A stretch of DNA of 42,286 nucleotides, from IMG/VR virus record IMGVR_UViG_3300025909_000003, positions 1 through 42,286 of that record; one strand, given 5' to 3'. The first letter of the stretch is position 1, and each line of letters begins with the position of its first letter. The stretch comes from a virus. A program made the position numbers and the translations under genes. The notes under the pieces are model-generated. The model saw nothing but the letters and a program-made list of their open reading frames with translations. It searched no databases and was not told where the DNA came from. Positions 1 to 42,286 of the stretch are shown here, in pieces.

Positions 1-127
1 CTTTCAGGCCTAAAGCAAGGCGTGGAGGACGTTGACTCCACGTTCGATCCCATGGCGAAAGCTATCGCGCGCCAAGTCCCGCTTCTCGATACCCTGAGCA
101 ACAAGCTTGGCATGGCGACCACCGACC
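1..127. repeat. Terminal direct repeat, left copy (circular contig overlap)
   Basis: These 127 bases are identical to 42160-42286. A reading frame opened at 41500 enters the right copy in frame and continues unbroken from base 1 to the stop at 1654-1656, so the two ends are one locus written twice. The length of 127 equals a common assembler k-mer size, so this is most simply an assembly overlap of a circular or circularly permuted molecule rather than a biological terminal repeat. The unit genome is 42,159 bp. Confidence 0.93.
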
Positions 128-1656
128 AGGCTGCCGACATGCACGCTCAAGATCGCGCCGTTTTCAATGCCACGCTGGGAGACAATACGGCTGCCAGTAT
201 TGGCCGCATCGGCGGTAACATCGGTGGCGCGGCTCCGCTGGTCATGGGCGGCAACATGCTCGCTGGTCGCGTTGCAGCTGCGCTTCCCGAGGCCGCTGCG
301 CCTATAACCACATTTCTTGCTGGCAATGGCGGCGGCAATCTCCTGACCAAGGGCGCTTCTGTGGCTGCTCACGGCGCACTTGAAGGCGGCATGGGGGCAG
401 CGACCGTATCTGGCGGGAACGACGCTCCGCTGACACAGCAGATCGAACAGGGCATGGCGGGAGGCGCTATCCTTGGCCCCGCTGGCAAGCTTGTAGCCGC
501 TGGCGGCGGCGCGCTCGCCAATGCCGTTGCACCCAAGGTAAACCCCATCGTGGCGCAACTTGCTCAAAAGGCTGTTGACGCAGGGATCGACCTTCGCGGT
601 AGCCAGATCAGCGCGAGCCCGTTCGTCAAGACTGTCGATAGCGTTCTCGCCCGTGTGCCGGGTTCTGGCATCGCCGCCGATAATGCGACCCAGCGCGAGC
701 AGTTCACGCGCGCTGTTGGCCGCACGTTCGGAGCGGATGCAACGTCGCTAACCCCGGACGTCATGAGTGCCGCCAAGCAAAATATTAGCAAGGTCTATAA
801 GGATGTTGCAGCGCGTACCAATGTTCAGGCCGGACCCGAATTGACGGATGCTCTTGATCAGATCCATGCAGACGCGCAAGGAGTGCTGGACACCAACAAG
901 GTTCCGGCCCTTGAGAAGCTGATCCAGAACATCAAGGGTAAGATCGGCCCGGATGGAACCATGCCGGGCGAGACGTTCCAGGCACTCACCAACAAGGGGT
1001 CGATGCTCGATCGTGCGACCCAGGACAGCTATTCTCCTTACGCCAACATCGCCAAGGAGATTAAGGCGCACTTGAATGATGCGCTGGAATCCTCTGCTAC
1101 ACCAGAGGATGCAGCCGCACTCTCCAAGGCCGATTGGCAATGGAAGAACATGCGCACGGTCGAGAAGCTGATCGCTAATTCGCCCGACAACCAGATTGAT
1201 CCGGCGCGCCTCAATGCTCCTGTGTCGAACAGCTTCAAGAACCGCGCCTATACTGGTGCCGGCGATTTGGGCGACCTCGCTGATATTGGACAGCGTTTCC
1301 TCAAAGATCAGGGTTCGTCAAACACCGCAGAGCGCGGCGCCGTCATGAACGCCCTGTTGAAGCACGGCGCAGGTCTCGCTGGTGGGGCAAGTTCTCTACT
1401 TGGTTACCACGCAGGCCTTGATCCGCTCTATGCAGCTGGAGCTGGCGCGTTGGCTGCCGGTGGCACTTCTCTGGTTTCGCGTGGAGTCGGTAAGGCGCTC
1501 AGCAGCGACCTATACCGCAATCAGCTAATCAAGGCGGCGCTCAATACTGACAAAACGGGTGGGGTCATCGCCCCGTGGCTGGCGCAGAACTTCGTGCCAC
1601 TTACCGTCGCCGGGACCAACCGGCTTATCAGCAACACCACGCCTCCGGGACGCTAA
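1..1656 (+). CDS. Ejection (internal virion) protein, P22 gp16-like, C-terminal part
   Basis: This is the last 551 residues of a 771-residue protein that starts at 41500 and crosses the contig join; codon 221 begins at base 1. This part is rich in Ala and Gly, with hydrophobic glycine-rich stretches near 180-520 and 1360-1500 that could associate with membrane, as expected of proteins ejected with the DNA. The position after two other ejection proteins and before the tailspike is the P22 gp7-gp20-gp16-gp9 order. No enzyme motif is visible in this part; the peptidase-like domain is in the N-terminal part at the other end of the window. Assignment rests on position and composition, not residue-level similarity. 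Confidence 0.75.
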   Translation, partial: LSGLKQGVEDVDSTFDPMAKAIARQVPLLDTLSNKLGMATTDQAADMHAQDRAVFNATLGDNTAASIGRIGGNIGGAAPLVMGGNMLAGRVAAALPEAAAPITTFLAGNGGGNLLTKGASVAAHGALEGGMGAATVSGGNDAPLTQQIEQGMAGGAILGPAGKLVAAGGGALANAVAPKVNPIVAQLAQKAVDAGIDLRGSQISASPFVKTVDSVLARVPGSGIAADNATQREQFTRAVGRTFGADATSLTPDVMSAAKQNISKVYKDVAARTNVQAGPELTDALDQIHADAQGVLDTNKVPALEKLIQNIKGKIGPDGTMPGETFQALTNKGSMLDRATQDSYSPYANIAKEIKAHLNDALESSATPEDAAALSKADWQWKNMRTVEKLIANSPDNQIDPARLNAPVSNSFKNRAYTGAGDLGDLADIGQRFLKDQGSSNTAERGAVMNALLKHGAGLAGGASSLLGYHAGLDPLYAAGAGALAAGGTSLVSRGVGKALSSDLYRNQLIKAALNTDKTGGVIAPWLAQNFVPLTVAGTNRLISNTTPPGR

Positions 1657-1721
1657 GCCCCCCAGGAACCCCTTACCGAAGTTGACCCCAAAGAACAGGA
1701 TCAGCCCGACCTCCAGCCGGT

Positions 1722-1907
1722 TCAAATCCTGAACACCCAGCCGATACCGGCAAATAGTAGATAGACAGCGCCGCCGACGATCAGCCCTAGCGGGGCGCGT
1801 TCGGTCTGAAACCCGCCGTCGAACGACACATAGAGGAAGACCAGCACCGCGAGGAATATTCCTAGGCGGTGAACGAAGCCCAGCGGGCCAAATGAGTGCC
1901 GTTCCAC
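1722..1907 (-). CDS. Small two-helix membrane protein, antisense to late operon
   Basis: A 61-residue protein on the strand opposite the late operon, in the gap between the ejection protein and the tailspike. It has two clear hydrophobic segments (about residues 15-28 and 39-58) separated by a short polar loop. The start is a GTG at 1907-1905; no strong ribosome binding site is visible. A TATAAG box ending 7 bases before the GTG could be a -10 element of a nearly leaderless transcript, but its -35 is poor. Another antisense pair of tiny membrane proteins lies after the tailspike, which makes a lysogenic-conversion or exclusion function imaginable. No family recognised. Confidence 0.5.
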   Translation of the reverse strand: MERHSFGPLGFVHRLGIFLAVLVFLYVSFDGGFQTERAPLGLIVGGAVYLLFAGIGWVFRI

Positions 1908-1971
1908 GCGGCGCTTATACTCTCATTTGCGCGCCCGCGAAATCGAAATCGACAACAAAAAGGAACGCCGG

Positions 1972-4071
1972 ATGGCCGTACCTGTCCTTAATGGGAAAAC
2001 CCAATTTCTTGATGCTGCCGGCGTGTCTCTGGCGCTCGGCACCGTCTCGCTTTACGTCCCCGGCACGACCACGCCCAAGCAGACGTGGCAGGATCAGGGC
2101 AAGACGATCCTGAACACCACGCCCACGATCAACCTGGATGCTGGCGGCTACGCCATGATCTACGGCGCGGGAGCTTACCGTCAGGTCGTCAAGGACGCGA
2201 TGGGCACCACGATCTGGGATCAGGTTGCTTGGGCGAACGACGCGGAAGGCGACCTAGCCGATGCCTCGGGCTCGTCTTTGGTAGGCTATCAGGCCCACGG
2301 CACGACGGTTGCCACGCAGACCGTACAAGACAGGCTTCGTCGCACCGTCGAACTGGACGATTATTTCGTGACAGGAGACAGCGATTACAGCGCTGCCATG
2401 TCTCGCGCGATTGCCGAGATCAACACCGGCACGATCGGCAAGCTCGTCCTTCCCGCCAAGGCTTACACCATCGCCTCGGGCTCTATCGGCGGAACCTACA
2501 CGATCACCCGCAATGGCGTGGAGATCGACGCGCGCGGGGCGACAGTCACGATCAGTGGCAGCACGCTCGTTACCTCGCTGTTTACCTTCCTCAACTGCTC
2601 CGGTCGCATCCGGGGCGGTACATGGATCGGCAATGCGTCGGGCACCGGCTACACCAACGGCTCGGCGGTGCAGTTCCTTCTAACCAGCGCGGCGACCGCT
2701 GGTATTTCCATTATCGAAGTGACGGGCGCGACGTTCCAGAACTTTAAGTCGCCCTATTGGGTATACGTCTATAATTCGTGCCCCGCCGCAAACAACTACG
2801 CCATTAAAACGATCCGGATTACCGACAATAGCTTTGTATCCGTGTCGGGCAACCAGATAGACGTTTCCAACCTGGGCCAGCGTACGTCGTTCATCTGCAT
2901 CGAAAGCACGGCTTCCGTCTCCGATGGTGCGGGCGGATGCTATGACGTGAAGGTCACCGGCAACAGCGGTGACGGCTCCTATGTCCGCTCAGGCGTGTTC
3001 CTGTCCGGCAAAGTCATTCGCGCGCGTGTTCTCGACAACGATTTCGTGAACTGCGGCCAAAGTGGTGCGAACGACAATTGCGGTGCCTATGCCTTCGCGG
3101 CCTACGACAGCGCGCAGCTCGGAATGGCAAACGTTGAGTTTATTGCCAACAGCGTTAACAACGTCCGCTCGGTCGGGATCTACACAGCGGGCCATATTCC
3201 TGGTCTGCGGATCAAAGATTTCAACTGCTACACCCAGACAGACACGGTTGATGCCTCACTCCCCAAGGGCGCTGTCTGTTTGAACGGCCCTACCGACTTC
3301 ATTGTCGAGGGTGTGGATTGCAAGGACATTGCCTCAGACGGCGTATTCTTTACCCCCGATACGGCGATCGTGCGCGGCGTTATCCGGAATGTGTCCGGGG
3401 TGAACTGCAAGAATGTGGTCAATCTCGTTTCCAACTTCGCCGACACGGACGGGCTTGAAGTTTATGGGATCACTGGACACGAGTTCACCGCAAACGGCAT
3501 CGCCATCAACCTGGTGGATGGGGCGTGGACCGCGAAAAACTGGCACATAAGCGACTTCGATCTAAGCAGCACGGTCACCGGATCGATCGGTGTTCGCCTA
3601 TTCTCTGGCGGAGCTGGTAAGTTCTTCAACATCACCATCGGGGGAGCGTCGCGCGTAAAGGCTGAAACCTACGGCGTCGATGTGAACAGCATGGGGTCAA
3701 GTACGTCCGGCGTAATGCGCATCTCTGGAATTTCGTTTGACGGCCCATTCTCGGGCGCTGGACTGCGTGCGAATAGCGCCGTTGGTGTGGATATAGACGA
3801 CCTGTCGTTCGCGAACCAGGACACCACCGGCTATTGCTTCAGGGTTTCGGGCACGCAGGGATCGCTGGGAGCGTCTATCCGCTACAACGGCGTCTCGGCC
3901 GGCTACGTGTTTGCGATCTCCGGAGTGGACTTTGGCAACAACGCGCCGACTTGGACGGCTGTAGCCGGTGCGAAGGTTTGGAAGCTCCAGCCTGGAGCGC
4001 TGGATTATGCCTTTTGGGTTAATACCGATGGCGGTACGACGTGGAAGCGTGGAGGCCAGATAGAGGCTTAA
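1972..4071 (+). CDS. Tailspike / tail fibre protein with head-binding N-terminus and beta-helix
   Basis: A 699-residue receptor-binding protein. The first 90 residues match the common podovirus tailspike N-terminus (SLYVPGTTTPKQTWQDQGKT, then LDAGG and an IYGAGAYRQVV stretch), which attaches the spike to the tail. The rest is repetitive, rich in Gly, Thr, Val and Asn, with N-x-V/I-x-G-type rungs typical of right-handed parallel beta-helix spikes that bind or cleave surface polysaccharide. No catalytic residues can be assigned by eye. An upstream in-frame start at 1927 exists, but ATG 1972 has an AAAAGGA ribosome site 8 bases before it and begins the conserved domain. The stop codon overlaps the stop of the convergent small gene at 4068. 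Confidence 0.85.
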   Translation: MAVPVLNGKTQFLDAAGVSLALGTVSLYVPGTTTPKQTWQDQGKTILNTTPTINLDAGGYAMIYGAGAYRQVVKDAMGTTIWDQVAWANDAEGDLADASGSSLVGYQAHGTTVATQTVQDRLRRTVELDDYFVTGDSDYSAAMSRAIAEINTGTIGKLVLPAKAYTIASGSIGGTYTITRNGVEIDARGATVTISGSTLVTSLFTFLNCSGRIRGGTWIGNASGTGYTNGSAVQFLLTSAATAGISIIEVTGATFQNFKSPYWVYVYNSCPAANNYAIKTIRITDNSFVSVSGNQIDVSNLGQRTSFICIESTASVSDGAGGCYDVKVTGNSGDGSYVRSGVFLSGKVIRARVLDNDFVNCGQSGANDNCGAYAFAAYDSAQLGMANVEFIANSVNNVRSVGIYTAGHIPGLRIKDFNCYTQTDTVDASLPKGAVCLNGPTDFIVEGVDCKDIASDGVFFTPDTAIVRGVIRNVSGVNCKNVVNLVSNFADTDGLEVYGITGHEFTANGIAINLVDGAWTAKNWHISDFDLSSTVTGSIGVRLFSGGAGKFFNITIGGASRVKAETYGVDVNSMGSSTSGVMRISGISFDGPFSGAGLRANSAVGVDIDDLSFANQDTTGYCFRVSGTQGSLGASIRYNGVSAGYVFAISGVDFGNNAPTWTAVAGAKVWKLQPGALDYAFWVNTDGGTTWKRGGQIEA

Positions 4072-4160
4072 TTGCGCCCCATTACCCGTCCGCTAAGCAG
4101 CCCGGCCATGAACGCGAAAGCCACCGTTACAATCCACGCGACGACCTGAGATGTAGTCAT
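4068..4160 (-). CDS. Tiny single-helix membrane protein (30 aa)
   Basis: A 30-residue ORF: polar N-terminus (MTTSQ), one hydrophobic helix (residues 6-22), then a basic tail (SGRVMGRN). It starts 4 bases after the stop of the 38-residue ORF at 4165-4281 and is probably co-transcribed and translated by re-initiation, since only a weak GAAG lies before its ATG. Its TAA overlaps the tailspike stop codon in convergent orientation. Both minus-strand ORFs are membrane peptides, which supports a real pair. Function unknown. Confidence 0.5.
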   Translation of the reverse strand: MTTSQVVAWIVTVAFAFMAGLLSGRVMGRN

Positions 4161-4164
4161 AACT

Positions 4165-4281
4165 TCAAGCGTACATAGTCACTAGCCGATAGGCAATAAC
4201 GCAAAGCAAAATTACAGCCAAAGCGGCGACAATCCTGAAGACAATGGCGTTGGCCCGATCAACGTATTCCTGGCTGCTCAT
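4165..4281 (-). CDS. Tiny single-helix membrane protein (38 aa)
   Basis: A 38-residue ORF with an excellent ribosome binding site (AGGAGGGG, 3 bases before the ATG). The N-terminus is polar and charged (MSSQEYVDRAN), followed by one long hydrophobic segment (about residues 13-31) and a short basic end, so a single-pass membrane peptide is likely. It is the first of two antisense genes between tailspike and SGNH esterase, and a plausible minus-strand promoter lies upstream at 4305-4333. The strong start signal argues against a chance ORF. Possible roles include a moron, an antiholin-like peptide or superinfection exclusion; none can be shown. Confidence 0.6.
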   Translation of the reverse strand: MSSQEYVDRANAIVFRIVAALAVILLCVIAYRLVTMYA

Positions 4282-4304
4282 AGCCCCTCCTGCGATGTGA
4301 GGCG

Positions 4305-4333
4305 TGTGTATGCCATGCCCTATAAATATTCAA
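4305..4333 (-). promoter_or_regulatory. Candidate minus-strand promoter for the antisense membrane peptides
   Basis: Read on the minus strand, TTGAAT (4333-4328) and TACACA (4310-4305) are separated by exactly 17 bases, 24 bases upstream of the ATG at 4281. The -35 matches TTGACA at 4 of 6 positions; the -10 is weak. This would give the two small genes a promoter of their own, independent of the late operon running the other way. Confidence 0.4.
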
Positions 4334-4365
4334 CGCCGCCCACAAAAATCACAAAGGACTAGCTG

Positions 4366-6216
4366 ATGCGCCTTGGTCTTGGCCTTGGGTTACTCTCCAG
4401 CACGTCGCTTAGCAGCGGGGGTGGTACGCCTGCGGTCTATACGCAGCCCTATAACTACCAGATGGTTGCTATGGGCGACAGCCGTACTGCCCAAGGCGCC
4501 AATATCACCGGCACCTATGGGGTTAGCGGGGGTCTGCAATATGTGGCTGGGCAAGGGCCTGATTCCGCGATCGGCATGTACTCCGGGCACCAGCTTCGCC
4601 AGCTTGCCGCTTATGTCAACGCAGGCGGCCCGGGCCAGACAGTGGAGGGTATCCTTGCCTATCCGCGCACCGGAACAAACACGGTGGATCTGGCCCAGAT
4701 CGCCGCGCTGGATATAGGGTGCGTGGTTTTCTACATGGGCACCAATTCCATGCAGAACACGCCGCTGGCGACCAGCATGCAGGTCACACCCACGCTCGGC
4801 ACCGCCCCCACGGCGATCCTTAATGCCATTGCCGCGTTGACGAACCCTGCGGTAAACTGGGTGTCTGCTAACGGTGCTTATAATGCCCCTCTGCCCTTGG
4901 CAGGCGGCAAGCCCAAGAACGTCATAATCATCAACGAGACGCCTCGCGGTGTCGCGGCGGATGGCACCAACAACAGCACGCAGAGTTCTGCCACGTTCGC
5001 GCTTCCCAGCGCTGGCGGCGTGGGCGACGTGTTCGAAGCCTATGCGACCTGGCTGAAGAAGTTCGACTATGCCTCGGGAGACGCTCTGGCCAATCCGCGT
5101 GTAACGGTCATTGACACGTTCCACGATGCATCGATCCTGGACACGACCACACCGGGAGCGTCCGGCGCGGGCACTAGTTGGCTAAATCAGGCCGGCCTTT
5201 TCGGGGACGGACTTCATCCAAATCCGAATGGTGTTGACGCGATCGGCAAGGTTGCCGGTACTCGTCTCGCTGGTATCCTTACCAACTCCACACCCTTCAT
5301 CGAATTGCCCACCTCGGCCACGGCCAGCGCCAATCTCATGCCTAACCCGCTTTTCGCGGCGGGAACAAGCGTCGTCAGCACGTTAGCCGGCGCGACACTG
5401 AGCAGTGCCCTGCTTCCCGGTGGAACCACCGCCATCATGGATGGAACCGGCACTGGCGGCACGGGCACCTATCACTTCTCCAACGCCGCTACAGCCTCCG
5501 GTACGGCTACCCTGACCACGACGGCGGGGACATTGTTCACCGCAACCGTCACGAATGGTTCTACCCTGTTCACAGTCACGGGCGCTCCTACGGGGTCGAT
5601 CACGAACGGTGCGACGATTACCGGCGCGATCCTGCCTTCGGGGACGAGCATCGGCGTGAGCGGCTCGGGAACTGGCCTGAACATCAACGTCGCCGTTAAT
5701 TCGATCAGCGGGACGCTCGGCAGCGAAATGGTGCTGACGGTGACAGGAACCTCTCCGGCGAGCGCTCCGACGATCTCGATCATTCAATCTGCCGGCTCGA
5801 CCGCCCTTAATTCTATCGATCTTTCGACCGACTATATTCGCGGTTGCGCCAACATTAAATATACGGTGGGCGTCGCTGATAGCGTGGTTTCGGTCTATCC
5901 GCAGGTTTCCTACCGGGTCACCGATATTGCGCATTCCATGACCGCGCTCGGAGTTCAGACAGGTTCGGCCTTGGGGTACGGCAATAACGCCAATTATAAG
6001 GTTGACGTCAAGAATGCCTTCAAGGACTTGGGCGACGGTATCTACAAGCCCTACGTCACGCCGACGAGCAGCCTTACCGCGCAAGGGCTTTCCGCAGGCA
6101 CGCACCCCACGACGCTGACAATGCGCGTGTCGGCGGTTCTATATGCCAGCAAGTCGCAGAATTTCGTCCTGTCCGTATCCCAGATGGGCGCGGTTAAGCT
6201 GGCGGCGGGGGCCTGA
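4366..6216 (+). CDS. SGNH/GDSL-type hydrolase, tail-associated esterase candidate
   Basis: A 616-residue protein with the SGNH hydrolase blocks in order: GDSR near residues 37-40 with the nucleophile Ser39, GTN at 125-127 (block III Asn), and DGLHPN at 281-286 with catalytic Asp281 and His284. The remaining 300 residues are low-complexity Thr/Ser/Gly beta-rich sequence typical of tail-fibre regions. Family members in phages often remove acetyl groups from capsule or O-antigen. It follows the tailspike, so a structural or adsorption role is likely. The start has AAAGGA 8 bases upstream. Enzyme class is well supported; substrate and virion location are inferred. Confidence 0.85.
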   Translation: MRLGLGLGLLSSTSLSSGGGTPAVYTQPYNYQMVAMGDSRTAQGANITGTYGVSGGLQYVAGQGPDSAIGMYSGHQLRQLAAYVNAGGPGQTVEGILAYPRTGTNTVDLAQIAALDIGCVVFYMGTNSMQNTPLATSMQVTPTLGTAPTAILNAIAALTNPAVNWVSANGAYNAPLPLAGGKPKNVIIINETPRGVAADGTNNSTQSSATFALPSAGGVGDVFEAYATWLKKFDYASGDALANPRVTVIDTFHDASILDTTTPGASGAGTSWLNQAGLFGDGLHPNPNGVDAIGKVAGTRLAGILTNSTPFIELPTSATASANLMPNPLFAAGTSVVSTLAGATLSSALLPGGTTAIMDGTGTGGTGTYHFSNAATASGTATLTTTAGTLFTATVTNGSTLFTVTGAPTGSITNGATITGAILPSGTSIGVSGSGTGLNINVAVNSISGTLGSEMVLTVTGTSPASAPTISIIQSAGSTALNSIDLSTDYIRGCANIKYTVGVADSVVSVYPQVSYRVTDIAHSMTALGVQTGSALGYGNNANYKVDVKNAFKDLGDGIYKPYVTPTSSLTAQGLSAGTHPTTLTMRVSAVLYASKSQNFVLSVSQMGAVKLAAGA

Positions 6217-6217
6217 T

Positions 6218-6316
6218 ATGGGATCGCACCCTTGGACGACCATCATGCGGTGGTCGTTGATAATCCCGCTTGCCCTGGTGATCGCGGCGATTGCCCTGAG
6301 CATCGCGCTCCCATGA
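6218..6316 (+). CDS. Small membrane protein (32 aa)
   Basis: A 32-residue ORF beginning 1 base after the esterase stop (TGATATG) and ending with an ATGA overlap into the next gene. Residues 12-32 form one uninterrupted hydrophobic helix (LIIPLALVIAAIALSIALP), with a short polar N-terminus carrying one Arg. Tight packing between two late genes favours a real gene. It could be a holin-like or membrane-anchoring peptide. No family recognised. Confidence 0.55.
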   Translation: MGSHPWTTIMRWSLIIPLALVIAAIALSIALP

Positions 6317-6666
6317 GTACCGGGCCTGATGGGTTCGACATCGCCGGGATAATCGGGGGTGTGGTGACATTCCTCGCCAGCATAGGCGGTGGGATCAAGT
6401 GGCTCTTTGGCAGAGCTGAGCGACGGGAAAAGGCGCTCGACGCCAAGGAGGCGGAATTGGTGGCAAAACTGGAACAGCGCGTTGCTGCTCTGGAAGAGGA
6501 CAACCGGAAAATCTGGATGGCCTTGAGCTACGTGGTCCCGGCCCTCCATGCCCACGATCCGAAAAGCCCGGCCCTGAAAGCGGCTGCGCAAATCCTGGGC
6601 AATGCCTTCCCCGTGGACCTGAACACTCCCAAGGACATGACGGACACGCTCAGCAAGATTGGCTGA
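6313..6666 (+). CDS. Membrane-anchored coiled-coil protein, lysis-region
   Basis: A 117-residue protein: a short N-terminus, one hydrophobic segment at residues 9-32 (glycine-rich, possibly entering the membrane twice), then a charged helix with heptad-like spacing (about 36-68) and a C-terminal domain. ATG 6313 overlaps the preceding stop (ATGA), so translation is coupled to the 32-residue membrane peptide. An upstream in-frame start at 6232 would overlap that gene completely and is less likely. Anchored coiled-coil proteins of this type occur near phage lysis genes, but a distinct Rz/Rz1 pair is present downstream, so this one is not needed as a spanin. Function unknown. Confidence 0.7.
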   Translation: MSTGPDGFDIAGIIGGVVTFLASIGGGIKWLFGRAERREKALDAKEAELVAKLEQRVAALEEDNRKIWMALSYVVPALHAHDPKSPALKAAAQILGNAFPVDLNTPKDMTDTLSKIG

Positions 6667-6738
6667 GCCTCAACCGCGTACAGTAGCTTTGCGTTCCATC
6701 GCTTAGGCGATTTCCCCGAAACAGCGACAGGAGGCCTT

Positions 6739-7770
6739 GTGGCCTTTTACTCCACCGACGAACGTCGGGCGGCGCTAGACGCGCTTGCCCGTCACAGCGG
6801 CAACAAGCAGCATGCCGCAAACGATCTGGGTTGGACCCGACCACGGGTGCAGCGCCTCCTCGCTGAGATTGAGAAAGAGGGAGAAGTCCCGAAAGTACCC
6901 GTCGCCGAACCACTTCCACCGGATGACATTTCGACGGAAGAAACCATCGAGCTGATGCGTAAGCGTTTCGCTATCCGCGCTGAGCATCACCGAGCCAAGA
7001 ACTGGCGCGAGTTCCACGTCCCGACTGAAGGGCCTTATGCCCTTATGCTGTTCGGCGACCCGCACATCGATGACGACGGCTGCAATTGGGCTCTCCTAGA
7101 GGACCATTGCAAGCTGGCCCGCGAGACCAAGCATCTCTACGCAGTGTCGATCGGTGACGTGACGAACAACTGGGTCGGGCGGCTGGAGAAGCTGTACGGC
7201 AATCAGGAAACATCCGCGACCACGGCCCGCAAGCTGATTAAATGGCTCCTGACCGAGAGCGGCGTGCCTTGGTGGCTTTGGATTCACGGGAACCACGATG
7301 CCTGGAACCAAGGTATCCCAATTATCGAGGGCATGAACGCCCACAACGTGGTCATGGAGGATTGGCAGGCCAAGGTCGCGCTACGCAGCCCCAACGGTCA
7401 TAATCTGCGCATATGGCTTGCTCATAACTTCCCCGGGACCAGCCAGTGGAACAAACTCCACGGCGCGCAGAAAGCCGCCCAGATGAAGGATTGGGCGCAT
7501 CTCTATGTCGCCGGCCATCATCACAATTGGGCTCTCCATCAGGAAGAGCATGACCATCGCTCCTTCGTCTATTGGCTGGCCCGCGTCCGTGGGTACAAAT
7601 TCATGGACCAGTACGCCGACCATCTCGGATTCGGTGAACAGGAATACGGCTCTTCGGTTATCGCCGTGGTCGATCCGTTCTCGGACAAGCTGAATGCGCT
7701 GACGTGTTTCGCTGATCCGCATGAGGGCGTGGACTTCCTGAAGTTCAAGCGGAGGAAGGCTGCCGCATGA
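6739..7770 (+). CDS. Calcineurin-like metallophosphoesterase with N-terminal HTH
   Basis: A 343-residue protein. Residues 5-40 look like a Fis-type helix-turn-helix. From residue 100 on, the metallophosphoesterase motifs follow in order: GDPHID, GDVTNNW, GNHDAW, a His in AHNFPG, and GHHHNW, which supply the two-metal site. Such proteins hydrolyse phosphoester bonds; the phage targets are unknown. The start is GTG with AGGAGG 4 bases upstream. It sits between tail-associated and lysis genes and is coupled by ATGA to the next small gene. The fusion of a DNA-binding-like segment to the phosphoesterase suggests a nucleic-acid substrate, but this is inference. Confidence 0.85.
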   Translation: MAFYSTDERRAALDALARHSGNKQHAANDLGWTRPRVQRLLAEIEKEGEVPKVPVAEPLPPDDISTEETIELMRKRFAIRAEHHRAKNWREFHVPTEGPYALMLFGDPHIDDDGCNWALLEDHCKLARETKHLYAVSIGDVTNNWVGRLEKLYGNQETSATTARKLIKWLLTESGVPWWLWIHGNHDAWNQGIPIIEGMNAHNVVMEDWQAKVALRSPNGHNLRIWLAHNFPGTSQWNKLHGAQKAAQMKDWAHLYVAGHHHNWALHQEEHDHRSFVYWLARVRGYKFMDQYADHLGFGEQEYGSSVIAVVDPFSDKLNALTCFADPHEGVDFLKFKRRKAAA

Positions 7771-7967
7771 AGCTAACCGAAGCCCTCTCGCTCGATCCCA
7801 GCTTCTATAGCCTGGGGGATCGTAAAGCCGTTGCCGTAGAACTGATCGTCCGCGAACTGGACGGGATCAAGGCCGGTGACGAGCATTACCCCAGCCGTTG
7901 GCTCCGGATCATAGACATCTGCCGGCAGGAAGCCGGGATCGCTCCCAACAGCATCATCAACGACTGA
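7767..7967 (+). CDS. Hypothetical protein (66 aa), coupled to phosphoesterase
   Basis: A 66-residue, mildly acidic soluble protein starting at an ATGA overlap with the metallophosphoesterase stop. No domain, membrane segment or metal motif is visible. The overlap and preserved frame indicate a real gene translated with its upstream neighbour. Confidence 0.65.
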   Translation: MKLTEALSLDPSFYSLGDRKAVAVELIVRELDGIKAGDEHYPSRWLRIIDICRQEAGIAPNSIIND

Positions 7968-8021
7968 TACCCTGCGGGGTATATCCCGCACTTATACCCT
8001 ACAAGACATAAGGAAACCACC

Positions 8022-8552
8022 ATGGCCTGGTTCATGGGCGCGTTGTCGTTTCTAAACGGCAGCAAGAGCCCTCCTGCGTCCGCGAAGGTTCCGGCCTTCA
8101 ACCCGCGCTTCCCCACGCCCGTCGTCATGGCCGCACAGGATGCACAGACAAAGTGGAGAGTTCCTGTCTGTACGCAGCTTGCGCAGTGGGCGATTGAGAG
8201 CGGTTATGGCGCCCACAGCCCGGGAAATAATCCCTTCGGCATGAAGCCGCGCGCCGGGAAGTCCGATCCCTGTCAGATGCTCGCCACCACCGAATGGTCG
8301 AAGGCCAAGGGCTATTACAAGGTCGATCAGCCCTTCCGGGTGTTTCCGTCCATTGGCGCGGCTTTCGACGCCCATGCCCAGCTTATCGCCACTGCGCCGG
8401 TCTATTCCCAGGCCATGGCTGCATTGCCCGACGTCAACACCTTCATCGATCGCATGGCGGCGCACTACGCGACCGACCCCGCTTACGCCGGCAAGCTCAA
8501 GTCGATGATCGCGACCAACAACCTCTCTCAATACGATCAGGTGAACCCATGA
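8022..8552 (+). CDS. Endolysin, glucosaminidase (FlgJ/GH73-like) family
   Basis: A 176-residue lysozyme-like protein. The core resembles the bacterial N-acetylglucosaminidase domain: residues about 53-75 contain QWAIESGYG with the probable catalytic Glu, followed by GNNPFGMK, and later FRVFPSIGAAFDAHA as in FlgJ-type enzymes. It would cut the glycan strands of peptidoglycan at the end of infection. No signal peptide or membrane segment is evident, so it should depend on a holin. AAGGA lies 7 bases before the ATG. Its stop overlaps the next gene (ATGA), the holin candidate. Confidence 0.87.
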   Translation: MAWFMGALSFLNGSKSPPASAKVPAFNPRFPTPVVMAAQDAQTKWRVPVCTQLAQWAIESGYGAHSPGNNPFGMKPRAGKSDPCQMLATTEWSKAKGYYKVDQPFRVFPSIGAAFDAHAQLIATAPVYSQAMAALPDVNTFIDRMAAHYATDPAYAGKLKSMIATNNLSQYDQVNP

Positions 8553-8773
8553 AGCTCAATCCTTTCCCCTACATCGTCAGGTCGTTCGCCTTCATCAAAG
8601 CGCGCCTGTCCGAGCGAAGCACCTATTTCACCATCACGGGCGGCATGGTCCCGCTGGCCGTCCTTCCTGCGCCATGGTCCTACGTCGGGTTCGGCCTGAC
8701 CGTGGCGATGGCGATGACGCCCCAGGCCCCTCACCATGAGGATCATTGCGATGAACCCGATCACAATTGCTGA
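8549..8773 (+). CDS. Holin candidate (74 aa)
   Basis: A 74-residue protein coupled by ATGA to the endolysin stop. It has a basic N-terminus, a hydrophobic region at about residues 28-57 that could form one or two helices, and a very polar, His/Asp-rich C-terminus (PHHEDHCDEPDHN). Position between endolysin and spanins and this topology fit a small holin. The family is not recognised, so the call rests on context. Confidence 0.55.
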   Translation: MKLNPFPYIVRSFAFIKARLSERSTYFTITGGMVPLAVLPAPWSYVGFGLTVAMAMTPQAPHHEDHCDEPDHNC

Positions 8774-9179
8774 AGAGGGTATTCAGGCGGTCGAGACGGG
8801 CGGGACATCGATCTACCTGAAGCTCGTATGGAAGTTCGCGCCGTACATCGTCATCGGAATCCTGTTCGCGGCCCTGATGATTACCCGCGCCACACTCCAT
8901 GATGCCCGACAGGACGCTAAGGTCTTAGCCGCGCAGAGTGCGGAAGCGCTGGCCAAGGAACAAGCCAAGTGGGCCGCAGCCGGAAAGACCGCCGCCGAAA
9001 CCTACGCAACCGCGCTGAGCAATCGCCAGCCGATCATTGTCCACGCAAGAGATGAGATAACCCATTATGCGCAAACTCCTGCTGGCGCTGCTGTGTGCGC
9101 CGCTCCTGGCATCGTGTCATCCACTGACCTGCTCGACCGTCAGCTTTGGCCTGCCCAGCCCGCCAAAAGCAGCAACTGA
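8751..9179 (+). CDS. Inner-membrane spanin (Rz-like)
   Basis: A 142-residue protein with one N-terminal transmembrane helix (about residues 30-48, PYIVIGILFAALMI) followed by a charged, Ala/Lys/Gln-rich helix that should be a periplasmic coiled coil, ending in a Pro-rich tail. This is the plan of Rz-type i-spanins that bridge to an outer-membrane lipoprotein and fuse the membranes in lysis. ATG 8751 is preferred over 8736 because GAGGA lies 8 bases before it. The gene overlaps the holin candidate at its 5' end and contains the start of the Rz1-like gene in another frame. Confidence 0.8.
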   Translation: MNPITIAEEGIQAVETGGTSIYLKLVWKFAPYIVIGILFAALMITRATLHDARQDAKVLAAQSAEALAKEQAKWAAAGKTAAETYATALSNRQPIIVHARDEITHYAQTPAGAAVCAAPGIVSSTDLLDRQLWPAQPAKSSN

Positions 9180-9360
9180 GGCCTGTCTACCGACTGCGCG
9201 CCATCGTCAGGTTGATGGATCTGCTACATCCGCAGATGACGAGCAGACCATCGTGGATGGGCGAAACGACCTAAAGGGCTGCGACGACAAGCGACAGTTA
9301 CTTATCGATATCTGGCCTAGGGACACTCGAAAAACCACTGCCACTCCCGCTCCTCGCTAG
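9067..9360 (+). CDS. Outer-membrane lipoprotein spanin (Rz1-like)
   Basis: A 97-residue protein starting inside the Rz-like gene in another frame and extending 181 bases past it, the usual overlapping Rz/Rz1 arrangement. Residues 1-17 are a lipoprotein signal peptide ending in a lipobox (LLASC, Cys17). The mature part is polar with several Pro and Cys residues. It should be lipidated, sorted to the outer membrane and pair with the i-spanin. The tail after the overlap is longer than in lambda Rz1. Its 3' end overlaps the convergent gene at 9317 by 44 bases. Confidence 0.8.
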   Translation: MRKLLLALLCAPLLASCHPLTCSTVSFGLPSPPKAATEACLPTARHRQVDGSATSADDEQTIVDGRNDLKGCDDKRQLLIDIWPRDTRKTTATPAPR

Positions 9361-9586
9361 CCATCAGGTGCGGCCAGCCCGGGCCACATTTATATACCAT
9401 CCAACCGTTACAGCCTTCTGTGCGGCAGTGAGATCGGCGGTTCCATAGGCTGTAATCCCGGCCAACCTTCGCGATGAGTGCGGCAAGGTTGATGTCCCGA
9501 TAGGTTCTGCAGGTCGAACACCAAGCGTACGCGGTATGGCCGTGGTCGATCATCTGACCAAGGGTTCTGCGCGTGCGGATGGACAT
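9317..9586 (-). CDS. Zinc-ribbon-like hypothetical protein (89 aa)
   Basis: An 89-residue minus-strand protein with two Cys pairs: CSTC near residues 23-26 and CRTEGC about 30 residues later, then a further Cys in KCGPGW, so a metal-binding ribbon is likely. It converges on the lysis genes with a 44-base overlap of the Rz1 3' end and is the last gene of the minus-strand run headed by the RHH regulator at 10562. No good ribosome site precedes ATG 9586. Similar Cys-containing small proteins are frequent in alphaproteobacterial phages; function unknown. Confidence 0.65.
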   Translation of the reverse strand: MSIRTRRTLGQMIDHGHTAYAWCSTCRTYRDINLAALIAKVGRDYSLWNRRSHCRTEGCNGWMVYKCGPGWPHLMASEEREWQWFFECP

Positions 9587-9619
9587 GCACGCCGTAGAAC
9601 ATATTGGGAACGTGATTCG

Positions 9620-9787
9620 CTAGGGCTTTGGCCTAAATAGCGTGATGGGACCGCTCTCTAGAAGCTGCTCAGTCGTGATCGACGCAGTAACCTCAGTGCC
9701 GCGCGGGAAGCCAGAGACGCGAGCCTCCCGGTCGGATATGGTGCGGCGGGGCGCGTCGTAATCAGGGATACGGGATGGTTTCTTCAT
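9620..9787 (-). CDS. Hypothetical protein (55 aa)
   Basis: A 55-residue basic soluble protein starting MKKPSRIPDYD. The longer in-frame start at 9823 is disfavoured because the MKKPS start looks more natural, though no strong ribosome site is seen for either. It lies in the minus-strand run between two other small genes; about 120 bases without any evident gene or signal (9788-9906) separate it from the next gene upstream. Confidence 0.45.
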   Translation of the reverse strand: MKKPSRIPDYDAPRRTISDREARVSGFPRGTEVTASITTEQLLESGPITLFRPKP

Positions 9788-9906
9788 AGCCCAGATAGTC
9801 ACCGAATGGCGGAGACAGTGCAACTGGCTCCGTGCGCAGCATGACTAGCGGGATAAGCTCCTGAAAACATGCATAGGTCTATCCTTCAGGCGGCGATGGT
9901 GCGGGG

Positions 9907-10191
9907 TTAGGCGGCAACGATCGGATAGTTGAACGGTGCGGCCTTGTGCGGCGTCTCCATCTTGTGTGGAGCGGTGAGCCAACCTTCGACGTACAGGCCA
10001 TCCGGATACGGCTGCATTGGGTATTCCGGTGACACAATCGTCATCCGGATTTCCTCTGCCCCGCGCTCACGCATGAATTCAGCCATCTCCGCGAATGCCG
10101 CCCGGCACGCCTCATTCGTTTCCGCGAGGGGCCGGAAGGAATACATATCTGGATCGGCCAAAGGGCGATCTTCTATTTCGGTCTTCTCCAT
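9907..10191 (-). CDS. Hypothetical protein (94 aa)
   Basis: A 94-residue acidic soluble protein with a GAGGAGGGG ribosome site shortly before the ATG. An amphipathic helix is likely at about residues 25-45 (ETNEACRAAFAEMAEFMRERG). No membrane segment or metal motif is visible and no family is recognised. It is the second gene of the run that starts at 10490. Confidence 0.65.
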   Translation of the reverse strand: MEKTEIEDRPLADPDMYSFRPLAETNEACRAAFAEMAEFMRERGAEEIRMTIVSPEYPMQPYPDGLYVEGWLTAPHKMETPHKAAPFNYPIVAA

Positions 10192-10214
10192 AAATCACCG
10201 CCCCTCCTCAGGCG

Positions 10215-10490
10215 CTATAAGATTGGAGCTAGTGAGCGCTCGGCTGCCGCGAGTTCTTTGTGAAACTGCTCGACAATCACTTGGTCGATGATGGTGTCAG
10301 GATATTCCCGAACGCCGTCCAAATCGCTGGCGATCTTGATTACGGAGCCGAGCGTCTTTTCGAGGGAGTAGTGAAAGCCGCAGCCTCTGTAAGGCTTGCT
10401 CCGCAGGGCGAATGTCCTCGCGGCCAGATCGGGCGTCCGCGCCATTACGCGACGCTGCCAATCTATATGCTTCTTCCGCCAATCAGACAC
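10215..10490 (-). CDS. Hypothetical protein (91 aa), first gene of minus-strand run
   Basis: A 91-residue protein with a basic N-terminus (MSDWRKKHIDWQRRV) and a helical C-terminus. It starts at GTG 10490, with GGAGG 6 bases upstream. It diverges from the RHH regulator at 10562, and the intervening 70 bases hold the palindromic operator, so it is probably repressed by that regulator. No recognised family. Confidence 0.65.
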   Translation of the reverse strand: MSDWRKKHIDWQRRVMARTPDLAARTFALRSKPYRGCGFHYSLEKTLGSVIKIASDLDGVREYPDTIIDQVIVEQFHKELAAAERSLAPIL

Positions 10491-10500
10491 GCTTGCCTCC

Positions 10501-10556
10501 GTAACCGATAACGTCTATCTATAAGCGGTAACGGTTACTGTCAATAGGCGATAACG
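10501..10556. promoter_or_regulatory. Operator cluster of the first RHH regulator
   Basis: The space between the divergent genes holds a perfect 11-base palindrome GTAACGGTTAC (10528-10538), flanked by the related sites GTAACCGATAACG (10501-10513) and GCGATAACGG (10547-10556). A further GATAACGG lies just inside the RHH coding region (10585-10592). Clustered copies of a short palindrome between divergent genes are the normal operator layout for Arc/CopG-type regulators, so autoregulation plus control of the minus-strand genes is likely. Confidence 0.6.
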
Positions 10557-10561
10557 GAAAT

Positions 10562-10756
10562 ATGCAGGGCTTGGCACAAAAAAAGATAACGGATAGTGCG
10601 CCTCGCATGGGGCGTCCTCCGATCGGCAAATTCACGGCTGTCAGGCTCCCGCCCGAGATGCTGGAGCGCATGGACGCTCTGGTCGGGCCGGGGAAACGGG
10701 CGCAGTTCATCCGCGAAGCCGTAGAGCGAGAGCTAGAGCGCCGCTCCAAGTCCTGA
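10562..10756 (+). CDS. Ribbon-helix-helix (Arc/CopG-type) regulator 1
   Basis: A 64-residue protein: an N-terminal arm ending in MGRPPIGK, a beta strand with alternating residues (FTAVRLP), then two helices (PEMLERMDALVG, and RAQFIREAVERELERR). This is the ribbon-helix-helix fold, which binds DNA as a dimer through the strand. It is a paralogue of the protein at 14664, sharing MGR-P, FIR-AV-ELERRSK and overall length. It diverges from the minus-strand genes starting at 10490, over a palindromic operator that it probably binds. Confidence 0.8.
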   Translation: MQGLAQKKITDSAPRMGRPPIGKFTAVRLPPEMLERMDALVGPGKRAQFIREAVERELERRSKS

Positions 10757-10789
10757 CCCCTCCCGGGGCGGGTCATGCGGGCTGTTTTT
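10755..10789 (+). terminator. Weak candidate terminator after RHH regulator 1
   Basis: A GACCC/GGGTC stem (10755-10759 and 10770-10774) starts within the stop codon and is followed, 10 bases later, by TTTTT at 10785-10789. The stem is short and the T-run is displaced, so this is only a possible intrinsic terminator. The rest of 10790-10893 shows no gene or clear signal. Confidence 0.22.
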
Positions 10790-10893
10790 GCGCCTGCCTT
10801 CGGCACCGCCGCTCGCGTGCTTCGCATGAAGCTGCTACGCATCTTCACCCTCCGGGCTTTGATCGGCTGGCGGGATCGCACCCCGCCGAACCG

Positions 10894-11255
10894 TTATGCA
10901 GCCAGCTTCTCACGAAGCGCGTAGCCCTCAAGCGGCCAGAGTTGCTTGATTGCATCCTCATATGCGAAGCGGCGCCCCTTCTCTTCATCGAAGTTGTCGG
11001 GGCTTGCGGCGCGCTCTTGCCGATAATGGTGAAGCCATTGCGCATGACGAGGATGCACAGCGTCAGCACCGACAGCGCGGGGTTGATAACCGCTTCATGC
11101 TCGGGAAGAGCTTCCGGCCTATCATGCAGAGCCGCGCTTGCAGTCGTGTAATATTCGGCCACGATTTTACCGTTCATGTCATTGAGCGACACGCGAGGCG
11201 CGGTTGCCTTGCTGGCGCTGTAGTCGTCGGTTGCCCTGAGGGTTTCGCTTTCCAT
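10894..11255 (-). pseudogene. Frameshifted N4 gp49 / Sf6 gp66 family protein
   Basis: From ATG 11255 (AAGGAGAA 7 bases upstream) the frame encodes a protein with the family core LSVLTLCILVMRNGFTIIG, then at about 11010 it leaves the expected path and would run to 10845. In the neighbouring frame the expected C-terminus continues (SPDNFDEEKGRRFAYEDAIK, then QLWPLEGYALREKLAA and TAA at 10894-10896). Removing one GC dinucleotide from the GCGC run at 11009-11012 restores a protein of about 120 residues. Either the gene is broken by a 2-base slip or the consensus has an error. The family is a common early phage protein of unknown function. Confidence 0.75.
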
Positions 11256-11289
11256 TTTACATTCTCCTTCGTTGAATACGGTACGCAAA

Positions 11290-11409
11290 CTACCCCGGAT
11301 TGAAGCCCGTCAGGGGCGAGACGGAACGGCTCGACGCGAAGCGCGAAAGCCGGATCAGGTCCAAAACACAGTCCACACCATCGGGGGTTGGGGAACTGAG
11401 CGCGGTCAT
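11290..11409 (-). CDS. Minute ORF (39 aa) coupled to the methyltransferase stop
   Basis: A 39-codon ORF whose ATG overlaps the methyltransferase stop (ATGA) and which ends at TAG shortly before the ribosome site of the next gene. The peptide is polar and Ser/Pro-rich with no recognised motif. The coupling is suggestive, but ORFs of this length arise by chance. It would account for the otherwise empty 11256-11405 interval. Confidence 0.22.
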   Translation of the reverse strand: MTALSSPTPDGVDCVLDLIRLSRFASSRSVSPLTGFNPG

Positions 11410-12482
11410 GCTGCGAGCACCGCGCGCAACGCCTCTTCCGTGCGGATTATCGCTCGGCCGATGGCTTCCGGGATTTGCGGGACGACGGCGTCGCCGAAGG
11501 CTTCGACGAGGAGACTTGCGGCAGAAGTCCCTTTCGGACCGCCGATTCCAATGCGCGTGCCAGCCACCCGGGCGGATAGCCCATCATCCAGCCGTAGGTG
11601 ATAGGCAAGGTCATCGAGGGACCAGCCAGTCCGGCTTCGGTGAGCATCGCCGCGATCTGGCGCGCGTAGGCCCATTTGTCCGGCGCTCGATCGGTCATCG
11701 CCCCGTCCAGCACCGCGTCCATCGTCGGCGATTTCCGCTTGTCGTATGCCGGGGACCATGCATCCATCCGCTTGTCCCGCTTGGTCGGGGTCGGTAGCAT
11801 CGCCTGCTGCAATTGATGGCGCACAGTCCCCATCCGGCCTTCGTCCCCGTGACCGCCCGCCTTCATGTCCGACGCTCGCGGCGTGCTGAGGATCTGGCGA
11901 AATGGATAGGTCGAGCCCGCACCGCCACCCGCCCCGTCTTTCATCCCATCCGAGGCCATCGGCGTCGGTAACTTGCTCAAGGTCGCATCCGATGAGCCAG
12001 GATCGTTTGCGCTCGTGGTTTGCGCCAAGGTCGCCAGCACTGACCACGAACGGCCAGCAGGTGTAGCCGATTGCCTCCAGCGCAGCGCTGACGGCGTCAG
12101 CGCCCCGAGTTCGGAGATTAGCGCTGTTCTCAAGAGCGAACCAACGAGGGCGGACTTCTCCGATGATGCGGACAGCTTCGAAGTAGAGGCCCGACCGCTC
12201 GCCTTCGACGCCGCGGCCTTTGGTGTTCGCGCTGCTGATATCTTGGCAGGGAGGGCTTCCGACGACGTATCGCGGGAGAAACCCGAGATCGTCGCGAAGT
12301 CGATCTGCCGTGAGAGTGCGGACATCGTCATACAGGATCACCCCCGGATTGTTTTCGGCATAGAGAGCCCGGCGCCAATCCTCGCGCTCGCAGGCTGCCA
12401 CTGTGCGAAAGCCGGCGCGGTGCATCCCGAGGGACCAGCCGCCGGCCGCTGCGCTGAAAAGGTCGAGAACCTGCCGGCTCAC
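11406..12482 (-). CDS. DNA (cytosine-5) methyltransferase
   Basis: A 358-residue enzyme with the ordered C5-methyltransferase motifs: motif I DLFSAAAGGWSLG at residues 7-19 (AdoMet binding), motif IV GSPPCQD with the catalytic Cys near residue 79, motif VI ENS near 117, motif VIII RKRSWLIG near 158-165, a variable region likely to carry target recognition, and the C-terminal motif GDAVVPQIPEAI. It should methylate cytosine in a short target, probably protecting phage DNA from host restriction. No partner endonuclease is seen. The start is GTG 12482 with GGGAG upstream and a GTGA overlap with the preceding minute ORF. It is near the 3' end of the run headed by 14579. Confidence 0.88.
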   Translation of the reverse strand: MSRQVLDLFSAAAGGWSLGMHRAGFRTVAACEREDWRRALYAENNPGVILYDDVRTLTADRLRDDLGFLPRYVVGSPPCQDISSANTKGRGVEGERSGLYFEAVRIIGEVRPRWFALENSANLRTRGADAVSAALEAIGYTCWPFVVSAGDLGANHERKRSWLIGCDLEQVTDADGLGWDERRGGWRCGLDLSISPDPQHAASVGHEGGRSRGRRPDGDCAPSIAAGDATDPDQAGQADGCMVPGIRQAEIADDGRGAGRGDDRSSAGQMGLRAPDRGDAHRSRTGWSLDDLAYHLRLDDGLSARVAGTRIGIGGPKGTSAASLLVEAFGDAVVPQIPEAIGRAIIRTEEALRAVLAA

Positions 12483-12616
12483 CGAACGGCTCCCGCAATT
12501 CCAGGGACACCCTCGGGGTCATCCCCCGCAATCCACCCCCGATTTACCTTAGGCGTGTGGTAGGCGGCGGAACGACCGTGACGGGGTGTCAGGGGGTGGC
12601 AGGGGAGGGGTGTCAT
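12479..12616 (-). CDS. Minute ORF (45 aa) coupled at both ends
   Basis: A 45-codon ORF that begins with an ATGA overlap on the stop of the gene at 12613 and ends with a GTGA overlap on the methyltransferase start. The peptide is Pro/Gly-rich (MTPLPCHPLTPRHGRSAAYH and on) with no hydrophobic segment. Coupling at both ends would let ribosomes walk from gene to gene. It may be a real peptide or a translated linker; no function can be given. Confidence 0.35.
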   Translation of the reverse strand: MTPLPCHPLTPRHGRSAAYHTPKVNRGWIAGDDPEGVPGIAGAVR

Positions 12617-12954
12617 GCTGACGTGTCCTGATCGCGAAAGCTGATCCACAGGGTGCGATCTGGCGATTGGATCGAGCAGCTTTCCTGCTTCAGCCCCTCG
12701 ATCAGCTTGAGCGCCAGCGCCTCGGCGTGTGCCCAGATAGGGGTTGGCTCGCTCGGGAAGCGCGGATAGTTGATTAGCCCGACGATTACGCCCACCGTCT
12801 CGCCCCCGGTATAGACGTATTTCGTCTCGGTGATGGTGACGCACAGGCCGACCTCATCGCAATATTCGCGACATATCTTCCATGCCTCCCAAGCGCTGCC
12901 GCCGACAAAGATGCTGACGGGATAGCTTGGTGCCTCGGCGCGGTGCGGGGTCAC
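12613..12954 (-). CDS. Hypothetical phage protein (113 aa)
   Basis: A 113-residue protein starting at GTG 12954, overlapping the stop of the upstream gene (GTGA). The central part (EYCDEVGLCVTITETKYVYT, then GVIVGLINYPRFPS) resembles a small protein I have seen in many proteobacterial phages, without known function. The upstream extension of the frame to 13074 is discarded because of the overlap signal. It belongs to the run controlled from 14579. Confidence 0.7.
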   Translation of the reverse strand: MTPHRAEAPSYPVSIFVGGSAWEAWKICREYCDEVGLCVTITETKYVYTGGETVGVIVGLINYPRFPSEPTPIWAHAEALALKLIEGLKQESCSIQSPDRTLWISFRDQDTSA

Positions 12955-13391
12955 GCCGCTGCCCTCCGCATTAAAGCTTCGTGTGGATCTCCATCGCCGC
13001 AGTATCGCCGCGCCATATATTCGGCGTTCCAGCGTCCTTTGTGGATGCGCTCGGCGTATTCGTGCGGCACCCAATAGACGTATTGCCAGTTAGGCTCTTG
13101 GCCGGGGAAATATTGGTCGTGATTTCCTAAGCGCCCGCGATCAAGCCAGCCATCCGCTACAAGCTGGCTGCACAGGCGAGAGAGTCGGATCGACGCATTT
13201 CGGTCTGAGGCGGTGCGGCCTGGAAACGCCTTTTGAAACGCGTCAACGAAAGCTTCTCCGTCGTCATAGGTGATGGTCGTTTCGCATTGCCCCATCCACC
13301 GGCCACCATCGCATCGGGTCATCTGACCATAGAGATATTCGAATACGAACGCGCACTGGGCGGTTCGTCGCTTCATAGGCGCGTTGCTCAT
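12951..13391 (-). CDS. Hypothetical protein, possibly winged-helix (146 aa)
   Basis: A 146-residue protein from ATG 13391. Residues about 55-90 (SDRNASIRLSRLCSQLVADG, then WLDRGRL) look like the recognition part of a winged helix, and the rest is aromatic-rich. It is coupled to both neighbours by overlaps (ATGA upstream, GTGA downstream). The DNA-binding idea is inference from helix pattern only. Confidence 0.65.
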   Translation of the reverse strand: MSNAPMKRRTAQCAFVFEYLYGQMTRCDGGRWMGQCETTITYDDGEAFVDAFQKAFPGRTASDRNASIRLSRLCSQLVADGWLDRGRLGNHDQYFPGQEPNWQYVYWVPHEYAERIHKGRWNAEYMARRYCGDGDPHEALMRRAAA

Positions 13392-13447
13392 GCGACCACA
13401 CCCCCGGTTTCCCCTACCGGAAGCCCCAAGAGGTGCGATGGGGTCAT
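13388..13447 (-). CDS. Minute ORF (19 aa) coupled at both ends
   Basis: A 19-codon ORF (MTPSHLLGLPVGETGGVVA) that starts inside the stop of the 13444 gene (ATGA) and ends inside the start of the 13391 gene (ATGA). It exactly bridges a 52-base gap between two real genes. A peptide this short could exist only to keep ribosomes moving; it may also be coincidence. Confidence 0.3.
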   Translation of the reverse strand: MTPSHLLGLPVGETGGVVA

Positions 13448-13698
13448 GCGGCGGCCTTGGCGATGGTGGCGCGGGCTGCATTGATACGCGCGCTCACGGC
13501 TTCCCATTCTGGATTCCCGCTGGCGTTACTCTCGGCGCGGTCAAGGATAGGCATTACCCCGCGCAGAGCGGCGACTAGAGCATCATGCGCCTCAAGCAGG
13601 CGTTGTACCTCGTCCGGCGTGGGAGCGACGGATTTCGGAAGCTCAAGCCAAAACTCGATGCTTTCGCGATCTTCCGGCGTGAAGGTGTCGGCGCTCAT
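13444..13698 (-). CDS. Hypothetical helical protein (84 aa)
   Basis: An 84-residue acidic, mostly helical protein (DEVQRLLEAHDALVAALRGV, later ARINAARATIAKAA). The start overlaps the stop of the preceding gene (ATGA). No family recognised beyond general likeness to small phage early proteins. Confidence 0.65.
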   Translation of the reverse strand: MSADTFTPEDRESIEFWLELPKSVAPTPDEVQRLLEAHDALVAALRGVMPILDRAESNASGNPEWEAVSARINAARATIAKAAA

Positions 13699-14018
13699 GC
13701 AGCACCTCGTGCTTTCGCGATGGCGGCACGGGCGCGGTCCATGATGGAGTCAACCATGTTCGGGTTGCCGCCGATGGCGACCTGAAACTGCGGGTTCTCG
13801 AACAGGTCGAGCATGCAGGAAAACAGGTCAGGAGCGGCGTCGATCAGGCTGGCGTTTGCGTCACGGCTTAGGCGATGTTCCAGATAAGCACAGAGCGGCT
13901 CGATCACCGATCGAATGGCGTTCGCACCTGCCCCATCCCCAAGATCGACCTCCAAGATGCCAGCCCGCGTATCCAGGAATTCGCGCACCCAAAGCGCCGG
14001 CGTATGCTGTTCGGTCAT
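13695..14018 (-). CDS. Hypothetical protein (107 aa)
   Basis: A 107-residue acidic soluble protein, coupled to both neighbours by ATGA overlaps. It has a likely helical C-terminus (VDSIMDRARAAIAKARGAA) similar in character to the next gene's end, perhaps through shared ancestry. No motif assigned. Confidence 0.65.
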   Translation of the reverse strand: MTEQHTPALWVREFLDTRAGILEVDLGDGAGANAIRSVIEPLCAYLEHRLSRDANASLIDAAPDLFSCMLDLFENPQFQVAIGGNPNMVDSIMDRARAAIAKARGAA

Positions 14019-14344
14019 AGCAAGCCCTCCTCTGCCAGAGCTGCTTCGCTGGCCGCTATCGCCCGGTTTTCACGGATGTCAGCAATCCAACATTCGGCGA
14101 TTGTCGCCAGCGCCTCGGCAAGTGAAACCGGTTCGCCAATCTCGCTCACATCAATGTCGTCGGGCTCCATGCGGCTCGCGCTGCGGATCGTACGTGCAAT
14201 GAAGGGCTGCCAACGGTCGGCATCGTCGGCCTTGTGCAGCTCGAACCAGCCAAGGGTATAGGCCCCGTCGCCCTCGTCCTTGAACCGGAGCCCTAGCGCA
14301 GAGGCTAAGCCCGCGATCCGGGCGGCGTTATTCCCCTCAGTCAT
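14015..14344 (-). CDS. Hypothetical protein (109 aa)
   Basis: A 109-residue acidic protein starting at ATG 14344, which overlaps the end of the upstream gene by 8 bases; the longer frame to 14518 would lie inside that gene and is rejected. It contains a phage-typical segment ALGLRFKDEGDGAYTLGWFE and a long helix at the C-terminus. No family recognised. Confidence 0.65.
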   Translation of the reverse strand: MTEGNNAARIAGLASALGLRFKDEGDGAYTLGWFELHKADDADRWQPFIARTIRSASRMEPDDIDVSEIGEPVSLAEALATIAECWIADIRENRAIAASEAALAEEGLL

Positions 14345-14579
14345 GTTGCGCCGGGTAGGCTGTCGGGTTGATAATCGCGTCTTCCAGATCGTCCGCCATC
14401 TGCGCGTTGTCGGCGCGGACGCTGGCAGCATATGCCCTGATCGCCGTGAGGGCGTGCGGATCGCCGCCGCTGTAATCCAGAACGATGTAGCGGGCCTCGG
14501 GCCGGCTCGGCTTTCCATCCTTGCGGGTGACGGTGAAGCGATCCTCGAAACCGCCTTGTGCGAAACGACTATCGGTCAT
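14337..14579 (-). CDS. Hypothetical phage protein (80 aa), first gene of RHH2 run
   Basis: An 80-residue protein with a good ribosome site (GAGAGGAAA) before ATG 14579. The segment ARYIVLDYSGGDPHALTAIR with the following DNAQMADDLEDAI stretch is of a kind found in many phage early regions. It is the first gene of the minus-strand run that ends with the methyltransferase and diverges from the RHH regulator at 14664, with operators between. Confidence 0.7.
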   Translation of the reverse strand: MTDSRFAQGGFEDRFTVTRKDGKPSRPEARYIVLDYSGGDPHALTAIRAYAASVRADNAQMADDLEDAIINPTAYPAQHD

Positions 14580-14612
14580 TGCTTTTCCTCTCGACTTACC
14601 TTGCATCGAAAT

Positions 14613-14661
14613 CGTCTATACGGTATATACCGTCTATACGTTATTGCAATAGGTATATACG
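14613..14661. promoter_or_regulatory. Operator cluster of the second RHH regulator
   Basis: The divergent intergenic region holds a perfect 12-base palindrome CGGTATATACCG (14621-14632), two identical CGTCTATACG sites (14613-14622 and 14631-14640, 18 bases apart) and GGTATATACG (14652-14661). The motif differs from that of the first RHH operator, so the two paralogues have probably diverged in specificity. The cluster should control both the regulator and the minus-strand run ending in the methyltransferase. Confidence 0.6.
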
Positions 14662-14663
14662 AA

Positions 14664-14870
14664 TTGGCTCAGGAAAATTTCGCCGCTACACCCGCGCCGA
14701 TGGGCAGGAAGCCGCTAGGCGGAATCGGGGACAAGACGGTCATGGTGCCAATGCGCTGGCCCAAGTCGGTGCTGGACCGCATTGGAGCTTCGCTGGACGA
14801 TGGCGAGGACCGCTCAGCCTTCATCCGAACCGCCGTCCAGAACGAGCTAGATCGGCGCTCAAAAGGTTAG
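14664..14870 (+). CDS. Ribbon-helix-helix (Arc/CopG-type) regulator 2
   Basis: A 68-residue protein with the ribbon strand (KTVMVPMRWP) and two helices (KSVLDRIGASLD, then RSAFIRTAVQNELDRRSKG). I chose TTG 14664 because it gives an N-terminal arm like that of the paralogue at 10562; ATG 14700 (MGRKPLGG) is the alternative, and neither has a clear ribosome site. It diverges from the minus-strand run starting at 14579 and sits next to the candidate attP, converging on the integrase. Confidence 0.75.
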   Translation: MAQENFAATPAPMGRKPLGGIGDKTVMVPMRWPKSVLDRIGASLDDGEDRSAFIRTAVQNELDRRSKG

Positions 14871-15047
14871 CCATCGGCAGCGTAAGCGTTTGGGGTGTAA
14901 GGAGTGCGAAACAGGCGGTTAGCCACCGCAAGGCACTGAAATCCCTAGACTGTGGGACCTCCTTCGGGTGCGCCACCTTCATAAATTATGCCTGTATTCC
15001 CAATGCGTTATCGTTCGCGTTGGCTAACCTTTGTTGCAGGTTAGCCA
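14865..15047. other. Candidate attP with integrase arm-type sites
   Basis: Between the RHH2 stop and the 3' end of the integrase gene, the 9-mer GGTTAGCCA occurs at 14865-14873, 14917-14925 and 15039-15047, and inverted at 15021-15029; the last two form an inverted repeat with a 9-base spacer. Clusters of such repeats on both sides of a core are the arm sites of tyrosine integrases. The core should lie in about 14930-15015, which includes a TCCC/GGGA hairpin near 14942-14956. I see no recognisable tRNA end, so the host target is unknown. Confidence 0.55.
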
Positions 15048-16065
15048 TCAGCATCTCCGCCGCGCTGTCCGAAAGTAGCTGCTGTTCGGCAGCCGCCGTG
15101 TACCGCGAAACCTCACTATCGGTGGTGTGTCCGGTCCAAGCTTTGATCTGCTGATTCGAGCAGCCAGCTTCCGCAAATCGACGTGACGCGGCCTTGCGGA
15201 GACCGTGCGCCGAACAATCCGGTAGGCCCGCTTCGTCACACCACTGGCGCATCTTGTTGCCGAAGCCCTTTCGGCTGAACGGCTTGCCATGCTCGCTCAA
15301 CAGGAAAACCAGCCCGCCGCTTGGCGTGGCTAGGATCGACTCCGCCAGAGGAGCGAGCAGGGGCAGGGACACGGTTACGCCGGTCTTCTCCTGCGTGACG
15401 ATCAGCCGTTTGCCGCGAATGTGTCCCGGCCCCATCAGGCGGGCATCGCCGCCGCGCTGGCCTGTCCACAGCATTAGATCGAGCGCCAGACGCGCCTTGC
15501 TGCCAATGGGGTGCCGCGCCTCATACAGCGCGATCTCCTCCTCGCTCCACGTATGGAAACCTTGGGTCTTAACCTTGAACGGCTTGGTATTGAGTACCGG
15601 GTTTATAGTCGCTTCGTTGTTGCTGACCGCAAATGCCATGAGCGCGCGGAGGCGCTTGCGAAGCATGTTCGCCGCCGTCCTATGTGGCAGCATCTCTGCG
15701 ATCATGTCTGCGACGTGCCGGGTTTCCAGATCCTTCACCAGGCACTCGCCATACTTGGCGGCCCAGCGATCCAGAACGCCACGATAGACGACTTGCGTTC
15801 GGTCGCCGGTGTCCAGGAACTCAGGGGAGCGATAGTAGCGGACAAGCAGGGCGTTGAAGGTGCCCCGCCCGTGGCGTTCCTCGCCAACGACCAGGACAGG
15901 CGCGGAGATGCCGCTCTTGCAGGCTTCATACTCCTGCCGAAACCCCTCTGTCCCGGGGCGGGATTTGAAGGTGTACGGAGCAAAGCCTTTGCGACGGAAG
16001 CGGTAGCGCGGTTTCCCGTGGCGGTCCTTGTACTCGCTGACCCAATCGGGAAGCCACCGCTTCAT
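14986..16065 (-). CDS. int: Tyrosine recombinase, phage integrase
   Basis: A 359-residue integrase. An N-terminal arm-binding and core-binding region (about 1-160) precedes the catalytic domain with Arg in TGQRGGDA, the HGLRKA box (His-x-x-Arg), His in WTGHTTDSEV, and the nucleophile Tyr in SRYTAAAE. It should carry out site-specific integration and excision at the adjacent attP. ATG 16065 overlaps the stop of the small upstream gene (ATGA), so the two are made together. Two of the four GGTTAGCCA repeats lie inside its 3' end. Confidence 0.93.
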   Translation of the reverse strand: MKRWLPDWVSEYKDRHGKPRYRFRRKGFAPYTFKSRPGTEGFRQEYEACKSGISAPVLVVGEERHGRGTFNALLVRYYRSPEFLDTGDRTQVVYRGVLDRWAAKYGECLVKDLETRHVADMIAEMLPHRTAANMLRKRLRALMAFAVSNNEATINPVLNTKPFKVKTQGFHTWSEEEIALYEARHPIGSKARLALDLMLWTGQRGGDARLMGPGHIRGKRLIVTQEKTGVTVSLPLLAPLAESILATPSGGLVFLLSEHGKPFSRKGFGNKMRQWCDEAGLPDCSAHGLRKAASRRFAEAGCSNQQIKAWTGHTTDSEVSRYTAAAEQQLLSDSAAEMLMANLQQRLANANDNALGIQA

Positions 16066-16244
16066 TTTCTCATCTTCCTGTCGAAGCTGTTCTCGTTCGT
16101 CGCCTCTACGGACGAGGTGCCGGCAAAGATGATCATTTCGCCGTTTGGCGCAATCGTGATTTTTACAGCGTCGCAGCCAGCCTTGCGCGCCCCGCGAATG
16201 GCGCGGGTCACGTCTATCTCTTTGAAGGCTGCGCGTGCGGACAT
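16062..16244 (-). CDS. Small integrase-coupled protein, excisionase candidate (60 aa)
   Basis: A 60-residue basic protein (FKEIDVTRAIRGARKAGCDA, then KITIAPNGEMIIFAG). Small proteins of this look commonly precede integrases in alphaproteobacterial prophages. It is coupled to int by ATGA, so a recombination directionality factor is a reasonable guess, though it lacks a clear winged-helix. Its ribosome site (AGGG) lies in the 3' arm of a 9-base-pair hairpin directly before the ATG. Confidence 0.6.
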   Translation of the reverse strand: MSARAAFKEIDVTRAIRGARKAGCDAVKITIAPNGEMIIFAGTSSVEATNENSFDRKMRK

Positions 16245-16275
16245 CGCCCTACGCCTGACCGAAACCCGTAGGGCG
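16245..16275 (-). promoter_or_regulatory. Hairpin covering the ribosome site of the xis-like/int genes
   Basis: On the minus strand CGCCCTACG (16275-16267) and CGTAGGGCG (16253-16245) form a perfect 9-base-pair stem with a 13-base loop. The second arm contains the AGGG ribosome site and ends at the base before the ATG at 16244. When folded, the start should be closed, so integrase expression from read-through transcripts could be kept low until the stem is opened. Confidence 0.55.
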
Positions 16276-16350
16276 GAGACGCGAAGCAGGCTCCGTGCGC
16301 AAGCATGAGGGCAGGTTGCCCGCGAAGCGGGTCGTCCGAACGCAGTCCAT
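16249..16350 (-). CDS. Minute ORF (33 aa) over the xis leader
   Basis: A 33-codon ORF starting directly after the stop of the 16351 gene (TAGATG) and ending inside the leader hairpin. The peptide is Arg/Thr/Pro-rich with no motif. If translated, ribosomes would enter the hairpin and could open the xis-like start, as in a leader-peptide switch. This is speculative. Confidence 0.2.
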   Translation of the reverse strand: MDCVRTTRFAGNLPSCLRTEPASRLRPTGFGQA

Positions 16351-16818
16351 CTACGCCTTCTCCCCCAGTACGTTGCGGGCTTGGGGTGCAGCTGGAAGCG
16401 ATTGCCAATGGGTTAAATAGATTAAGTGGACGTCGGGATCGGAGGCGTCCACGAAACCCCCTTTGTCGTCGTCCCACACAGCAACTGGAGCATGGATGCG
16501 CCCCTTTGGATCGCCCCAATCTCGGCCGAGCGCTTGAAATTCAGTCCCATCCTTCGGCGCTGTCTCGATCGGCTGCCACTCTTGCGCGCTTTCCAGCTCG
16601 GAGATGCGCGAGAGGAGGTGCGGGAGGGCGTTGACGGCGGCGACGATCAGGGTCGCGTTTTGGGCGGCCTTTCCGTCGCTCGTCATGAAGCAGACGCGCG
16701 TGTCGATCTTCGCGCCCCAGACGATCACATTGTCGCTCGGGCCATCGCAAGTCCACGGCCCCGGCGTCGCCTCCGCCAGCAGCTTCTCCAGCCGCCCTAG
16801 GTCTAGGGTATCAGGCAT
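16351..16818 (-). CDS. Ea22-like / DUF551-containing protein (155 aa)
   Basis: A 155-residue protein in two parts. Residues 15-70 contain ATPGPW and a NATLIVAAVNALPHLL segment as in Ea22-like early proteins. Residues 75-145 contain WQPIETAPKDGTEF and a later HWQSLPAAP, the hallmark of DUF551. Both are common, uncharacterised early phage domains. ATG 16818 overlaps the end of the upstream gene. It is the last gene of the left operon before the integrase module. Confidence 0.75.
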   Translation of the reverse strand: MPDTLDLGRLEKLLAEATPGPWTCDGPSDNVIVWGAKIDTRVCFMTSDGKAAQNATLIVAAVNALPHLLSRISELESAQEWQPIETAPKDGTEFQALGRDWGDPKGRIHAPVAVWDDDKGGFVDASDPDVHLIYLTHWQSLPAAPQARNVLGEKA

Positions 16819-17110
16819 TACCCCCTCCATTGGATGCTGGAGATTGGCTTCCAACAGCCTTCGGATCGTCGAAGCTGACCGGCACCCCGTTGACCTTGCG
16901 GACGTTGATCGGGTGCAATTCGTCATCTTCCAGCGTCTTGCTGGCGATGAAATCCGGGAACGACGCACTCCAACCCGTCATGGTGACGGTGACGCCACGA
17001 TTGCCGCAGGTGGCGATGTAGAGCCTGTCGCCCGGCTTAAGGATCGCCTTCGCGCGGCGGACAGCCCGTTTGTTGCGGGATACTTCATGAGGCCATAGTG
17101 CGCGTGCCAT
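16811..17110 (-). CDS. Hypothetical basic protein (99 aa)
   Basis: A 99-residue protein with a basic N-terminal half (MARALWPHEVSRNKRAVRRA) and a beta-rich C-terminal half. AGGGGG lies 7 bases before the ATG and the gene starts 2 bases after the preceding stop. A nucleic-acid-binding role is possible from charge alone; no family is recognised. Confidence 0.65.
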   Translation of the reverse strand: MARALWPHEVSRNKRAVRRAKAILKPGDRLYIATCGNRGVTVTMTGWSASFPDFIASKTLEDDELHPINVRKVNGVPVSFDDPKAVGSQSPASNGGGNA

Positions 17111-17112
17111 AT

Positions 17113-17946
17113 CTATACCCCCTTCGCAGGGGTAGCGGAGAGGGCTTGGGCGGCGCGGTGGAAATATTCAGCGCATGTCGTAATGGTCACATGGCCGGTT
17201 TCGGCTTTAACGACGCCTTCGGTGCTGATCAGGGCAAACGGCTCCAACGCCTCACGCAAAGCCCCTATATCGGTTGAAGCTGGGGAGAGGGCTGCTCGCA
17301 TGTAGTCGGCCAGTTCCTCACGCGTGATCAGCGCCATTTCCGGATATTCCTCCGGCGACGTGCGATCGTCCTTCTCGACCAGATCCTGCCAAGCCTCGTC
17401 GTCGGTCAGCCCATCTACGGTATCGCGCTCGATGGTGGTGGACGTGCGGGCGAACGACAGCAAATGGTCCGTGGCAACGCGGTGCGTCGTGTCCGAATAG
17501 TTCGGCCCGATCAGATCGCGCAGCATTTCGGTGGCCCGCTTTTCTGCCGCCTCCCTCTCCTCCTGTATCCCAAGGTCGCGGGTGTCAGATACAGGATTGG
17601 GAAGGGCGGCGGTAGCGAGCCCAAGAGCAATTTCCCGCTGTGTCTCTAGGTCGATGGGCTGATCGACATAGCCATATGCGCCGCAATGATCCGGGTTCTC
17701 ATCGAAGAGATATTTCAGCAGCTTCCGGCCGCGCAGATCGGCTAGGATCGCATCAGCAGCGTCTCTGTCCACGCGAGTAGAGCGAATCTCGGCTTCGAAG
17801 CGGGCGAAGGCTTGGACGACAGGACTATGGTCGATCTTGCCGTCGAGGGCCTTTTGCTCAGCCTCGCGCGAGATAAGAATGCCTGAAGCATATTCCCGCG
17901 CCCGCTGGCTCACTTCTAATTGTTCAGTTGGCATTGCCCCCGTCAT
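17113..17946 (-). CDS. Hypothetical protein (277 aa)
   Basis: A 277-residue acidic, helix-rich protein coupled by ATGA to the upstream gene. The C-terminal segment (IGALREALEPFALISTEGV and the following AAQALS) resembles the conserved tail of small phage proteins of the ALR-AL-PFA type. The N-terminal 200 residues are unrecognised. A second ATG four codons in (MPTEQ) has a G-rich stretch before it and may be the true start. Confidence 0.7.
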   Translation of the reverse strand: MTGAMPTEQLEVSQRAREYASGILISREAEQKALDGKIDHSPVVQAFARFEAEIRSTRVDRDAADAILADLRGRKLLKYLFDENPDHCGAYGYVDQPIDLETQREIALGLATAALPNPVSDTRDLGIQEEREAAEKRATEMLRDLIGPNYSDTTHRVATDHLLSFARTSTTIERDTVDGLTDDEAWQDLVEKDDRTSPEEYPEMALITREELADYMRAALSPASTDIGALREALEPFALISTEGVVKAETGHVTITTCAEYFHRAAQALSATPAKGV

Positions 17947-18287
17947 TTCTCAGTCTCCAAAAGAGCGGTGCGGATTTGCTGGCCGAGGGGGGTGAGGCGG
18001 CAAACAATGCCTTGGGCGCCCGGTGCGGGGCTCCAATGCACAAGCCCGGCCTCCTTCAGCTGAATCTCCTCAGACGCCGACAGGCCAGTGCGAAACAGGC
18101 CTCCATAAATCAGACCGGGATCGCCAAGCCGGACAATCGCCCTCTTCTGCGCATCCGTGAGCCCATCCAGGATAGAGGTAAGGGTTGGGGCATCCGCCTG
18201 ACGGCGGACCGCTATGTTGTCGCCTTCGGCGATCGAGCCACCTGCGGTGTCTCGCCGCTTCGCGCTGCCAGCGCTTGCCGGGGTCAT
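17943..18287 (-). CDS. Hypothetical protein (114 aa)
   Basis: A 114-residue protein from ATG 18287, coupled by ATGA at both ends. The C-terminal 70 residues (SILDGLTDAQKRAIVRLGDP, later GLVHWSPAPG and CRLTPLGQQIRTAL) look like a winged-helix with a short beta hairpin, as in transcription-factor-like phage proteins. No specific family is assigned. Confidence 0.65.
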   Translation of the reverse strand: MTPASAGSAKRRDTAGGSIAEGDNIAVRRQADAPTLTSILDGLTDAQKRAIVRLGDPGLIYGGLFRTGLSASEEIQLKEAGLVHWSPAPGAQGIVCRLTPLGQQIRTALLETEK

Positions 18288-18721
18288 GCTGCAAACTCCT
18301 CTATTGCTTCGCGCAAATCGTCGTTCGAGACAGGAAGCCACCAGCGCCGAACGGCTGCGATCGCTAGCTCGTAAAAGGCCTCAAATTCGTCCTGGCCCAT
18401 GTTCTCAAAGGCGATGCTGGACGGAACGAACACTTCTCGTTCGGCCTTCGGGTGAAGCTTCTTCCATTCGCCGTAGCCAAGGACTGCCTTGAGCCCGAGA
18501 AGCGCATCGTCTGTGCTAGTAAACTCTTCTCGATTGTCCGCCAGCAATCCCAACAGCGCGAACAGCTTTCGATGGTGAGCCGGATTGCGGGGACGTCGCC
18601 CGCGCAGATCGACGGTCTGACCAAGTTTCGTCTTAGCGTGGAACTCGCGCGCCGCCTGGCTCACTGGGATAAATCCCGCCGCCGTCTTGCGGAAATGATG
18701 GGGAGCGTTGTGATTAGCCAT
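18284..18721 (-). CDS. DUF1367 family protein (145 aa)
   Basis: A 145-residue protein with the DUF1367 pattern: RNPAHHRKLFALLGLLADN, LKAVLGYGEW, SSIAFENMGQDEFEAFYELA and a final R-WW segment. Members sit in recombination and replication neighbourhoods of lambdoid-type phages; biochemical role unknown. ATG 18721 is preferred to the TTG/GTG-type starts further out because it begins the conserved region. It overlaps the HNH-like gene upstream by 8 bases. Confidence 0.8.
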   Translation of the reverse strand: MANHNAPHHFRKTAAGFIPVSQAAREFHAKTKLGQTVDLRGRRPRNPAHHRKLFALLGLLADNREEFTSTDDALLGLKAVLGYGEWKKLHPKAEREVFVPSSIAFENMGQDEFEAFYELAIAAVRRWWLPVSNDDLREAIEEFAA

Positions 18722-19085
18722 TTGCACGCTCCCGCATTTCCTGTTCAATCTGAGCGCGACGCGGCGATGCCTTGATGAACTCCCGGATCAGTTGCTCAAC
18801 GTCACGGCCTTTCCAGAATGTTGGCTCTCCGACGATGTGCTGCCGGTTATGGCAGCCAAGCTGTCCGTCGATATTCGAGTGCGCGCCTCCGCAGAGCGGC
18901 ACGGTGCGCCAATCATCCGGTTTCTGCGCAATGCCAGCGCCGCTTCCCATGCGAACGTGCGCGACCTCGATGTTCGTGGTCGATCCGCAGACGCAGCACG
19001 CAAAGCCCCTTATCCAGGAGCAATGCGCCTGAGACCGCCAGCGGCTGGCACGCCTTGCCGGTTTCGGGATGCGACGCGGGAGCAT
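18714..19085 (-). CDS. HNH-nuclease-like phage recombination protein (123 aa)
   Basis: A 123-residue protein with CCVCG, then NIEVAHVR, a KPDDW-VPLC segment and a closing H-GCHNRQH. The Cys pairs and His residues match phage proteins of the DUF968/HNH type found next to SSB and annealing proteins. It may cut branched DNA during recombination. ATG 19085 overlaps the SSB stop (TGATG). The catalytic His pattern is visible, but activity is inferred. Confidence 0.72.
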   Translation of the reverse strand: MLPRRIPKPARRASRWRSQAHCSWIRGFACCVCGSTTNIEVAHVRMGSGAGIAQKPDDWRTVPLCGGAHSNIDGQLGCHNRQHIVGEPTFWKGRDVEQLIREFIKASPRRAQIEQEMRERANG

Positions 19086-19552
19086 CAGAACGGCACGTCC
19101 GAATCCAGATCCGCGTCAAAGCCGGGGCCAGCCGGCGCGCCTGCACCATGGAAACCGCCGCCGTTGGCCGGCTCGTCGCGGTCCCCGCGATTGCGATCGG
19201 TACGGCCGCCAAGCTGAATAATCTCTCCGCCGTAGGGGCGGATTGCTATCTCGGTCGAATAGCGGTCCTGACCCTGCTGGTCTTGCCACTTGCGGGTTTC
19301 GAGCGAGCCCTCAACGTAGACCTCTGAGCCCTTGCGGAGGTAGCTTTCGCAGAAGTTGGCGGTGGCCTCATTCCACACCTTGACGGTGTGCCACTCGGTC
19401 TTTTCCTTCTTTTCTCCGGTGGTGCGGTCCTTCCACGCCTCGGACGTGGCAACGCGCAGTTCGCAGACCTTTCCGCCGTTCTGGAAAGAGCGGCTTTCGG
19501 GGTCGCGCCCCAGCTTGCCGATCAGTTGCACCTTGTTAAGCGATCCGGGCAT
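19085..19552 (-). CDS. ssb: Single-stranded DNA-binding protein
   Basis: A 155-residue SSB: OB-fold core from LNKVQLIGKLGRDPE through WHTVKVWNEATANFC, AESYLRKGSEVYVEGSLETR-type segment and the strand YSTEIAI, then a Gly-rich linker and the acidic tip DSDVPF that binds partner proteins. ATG 19552 is chosen for the AAGGA upstream; the in-frame TTG at 19570 is less likely. It lies directly after the Erf gene, forming the recombination pair. Confidence 0.95.
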   Translation of the reverse strand: MPGSLNKVQLIGKLGRDPESRSFQNGGKVCELRVATSEAWKDRTTGEKKEKTEWHTVKVWNEATANFCESYLRKGSEVYVEGSLETRKWQDQQGQDRYSTEIAIRPYGGEIIQLGGRTDRNRGDRDEPANGGGFHGAGAPAGPGFDADLDSDVPF

Positions 19553-19553
19553 T

Positions 19554-20582
19554 TCAGTTCCTTGATCCAAGGGTTTTCACGATGCTCTCGCGAGAGTCGT
19601 ATGCGCGTTCGAAGTCGCGCCGCTCGCCATCGCCAAGCTCATCAATGATGGCGCTGTGGCTGTCTGCGTAGGAACTCAGGGCCATGGTGGTTTCGCACCG
19701 GTCCAAGCCCTTAAGCAGCATCTGGAATGAAGGATTGGCCTCCAGTTCCGCGCGGCGGTTTTCAATTTGCGCCTTGATCCCGATATTCTCGGGGCTGCCA
19801 TCGCCGTTGATCCAGATGGGCAAATCGCGCTTCGCTTGGGTCAGCGCGTCCTTGTATTCGCGCTGGAGTGCATCAACGTCGCCTGTCGTCCGAAGCTTGG
19901 TCGAGAAGGCGCGCAGCGCTTCTTTAAGCTTTGCGGCGCTCGGATAAACGCCCTCCAGCTTAGCGCGAGGCAACGGCTCTTCGCCACCGGCCCGCATGTT
20001 GCTGGCCTCATGCCCGTCATCATCCTCACCGGCCACGCGCAGATTGAGGATTGAGATAACGCCATAGCGGCGCGCATAGCTGGTGCTGGAGCCAATGGCC
20101 TGCACAGCATTCTTGCTGCCAGAACTATCGTGCGGAAGGTCGAAATAGGTTTCCTCGCTATGCCCTCCCACGTGGGACATAACGGTGGTCACGCGGACCT
20201 TGCCGTCCTCCGCCATGCCGTTGCGGAATGCCAGGTCGAAACCCTCTTCCGTTAGGATCGGCATGACTGCCTCATGGATATCCTCGAACCGCGCGAACGG
20301 CGTTTCCTGGATGATCTTCTTGCTGTCCTGTCTGTCCCGGATTACAATGCGTCCGCGCTGATCGATCGCGGGAAGCCTGGGTGCCATGCGCACTTTGGCA
20401 GCCGTGAAAGCAGCCTTGGCCTCGCGTTCCAGCACGCGCTCTTGGAGAGCGAAAAGCCGCTCCATCTTGTCGATGTCCACGGACGGGTCGCGCACAGCCC
20501 GCTCAATGACGGACAGAATGCCAGCCGAATAATCCTGGACTTCGGCCACGGCAGTTTCAGCCGGTTTCGTCACGGCGTTCAC
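19554..20582 (-). CDS. erf: Erf-family single-strand annealing protein
   Basis: A 342-residue recombinase. The Erf core is seen at about 60-205: FTAAKVRMAPRLPAID, ARFEDIHEAVMPILTEEGFD, GSSTSYARRYGVISILNL and the acidic GEDDDGHEA. Such proteins anneal complementary strands in phage recombination and genome circularisation, as P22 Erf does for the terminally redundant P22 genome. The start is GTG 20582 overlapping the stop of a minute ORF (GTGA). The C-terminal 130 residues are less conserved and helical. Confidence 0.9.
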   Translation of the reverse strand: MNAVTKPAETAVAEVQDYSAGILSVIERAVRDPSVDIDKMERLFALQERVLEREAKAAFTAAKVRMAPRLPAIDQRGRIVIRDRQDSKKIIQETPFARFEDIHEAVMPILTEEGFDLAFRNGMAEDGKVRVTTVMSHVGGHSEETYFDLPHDSSGSKNAVQAIGSSTSYARRYGVISILNLRVAGEDDDGHEASNMRAGGEEPLPRAKLEGVYPSAAKLKEALRAFSTKLRTTGDVDALQREYKDALTQAKRDLPIWINGDGSPENIGIKAQIENRRAELEANPSFQMLLKGLDRCETTMALSSYADSHSAIIDELGDGERRDFERAYDSRESIVKTLGSRN

Positions 20583-20677
20583 TTGTTCTCAGCCTTTCCG
20601 CACAGGATATCCCCGATTACCTGTGCTGTAGGGGCCTGCCCGTAGTGGGCCGGGGCGCTAAAAGTTTGGGCGATCAC
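20579..20677 (-). CDS. Minute ORF (32 aa) coupled at both ends
   Basis: A 32-codon ORF (MIAQTFSAPAHYGQAPTAQV and on) starting at a GTGA overlap with the 20674 gene and ending with a GTGA overlap on the Erf start. It fills the 91-base gap between those genes exactly. No hydrophobic segment. The reciprocal overlaps suggest translation into Erf; a peptide function is unknown. Confidence 0.4.
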   Translation of the reverse strand: MIAQTFSAPAHYGQAPTAQVIGDILCGKAENK

Positions 20678-20889
20678 AGCTTCGTTTCCTTGAAGCTCAT
20701 GGTGTCGCTATCGCCAGTGAACTGCCACCAAGAAGCCTCAGCGAATTTGCCCGTTTGGACGGAAAGCTCGGGGTAGCCCTTCTCGGCCTGATTAAGCGCG
20801 AGCTTTTCCAATGAAATAGCGAGCCGCTTCCACATGCGAGCGACACGATCCGCAGCTTCGTCGCCGCGATATTCATACTTCCTGCTCAT
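20674..20889 (-). CDS. Hypothetical protein (71 aa)
   Basis: A 71-residue helical protein (MSRKYEYRGDEAADRVARMW), with AGGGAA directly before ATG 20889. The middle is one long amphipathic helix. It overlaps the stop of the membrane-peptide ORF upstream (ATGA). No family recognised. Confidence 0.65.
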   Translation of the reverse strand: MSRKYEYRGDEAADRVARMWKRLAISLEKLALNQAEKGYPELSVQTGKFAEASWWQFTGDSDTMSFKETKL

Positions 20890-21017
20890 TTCCCTAACCC
20901 CAGATACAGCGCGATCAGGATGACCAGCGGAGCCCATGCGAGCGGTCCGCCGCCTACGATGGCGCTAAGGTTGACGGTGATCGGGAGGGGATGATCCCCC
21001 TTTGCGGGGTCAACCAT
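20886..21017 (-). CDS. Small membrane protein (43 aa)
   Basis: A 43-residue ORF, too short for most gene callers, with a polar N-terminus (MVDPAKGDHPLP) and a long hydrophobic stretch (about residues 18-41). ATG 21017 lies within the last codons of the 21010 gene and the stop overlaps the next ATG (ATGA). Position and single membrane segment recall small membrane peptides of other phage left operons, such as lambda kil or host-inhibitory proteins, but no similarity is claimed. Confidence 0.5.
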   Translation of the reverse strand: MVDPAKGDHPLPITVNLSAIVGGGPLAWAPLVILIALYLGLGK

Positions 21018-21192
21018 TGACCTTATCCTTCACAGGCTTAAGCGTGGACGCATAAAGCTCCAAATCGAAGCCGCTGTTGAAGGGAAGTATTCCCTCCATT
21101 GCCTCAAAAGCCTGATCGCGAAGATCATGAATACCGTCGTCATCGAACTCTACGGTTGCGATGATTTTGAAATCAGCCGTGTAGCGGGCCAT
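21010..21192 (-). CDS. Hypothetical protein (60 aa)
   Basis: A 60-residue protein with GGGAGG 6 bases before ATG 21192. It starts with a beta strand (DFKIIATVEFDDDG) followed by a helix. It overlaps the preceding gene by 20 bases. No family recognised. Confidence 0.6.
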   Translation of the reverse strand: MARYTADFKIIATVEFDDDGIHDLRDQAFEAMEGILPFNSGFDLELYASTLKPVKDKVNG

Positions 21193-21364
21193 GACGAGCC
21201 TCCCTCTGAGCATTTATCCGAGCATCCCAGGCATCCCGTTCGACCAAGGTTGAGACCTGCATTTCCCGCAGATCATCAGCAGCCAATTCGAGAGCCAACA
21301 GGGCATCGATTACGGTGTCAGGAACAGAGCGACCCTGCTCCATGGTGAAGTCTAGGGCGGTCAT
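21173..21364 (-). CDS. Hypothetical protein (63 aa)
   Basis: A 63-residue acidic helical protein (VIDALLALELAADDLREMQV). Coupled to the upstream gene by ATGA. No motif visible. Confidence 0.6.
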   Translation of the reverse strand: MTALDFTMEQGRSVPDTVIDALLALELAADDLREMQVSTLVERDAWDARINAQREARHGPLHG

Positions 21365-21711
21365 GCCTGCTCTCCGCGAGCACGGGCGATTGCGTATTCG
21401 AACAGCTTATCGGCGTGGCAGATCGGATTGCGTGGGTCGTCCTGCCCGCAAATCTTGCAGCGCAGCGTGTGAAGCTCGCCGTTGCCGCACTTGATTTCGC
21501 GAGGACAATCAGGTTCCCCGGCGCCCCAATAGTGGTGCTTTGGCGCTCGATCGAATGCCTCGGGTGACATTGACACAGGTCCAGTGTCGCGAAGCATTTT
21601 CGCCAGACCGTGGAGATTGGCAAAACTAAGCCTCTCCCGCGCCGGTTTCGGAAGTGTCTTGTACCACTCTAAAATCGTATGCAGAGTTGGAGTTGTTGAC
21701 TGCGCGCTCAT
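21361..21711 (-). CDS. Cys-rich hypothetical protein (116 aa)
   Basis: A 116-residue protein with several Cys residues in the C-terminal half (CPREIKCGNGELHTLRCKIC, then a further Cys in NPICHADK), consistent with a zinc site. The N-terminal half is helical. Coupled by ATGA at both ends. Function unknown. Confidence 0.65.
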   Translation of the reverse strand: MSAQSTTPTLHTILEWYKTLPKPARERLSFANLHGLAKMLRDTGPVSMSPEAFDRAPKHHYWGAGEPDCPREIKCGNGELHTLRCKICGQDDPRNPICHADKLFEYAIARARGEQA

Positions 21712-21980
21712 GCCGCATTCCGATCAATGATCGCCATGCCATGCACCACATGCGGAATGGCTCGGGTAAAGGCCAATTCCTCAGCCTCTACTTGGCTATC
21801 CGGGATGAAGCTTTTCGTACCCACGTCGAGAGTGGACAGGACGCGAGCGAAATCCTCGATCTGCTCGGCAGATGCGTTCGGATAGCACTTGCGCGCTTCG
21901 GCTAAATAAGCCGCTCTATCAGCACCCTTGGCCCATGTACGGGAGGGGTAGCCGCGATCAATCTGTGAGGGGCCGCGCAT
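21708..21980 (-). CDS. Hypothetical protein (90 aa)
   Basis: A 90-residue soluble protein whose ATG overlaps the stop of the first left-operon gene (TAATG). Central helix AEARKCYPNASAEQIEDFAR. No family recognised. Confidence 0.62.
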   Translation of the reverse strand: MRGPSQIDRGYPSRTWAKGADRAAYLAEARKCYPNASAEQIEDFARVLSTLDVGTKSFIPDSQVEAEELAFTRAIPHVVHGMAIIDRNAA

Positions 21981-22261
21981 TATGCCGACACCTTGAAGCG
22001 CTCAAGAAAGCGGCCCGTCGAAGTCCGCAGGGTGTTGAAGTGGTCTTTGCCGTTTTCGAACCAACGGACACGGTACAGCGAATGTCCGTCGAATTCACCA
22101 AGCAGCATCGCGTCCAGATTGTCCGAGCGACGCCTATGCGTGCGGGCAAATGTGATCGCCGCGCTACGGATCGAAGCGGCGGAGCCGGCGAGACCCGTAG
22201 GGGCTCGATCGTAAGACGAGAGCCGGGTCGGCGAAGCCGAAGCGCCAATACCTTGTGACAT
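21980..22261 (-). CDS. Hypothetical protein (93 aa), first gene of left operon
   Basis: A 93-residue basic protein with GGGAGG 5 bases before ATG 22261. The C-terminal half (MLLGEFDGHSLYRVRWFENG and on) looks like a compact beta domain. Being first from pL, it occupies the place of N in lambda, and its basic N-terminal half would fit RNA binding, but no boxB-like hairpin was identified with confidence. Its ribosome site is partly inside a leader hairpin. Confidence 0.62.
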   Translation of the reverse strand: MSQGIGASASPTRLSSYDRAPTGLAGSAASIRSAAITFARTHRRRSDNLDAMLLGEFDGHSLYRVRWFENGKDHFNTLRTSTGRFLERFKVSA

Positions 22262-22267
22262 CGAAAC

Positions 22268-22300
22268 CTCCCATGCACTTCAGATCAGTGCTGATGGGAG
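22268..22300 (-). promoter_or_regulatory. Leader hairpin over the first left-operon ribosome site
   Basis: Arms CTCCCATGCACT (22268-22279) and AGTGC-TG-ATGGGAG (22287-22300) pair over 12 base pairs with a 2-base bulge and a 7-base loop. On the minus-strand transcript the downstream arm includes most of the GGGAGG ribosome site of the gene at 22261. It could control translation of the first pL gene or act as an RNA protein-binding site. Confidence 0.5.
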
Positions 22301-22302
22301 GG

Positions 22303-22346
22303 TGTCTATCGGATTATCCGATACCCGTCAATCGGTTTTTCAGATA
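22303..22346 (-). promoter_or_regulatory. pL promoter with CI operators
   Basis: On the minus strand, TTGACG (22331-22326) and TAGACA (22308-22303) are 17 bases apart. The spacer holds a perfect palindrome TATCGG-ATTAT-CCGATA (22307-22323), and a second imperfect site AATCGG-TTTTT-CAGATA (22330-22346) overlaps the -35. The same architecture is seen at pR. CI bound here would block the left operon. Confidence 0.7.
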
Positions 22347-22673
22347 TTATTTTTCGTAGGGGCGGGTAGTCTCTAGTTCACGGGCGAGCGTCCACGCCGC
22401 TTGCGCGAGATTCGTGAACGGATGGTCTTTGCAGAAATTATCCATCCACGCGTTCATGCTGCTGACCTCGGCATTGACGGCGGGGCGCCGGTATTCGTTG
22501 TGGGCCGACATAAACCCCATTAGCCAAGCCTGTAGGCTGTTGCCCCGATATGGACTGCCTTGCCGTTCGTCGATCCATGCGCCGCAGGTGGTGCGGTTGG
22601 GGAAATTAAAGATAGGGATCATCCCATTTTGGGCAGGCGTAACCATCGCCAACAGGACAGCAGCAGCGATCAA
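22347..22673 (-). CDS. Exported Cys-containing protein in the lambda rex position
   Basis: A 108-residue protein with an N-terminal signal-peptide-like segment (MIAAAVLLAMVTPAQNG) and a mature domain with Cys in TTCGAWIDER and DNFCKDHP, the kind of paired-Cys, helix-rich periplasmic domain seen in Rap1a/Tai-like immunity proteins. The start TTG 22673 overlaps the CI stop (TTGA); GTG 22694 is an alternative. It lies between cI and pL, exactly where lambda keeps rexAB, so it should be expressed in lysogens. Superinfection exclusion or lysogenic conversion is inferred, not shown. Confidence 0.65.
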   Translation of the reverse strand: MIAAAVLLAMVTPAQNGMIPIFNFPNRTTCGAWIDERQGSPYRGNSLQAWLMGFMSAHNEYRRPAVNAEVSSMNAWMDNFCKDHPFTNLAQAAWTLARELETTRPYEK

Positions 22674-23251
22674 TCGACCATCCCGCCTTTCCACACCACG
22701 CGCCCGATGACGCGGTAGTGTCCCTCACCAAGAGGGAATTCCTTATGCTCTGGATTGGTGGACATAGGCACGAAGCGCGCCGGGTTCGCCTTGTAGCGCT
22801 TTACGGTCGTTTCATACTCGGCATTCTCGATCAGATAGACCTTGCCATCGTAGAGCTGGCGCTGAGCCGGATCGACCAGCACATATCCCCCGTCCTCGAT
22901 CAGCATATCCATACTGTCGCCCTTCACCTCGATAGCAAAGGCATCCTTGCTACCGATGGCTGACGGTATCGACATCGTACCTATCGGCACGCCCACGGCC
23001 TCTCTCCAGGCCCCCGCGTTCGACAACCCAATAATGGGTACCGTCTTAATCGGTTCCGTGGCCCCCGCGACCAGCTTGAGGTGCGAGTAGATCCGCCGCG
23101 CTTCCTCAACGCGGACGTTGCGCTTGCCTTTGAGAAGTTCTGACAACGCAGACTGGCTCGGCAGGCCGACAGCCTTAGCCACTTCGGTCTGATTAGTGCC
23201 TTGCTCTTTGATGGCTCGGCGCACGGCTTCTGGATCGAAGGCAAATTCCAT
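22670..23251 (-). CDS. CI-type phage repressor with S24 peptidase domain
   Basis: A 193-residue repressor. Residues 9-60 form a helix-turn-helix (QTEVAKAVGLPSQSALSELL). The C-terminal domain is LexA/S24-like: an Ala-Gly-type cleavage region near NAGAWREAV, the nucleophile Ser in GDSMDMLIEDG and the Lys in the strand TTVKRYK. This predicts SOS-induced self-cleavage and prophage induction. ATG 23251 is chosen because the frame extension to 23434 runs antisense through the Cro gene. An operator-like palindrome starts 2 bases upstream, consistent with autoregulation. Confidence 0.9.
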   Translation of the reverse strand: MEFAFDPEAVRRAIKEQGTNQTEVAKAVGLPSQSALSELLKGKRNVRVEEARRIYSHLKLVAGATEPIKTVPIIGLSNAGAWREAVGVPIGTMSIPSAIGSKDAFAIEVKGDSMDMLIEDGGYVLVDPAQRQLYDGKVYLIENAEYETTVKRYKANPARFVPMSTNPEHKEFPLGEGHYRVIGRVVWKGGMVD

Positions 23252-23252
23252 G

Positions 23253-23268
23253 TCCGATACATATCGGA
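23253..23268. promoter_or_regulatory. Operator-like palindrome at the cI start
   Basis: TCCGATA-CA-TATCGGA is a perfect inverted repeat with a 2-base centre, directly before the cI ATG. It uses the same TATCGG/CCGATA half-sites as pL and pR but in outward order, so repressor binding here may differ from the other sites. It overlaps the place where a ribosome site should be; cI has no clear AGGA. Confidence 0.55.
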
Positions 23269-23311
23269 ATGGATGCCTCAATGCGTCTGGCAAATCCAGA
23301 TAATTCATGGC

Positions 23312-23340
23312 TTGTGCATTATCGGAAAAACCGATAGAGT
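23312..23340 (+). promoter_or_regulatory. pR promoter with CI/Cro operator
   Basis: TTGTGC (23312-23317) and TAGAGT (23335-23340) flank a 17-base spacer containing TATCGG-AAAAA-CCGATA (23320-23336). The operator starts 2 bases after the -35 and runs into the -10, exactly as at pL. It should drive the Cro-like gene, which begins only 7 bases after the -10, so the transcript is nearly leaderless. Confidence 0.65.
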
Positions 23341-23347
23341 GCGCGAT

Positions 23348-23590
23348 ATGACCATAGTGCATGAGATTTTTGATGCTCTCGGTGGCGCTACGCGGATCGC
23401 GGAAGCCATCGGGGTTCCCATGAAAACGGTGCATTCGTGGAAGCTGCCGAGCGATAAGCGCCCGGCCAATATTCCGCCCTGGCGTAGGCCTGCAGTTCTG
23501 ATGGCCGCACAGCGCGCCCGCAAAGAACTTTCGCCAGAAGCGCTAGCCTATCTTGCGTCCTCAGATCGCGCGCCACGGAGCGCGGCGTGA
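23348..23590 (+). CDS. Cro-like helix-turn-helix repressor
   Basis: An 80-residue protein with a YdaS/Cro-type HTH: IFDALGGATRIAEAIGVPMK then TVHSWKLP, followed by a helix and a basic tail. It is the first gene from pR and diverges from cI, the standard Cro position, so it should repress cI and favour lytic growth. No ribosome site is apparent and the start is very close to the predicted transcription start. Confidence 0.78.
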   Translation: MTIVHEIFDALGGATRIAEAIGVPMKTVHSWKLPSDKRPANIPPWRRPAVLMAAQRARKELSPEALAYLASSDRAPRSAA

Positions 23591-23592
23591 TG

Positions 23593-23859
23593 TCATATTT
23601 CCTCGCCGGCCACGCGAACGTGCGGCGGTCGCTGCGGAAGGACGCGAATGTTCTGTCCGTGCTTGGCGCGAAACGCTTCAATAAGCGCTCTGCCCTCTTC
23701 AATATAAACCTCGAACACATGCATGGGCATGGCTGCTCGGCACTGTCCGTTACGTATAACGTAGACGAGCCCGCCACATTCCCTGAGTTCCGGTGCATCC
23801 ATGACAAGGGCAGGATCACACTCCGCCGCACCAATACTATTACCCACGCTACACCCCAT
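23593..23859 (-). CDS. Hypothetical protein (88 aa), antisense in right early region
   Basis: An 88-residue minus-strand ORF ending 3 bases past the Cro stop, convergent with it. Its sequence (RECGGLVYVIRNGQCRAAMP, later VYIEEGRALIEAFRAKHG) looks like real protein, whereas the overlapping plus-strand frame at 23590-24105 looks random. No ribosome site is clear; ATG 23802 (MDAPELREC) is an alternative start. Function unknown; a lysogenically expressed moron is possible. Confidence 0.45.
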   Translation of the reverse strand: MGCSVGNSIGAAECDPALVMDAPELRECGGLVYVIRNGQCRAAMPMHVFEVYIEEGRALIEAFRAKHGQNIRVLPQRPPHVRVAGEEI

Positions 23860-23989
23860 TCGACCCGGCCAAGCAAGCCGAACGATGGTTCATGTAGGAC
23901 AAATCCACGCGACGCAACTGACCGAAAGTTCAGGTTGCTGGCGCTGCAACCGTTTACACCGGGGTTTTCTTTATCTCGGTTGAGGGAAT

Positions 23990-24013
23990 TTAACGGTTGT
24001 GAACATCCGTTAA
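23990..24013. promoter_or_regulatory. Inverted repeat TTAACGG-N10-CCGTTAA
   Basis: A perfect 7-base inverted repeat with a 10-base centre, in the gene-poor stretch 23860-24101 ahead of the right early operon. The TAACGG core is shared with the operator cluster of RHH regulator 1 (10528-10592), suggesting cross-regulation. It is unrelated to the CI half-site. Confidence 0.45.
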
Positions 24014-24020
24014 CTGTTTC

Positions 24021-24094
24021 GCGCGGGATCGCCATCCCTGCGCGGGCTGGCGGGACTACCCCCACACTGGTCCCGCCAGCTTCCTTTTCGGGGG
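24021..24094 (+). terminator. Tandem hairpins before the right early operon (tR1-like)
   Basis: A GCGC-GGGAT / ATCCC-T-GCGC hairpin (24021-24044) is followed by a perfect 10-base-pair stem GCTGGCGGGA/TCCCGCCAGC (24046-24055, 24071-24080) and then TTCCTTTT. This resembles an intrinsic terminator, though the T-run is interrupted. Its place after cro and before the next genes matches tR1 of lambdoid phages, where antitermination decides read-through. Confidence 0.5.
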
Positions 24095-24101
24095 TGCTGT
24101 C

Positions 24102-24278
24102 ATGACCGCTCACCAAGCCATTGTCGCTGCCGGTGGATACTTCGCCGGCTTCATCACCGTCCTTTTGTGGCTCCGCAGCAAGATCACCGAGAATCTTGTC
24201 GATCAAGCTCCCGATGAGAACGGGACCGCTGGAGCGGGTGGGGCGGACATCATCAATCATTCTGGGGAGGGCCAATAG
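24102..24278 (+). CDS. Small membrane protein (58 aa)
   Basis: A 58-residue ORF with one membrane helix (about residues 6-24, IVAAGGYFAGFITVLLWL) and a polar Gly/Asp-rich tail. It starts just after the tandem hairpins and ends directly before the next ATG (TAGATG). A start-proximal GGGGG acts at best as a poor ribosome site. Function unknown. Confidence 0.55.
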   Translation: MTAHQAIVAAGGYFAGFITVLLWLRSKITENLVDQAPDENGTAGAGGADIINHSGEGQ

Positions 24279-24749
24279 ATGCCGCATCGCAGCAATTCCG
24301 CGAACGAAACGTCTTTGGTTTCGCGCGATCGTGTAATCGAGACCATGGCGAAGATCATCCGCAAGGAAGTCTATGTTCGCCAATCGATCACGCTCGCTAA
24401 GCTGGCTGAGGATAGCGGCATAGAGAAGCGTGTCCTGGATAGCTGGCTGGCTGACAGCCCTGAGCAGCAACGCGAACCGAAGCTTTCTGCCGCGCTATCT
24501 GTGGCATGGGTCCTCGGGAAGCCCGCAGTGAACGCCGTTATGGCGATGATCGGATACGGCGCCGCGCAGCTCGGTGACTCTGAGGCCAGTGGTCCCGCTA
24601 AAGATGCTGTCGAAATGCTTGAGAACGTCACGCGGTTTGTCCGCTGCGCTTCCGATAACGTGATCGACCACACTGAAAAGCCAATCACCACCGAGGCGGC
24701 AGACAACGTGATTGCGCTTGCCCTCCCATACTCTAGCCGGAGGGCTTAG
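24279..24749 (+). CDS. HTH-type early regulator, CII-position protein (156 aa)
   Basis: A 156-residue protein with GGGGAGGG before its ATG. Residues 30-62 (YVRQSITLAKLAEDSGIEKR, then VLDSWL) form a likely helix-turn-helix. The C-terminal half is helical and acidic. Its place after cro is that of cII in lambdoid phages, but the sequence does not look like CII, so only a DNA-binding role is proposed. Confidence 0.6.
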   Translation: MPHRSNSANETSLVSRDRVIETMAKIIRKEVYVRQSITLAKLAEDSGIEKRVLDSWLADSPEQQREPKLSAALSVAWVLGKPAVNAVMAMIGYGAAQLGDSEASGPAKDAVEMLENVTRFVRCASDNVIDHTEKPITTEAADNVIALALPYSSRRA

Positions 24750-24751
24750 CC

Positions 24752-25351
24752 ATGGTCCGGGGGGACGAAACCAGACAGCGCATTAGCTGGACACCGGAAC
24801 TGATCGAAAAAGTCAGGATCGGCGCGGCTACGGGCATGACCGATCAGGCGCTAGGCAAGCTCTTGGGCATGTCGCGCAATTCCATCTGCGGTGCGCGCTT
24901 CCGCTTCGATATTCCGAGCCATCATGACCGCTTCGCTCCACGCGAGCTTCCCGATGGATTCCTGGAACTGTCTCCCACTATGACGGTGGTAGAGGCGGCA
25001 AAGCACTTCAAAGCTTCCAAGACATCGATCCGCAATTGGAACAAGGCCAACGGAATTACGCCCAAAGCGACGGTGCGCCCAGTGCGACCGAAGCGGGTTT
25101 CTACGCCGGTTGCGCCCAAGCCGCGCAAGAAGAAGCTGCCAGCCAAGCTGAGATTGGTAGGCGGTCAATCGCCGCGTCGAGACGATGGGATCGCTGCGTG
25201 TGCCCAGCTTTACCTTCAACGCTTCGGTCCGGTCATACGCGCCCGCACAGTCGATAGGCTGGCTGCCAACGATCAATGGATCGTCATGGGCCGGCGCGTC
25301 TCCGAACCCGAAATGCTCGCTATGGCTGAGCGGAAGGGTTTTGCAGCGTGA
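24752..25351 (+). CDS. Double-HTH, GcrA-like DNA-binding protein (199 aa)
   Basis: A 199-residue protein. The N-terminus (ISWTPELIEKVRIGAATGMT, then LGKLLGMSRNSICGARFRF) is laid out like the GcrA N-terminal HTH of alphaproteobacterial cell-cycle regulators. A second HTH follows (VVEAAKHFKASKTSIRNWNK), then a very basic linker and a C-terminal helical part. CGGAGGG precedes the ATG. It probably binds DNA in early regulation or replication; relationship to GcrA is by pattern only. Confidence 0.65.
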   Translation: MVRGDETRQRISWTPELIEKVRIGAATGMTDQALGKLLGMSRNSICGARFRFDIPSHHDRFAPRELPDGFLELSPTMTVVEAAKHFKASKTSIRNWNKANGITPKATVRPVRPKRVSTPVAPKPRKKKLPAKLRLVGGQSPRRDDGIAACAQLYLQRFGPVIRARTVDRLAANDQWIVMGRRVSEPEMLAMAERKGFAA

Positions 25352-25548
25352 TCGCCGCATCCGCCGTAAACTCCAACTGGTCGCTCCTTGAGCGCGTCAT
25401 CACCTCGGAAATGTCCGATGGTGAATATCACGGCCCTGTGCCTCGTCACCTGTTGGTCGATCGCGATCCATGCCCGCGCTGTGGTGCCCGCAAGGATCTA
25501 GGCTGCGGCCACAACGCAACCTTCATCGGTGTGGAGATGCACCTGTGA
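25348..25548 (+). CDS. Zinc-finger-like protein (66 aa)
   Basis: A 66-residue protein starting at GTG 25348, overlapping the previous stop (GTGA). It contains CPRCGARKDLGCGHNATF, a plausible zinc site. Small proteins with this Cys pattern are frequent in phage early operons. Function unknown. Confidence 0.65.
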   Translation: MIAASAVNSNWSLLERVITSEMSDGEYHGPVPRHLLVDRDPCPRCGARKDLGCGHNATFIGVEMHL

Positions 25549-25727
25549 GCCGCGCCAAGCCCAAGATCGAATATGCCCCATGGACGCCACGCGCTCGCGC
25601 ACCTTGGGTGCAGCGGCTCGATGTGTGGTCGTGTCTCTGTGGCCATCGTCAAGAGGGCGACAAGTCCCCGTGCCAGATGTGCGGCGACCAGATGCAGCTC
25701 GTCCGCGCTGCGGGGACCGCCTCCTGA
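25545..25727 (+). CDS. Zinc-ribbon protein (60 aa)
   Basis: A 60-residue protein from GTG 25545 (GTGA overlap). Residues 30-48 hold CLCGH and CQMCG, a two-knuckle zinc ribbon. The TGATG junction couples it to the DUF1064 gene. The longer frame from 25470 overlaps the preceding gene and is not used. Confidence 0.65.
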   Translation: MSRAKPKIEYAPWTPRARAPWVQRLDVWSCLCGHRQEGDKSPCQMCGDQMQLVRAAGTAS

Positions 25728-26098
25728 TGGGCGCATACAACAAATTCCGAGCCCAGCCGCAGGAATGCGAAGCGGGGCACCTGCACGCTAGCAAAAGCGA
25801 GGCCCGCCGCTGTGCTGACCTGACTGCCCTGGAGGCTGTCGGACATATCACGCATCTTGAACAGCAGCCGGAATACCGGGTCGTCATCGATGGCAAGCTG
25901 GTGTGCCGGTATCTGGCCGACTTCCGCTACCGCATGGCCGATAGCGGGCTGCTTATCGTGGAGGACGTCAAGGGCGTCACCACGCCGGTATTCAATCTCA
26001 AGCGCAAGCTGGTCGAGGCGACCCATCCCGGCGTCGTTATTTCGATTTATCCGCCCAAGAAGCGGAAGGCGCGCAAAGCTAAGGCGAAAGCTGCGTGA
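25727..26098 (+). CDS. DUF1064 family protein, nuclease-like (123 aa)
   Basis: A 123-residue protein with the DUF1064 pattern: HASKSEARRCADLTALEAVG, HLEQQPEYRVV, YLADFRYRM and VEDVKG with a later FNLKRKLV. The E...D...E-x-K series fits a PD-(D/E)XK nuclease, of the kind proposed to resolve recombination or replication junctions. The C-terminus is very basic. It lies directly before the replication initiator and is coupled to it by GTGA. Confidence 0.82.
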   Translation: MGAYNKFRAQPQECEAGHLHASKSEARRCADLTALEAVGHITHLEQQPEYRVVIDGKLVCRYLADFRYRMADSGLLIVEDVKGVTTPVFNLKRKLVEATHPGVVISIYPPKKRKARKAKAKAA

Positions 26099-26754
26099 GC
26101 ATCCGTCTCATGACAGCGGCGTGGGCCGTCCATTTGCCAGACAGCGAGAAGCTTGTGCTTCTCGCGCTGGCGGACTGCGCCAATGACGAGGGTGGATGTT
26201 GGCCGTCCATGGCCTCTCTGGTCAATAAGTGCAGCAAGTCTGATCGCACGATTCAAGCCTGCATCAAAGCTCTGGTCGATAAGGGGCACATCGATCGCGA
26301 CGAGAAGCCAGGTAAGGGCTGCTACTACACGGTGCACCCCCGAAGCGACTTCACCCCCGAAGCGACTTCACCCCCGAAGCGACTTCCGCTTACCCCCGAA
26401 GCCGCTTCGGACAAACCGTCAAGAACCTCCAATTCCTCAGAAGCTAAAGCTTCTTCGGATAAGGTCATTTTGCTGCCTGAGCATGTTTTGGATGAGTGGA
26501 GAAAGGTCGCTGACCGTTGCGGTCTCGCCAAGCCACGCAAGCTGGATGCGACACGGCTTCGCAAGCTGAGAGCGCGCATCAAGGAACACCCCATCGAAGA
26601 CTGGTTCGAGGTGTTCGATGCCATCGAGCGAACACCCTGGATGCACGGCGACAACGATCGCGGATGGCGCGTCAACTTCGATTTCATCCTCGAACCATCG
26701 AAATTCAACAAGCTTCTGGAGGGAACGTATGAACGATCAAACGCCGTTCAGTAG
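26095..26754 (+). CDS. Replication initiator with helix-turn-helix (O-like, 219 aa)
   Basis: A 219-residue protein. The N-terminal 75 residues are a helix-turn-helix of the type found in phage replication proteins (EKLVLLALADCANDEGGCWP, SMASLVNKCSKSDRTIQACI). A Pro/Ser-rich linker follows, encoded by four 17-base repeats, then a C-terminal helical domain (EHPIEDWFEVFDAIERTPWM). By analogy to lambda O, the protein would bind repeats in its own gene and recruit host helicase; no helicase or loader is encoded here. The start is GTG with a GTGA overlap. Confidence 0.72.
   Translation: MSIRLMTAAWAVHLPDSEKLVLLALADCANDEGGCWPSMASLVNKCSKSDRTIQACIKALVDKGHIDRDEKPGKGCYYTVHPRSDFTPEATSPPKRLPLTPEAASDKPSRTSNSSEAKASSDKVILLPEHVLDEWRKVADRCGLAKPRKLDATRLRKLRARIKEHPIEDWFEVFDAIERTPWMHGDNDRGWRVNFDFILEPSKFNKLLEGTYERSNAVQ
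26337..26409 (+). repeat. Iterons, candidate replication origin
   Basis: Three contiguous 17-base repeats CCCCCGAAGCGACTTCA (26337-26353, 26354-26370, and 26371-26387 with one change) are followed by a fourth, CCCCCGAAGCCGCTTCG, at 26393-26409. Each contains a GAAGC-type palindrome. Seventeen is not a multiple of three, so the protein does not repeat: selection appears to be on the DNA. An AT-richer stretch with the palindrome AGAAGCT-AA-AGCTTCT follows near 26440-26456. This is the lambda-ori arrangement inside the initiator gene. Confidence 0.68.
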
Positions 26755-27001
26755 GCGCGGAGAAGGCCCTAAGGGGATTAGCAAGTGGTCCTTGGTGGGT
26801 ATCGGCCCGGAAGCCGAGCTTGGCCGGATGGAGCGTTACTGCGCTGAAATGAACTCCCGCGATCCGTATCGCCGGATGTGGTTCGTAGGCACGATGGAGG
26901 ACGGTCGCCGCTTCGTGGACTGCCGCGACCGTAAAACCGGCGAGTTCGGCGCGCCTCGGCAGATCACCGGAAACCCGATCATCGATCGCGATGACCAGTG
27001 A
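26729..27001 (+). CDS. Hypothetical protein (90 aa)
   Basis: A 90-residue polar protein with GGAGGGAAC before ATG 26729, overlapping the initiator gene by 26 bases. It is rich in Arg and Asp with no hydrophobic segment (RRMWFVGTMEDGRRFVDCRD). No family recognised. It is coupled to the next gene by GTGA. Confidence 0.62.
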   Translation: MNDQTPFSRRGEGPKGISKWSLVGIGPEAELGRMERYCAEMNSRDPYRRMWFVGTMEDGRRFVDCRDRKTGEFGAPRQITGNPIIDRDDQ

Positions 27002-27222
27002 CCCCCGATCCCATCATAACCCGCTGCATACCCTCTGGAGAGCGTCAACCTGGATTGATGGCGATAAAGACGGGGAAGCATACCGAACTGGTGATCGCTG
27101 AATGTTCGGAAGAAGCGCAGGCAAAGCTTATCGCAGCCTACCATGCGAAAGATGCTGAGAGATTAGTAATCGAGAAGCTGAAGCGTAGGCCGGAAGTGAT
27201 TGAGGGGGAGTTTGCGAAATGA
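26998..27222 (+). CDS. Hypothetical protein (74 aa)
   Basis: A 74-residue protein from GTG 26998 (GTGA overlap). The C-terminal half is one charged helix (EEAQAKLIAAYHAKDAERLV). No motif assigned. Coupled to the next gene by ATGA. Confidence 0.6.
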   Translation: MTPDPIITRCIPSGERQPGLMAIKTGKHTELVIAECSEEAQAKLIAAYHAKDAERLVIEKLKRRPEVIEGEFAK

Positions 27223-27410
27223 GCGATATTGTTATGATCTGGATCGGCGGAGGATTGCTTACGCTGTTCTTGGCTGGGTTCAACCGGCCAATGAAACGGA
27301 TGGCGCCCGCACCTTTCATAGACTGGTCCACACTCATTGTCTGGCCAATCCAGCTTCCTAGCGAGGTCGCAAGCTTTGGCGCGGCGGTTCGTCGCGGTTG
27401 GAAAGACTAG
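27219..27410 (+). CDS. Small membrane protein (63 aa)
   Basis: A 63-residue protein with one N-terminal membrane helix (about residues 3-20, DIVMIWIGGGLLTLFLAG) and a second weakly hydrophobic region. The ATGA overlap supports the start. The following 107 bases (27411-27517) show no gene or clear signal except the ribosome site of the next gene. Confidence 0.6.
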   Translation: MSDIVMIWIGGGLLTLFLAGFNRPMKRMAPAPFIDWSTLIVWPIQLPSEVASFGAAVRRGWKD

Positions 27411-27517
27411 GCTGGTGGGCCCGTCGCAAATCGGCAGCCCGATAATCTTGGCACGACCTTCCAACGCACCCAATAACCAATCGGTTCAAACAATTACGCA
27501 TGTGAAAGGAAAGTGAG

Positions 27518-27919
27518 ATGAACAACCTGAGCTGGCTGCTTTACCTGGCAGACGTAACCGGAAGCGTTTCGACCGTTCTGAGCATTGCCGCCACCGTGAG
27601 CGGGGCCGCTTGCATTGTGCTTTTCATTTGGTCTGCCGTTCTTGCTGGATCGTCGCCGACTATCTGGTCATGGGACGACAAGGAAACCAAGATCGCTGCG
27701 CACAAGGCGGCAACGGCAAATTGCAAGAAGTATGGGTTTGTCACTCTGCGGGTGGCAATTCCAGCAGCTTTGGTCGCAAGCCTAATCCCATCGCAGAACA
27801 CCGTCTACGCAATCGCCGCATCGCAGACGAGCGAACAGGTTCTCAAGAGCCAGACCGCCCAAAAGGCCGTGCAGGCGCTCAATCATTGGCTCGATAAGCA
27901 AATCTCGGACAGCAAATAA
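27518..27919 (+). CDS. Membrane protein with two helices (133 aa)
   Basis: A 133-residue protein with GAAAGGAAAG before the ATG. Two hydrophobic segments (about residues 20-44 and 74-90) flank a soluble loop containing SPTIWSWDDKETKIAAHKAA; the C-terminus is a polar helix. Lipid-facing early proteins of phages sometimes serve exclusion or DNA-replication anchoring, but no family is recognised here. Confidence 0.62.
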   Translation: MNNLSWLLYLADVTGSVSTVLSIAATVSGAACIVLFIWSAVLAGSSPTIWSWDDKETKIAAHKAATANCKKYGFVTLRVAIPAALVASLIPSQNTVYAIAASQTSEQVLKSQTAQKAVQALNHWLDKQISDSK

Positions 27920-27947
27920 TCCCATCTCACACACCGGGGGAATACCA

Positions 27948-28514
27948 ATGAGCAAGGCGGACAAAATTGCACGGATGGCAGCCCGTCTTGCGACGGCTGG
28001 AGAGGTTCCACCACGTACCGAGCTTGAAGCGCGTGCGCGTGAACTGCGCGAGATCGCGGCCAATGAGGTTGAGCCGATCATACCGGCTATTGCGCTACAA
28101 AACGGTGACTATGCCAAGGAAGGTAACCGGACGCTTCGCAATCGCGGCGGTACACCTATTGCCCGCTGGCGCGGTGATAAGCGGCTGAGCGAGCCGCAGA
28201 ACCTTGCAATCGACTATTGCATTCGCCTGTGGGAGCGGGCCGGGCGCCAATCGCTCACAATGGACCCCATGAAGGTTATCGGCCTTCCGCCATCGTCAGG
28301 CTGGTCTCAGCAAGAGGCGCTCGACGAGCTGGCACACTTCAAGAAGTCGATTCCGACCGCATACTGGAGCGTCTACGAGAATGTCTGCCGCTTTGACGAG
28401 CCGGCAGGAGTCGCGGGTTCCAAGCTGGCGACCAACAGCCGCTCTGCCGTGGACGCGGCCTTCACATGTGTCTGTTTCGTCGCGGATCTAATCGCCATGT
28501 GGAAGCGTTTCTGA
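27948..28514 (+). CDS. Last early gene, positional Q-antiterminator candidate (188 aa)
   Basis: A 188-residue basic protein. The N-terminus is a charged helix (MSKADKIARMAARLATAGEV); the middle (RWRGDKRLSEPQNLAIDYCI, RLWERAG) is conserved-looking, and the end is helical with several Cys. No Q-family motif is recognised. It is the last gene before a 320-base gap and the late operon, which is the place of Q in lambdoid phages, so late-gene activation is proposed from position alone. Confidence 0.5.
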   Translation: MSKADKIARMAARLATAGEVPPRTELEARARELREIAANEVEPIIPAIALQNGDYAKEGNRTLRNRGGTPIARWRGDKRLSEPQNLAIDYCIRLWERAGRQSLTMDPMKVIGLPPSSGWSQQEALDELAHFKKSIPTAYWSVYENVCRFDEPAGVAGSKLATNSRSAVDAAFTCVCFVADLIAMWKRF

Positions 28515-28530
28515 TCCATTCTCTATCAGG

Positions 28531-28561
28531 GCGCATTTTGTTCTTGCAATGGTGCGCATTT
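28531..28561. repeat. Direct repeat pair GCGCATTT in the late-leader gap
   Basis: GCGCATTT occurs at 28531-28538 and 28554-28561, 23 bases apart start to start, about two helical turns, with TTGCAA between. They lie at the head of the gene-free stretch 28515-28834, where a late promoter and antitermination site should be. No convincing -10 was found. Confidence 0.25.
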
Positions 28562-28740
28562 AAGTGTAAGGGAATGGATAGTGGTCGAAGTAGCGACCGC
28601 GAGAGATCATACGGCGCTCTTGCTTCACGGCTTGGGCGCTGTTTTCGTTTCAGGCGCAATTCCGCATGATAGCACTCAGACAAGCGGAATAGCGTATTAG
28701 TTTGCGCGTCCGATCCCTGCATACAGATTTCGGACAGCGC

Positions 28741-28816
28741 TCCCCTCCGACAACCCCGGCACGCTCCCACTCGTCACAACCATGTTGGCGAGCAGTCCGC
28801 GAGGTATCGGAGGGGA
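28741..28816 (+). ncRNA. Structured leader element ahead of the late operon
   Basis: Within the 320-base gap 28515-28834, which has no gene, TCCCCTCCGA (28741-28750) and TCGGAGGGGA (28807-28816) form a perfect 10-base-pair stem enclosing 56 bases that contain a CTCG/CGAG stem and a CAAC-CAT-GTTG hairpin. It ends just before the AGGAGAG ribosome site of the first late gene. A late-leader structure acting in antitermination, RNA stability or translation is suggested. It does not fit a tRNA. Confidence 0.45.
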
Positions 28817-28834
28817 CTTATTCAGGAGAGACGC

Positions 28835-29134
28835 ATGGACGCGCTCCAGTTCGCCTACTGGCTGCAAGGCTATGCAGAGCTGACCAGCGAAGCGCCGACG
28901 CCCGAACAGTGGGCGAGCATCAAGGAGCATTTGGCGACTGTGTTCAAGAAGGTGACCCCGCCAGCGCCCGGCGACGTTTTGAAGAAGATCGGCGACCAGC
29001 ACCGCTTGCCGAATATCAATCCCGGTGTTTTGCCGTGGCCGCAGCAGGTTCCGAATACGGGGACACCGTTCGGTAAGCCATGGACCATAGAATGCGGCGT
29101 TGCGGGTGGAGTTGCCCCGCAAACCTATTGCTGA
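28835..29134 (+). CDS. Hypothetical protein (99 aa), first late-operon gene
   Basis: A 99-residue protein starting MDALQFAYWLQGYAEL, with PTPEQWASIKEHLATVF after it; this pattern recurs in small proteins just before terminase genes in many phages. AGGAGAG precedes the ATG. The C-terminal half is Pro/Gly-rich. Function unknown. Confidence 0.72.
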   Translation: MDALQFAYWLQGYAELTSEAPTPEQWASIKEHLATVFKKVTPPAPGDVLKKIGDQHRLPNINPGVLPWPQQVPNTGTPFGKPWTIECGVAGGVAPQTYC

Positions 29135-29289
29135 TGTCTGAAATAGTCGCAGACCTCCGCGACGATCTACTCCTCACATTCGGTAAGCTCGGCATCAAGG
29201 GCGATCAGGCTCAAGAGCTAGCCGACGAAACGCTCGCCACCATCAAGAGCTGGTGCGCCAAAGAACCTGTGAACGATAACGAGGCATGA
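29134..29289 (+). CDS. Hypothetical helical protein (51 aa)
   Basis: A 51-residue acidic protein, mostly one or two helices (MSEIVADLRDDLLLTFGKLG), starting at a TGATG overlap. It lies directly before the small terminase. No family recognised. Confidence 0.6.
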   Translation: MSEIVADLRDDLLLTFGKLGIKGDQAQELADETLATIKSWCAKEPVNDNEA

Positions 29290-29291
29290 CC

Positions 29292-29696
29292 ATGGCAAAT
29301 AATAATGCCGGGAAATTGCCAGCCCACCTTGATCCCGAAAAGCACTTCAAACCTGGGCAGGTAGCGAACCCGCTAGGCAGACCCAAGGGCGCTCGGTCCA
29401 AGTTGGGTGAGGCATTCCTAGAGGACATGCTGTCCGACTGGGAAGAGCATGGCAAAGTCGTGATTGAGGCTGTCCGCGCTGACAAGCCCGATCAGTATCT
29501 CAAGGTGGTCGCCTCGATCCTACCCAAGGAATTGAACGTCAAGGTGAATGAACTTGATGACCTCACCGACGATCAGCTCGCCAGACAGTACGCGGCAATC
29601 GCAGCGAGCCTTGTTGCAGCAGGCATTGACCTTAGCGCAGGAAATGCAGCGCAGGGCGGCCCGGAACAAGCTGTCAGCGTACCGACCATACAATAA
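29292..29696 (+). CDS. Terminase small subunit-like (DNA recognition)
   Basis: A 134-residue protein beginning with a basic, Pro/Gly-rich region (FKPGQVANPLGRPKGARSKL), the DUF5681-type N-terminus of phage terminase-associated proteins, followed by helices. It should select phage DNA for packaging with the large subunit, whose gene overlaps its 3' end by about 150 bases. ATG 29292 is taken over ATG 29286 because GAGG is then 7 bases away. Confidence 0.75.
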   Translation: MANNNAGKLPAHLDPEKHFKPGQVANPLGRPKGARSKLGEAFLEDMLSDWEEHGKVVIEAVRADKPDQYLKVVASILPKELNVKVNELDDLTDDQLARQYAAIAASLVAAGIDLSAGNAAQGGPEQAVSVPTIQ

Positions 29697-30282
29697 GCAG
29701 CGAGAGTTCCACGATGCTGGCAGGGAACACCGCGAGCGACTATTCATGGCCGGCAACCAATTGGGAAAGACCGTTGCTGGCTCAATGGAATGGGCCATGC
29801 ACCTTACGGGTAAATACCCTGAGTGGTGGCAAGGGCGCCGGTTCGAGACACCTGGACGATTTTGGGCAGCCGGTGAATCTGGTGTTTCAACCCGAGATAC
29901 GGTTCAAAAGCTTCTCGTAGGCCCTCCTGAGAAGGAGGAGGAGTGGGGAACGGGCGCCATTCCGTATAGGGATATCGTGGACACGCAGCGCGGTAGATCG
30001 GCTCCTGACGCGCTGGATAGCGTGGTCGTCAAGCATGTAGCTGGTGGTTCGTCCACGTTGCTGTTCAAGAGCTACGAGCAGGGCCGGGGCAAGTGGCAGG
30101 GCGATACGCTCAACGGGGTTTGGTTCGATGAAGAGCCGCCTAGCGATATCTATTCGGAAGGGCTGACCCGCACGAACGCGACAGGCGGGATCGTGATGCT
30201 CACCTTTACCCCGCTCAAGGGCATGTCGGAGGTGGTGCGCATGTTCCTCCAGACCAATGATTTGGAAGGGATGAAGGCGTGA
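29548..30282 (+). CDS. Terminase large subunit, N-terminal ATPase part
   Basis: A 244-residue ORF with the packaging ATPase motifs: an adenine-binding-type YRPYNKQREFH region, Walker A GNQLGKT (residues 69-75), Walker B VWFDEE (191-196) and a coupling motif in FTPLKG. It then stops at 30280-30282 after FLQTNDLEGMKA, where intact homologues continue into RHVT-MTIDDAEHY. That continuation is found in a separate ORF from 30434. The 5' start is uncertain (ATG 29548, ATG 29557 or ATG 29644), as the frame overlaps the small subunit gene. Confidence 0.85.
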   Translation: MNLMTSPTISSPDSTRQSQRALLQQALTLAQEMQRRAARNKLSAYRPYNKQREFHDAGREHRERLFMAGNQLGKTVAGSMEWAMHLTGKYPEWWQGRRFETPGRFWAAGESGVSTRDTVQKLLVGPPEKEEEWGTGAIPYRDIVDTQRGRSAPDALDSVVVKHVAGGSSTLLFKSYEQGRGKWQGDTLNGVWFDEEPPSDIYSEGLTRTNATGGIVMLTFTPLKGMSEVVRMFLQTNDLEGMKA

Positions 30283-30437
30283 GCAACACCATCATTCACC
30301 CGAAAGAGGCGGCTCGAGTTATATTGCGCGAACTGCGTCCCGTATTCGCGGTAGCACAAGCTCAGGCTGATCGGATTGGGAAAACCGTAACGATCGGCAT
30401 CGGGATGGGCGACGTAAGGTTTGAGCCTTCAAAGTGA
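30279..30437 (+). CDS. 52-aa ORF inserted between the two terminase halves
   Basis: A 52-codon ORF starting at GTG overlapping the stop of the ATPase half (GTGA) and stopping in a GTGA overlap with the nuclease half. The peptide (MSNTIIHPKEAARVILRELR, then a Gly/Val-rich RIGKTVTIGIGMGDVRF) has helix-then-strand character and no recognised family. Each junction shifts the frame by -1, so all three products are separate unless ribosomes slip. It could be a coupled gene or remnant inserted into the terminase. Confidence 0.6.
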   Translation: MSNTIIHPKEAARVILRELRPVFAVAQAQADRIGKTVTIGIGMGDVRFEPSK

Positions 30438-31195
30438 CGCGCCACGTCACTCGGATGACGATTGACGACGCAGAGCATTACACCCCGGAAGAGCGCGCGG
30501 CTATCGTCGCAGCCTATCCGGAGCATGAGAGAGAGGCGCGGGCCAAGGGCATACCGCAGCTAGGTTCGGGCCGCGTGTTCCCGATTGGTGAAGACGCGAT
30601 CAAGATCCCGGCATTCGTCATCCCCGACCATTGGCCGCAGATCGGCGGCATAGACTTCGGTTGGGATCACCCCACGGCAGCGGCAAGGCTGGCCTGGGAC
30701 AAGGACGCAGACACGCTCTACGTCACGCACGTTTACGCGGCGCGCGAGCAAACGCCGCTGCATCATGCGGGCGCATTGAAACCTTGGGGAGACTGGCTCC
30801 CGTGGGCATGGCCGCACGATGGCTTGCAGCACGACAAGGGCTCGGGCGAAGCGCTCAAGGATCAATACAAGAAGCACGGGCTCAACATGCTGCCCGAGAA
30901 GGCCACACACCCTGACGGGGGCAACGGCGTCGAGGCAGGCATTCAAGACATGCTGGAGCGCATGGCGACAGGGCGTTTCAAGGTGTTCGACCACCTGGAG
31001 CCGTGGTTTGAGGAATTTCGCCAGTATCACCGCGTGGATGGGCTGATCGTCAAGGAGTTTGACGATCGCATATCGGCCACGCGCTACGCCGTGATGATGC
31101 GGCGCTTCGCCAAGCTGGCAACGAAGAAGACACCCAAGCTCGGCCTGCAAGGTCCGCGCAACCCCATGATGATGCCCGGAGGATGGATGCGATGA
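30434..31195 (+). CDS. Terminase large subunit, C-terminal nuclease part
   Basis: A 253-residue ORF starting at GTG 30434. It opens with the conserved MTIDDAEHYTPEERAAIVAA and EREARAKGIPQLGSGRVFP linker, then the RNase H-like nuclease: first Asp in GGIDFGWDHP (Asp74), later acidic residues in the DGLQHDKGSG and KEFDDRISATRYAVM regions. These two halves together make a normal-length large terminase. The split is at the linker between ATPase and nuclease, so a two-chain enzyme could still assemble. Confidence 0.85.
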   Translation: MTRHVTRMTIDDAEHYTPEERAAIVAAYPEHEREARAKGIPQLGSGRVFPIGEDAIKIPAFVIPDHWPQIGGIDFGWDHPTAAARLAWDKDADTLYVTHVYAAREQTPLHHAGALKPWGDWLPWAWPHDGLQHDKGSGEALKDQYKKHGLNMLPEKATHPDGGNGVEAGIQDMLERMATGRFKVFDHLEPWFEEFRQYHRVDGLIVKEFDDRISATRYAVMMRRFAKLATKKTPKLGLQGPRNPMMMPGGWMR

Positions 31196-31377
31196 GGGCA
31201 ACTCACGTTGACTACATGCATCCCGGCCACCTTCGCGTGGAGACTGGCGAGACATATCCGGCATGGAGCATTGGTCGCGGCTTTCACCGCAAGGACGCTC
31301 TGTGCGTTGGCCCTAGCTCATCCATGTACGGCAAGCTCAAGCGCGCCGGACTGCCGAAGTGGGAGGGTGATGCTTAA
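31192..31377 (+). CDS. Hypothetical protein (61 aa) between terminase and portal
   Basis: A 61-residue protein coupled by ATGA to the terminase nuclease part, with GGAGG upstream. It is basic and aromatic (THVDYMHPGHLRVETGETYP). Small genes here are common in P22-like phages. It ends in a TAATG overlap with the portal gene. Function unknown. Confidence 0.65.
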   Translation: MRATHVDYMHPGHLRVETGETYPAWSIGRGFHRKDALCVGPSSSMYGKLKRAGLPKWEGDA

Positions 31378-33443
31378 TGGCTGACACCTCCAAGCCCGAC
31401 ATCGTTCAGGAAGGCAAAGACCGCTTCAAGCGCTGTCAGGATTGGGAAGCGGAGGCACGCAAGCGCTTTGTTGCCGATCGCAAGTTCGCCAACGCGGACA
31501 GCGACAATATGTGGCAGTGGGATGATCGGATTGCGGGCGACCGCATCCGCGACAACCGCCCCATGCTGACGATCAACAAGACGCAGCAGCATAATATCCA
31601 GATCATCAACGACGCCAAGAAGAACAAGCCGGAAATCCGCATTCGACCTGTTGGTGACGGTGCGACCTATGACTCCGCGCAGGTGTTCCAGAGCGTCGCG
31701 CGGCATATCGAGTACATCTCGAACGCGCAGACGGTCTATGACCGCGCCACGACGTTCCAGGTCGAGGGCGGCATTGGGTACTGGCGCGTCGTCACGGACT
31801 ATGCGGACAGCGAGAGCCTGGATCAGGAGATATTTCTCCGCGCGATCAAGGATCCGATGGCGGTCTATCTCGATCCGGACATCAACGAGGCTGACGGTTC
31901 CGACGCGCGCTTCGGGTTCATCTTCGATGACGTGCCGACCGACAAGTTCAAGGCGAAATACCCGCGCTACAAAGACAGTCTGCCTACCCAAACGCTGAAC
32001 AACGGCGACGATTGGGTCAACGAAGAGCATGTTCGTGTCGCGGAATATTATCGCCGGCTTGAAAAGCGTGACCAGCTTGTGTCCTGGGTCGATGACCAGG
32101 GGCAGCGCCAGCAGTCCAAGGCGTCCAAACTCGGCAAGGAAGTCGTGGCTCAGCTTCAGGCTGATGAAAGCTCGGATTTCCGAGCGCGCGACATCACCGA
32201 AGACGTGATCGAATGGTATCTGATCGCTGGCGACAAGATTGTCGAAAAGTCGATCTGGCCGGGCAAATACATTCCCATCGTCCGCGTGATCGGTGTTGAA
32301 ACCATCATCGACGGCAAGCTAGACCGCAAGGGCCACACGCGGGCCATGAAAGATCCGCAGCGCCAGTACAACTATTGGACCAGCTCGGCTGCTGAGCAGG
32401 TCGCGTTGCAGGGCAAGAGCCCCTACGTCGCGCCGCTGCGTGCTATCGAGGGGCTGGAGAATTATTGGGAGAACGCGAACACCGAGAATTTCTCTGTGCT
32501 CCCGTACAATGACGTGGACGACACGTCGAACCCAATTGCGCCCCCGCAACGCTCTGTCCCTGCCGTCATGGCGCCCGCCTACGTGCAGGGCATGCAGATC
32601 ACCCGTCAGGAATTGATGGAGGTATCGGGGCAGTATGAAGCTGAGATGGGTGCGCCTTCGAATGAGCGCTCTGGTGTCGCTATCGAGGCCCGCCAGCGTC
32701 AAGGCGACACGGCAACATATCACTTCATCGATAATCTGGCCGTCGCGATCCGCTTCACCGGCAAGATCCTGATCGACCTTATCCCCAAGATATACGACAC
32801 GCCCCGCATCGTCCGCTTGCTGGCATCCGATGGCTCGATCGACATGGACAGTGAACCCGTCCAGATCGACCCGCAAGCCAAGCAGGCCTATGTCGAGCAG
32901 ATCAACCATGAACAGCAGGTTGTCGCCCGCATCTTCAACCCGAACGTGGGCAAGTATGACGTACAGGCGGACATCGGCCCAGACTTCGCCACCCGCCGTC
33001 AGGAGACGTTCAACGCCCTGATGCAATTGGTGCAGGAGGATAGCGCCCTTCTCCCGCTGGTGGGCGACATTCTATTCCGTGCGGCCGACTTCGCTATGGC
33101 GGATGAGGTCGCAGAGCGGCTTCGCAACATGGTCCCCGAACAGGCTCTTGGTGGTCCGTCGCCGCAGACGCAGGAAATGCAGGCTCAGATGGGCCAGCTG
33201 CAGAATGCGCTTCAAAACGCGGTCGAGGCGCTTGCTGACGCCAAGAAGCGCGAGAGTGTCGATCAATACAAGGCCGAAACCGATCGCATGAAGATGGGTG
33301 TGGACGTGGACCCGCTGGTCCTTGTCCCGGTCATTCGTCAGGCGGTCATGGAGGCCATCGGACAGCAATTGCCAAGCGGCATCCCCGTGGTCGGGCAGGC
33401 CACAATTCCACCCGAACCACCGGCTGAAAAAGAAGCCGCTTAG
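31377..33443 (+). CDS. Portal protein, P22 gp1-like
   Basis: A 688-residue protein, close to the 725 residues of P22 gp1. It carries portal-type segments: NRPMLTINKTQQHNIQIIND, KNKPEIRIRP, a central RVIGVETIIDG-type strand, RQYNYWTSSAAEQVAL, and QYEAEMGAPSNERSGVAIEARQ near the crown. The C-terminus is Gln-rich coiled coil. It forms the dodecameric ring through which DNA is packaged and ejected. Confidence 0.92.
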   Translation: MADTSKPDIVQEGKDRFKRCQDWEAEARKRFVADRKFANADSDNMWQWDDRIAGDRIRDNRPMLTINKTQQHNIQIINDAKKNKPEIRIRPVGDGATYDSAQVFQSVARHIEYISNAQTVYDRATTFQVEGGIGYWRVVTDYADSESLDQEIFLRAIKDPMAVYLDPDINEADGSDARFGFIFDDVPTDKFKAKYPRYKDSLPTQTLNNGDDWVNEEHVRVAEYYRRLEKRDQLVSWVDDQGQRQQSKASKLGKEVVAQLQADESSDFRARDITEDVIEWYLIAGDKIVEKSIWPGKYIPIVRVIGVETIIDGKLDRKGHTRAMKDPQRQYNYWTSSAAEQVALQGKSPYVAPLRAIEGLENYWENANTENFSVLPYNDVDDTSNPIAPPQRSVPAVMAPAYVQGMQITRQELMEVSGQYEAEMGAPSNERSGVAIEARQRQGDTATYHFIDNLAVAIRFTGKILIDLIPKIYDTPRIVRLLASDGSIDMDSEPVQIDPQAKQAYVEQINHEQQVVARIFNPNVGKYDVQADIGPDFATRRQETFNALMQLVQEDSALLPLVGDILFRAADFAMADEVAERLRNMVPEQALGGPSPQTQEMQAQMGQLQNALQNAVEALADAKKRESVDQYKAETDRMKMGVDVDPLVLVPVIRQAVMEAIGQQLPSGIPVVGQATIPPEPPAEKEAA

Positions 33444-33454
33444 GAGTAACCCCT

Positions 33455-33835
33455 ATGCCTCGTTACCTTGGCGTACTTTCGGCGCATCCGGAAGTCGATA
33501 AGCTTACTGTGTTCCAATATATCTACCGCAGCTGTGCAAATGGCCTGACCGCCCTTGCTGGCGGTGGCCAGACGGGTGCGACCAACCTCACCGGCCAACT
33601 CAACCGCGTGACCACTGTCGCGACGGCTGCGGATTCGGTGCAGCTCCCCACGGCCAAGGCTGGGATGCAGATTTTCGTCAAGAACACGTCGGCAAACAGC
33701 CTCAACGTGTTCCCGTACAGCGGCGATGCGATCAACGCGCTTTCGGCCAATGCCGCATATGCGCTGGCGACCGTCAAGGCGGCTCTCTTCGTGTGCTGCG
33801 TCGATGGGACGTGGGACACCATCCTTACCGCTTAA
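33455..33835 (+). CDS. Small structural protein (126 aa)
   Basis: A 126-residue beta-rich protein (MQIFVKNTSANSLNVFPYSG) with TAGGAG before the ATG. Its place between portal and scaffold and its Ala/Gly/Thr-rich composition suggest a capsid decoration or spike component. No specific family is assigned. Confidence 0.6.
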   Translation: MPRYLGVLSAHPEVDKLTVFQYIYRSCANGLTALAGGGQTGATNLTGQLNRVTTVATAADSVQLPTAKAGMQIFVKNTSANSLNVFPYSGDAINALSANAAYALATVKAALFVCCVDGTWDTILTA

Positions 33836-33845
33836 GGAGGGCTAG

Positions 33846-34136
33846 ATGGCCGGCAATGACCCCTATAAGCGCACGCAAGGTCCGTGGCCTGCGAAGTACG
33901 CGTCTGACCCGGCTCGCATGGCTGCGGCCGTCACGACTAGCGACAGCGCCGATCTCGCCAATGTGGCCGTATCGCTCTACGTGGGCGTGACGGGCGATGT
34001 TGTTGTTACCCTGGCTGATCAGACTGACGGCCAGAGCGTCACTTTCAAGGCGCATCCTGTTGGCTACCTGGTTTGTCAGGTAAAGCGGGTGTGGGCCACC
34101 GGCACGACCGCAACCAACATTCTGGCGCTCTACTAA
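33846..34136 (+). CDS. Spike-base-like structural protein (96 aa)
   Basis: A 96-residue beta protein with DSADLANVAVSLYVGVTGDV and VWATGTTATNILALY, closely resembling the spike base proteins of Rhodobacter-type gene transfer agents and related phages. AAGGAGG precedes the ATG. It could anchor head spikes on the capsid. The 70 bases after it (34137-34206) contain only a small CCCTC/GAGGG hairpin and the next leader. Confidence 0.65.
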   Translation: MAGNDPYKRTQGPWPAKYASDPARMAAAVTTSDSADLANVAVSLYVGVTGDVVVTLADQTDGQSVTFKAHPVGYLVCQVKRVWATGTTATNILALY

Positions 34137-34206
34137 GTTTCCCCTCGATCTGAGGGCAAAGCTCACCCGTGGGCATACGCGGGGCTAAAATCTCCATAGG
34201 ACATCT

Positions 34207-34920
34207 ATGAGCGAGGAAATCGAGGTCACGCAGGCCTTGCCGGAAGGCGAAACTGTGCCTGAAACGCCCGCAACCGAACAAGCTCCCGAGACGGGCACGG
34301 AGCAGACACCCGAAGAGCAGGAAGAAGAAGCCCCTAAGCCAAAGCATAAGCCTTGGTTCCAGGAGCGCATCGACCAGCTCACGCGGGAAAAGTACGACGC
34401 GATCCGCGCGCGAGAAGCAGTCGAGGCCCGCCTAACGGAAGCCCTCGCCAATCCCGATGCGGCACCGACCAAAACGCCTGATCTCGACACGCTCGCCGCC
34501 GCAAAGGCACGGGAGATTGTCGAGACCCAGCAGTTCAACGCCAAATGCGATGAAATCTATTCTTCGGGTAAATCCGAGTTCGATGATTTTGACGACACGC
34601 TCGGCAATTTCAAGATGCTCGGTGGTCTGACGCCTACTCTATTGGAGGCCGTCACCCAGTTGCCCGATGCGCACAAAGTGCTTCATTCGCTTGGCCAGAA
34701 CATGGACGAAGCCGCCCGTATTCTCAGCCTGCCGCCCGTACCCATGGCATTGGCTCTCGCTAAGCTCTCCCAAGGGCCTGCGAAGCCGAAGCCTGTCAGC
34801 AAAGCGCCACCCCCGATCAAGCCCATTGATGGCACGCCAACTGGTGAGAAGTCACCGGAAGACATGGACATGGATGAGTGGATCAAGTGGCGTGAAGGCG
34901 AGCTTAAAAAGCAAGCCTGA
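34207..34920 (+). CDS. Scaffolding protein
   Basis: A 237-residue, very acidic N-terminal (Glu/Thr/Pro-rich) and helical protein with a charged C-terminus (MDMDEWIKWREGELKKQA), the property profile of P22 gp8-type scaffolds. It lies directly before the coat gene, as in P22. It would guide procapsid assembly and be released on maturation. There is little residue similarity to rely on; context is strong. Confidence 0.78.
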   Translation: MSEEIEVTQALPEGETVPETPATEQAPETGTEQTPEEQEEEAPKPKHKPWFQERIDQLTREKYDAIRAREAVEARLTEALANPDAAPTKTPDLDTLAAAKAREIVETQQFNAKCDEIYSSGKSEFDDFDDTLGNFKMLGGLTPTLLEAVTQLPDAHKVLHSLGQNMDEAARILSLPPVPMALALAKLSQGPAKPKPVSKAPPPIKPIDGTPTGEKSPEDMDMDEWIKWREGELKKQA

Positions 34921-34940
34921 TCCGTAAACCCTGAATGCAA

Positions 34941-34979
34941 CGTCGGATGACGTGGCGTTCCCTGTGCCTCGCGAGAGGC
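34941..34979 (+). promoter_or_regulatory. Coat-gene leader hairpins
   Basis: Between scaffold and coat, CGTC-GGAT-GACG (34941-34952) and GCCTC-GCGA-GAGGC (34966-34979, a GNRA-type tetraloop) can fold just before the GGAG ribosome site of the coat gene. Such stems often protect highly expressed mRNAs from decay. The coat mRNA is then closed by a UUCG hairpin after the gene. Confidence 0.4.
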
Positions 34980-34998
34980 CCGATGGAGCCTTTTTCTA

Positions 34999-36198
34999 AT
35001 GTCCAACTCGCTTCTTACGATCGATATGATCACCCGCGAGGCTGTTCGTCTGTGGAAGAACAGCAACGCATTCTTGCAGAACATCGACCGCCAGTATGAC
35101 GACCAGTTCGCTCGCGGCGGGTCGAAGATCGGCACCACCCTGCGCATCCGCCTGCCCAACGACTTCACGGTCCGTTCGGGTGCGGCGGCGTCTCCCCAGG
35201 ACACGACCGAGCAGAAGACGACCCTCACCGTCGCCACCCAGAAGGGCGTGGACGTGCAGTTCTCGTCGGCTGAGCGCGCACTGTCCCTGGACGACTACAG
35301 CAAGCGCATCCTTGCTCCGGCGATTAACAACCTCGCTGGCGCTGTTGCCGCCGACATTATCTCGGGCTGCGAAGCCATCCCGAACTTCGTGTCGAAGGTC
35401 GATGGCAACGGCAAGGTGACGACTCCGGATGCCTCGACCTGGCTGACGGCTGGCGCATACCTCGACAAGATGTCGGCACCGCGTGCTGATCGCAAGATCA
35501 TCCTCGATCCGCTGACCCAGGCGCGCACCGTGGGCAGCTTGGCAGGCTTGTTCAACCCGGCGTCGGGTATTTCGAAGCAGTACGCCTCGGGCCAGATGCA
35601 GAACGCGCTCGGCTTCGACTGGCTGATGGACCAGACGGTTCCGACGCACACCACGGGCGCCTACGGCACCTTGGGTACTGTCAACGGCGCGAGCCAGACC
35701 GGCAGCACCGTTACGGTTTCAGCCCTGAACGGCCCGCTGAAGAAGGGTGACATCATCACCTTTGCGGGTTCGAACAGCGTCAACCGCATCACGAAGGTGG
35801 ACTCGGGCCAGCTCGCGCAGTTCGTCGTTACCGCCGACGTGGCGGCTTCGGCGACCTCGATCCCGATCTATCCGGCGATCGTGGTTGCTCCGGCCGCCTA
35901 TGCGACTGTGACCGCTTCCCCGACCAACTCGGGTGCCATCACCGTCGTGACCAAGGCGAGCGAGGTCTATCGCAAGAACTTCGTCATGCTGCCCCAGGCT
36001 GCAACGATGGTCACTGCCGACCTTGAACTGCCGCGTGGCGTTCACGAAGCGGCCCGTGCGACTTTGGACGGCACGTCCATGCGCATGGTCACCGCCTACA
36101 ACGTCTCGACCGACCAGTTCATCACCCGTCTGGACATCCTGTACGGTTCGCTCTGGGTTCGCCCGGAATGGGCCTGCGTGGTTCCCGACGTTCTCTAA
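34999..36198 (+). CDS. Major capsid protein, P22 gp5-like coat
   Basis: A 399-residue coat protein with P22-type features: N-terminal LTIDMITREAVRLWKNSNAF, LRIRLPNDFTVRSG, EQKTTLTVATQKGVDVQFSS and ELPRGVHEAARATLDG-type segments, with an Ile/Thr-rich insertion domain (VNGASQTGSTVTVSALNG and on). It forms the icosahedral head. GGAG lies 10 bases before the ATG. Confidence 0.92.
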   Translation: MSNSLLTIDMITREAVRLWKNSNAFLQNIDRQYDDQFARGGSKIGTTLRIRLPNDFTVRSGAAASPQDTTEQKTTLTVATQKGVDVQFSSAERALSLDDYSKRILAPAINNLAGAVAADIISGCEAIPNFVSKVDGNGKVTTPDASTWLTAGAYLDKMSAPRADRKIILDPLTQARTVGSLAGLFNPASGISKQYASGQMQNALGFDWLMDQTVPTHTTGAYGTLGTVNGASQTGSTVTVSALNGPLKKGDIITFAGSNSVNRITKVDSGQLAQFVVTADVAASATSIPIYPAIVVAPAAYATVTASPTNSGAITVVTKASEVYRKNFVMLPQAATMVTADLELPRGVHEAARATLDGTSMRMVTAYNVSTDQFITRLDILYGSLWVRPEWACVVPDVL

Positions 36199-36209
36199 TC
36201 CCCAACCTC

Positions 36210-36231
36210 GGGGCGGGCTTCGGCTCGCCCC
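36210..36231 (+). terminator. UUCG-loop hairpin after the coat gene
   Basis: GGGGCGGGC (36210-36218) and GCTCGCCCC (36223-36231) form a 9-base-pair stem with a TTCG tetraloop, followed by AACCTTTT. This is very stable and could be a partial terminator or an mRNA 3' stabiliser, giving the coat gene a distinct expression level. Confidence 0.6.
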
Positions 36232-36252
36232 AACCTTTTGCGGGAGGCGATG

Positions 36253-36969
36253 ATGCTGGTTCGCGATTTCATCACCCTCGCGCTGAAAAATTCAGGCGTC
36301 TTGGGCACGGGGCAGACCCCGGGCAACGAGATGACCAACACGGCATTCCAGACCGCAAACGCCATGATCGGCCAATGGGCGGCAAAGCGCTGGCTGGTCT
36401 ATCATCTGGTCAATATCACCAAGACGTGCACGGGCGCGGTGTCCTACACTATCGGCCCTAGCGGAGACTATAACTGCGCTGTTCGGCCTACTTCGATCGA
36501 GGCGGCCTTCGTAAGCCAGAATCTTGGAACACCCCAGCAGATCGATACGCCTTTGGAGATCCTTCAGTCCCGCGAGGACTATAACCGGATTGCCATGAAG
36601 CAGTTGGTGTCGTTCCCCTATTATCTCTATTACGACAACAGCTTCCCGCTCGGCACGCTCTATCCTTGGCCCGCGCCAAACGCCACTCTGTACGGGCTCA
36701 CCGTGACGATCAAGATGGTGCTGCCGGCGTTCGTCAACCTGTCCGACGATATCAATCTGCCGGCCGAGTATCAGGAAGCGCTGATCTACAACCTAGCGGT
36801 TCGCATTCGCGCGCTCTACCAGATGCCGCCCGATCCCGCGATTATCGCGCTTGCCAAGTCGGCGCTCAATACGGTGCGCAACGCCAACGCCCAGGTTCCC
36901 CGGCTTCAGATGCCCTTGGGGATGGCTCGCAATGGCCGTTACAATGTCTATTCGGACCAGGGTTACTGA
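36253..36969 (+). CDS. Head-tail adaptor, P22 gp4-like
   Basis: A 238-residue protein. It has the gp4-type N-terminus (LVRDFITLALKNSGVLGTGQ, then ANAMIGQWAAKRWLV), a GDYNCAVRPTSIEAAFV segment and NLPAEYQEALIYNLAVRIR near the end. It closes the filled head under the portal. ATG 36253 sits 5 bases from GGGAGG; ATG 36250 is also possible. It is coupled to gp10 by TGATG. Confidence 0.82.
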   Translation: MLVRDFITLALKNSGVLGTGQTPGNEMTNTAFQTANAMIGQWAAKRWLVYHLVNITKTCTGAVSYTIGPSGDYNCAVRPTSIEAAFVSQNLGTPQQIDTPLEILQSREDYNRIAMKQLVSFPYYLYYDNSFPLGTLYPWPAPNATLYGLTVTIKMVLPAFVNLSDDINLPAEYQEALIYNLAVRIRALYQMPPDPAIIALAKSALNTVRNANAQVPRLQMPLGMARNGRYNVYSDQGY

Positions 36970-38393
36970 TGGTGCAGGTTCCGCTCAACTACGGCGCTTA
37001 TGTCGCCCGTAGCATCACGGCGGACGATCAGCGCTGCGTAAACCTATTCCTTGAGCCGTCTCCCGGTGGCTCGCCCTTCCCGACCTCGCATTATCCGGCA
37101 CCTGGGCTGACCGGATTGGCTGTCGCCCCCACAACCGGTTGCCGCTGCCTCTACACCGCGAGCAATGGCGCGCTCTACGGCGTCTATGGCTCTACGGTCT
37201 ATTATATCGACCGCTCCTGGAGTTTCACGACGCTGGGGACAATCAATCCCGGCGATACGCCAGTTTCGATGCGGGATAACGGCTTTGAAGTCCTGATTGT
37301 GGATGGATCATCCTCGGGCTGGGTGATCGAGCTTGGGGCTAACACATTCTCGACCGTCACGGACCCGAATTTCTACGGCGGCACGCGGGTTGACGTGTGC
37401 GACACCTACTTCGTCCTAAACCGCCCCGGCACGAACAACTGGTATATCTCACTCACCAATCAGGTCGCGTTCGACGCTTTGGATATTGCCTCCAAAACTG
37501 GCAAGCCTGACCCAATTTCCACCGTTATCGTGATGCACAACGAGCCGTGGACACTCGGAACCCAAACCAGTCAGGTCTGGTATGATGCGGGGGCCGCAGA
37601 CTTTACGTTTGCCTCGATGCCTGGCGTATTCATCGAGCAGGGCTGTGTCGCTCCTCACTCCGCCGCGAAGTATGACCTTAGCATCTATTGGCTGTCTCAA
37701 AACGAGCAGGGCCAGAACATAATCATGCGCGGCAACAGCTATGCCGCAGAGCGCATTTCAACCTTTGCCATTGAGGCGGAAATATCGAAGTATGGCGACG
37801 TTTCGGACGCCATAGGGTTCTGCTTCCAGATCGGCGGACACGCTTTCTACCAACTGACCTTCCCAAGCGCCGACAAAACCTGGGTATGGGACGAGGCCAC
37901 CAAATTCTGGCATGAGCGGGTCTGGATCGACACCAACGGTCAATGGCACCGCCACCGGGCAAACGCCTGCGCTTTCGCCTATGGGGTGAACGTCTGCGGC
38001 GATTGGGAGACGGGCGACCTCTACGCGCTCGATCTGGAAACCTACACCGACAACGGCAACCCGATCCTCTATCTGCGCACCTTCCCGCACATGGTGAAGG
38101 ACAGCAAGCGCGTCACCTATCAGCGCTTCGTGATCGACATGGAGGTGGGAACGCTTGAGGGATCGACCCCGGATAACCCGCCCATGGTTTCACTGCGCTG
38201 GTCTGATGATCGCGGGGCGACCTTTGGCGATGCGGTGCAAATGCCAATGGGTGCCGCAGGGCAATACGATACCTCGATCCAATATTGGGGGCTCGGCATG
38301 GCGCGAGACCGCGTGTTTGAGGTGAGCTGGTCTGCCCCCGTGCGGACTGCCCTCAACGGTGGCTGGCTTGACGTGATCCCGCACGGCACATGA
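36969..38393 (+). CDS. DNA stabilisation / tail hub protein, P22 gp10-like
   Basis: A 474-residue protein, nearly the length of P22 gp10 (472). Residues 1-60 show the typical NYGAYVARSITADDQRCVNL and PAPGLTG pattern, later FAIEAEISKYGDVSDAIGFC and WHRHRANACAFAYGVNVCGD. The fold is a propeller-like beta protein. It would plug the packaged DNA after gp4 and receive the needle and spikes. Confidence 0.88.
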   Translation: MVQVPLNYGAYVARSITADDQRCVNLFLEPSPGGSPFPTSHYPAPGLTGLAVAPTTGCRCLYTASNGALYGVYGSTVYYIDRSWSFTTLGTINPGDTPVSMRDNGFEVLIVDGSSSGWVIELGANTFSTVTDPNFYGGTRVDVCDTYFVLNRPGTNNWYISLTNQVAFDALDIASKTGKPDPISTVIVMHNEPWTLGTQTSQVWYDAGAADFTFASMPGVFIEQGCVAPHSAAKYDLSIYWLSQNEQGQNIIMRGNSYAAERISTFAIEAEISKYGDVSDAIGFCFQIGGHAFYQLTFPSADKTWVWDEATKFWHERVWIDTNGQWHRHRANACAFAYGVNVCGDWETGDLYALDLETYTDNGNPILYLRTFPHMVKDSKRVTYQRFVIDMEVGTLEGSTPDNPPMVSLRWSDDRGATFGDAVQMPMGAAGQYDTSIQYWGLGMARDRVFEVSWSAPVRTALNGGWLDVIPHGT

Positions 38394-38935
38394 CCGACAA
38401 GTACATCGCCCCGTACATTCCGTTTGCGATGGTAAGTCCGCAGACGGGTATGCCCACGGCGCAGTTTCAGGCGTTCTGGAAAAGCGGGCTGGAGAATGCG
38501 GTTGCGGCGGCAGAAGCTGCCGCAGCAGCCCAAGCCACGGCCACCGCAGCACAATCGACTGCCACAACAGCTCAAAGCACGGCTGTAGCGGCAAATAACA
38601 ATGCGAACACCCGTCAGCCAGCCTCGACCAGCCTGACGGCCCTATCTGCCTTGAGCGGGACGGGCCTTGTCGAACAGACAGGTCCAGACGCCTTTACCGA
38701 TCGACCAATTGGAACCGGTGGCTCTACCAGCATTCCGACATTAGGCGATGCGGATGGGCGCTATGTCCGGCAGGGCCAAACGAGCCAGCCCAGCTATTCG
38801 AGTTACGGCGGCCAAACGATCAGCAACCCGCCGACGCAGGCTCAAGTTCAGGCTACCGACGATGCGGTGAAAGCCGCGTCAGCTGCAATCGCCTCCATCA
38901 TCAGCAAGCTCCACTCGATAGGCGCGTTCAGTTGA
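38390..38935 (+). CDS. Tail needle-position protein (181 aa)
   Basis: A 181-residue protein coupled to gp10 by ATGA. Residues 30-75 are an Ala/Gln/Thr-rich repeat likely to form a trimeric coiled coil (AAAAEAAAAAQATATAAQST), followed by a TGLVEQTGPDAFTDRPIG motif common in fibre proteins. It takes the P22 gp26 position; needle or fibre-tip roles are possible. Confidence 0.65.
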   Translation: MTDKYIAPYIPFAMVSPQTGMPTAQFQAFWKSGLENAVAAAEAAAAAQATATAAQSTATTAQSTAVAANNNANTRQPASTSLTALSALSGTGLVEQTGPDAFTDRPIGTGGSTSIPTLGDADGRYVRQGQTSQPSYSSYGGQTISNPPTQAQVQATDDAVKAASAAIASIISKLHSIGAFS

Positions 38936-39357
38936 TCGAGCGGTCATTTGACGCCGCCCGTATCAACGCCTTGGTCAACGATCCCACGATCCGCCCTTAC
39001 ATCGGCGGAGACATTACGCAGCCTCTGGATCTGACCGGGGCTGTCGTTGACCGGAACGTCTTTCTCTTGGGCGAGCATGGCGGGTTCGCCGTCACTTGGT
39101 GCGCTCCCGGTATTTACGAGGTTCACACGTTCATTCTGCCGGGGGGCAGAGGATTGTGGGCCATCAGGGCGGCTCGCAAGGGCTTTGCGATCATGCGTGA
39201 TGAGTATGGCGCTGAACGCATTTGGACACGGGTGGAAGAAACACAGGCCAACGTTCGGGCTTTCACACTGGCGGTGGGGTTCAAGCCGGTCGGGGCAATG
39301 CCATTCGATTTAGGTGCGGGGAACAAGATGTATCAGCTTTATGAGTGGAGGGCCTGA
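38932..39357 (+). CDS. GNAT-fold-like protein, P22 gp14 position (141 aa)
   Basis: A 141-residue protein starting at TTG 38932 (TTGA overlap). It contains IRPYIGGDITQPLDLTGAVV, HTFILPGGRGLWAIRAARKG and EETQANVRAFTLAVGFKPVG, a GNAT-like layout found in DUF2824-type proteins of podoviruses. In P22 the corresponding gene product aids head assembly and DNA transfer. No catalytic claim. Confidence 0.7.
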   Translation: MIERSFDAARINALVNDPTIRPYIGGDITQPLDLTGAVVDRNVFLLGEHGGFAVTWCAPGIYEVHTFILPGGRGLWAIRAARKGFAIMRDEYGAERIWTRVEETQANVRAFTLAVGFKPVGAMPFDLGAGNKMYQLYEWRA

Positions 39358-40112
39358 TGCCCGCAGCAGCAATTCCTCTTGGCGGGGCCATTCTTGGCGC
39401 TGCCGGTATTACCGCTGTTGCAGGCCTTGGGGGTACCGCTCTGGGAGCGAGCGCTCAGAAGAAAGCAGCGCAGACCGCAAGCAATACGCAACTCCAGATG
39501 CAAGCGCAGACCCGCGCCGATCTGGCGCCGTTTCGATCGGCGGGCGTCGATGCGACCAATCAACTAATGTCACGAATGGGTGAATTTACCTCCCCGTTCA
39601 GCATGACGCAGGCTCAGCTTGAAGCAACCCCAGGCTATCAGTTTGACCTGTCGCAAGGCCTAAAATCGACAAACAACGCTCTTGGCGCACGCGGACTGCT
39701 TAACTCAGGTGCGGTGATGAAGGGGGCCGCCAGCTACGCAACCGGGCTCGCCGATAACACCTATATGAATCAATTCAATATGGACCAGACCCAGAAGACC
39801 AACAACTACAATCGTCTGTTGCAGGCATCGCAGCTTGGGGAGAATGCGGCGGCACAGACCGGGGCGTACGGCACGCAGGCGGCCTCTCAGGTTGGACAAA
39901 ATACAATTGGTGCGGGCAATGCTGCCGCCGCTGCCTACATGGGCGGCGCCAATGCAATCGGCACGGCGGCCAGCAGCGTGCCGCAGGCCCTCCTCGCCAA
40001 TCGCCTGCTATCCGGAATCTATGGCAACTCCGGCGGTTCGGCAGGGCTGCCAAACTATAATATCGATCCCAATTACGCGCCTGCCAGCGTTCAGGCAGTG
40101 GGGAGCTACTGA
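39357..40112 (+). CDS. Ejection protein, P22 gp7-position (251 aa)
   Basis: A 251-residue protein. The N-terminus is a Gly/Ala-rich hydrophobic segment (AAAIPLGGAILGAAGITAVA, LGGTALG) suited to membrane insertion, then Gln/Asn-rich helices with TPGYQFDLSQGLKSTNNALG and SGAVMKGAASYATG, seen in DNA-transfer proteins. ATG 39357 is at a TGATG junction. It would leave the virion with the DNA. Confidence 0.75.
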   Translation: MPAAAIPLGGAILGAAGITAVAGLGGTALGASAQKKAAQTASNTQLQMQAQTRADLAPFRSAGVDATNQLMSRMGEFTSPFSMTQAQLEATPGYQFDLSQGLKSTNNALGARGLLNSGAVMKGAASYATGLADNTYMNQFNMDQTQKTNNYNRLLQASQLGENAAAQTGAYGTQAASQVGQNTIGAGNAAAAAYMGGANAIGTAASSVPQALLANRLLSGIYGNSGGSAGLPNYNIDPNYAPASVQAVGSY

Positions 40113-41503
40113 TGCCCGTAGATACCTCCATGTATGCTCCACACCCGCAACAGAACCCGCTGGAAATGCTTTCCGGTATGGCGGGAGTTGCTCAACAGCT
40201 TCAGGGCGCGCAACGCCTTGGCCTTGAAAATGTCGATTTGCAGCGCACTATGGCGGCGCATCAAGCGGTCGGACAGGCCGCGCAGGCGGCAACCGATCCG
40301 ACTTCCGGTGAGGTAGATCCCGCAAAGTTCATGGCCGGTGTCGCCGGCAATCCAGACGCTGCCTATGGTGCGGTCGATGCACAGCAGCAGGCATTGGCGA
40401 TGCGCAATGCGCAGCTTGCTCAGGCCCATGAGCAGTACAGCGTACTAAACGGCTCTATCTCGGCGTTGCTTGCCAAGCCGGGCGTCTCATCGAAAGACGT
40501 GACCAACCAGGTCGGGACACTTGTCGCCTCTGGCGTTCTTACACCCAAGGTTGCAGCTTCGGAACTGGCTTCTATGCCGACCGACCCGGCCCAGCTCACA
40601 CCTTGGCTTCGCCAACACCTTGCGCGCGGTCTTGACGCACAGGGCCAGATCGCAGCCATCATCGGTAATCCTCAGGCCGTGGATACCGGCCCGAACGTCT
40701 CGTTCGTCCGTGCGCCTTCTATGGGCCAACTGCCAGGACCGATCGCCAAAGGGCTTTCGCCGGAGGCTGCCGCCAGCCCGGTTGCTGGGCCGACCGAAAA
40801 CGGCGCCCCCACCACGGTTCCCCTCGGCCAGCGCGCAGGCATGGGTATCGTCAAGACCGGCATTACCCCTGCCGAGGGTGCCGCACAGGGCACGATGGGC
40901 GCTGGCGTGGCGCAGGATGCCCTTGCATTCGAGAATGCCGCCCGCACAGCCCCGGATATGTCGGCGGCGCTCAAGAACATGACTGGCGACCTGTCCCAGC
41001 TTGCTACGGGCCCAGGATCGCACAACCGCAACGCCTTCGTCGCAGCGGTCAACAGCTTCCTCGGCACGCATTACGACGCGGAAAAGGTTGCCACCCAGGA
41101 AGGCTTCGACAAACTCGCCGCTCAGGTTTCGGCCCGTCAGCGTCAGATGCTCGGCATGTCCAACACGGACGCCCAGACCAACATCATGGCTGGCGCGTCT
41201 CCCGGCAGCCAGCTTTCGAAGCTCGGCAACGCCAATCAGATCGCGATCATCAAGGGCAACAACGACGCTCTTGCCGCCGAGAATCGCGCCTGGGAAGCCT
41301 ACAAGGCATCGGGCAAGGGGGCGGAGACCTTCCACCAGTTCACCACCGTATTCAACAAGCACGTCGATCCGCTGGTGTTCCAGATGCAGTACATGACCGA
41401 CGCGCAGAAAAAGTCGCTGGTTGGTGCGATGTCTCAGGCCGAAAAGGACCGTCTGGCGCAGAGCTTGGCCTTTGCCCGTCATAACGGCTTGCTACAGCAG
41501 TGA
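40112..41503 (+). CDS. Ejection protein, P22 gp20-position (463 aa)
   Basis: A 463-residue Ala/Gln-rich, mostly helical protein (P22 gp20 is 471). Order and composition match the second ejection protein. No enzymatic motif is visible. It starts at TGATG and its stop overlaps the start of the third ejection protein (GTGA), so the three are translated together. Confidence 0.75.
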   Translation: MPVDTSMYAPHPQQNPLEMLSGMAGVAQQLQGAQRLGLENVDLQRTMAAHQAVGQAAQAATDPTSGEVDPAKFMAGVAGNPDAAYGAVDAQQQALAMRNAQLAQAHEQYSVLNGSISALLAKPGVSSKDVTNQVGTLVASGVLTPKVAASELASMPTDPAQLTPWLRQHLARGLDAQGQIAAIIGNPQAVDTGPNVSFVRAPSMGQLPGPIAKGLSPEAAASPVAGPTENGAPTTVPLGQRAGMGIVKTGITPAEGAAQGTMGAGVAQDALAFENAARTAPDMSAALKNMTGDLSQLATGPGSHNRNAFVAAVNSFLGTHYDAEKVATQEGFDKLAAQVSARQRQMLGMSNTDAQTNIMAGASPGSQLSKLGNANQIAIIKGNNDALAAENRAWEAYKASGKGAETFHQFTTVFNKHVDPLVFQMQYMTDAQKKSLVGAMSQAEKDRLAQSLAFARHNGLLQQ

Positions 41504-42286
41504 GCCAGCTAGGCGTCGATGATCTCGTATCGATCGCCACCCGTGATCCGCGCGTCCGTGTCACAAGCACCTACCGCGATCCGGAGCATAATGCCGAGGT
41601 AAACGGAGTCCCGAACAGCCAGCACATCAAGGGAACAGCGATCGATTTCGTCGCTCCCGGCATGTCGCTGAAAGAAGCCCAGGCCATGTTCCCGGGCGAG
41701 ACTGTCATCTATCACAATGCCGGGTCCGGCTACCATTTCCATGTGCAAGGGAGCGGCATGAGCAAACCCGATGACGATCTTGCCGCGATGGGCTTCGGCA
41801 AGCCACAGACGACGGATACGCCAGACCTTGCTTCGGCTGGCCTGTCCGACACTCCGGACGCTGAGCTGAAAAAGGCCCGTGATGATCTACAGGCCCTGAC
41901 GACCACGGTTACCCCTGCCGCGTCCAAGATGACCAAGGACGTCAATGGGATCATTGACCATGGCATCAAGGCTGGAGCGACCCGCGATGACATCAAGCAC
42001 GCGGTCTATGCCTATCAGGCTGCAAACGGGATCGACCCGACCAAGACCCAGGGCATCGATGATTATATCGATTATCGCCAGAACGGCGGTAAGGGAGCGG
42101 CTCCGGTTCTGAACACTCAACAGATCAAGGTTGTGCCGCAGAACTTCGGCCAGCGCGCCCTTTCAGGCCTAAAGCAAGGCGTGGAGGACGTTGACTCCAC
42201 GTTCGATCCCATGGCGAAAGCTATCGCGCGCCAAGTCCCGCTTCTCGATACCCTGAGCAACAAGCTTGGCATGGCGACCACCGACC
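41500..42286 (+). CDS. Ejection protein with N-terminal M15-like peptidase domain (N-terminal part)
   Basis: The first 262 residues of the 771-residue protein continuing at base 1. GTG 41500 overlaps the gp20-like stop. Residues 20-85 resemble peptidase family M15 (D-Ala-D-Ala carboxypeptidase-like): TSTYRDPEHN, then SQHIKGTAIDF with His42 and Asp49 as probable zinc ligands and a final His in GYHFHVQG (His81). It is followed by helical regions leading to the gp16-like body. The fusion would place a peptidoglycan cutter inside the head, to be ejected to open the cell wall for DNA entry. Confidence 0.82.
   Translation, partial: MSQLGVDDLVSIATRDPRVRVTSTYRDPEHNAEVNGVPNSQHIKGTAIDFVAPGMSLKEAQAMFPGETVIYHNAGSGYHFHVQGSGMSKPDDDLAAMGFGKPQTTDTPDLASAGLSDTPDAELKKARDDLQALTTTVTPAASKMTKDVNGIIDHGIKAGATRDDIKHAVYAYQAANGIDPTKTQGIDDYIDYRQNGGKGAAPVLNTQQIKVVPQNFGQRALSGLKQGVEDVDSTFDPMAKAIARQVPLLDTLSNKLGMATTD
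42160..42286. repeat. Terminal direct repeat, right copy (circular contig overlap)
   Basis: Identical to bases 1-127; see the left copy. Annotation in this stretch duplicates the beginning of the window, so genes here should be counted once. Confidence 0.93.

Follow-up and report, generated by a model that had tools for sequence, protein, structure and literature searches.

A probable two-polypeptide large terminase in P22-like phages, with small genes between its chains

The large terminase (TerL) serves as the marker gene for tailed phages, and the usual assumption is that it forms a single chain. In the window, by which we mean the whole 42,286-nucleotide stretch of IMG/VR virus record IMGVR_UViG_3300025909_000003, TerL is spread over three serial ORFs. 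This arrangement raises the question whether the phage builds its packaging motor from two proteins, restores one chain by frameshifting or splicing, or carries a damaged gene. The comparisons described here point to a group of bacterial viruses in which the packaging motor, normally one piece, would be made from two separately started proteins.

The divided terminase of the window

ORF calling reproduced exactly, in coordinates and in frames, what an earlier note on this DNA had described: a TerL split in two, a 52-codon ORF between the parts, GTGA overlaps on both sides and a reading-frame step of -1 at each of them (Table 1). Chain 1 contains the Walker A (GNQLGKT), Walker B (VWFDEE) and TFTPL motifs; its core runs to the helix GMSEVVRMFL and is followed by a short tail that ends in FLQTNDLEGMKA and the TGA stop. 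Residues 1-43 of chain 2 correspond to the last beta-strand of the ATPase core and the lid, and the rest is an RNase H-like nuclease similar to that of P22 gp2, with a profile match to the P22 nuclease 4DKW (E 1.1e-76). The ASCE ATPase core with Walker A, Walker B and coupling motif is therefore present on chain 1 and the nuclease domain on chain 2. Judged by sequence, the domains that a P22-like TerL holds on a single polypeptide appear to be divided by a stop and a separate start, in the window as well as in 98 distinct junctions. Searches of the whole window record found no second TerL, and ten records each held a single copy, with the nuclease part in one of them (G006) missed by the Pfam search.

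Table 1. Coordinates of TerL and neighbouring features in the window.
Feature	Coordinates	Strand	Remarks
Upstream ORF, DUF5681-like / PHROG 8771	29286..29696	+	Below Pfam cut-off; terminase small-subunit position, putative
TerL chain 1	29548..30282	+	244 aa; Terminase_6N profile positions 1-153, E 3.7e-23
GTGA overlap 1	30279..30282	+	Chain 1 TGA stop / 52-codon ORF GTG start
52-codon ORF, putative passenger cassette	30279..30437	+	GTG start, 52 aa
GTGA overlap 2	30434..30437	+	52-codon ORF TGA stop / chain 2 GTG start
TerL chain 2	30434..31195	+	GTG start, 253 aa; Terminase_6N 162-210, then Terminase_6C 1-154
Portal protein, packaging neighbour downstream	31377..33443	+	phrog_156, E 9.9e-112

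Almost nothing of the Terminase_6N profile is missing between the two chains, in line with the earlier claim that no conserved sequence has been lost. The labels "ATPase half" and "nuclease half" given to the two parts need correction: Terminase_6N is itself divided, 4DKW starts near residue 42 of chain 2, and a structural model likewise places the cut within the ATPase domain. This AlphaFold2 model was made for a fused homologue (L075; mean pLDDT 84.6, pTM 0.67, with moderate confidence around the cut), and Foldseek matched it to the TerL of P22, D6E, Sf6 and T4. The cut maps to loop 223-229, between helix 216-222, which comes after the strand of the TFTPL motif, and strand 230-235. As modelled, the loop is exposed at the surface and belongs to the ATPase fold itself, not to the ATPase/nuclease linker. 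Helices 245-265, on the chain 2 side, coincide with the position described for the lid subdomain of D6E TerL (PMC5727402); chain 2 is thus predicted to supply the final strand of the core sheet as well as lid and nuclease. Because the cut loop lies within the ATPase fold, the chains would have to associate, and their assembly would need the ATPase sheet to be rebuilt between them.

Downstream of TerL are genes for portal, scaffold and major head protein, and the surroundings also include P22-like tail-connector genes, an integrase, an S24-type repressor and an ERF-type recombination protein, a gene content that marks the window phage as temperate and P22-like. The ORF upstream shares 149 nt with the beginning of the ATPase ORF, and a similar overlapping ORF lies upstream of terL in Rhizobium phage RHph_N2.

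Occurrence and expression of the split

Comparison with intact P22-like terminases, as the earlier note had proposed, found an uninterrupted TerL in the cultured relatives RHph_N2 (about 60% identical), Pseudomonas phage PaP3 and P22 (gp2), which form one family with the window TerL over both parts. RHph_N2 and PaP3 have one chain with a six-residue turn where the split phages have a stop and a start, so the gap between the matched parts is 18 nt in these two phages and 190 nt in the window.

We scanned IMG/VR with each TerL half and with a degenerate pattern requiring RTGA at the nuclease start, and one further scan covered genome contigs. A stop between the TerL halves was found in 154 loci, some overlapping each other and a few of them odd cases. 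After removal of duplicates, 55 distinct junctions are bare 4-nt overlaps with no insert (ATGA in 45, GTGA in 10, the stop always TGA), and another 43 bear inserts of 84-2416 nt, with ATGA or GTGA at the nuclease start kept in 42 of them. The cut point is identical in the related junctions and the window. Matches in genome contigs came mostly from Mesorhizobium (18/20), plus Sphingomonas and a Rhizobiales; a bare-overlap element is present in Sphingomonas sp. Root720 (L237). Mesorhizobium elements, possibly inactive as phages, account for about one in four of the split junctions sampled.

In the tree built from 161 joined halves, only 4 changes of the fused/split label are required (mean of 52 when shuffled). 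The best tree of a thinned set of 97 rows takes 3, and a single split clade was not rejected on that set (p-AU 0.118). These values suggest one origin of the split, or a small number of them, within P22/Rhizobium-phage-like TerL, plus some re-fusions or extra origins: to account for the fused members inside the split clade, either two or three re-fusions or multiple origins would be needed. We also considered the residues SR in the linker of one fused member (L069) as a re-fusion scar derived from ATGAGCCG; the DNA at this point, CTCTCCCGT, gives no direct sign of it.

The division recurs in the PHROG library, where chain 1 matches PHROG 31467 (ATPase part; 261 aa) and chain 2 matches PHROG 5653 / 30463 (nuclease part). 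All three are sized like one TerL half or smaller and are unlinked as parts of one enzyme, and perhaps they were built from split members. PHROG 31467 is labelled as of unknown function and is probably under-labelled. Surveys that expect a full-length TerL will probably miss or mis-annotate the split clade.

Both TerL halves are under purifying selection, with dN/dS of 0.01-0.18 in split phages and 0.03-0.20 in the Mesorhizobium elements, in which 215-2416 nt of mostly non-coding sequence lie between the halves. Conserved motifs are intact in most split members. Shine-Dalgarno cores precede the nuclease start in 21 of the 55 bare junctions (background 10%), and slippery heptamers show no excess in these junctions (1/55, background 1.5%). 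Rfam introns had no match in the window or in ten related loci, and the insert of the window contains neither intein or splicing domains nor a Pfam match for the 52-residue ORF. With no intron, no slippery site and nothing spliceable in a 4-nt overlap, coupled re-initiation yielding two chains is the best-supported reading, and we give a functional two-polypeptide large terminase a probability of roughly 0.87. A genuine two-chain enzyme was among the options of the earlier note, and the comparisons favour it; the split is old and clade-wide. Ribosomes would end the ATPase chain at the TGA and re-initiate at the overlapping ATG or GTG. In the ancestral form this restart would yield the nuclease chain directly; in the window phage, the 155-bp cassette with its own GTGA would add one small ORF to the relay. 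The two chains would then associate into a packaging-active motor.

The same note had also allowed for two -1 frameshifts, and a programmed shift at each GTGA would indeed give one chain with the 52 residues internal, as both steps are -1 and the frames join in order. We consider this very improbable: besides the background level of slippery heptamers, the tail of chain 1 varies freely in length and sequence, and the gaps of relatives hold hundreds of bases with stops, in some cases several stops or 1.8-2.4 kb. Splicing could also restore a single TerL chain, were the insert an intein or self-splicing intron like those of Staphylococcus, ICP1 and Jug phages, and all published interrupted terL genes that we found are of this spliced type (PMC5618024, PMC10448857, PMC12363816, PMC3322345). 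We give this explanation almost no weight, given a window insert of 151 nt with neither an Rfam match nor splicing domains, inserts that are mostly unrelated to each other, and 55 relatives with nothing to splice at the identical break. The non-coding look of the Mesorhizobium inserts would fit a sequencing error or a pseudogene, in which case the phage would be defective and its TerL decaying. However, the break is identical in the 55 and 43 distinct junctions, which come from isolates and metagenomes alike, the motifs are intact in most members, and the strong purifying selection on both halves disfavours a pseudogene. The consensus error that the earlier note had kept open is excluded by the same break in independent relatives, and error and decay taken together seem to us highly unlikely.

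Small genes between the two chains

The nearest relatives (L007 and L008), with identities of 86% and 92-93% for the two halves, have the split but lack the 52-codon ORF. Their junction reads ...LEGMKA-TGA, with the nuclease chain opening ATGAG(C/T)CG; the window has the same ...LEGMKA-TGA, an extra 155 bp and then GTGACGCGCCACGTC. In the nearest relative, ATGA stands where the window has its first GTGA, and chain 1 is joined directly to the nuclease chain. Compared at its edges, the 155-bp insert sits precisely at the overlap site of L007 and L008, with GTGA flanking it on both sides. The next relative (L009) carries a different 60-codon ORF in this slot, and in L010 the slot is empty. We read the 52-codon ORF as a later, lineage-specific insertion, an event separate from the split, which bears out the recent insertion that the earlier note had listed as one option.

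Among the six frames over this stretch, that of the 52-codon ORF scores highest for codons (z 2.6, p 0.0025 against shuffles), so the ORF is probably translated; an open frame as long as this arises in 18% of shuffles and is unremarkable alone. No relatives of the 52-residue ORF were found in phages, IMG/VR, Pfam, PHROGs, PDB or all fetched loci, and the proposed profile search matched no family in Pfam or PHROGs. A weak match (L182/L167) proved to be the first part of a long ORF, probably that of the major head protein, which lies downstream of the portal region. The peptide is most likely a passenger rather than a motor part. A "third coupled peptide", as the earlier note put it, is possible only if the term means a passenger translated together with the chains; nothing points to a terminase subunit. 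If it instead belonged to the two-chain motor as a third subunit, with a stabilising or regulatory role in the window lineage, its coded-looking frame and the small ORFs similarly placed in other lineages would make sense, and its translation between both chains would lead one to expect similar amounts of all three. We nevertheless think this improbable, as the ORF is missing in close relatives, shares no sequence with the cassettes of other lineages and lacks homologues in the databases searched.

Since the split, the junction has acquired a wide range of cassettes, HNH endonucleases included. Inserts differ by lineage, and the tree takes at least 13 insert gains or losses; two lineages have HNH endonucleases and elsewhere the inserts are orphan small ORFs. 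Small unrelated genes thus appear to have entered the gap between the TerL chains repeatedly. The two endonuclease inserts (L164 and L037) encode HNH_3 proteins, 153 and 152 residues long, that start at an ATG sharing the bases ATGA with the stop of the ATPase ORF. By tblastx the two inserts are relatives of one another (66% across 133 codons). The site is empty in L193, the sister of L164, and this arrangement at one TerL junction resembles a homing site. Because endonucleases occupy the one site in two lineages, it is plausible that the split originated by HNH insertion; an endonuclease could also have moved into a split that was already there.

In eight small cassettes (52-111 codons) the frame is uninterrupted between the end of the ATPase ORF and the nuclease start, which for each individually happens by chance in 3-18% of shuffles; six inserts that do not belong to the main Mesorhizobium set lack such a continuous frame. 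Mesorhizobium inserts mostly look non-coding and repeat-like. The split TerL occurs in many Mesorhizobium species (L223-L242, e.g. L226, L227, L228), where it is possibly a conserved, domesticated element; one copy (L231) has an apparent second ATPase-like ORF inside the insert, which suggests a local TerL duplication or rearrangement. A further insert of 1.8 kb (L016) holds several ORFs, one of which has an Ntox44 toxin domain (L016:3767-4489; L171, IMGVR 640427144) with several small membrane-like ORFs nearby, and is perhaps a toxin/immunity passenger.

An essential gene has in this way come to admit cassettes, some of which are mobile, at its break point. Whether the clade is selected for a stable two-chain motor, for instance one that sets the nuclease:ATPase ratio, with the overlap as a standing cargo slot, is a more speculative matter on which we lean towards no. 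If true, passenger, homing nuclease and toxin-like genes would be expressed with the packaging genes.

Comparison with interrupted terL genes and two-chain enzymes

Interrupted terL genes have been known as spliced ones, and two-chain phage enzymes as a ribonucleotide reductase (RNR), a topoisomerase and a DNA polymerase. Group I introns occur in terL of Staphylococcus phage fRuSau02 (PMC5618024), ICP1 (PMC10448857) and Jug phages (PMC12363816), and terL of Campylobacter IBB_35 has an intron plus an intein (PMC3322345); rejoining by RNA or protein splicing has been reported or predicted in these cases. As there, terL in the split clade is an insertion target annotated as two ORFs. Unlike them, the split clade has no splicing element, and the bare overlaps leave nothing spliceable. 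An exact-phrase search for "split terminase" returned no paper, subscription papers being mostly outside the search, and as far as we could find a two-chain TerL with small genes invading the gap has no earlier description.

A closer likeness is found in essential phage enzymes made of two polypeptides with homing endonuclease genes at the break: NrdA of the Aeromonas phage Aeh1 RNR, split by the HNH homing endonuclease gene mobE, the T4 gene 39/60 topoisomerase with mobA, and the phage 25 DNA polymerase gp43A/gp43B (PMC2988022). Although a member of the TerL family by sequence, the split TerL appears to work like these Aeh1-type enzymes. Uninterrupted homologues are known and conserved motifs are kept in both pieces. 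A homing-type endonuclease at the break is restricted to the HNH_3 ORFs of L164 and L037, with none in the window or the bare-overlap members. In the Aeh1 NrdA type the two polypeptides must reassemble, and those of TerL would have to do likewise. A natural two-chain TerL would offer a separable motor, whose core could be mixed, mutated and dosed independently of lid and nuclease, and with it a direct test of how ATP hydrolysis passes to the lid. Unlike in the Aeh1, T4 and phage 25 enzymes, the protein here is the packaging motor, a broad clade retains the 4-nt stop/start overlap at its break, often without an endonuclease, and its slot hosts many unrelated cassettes.
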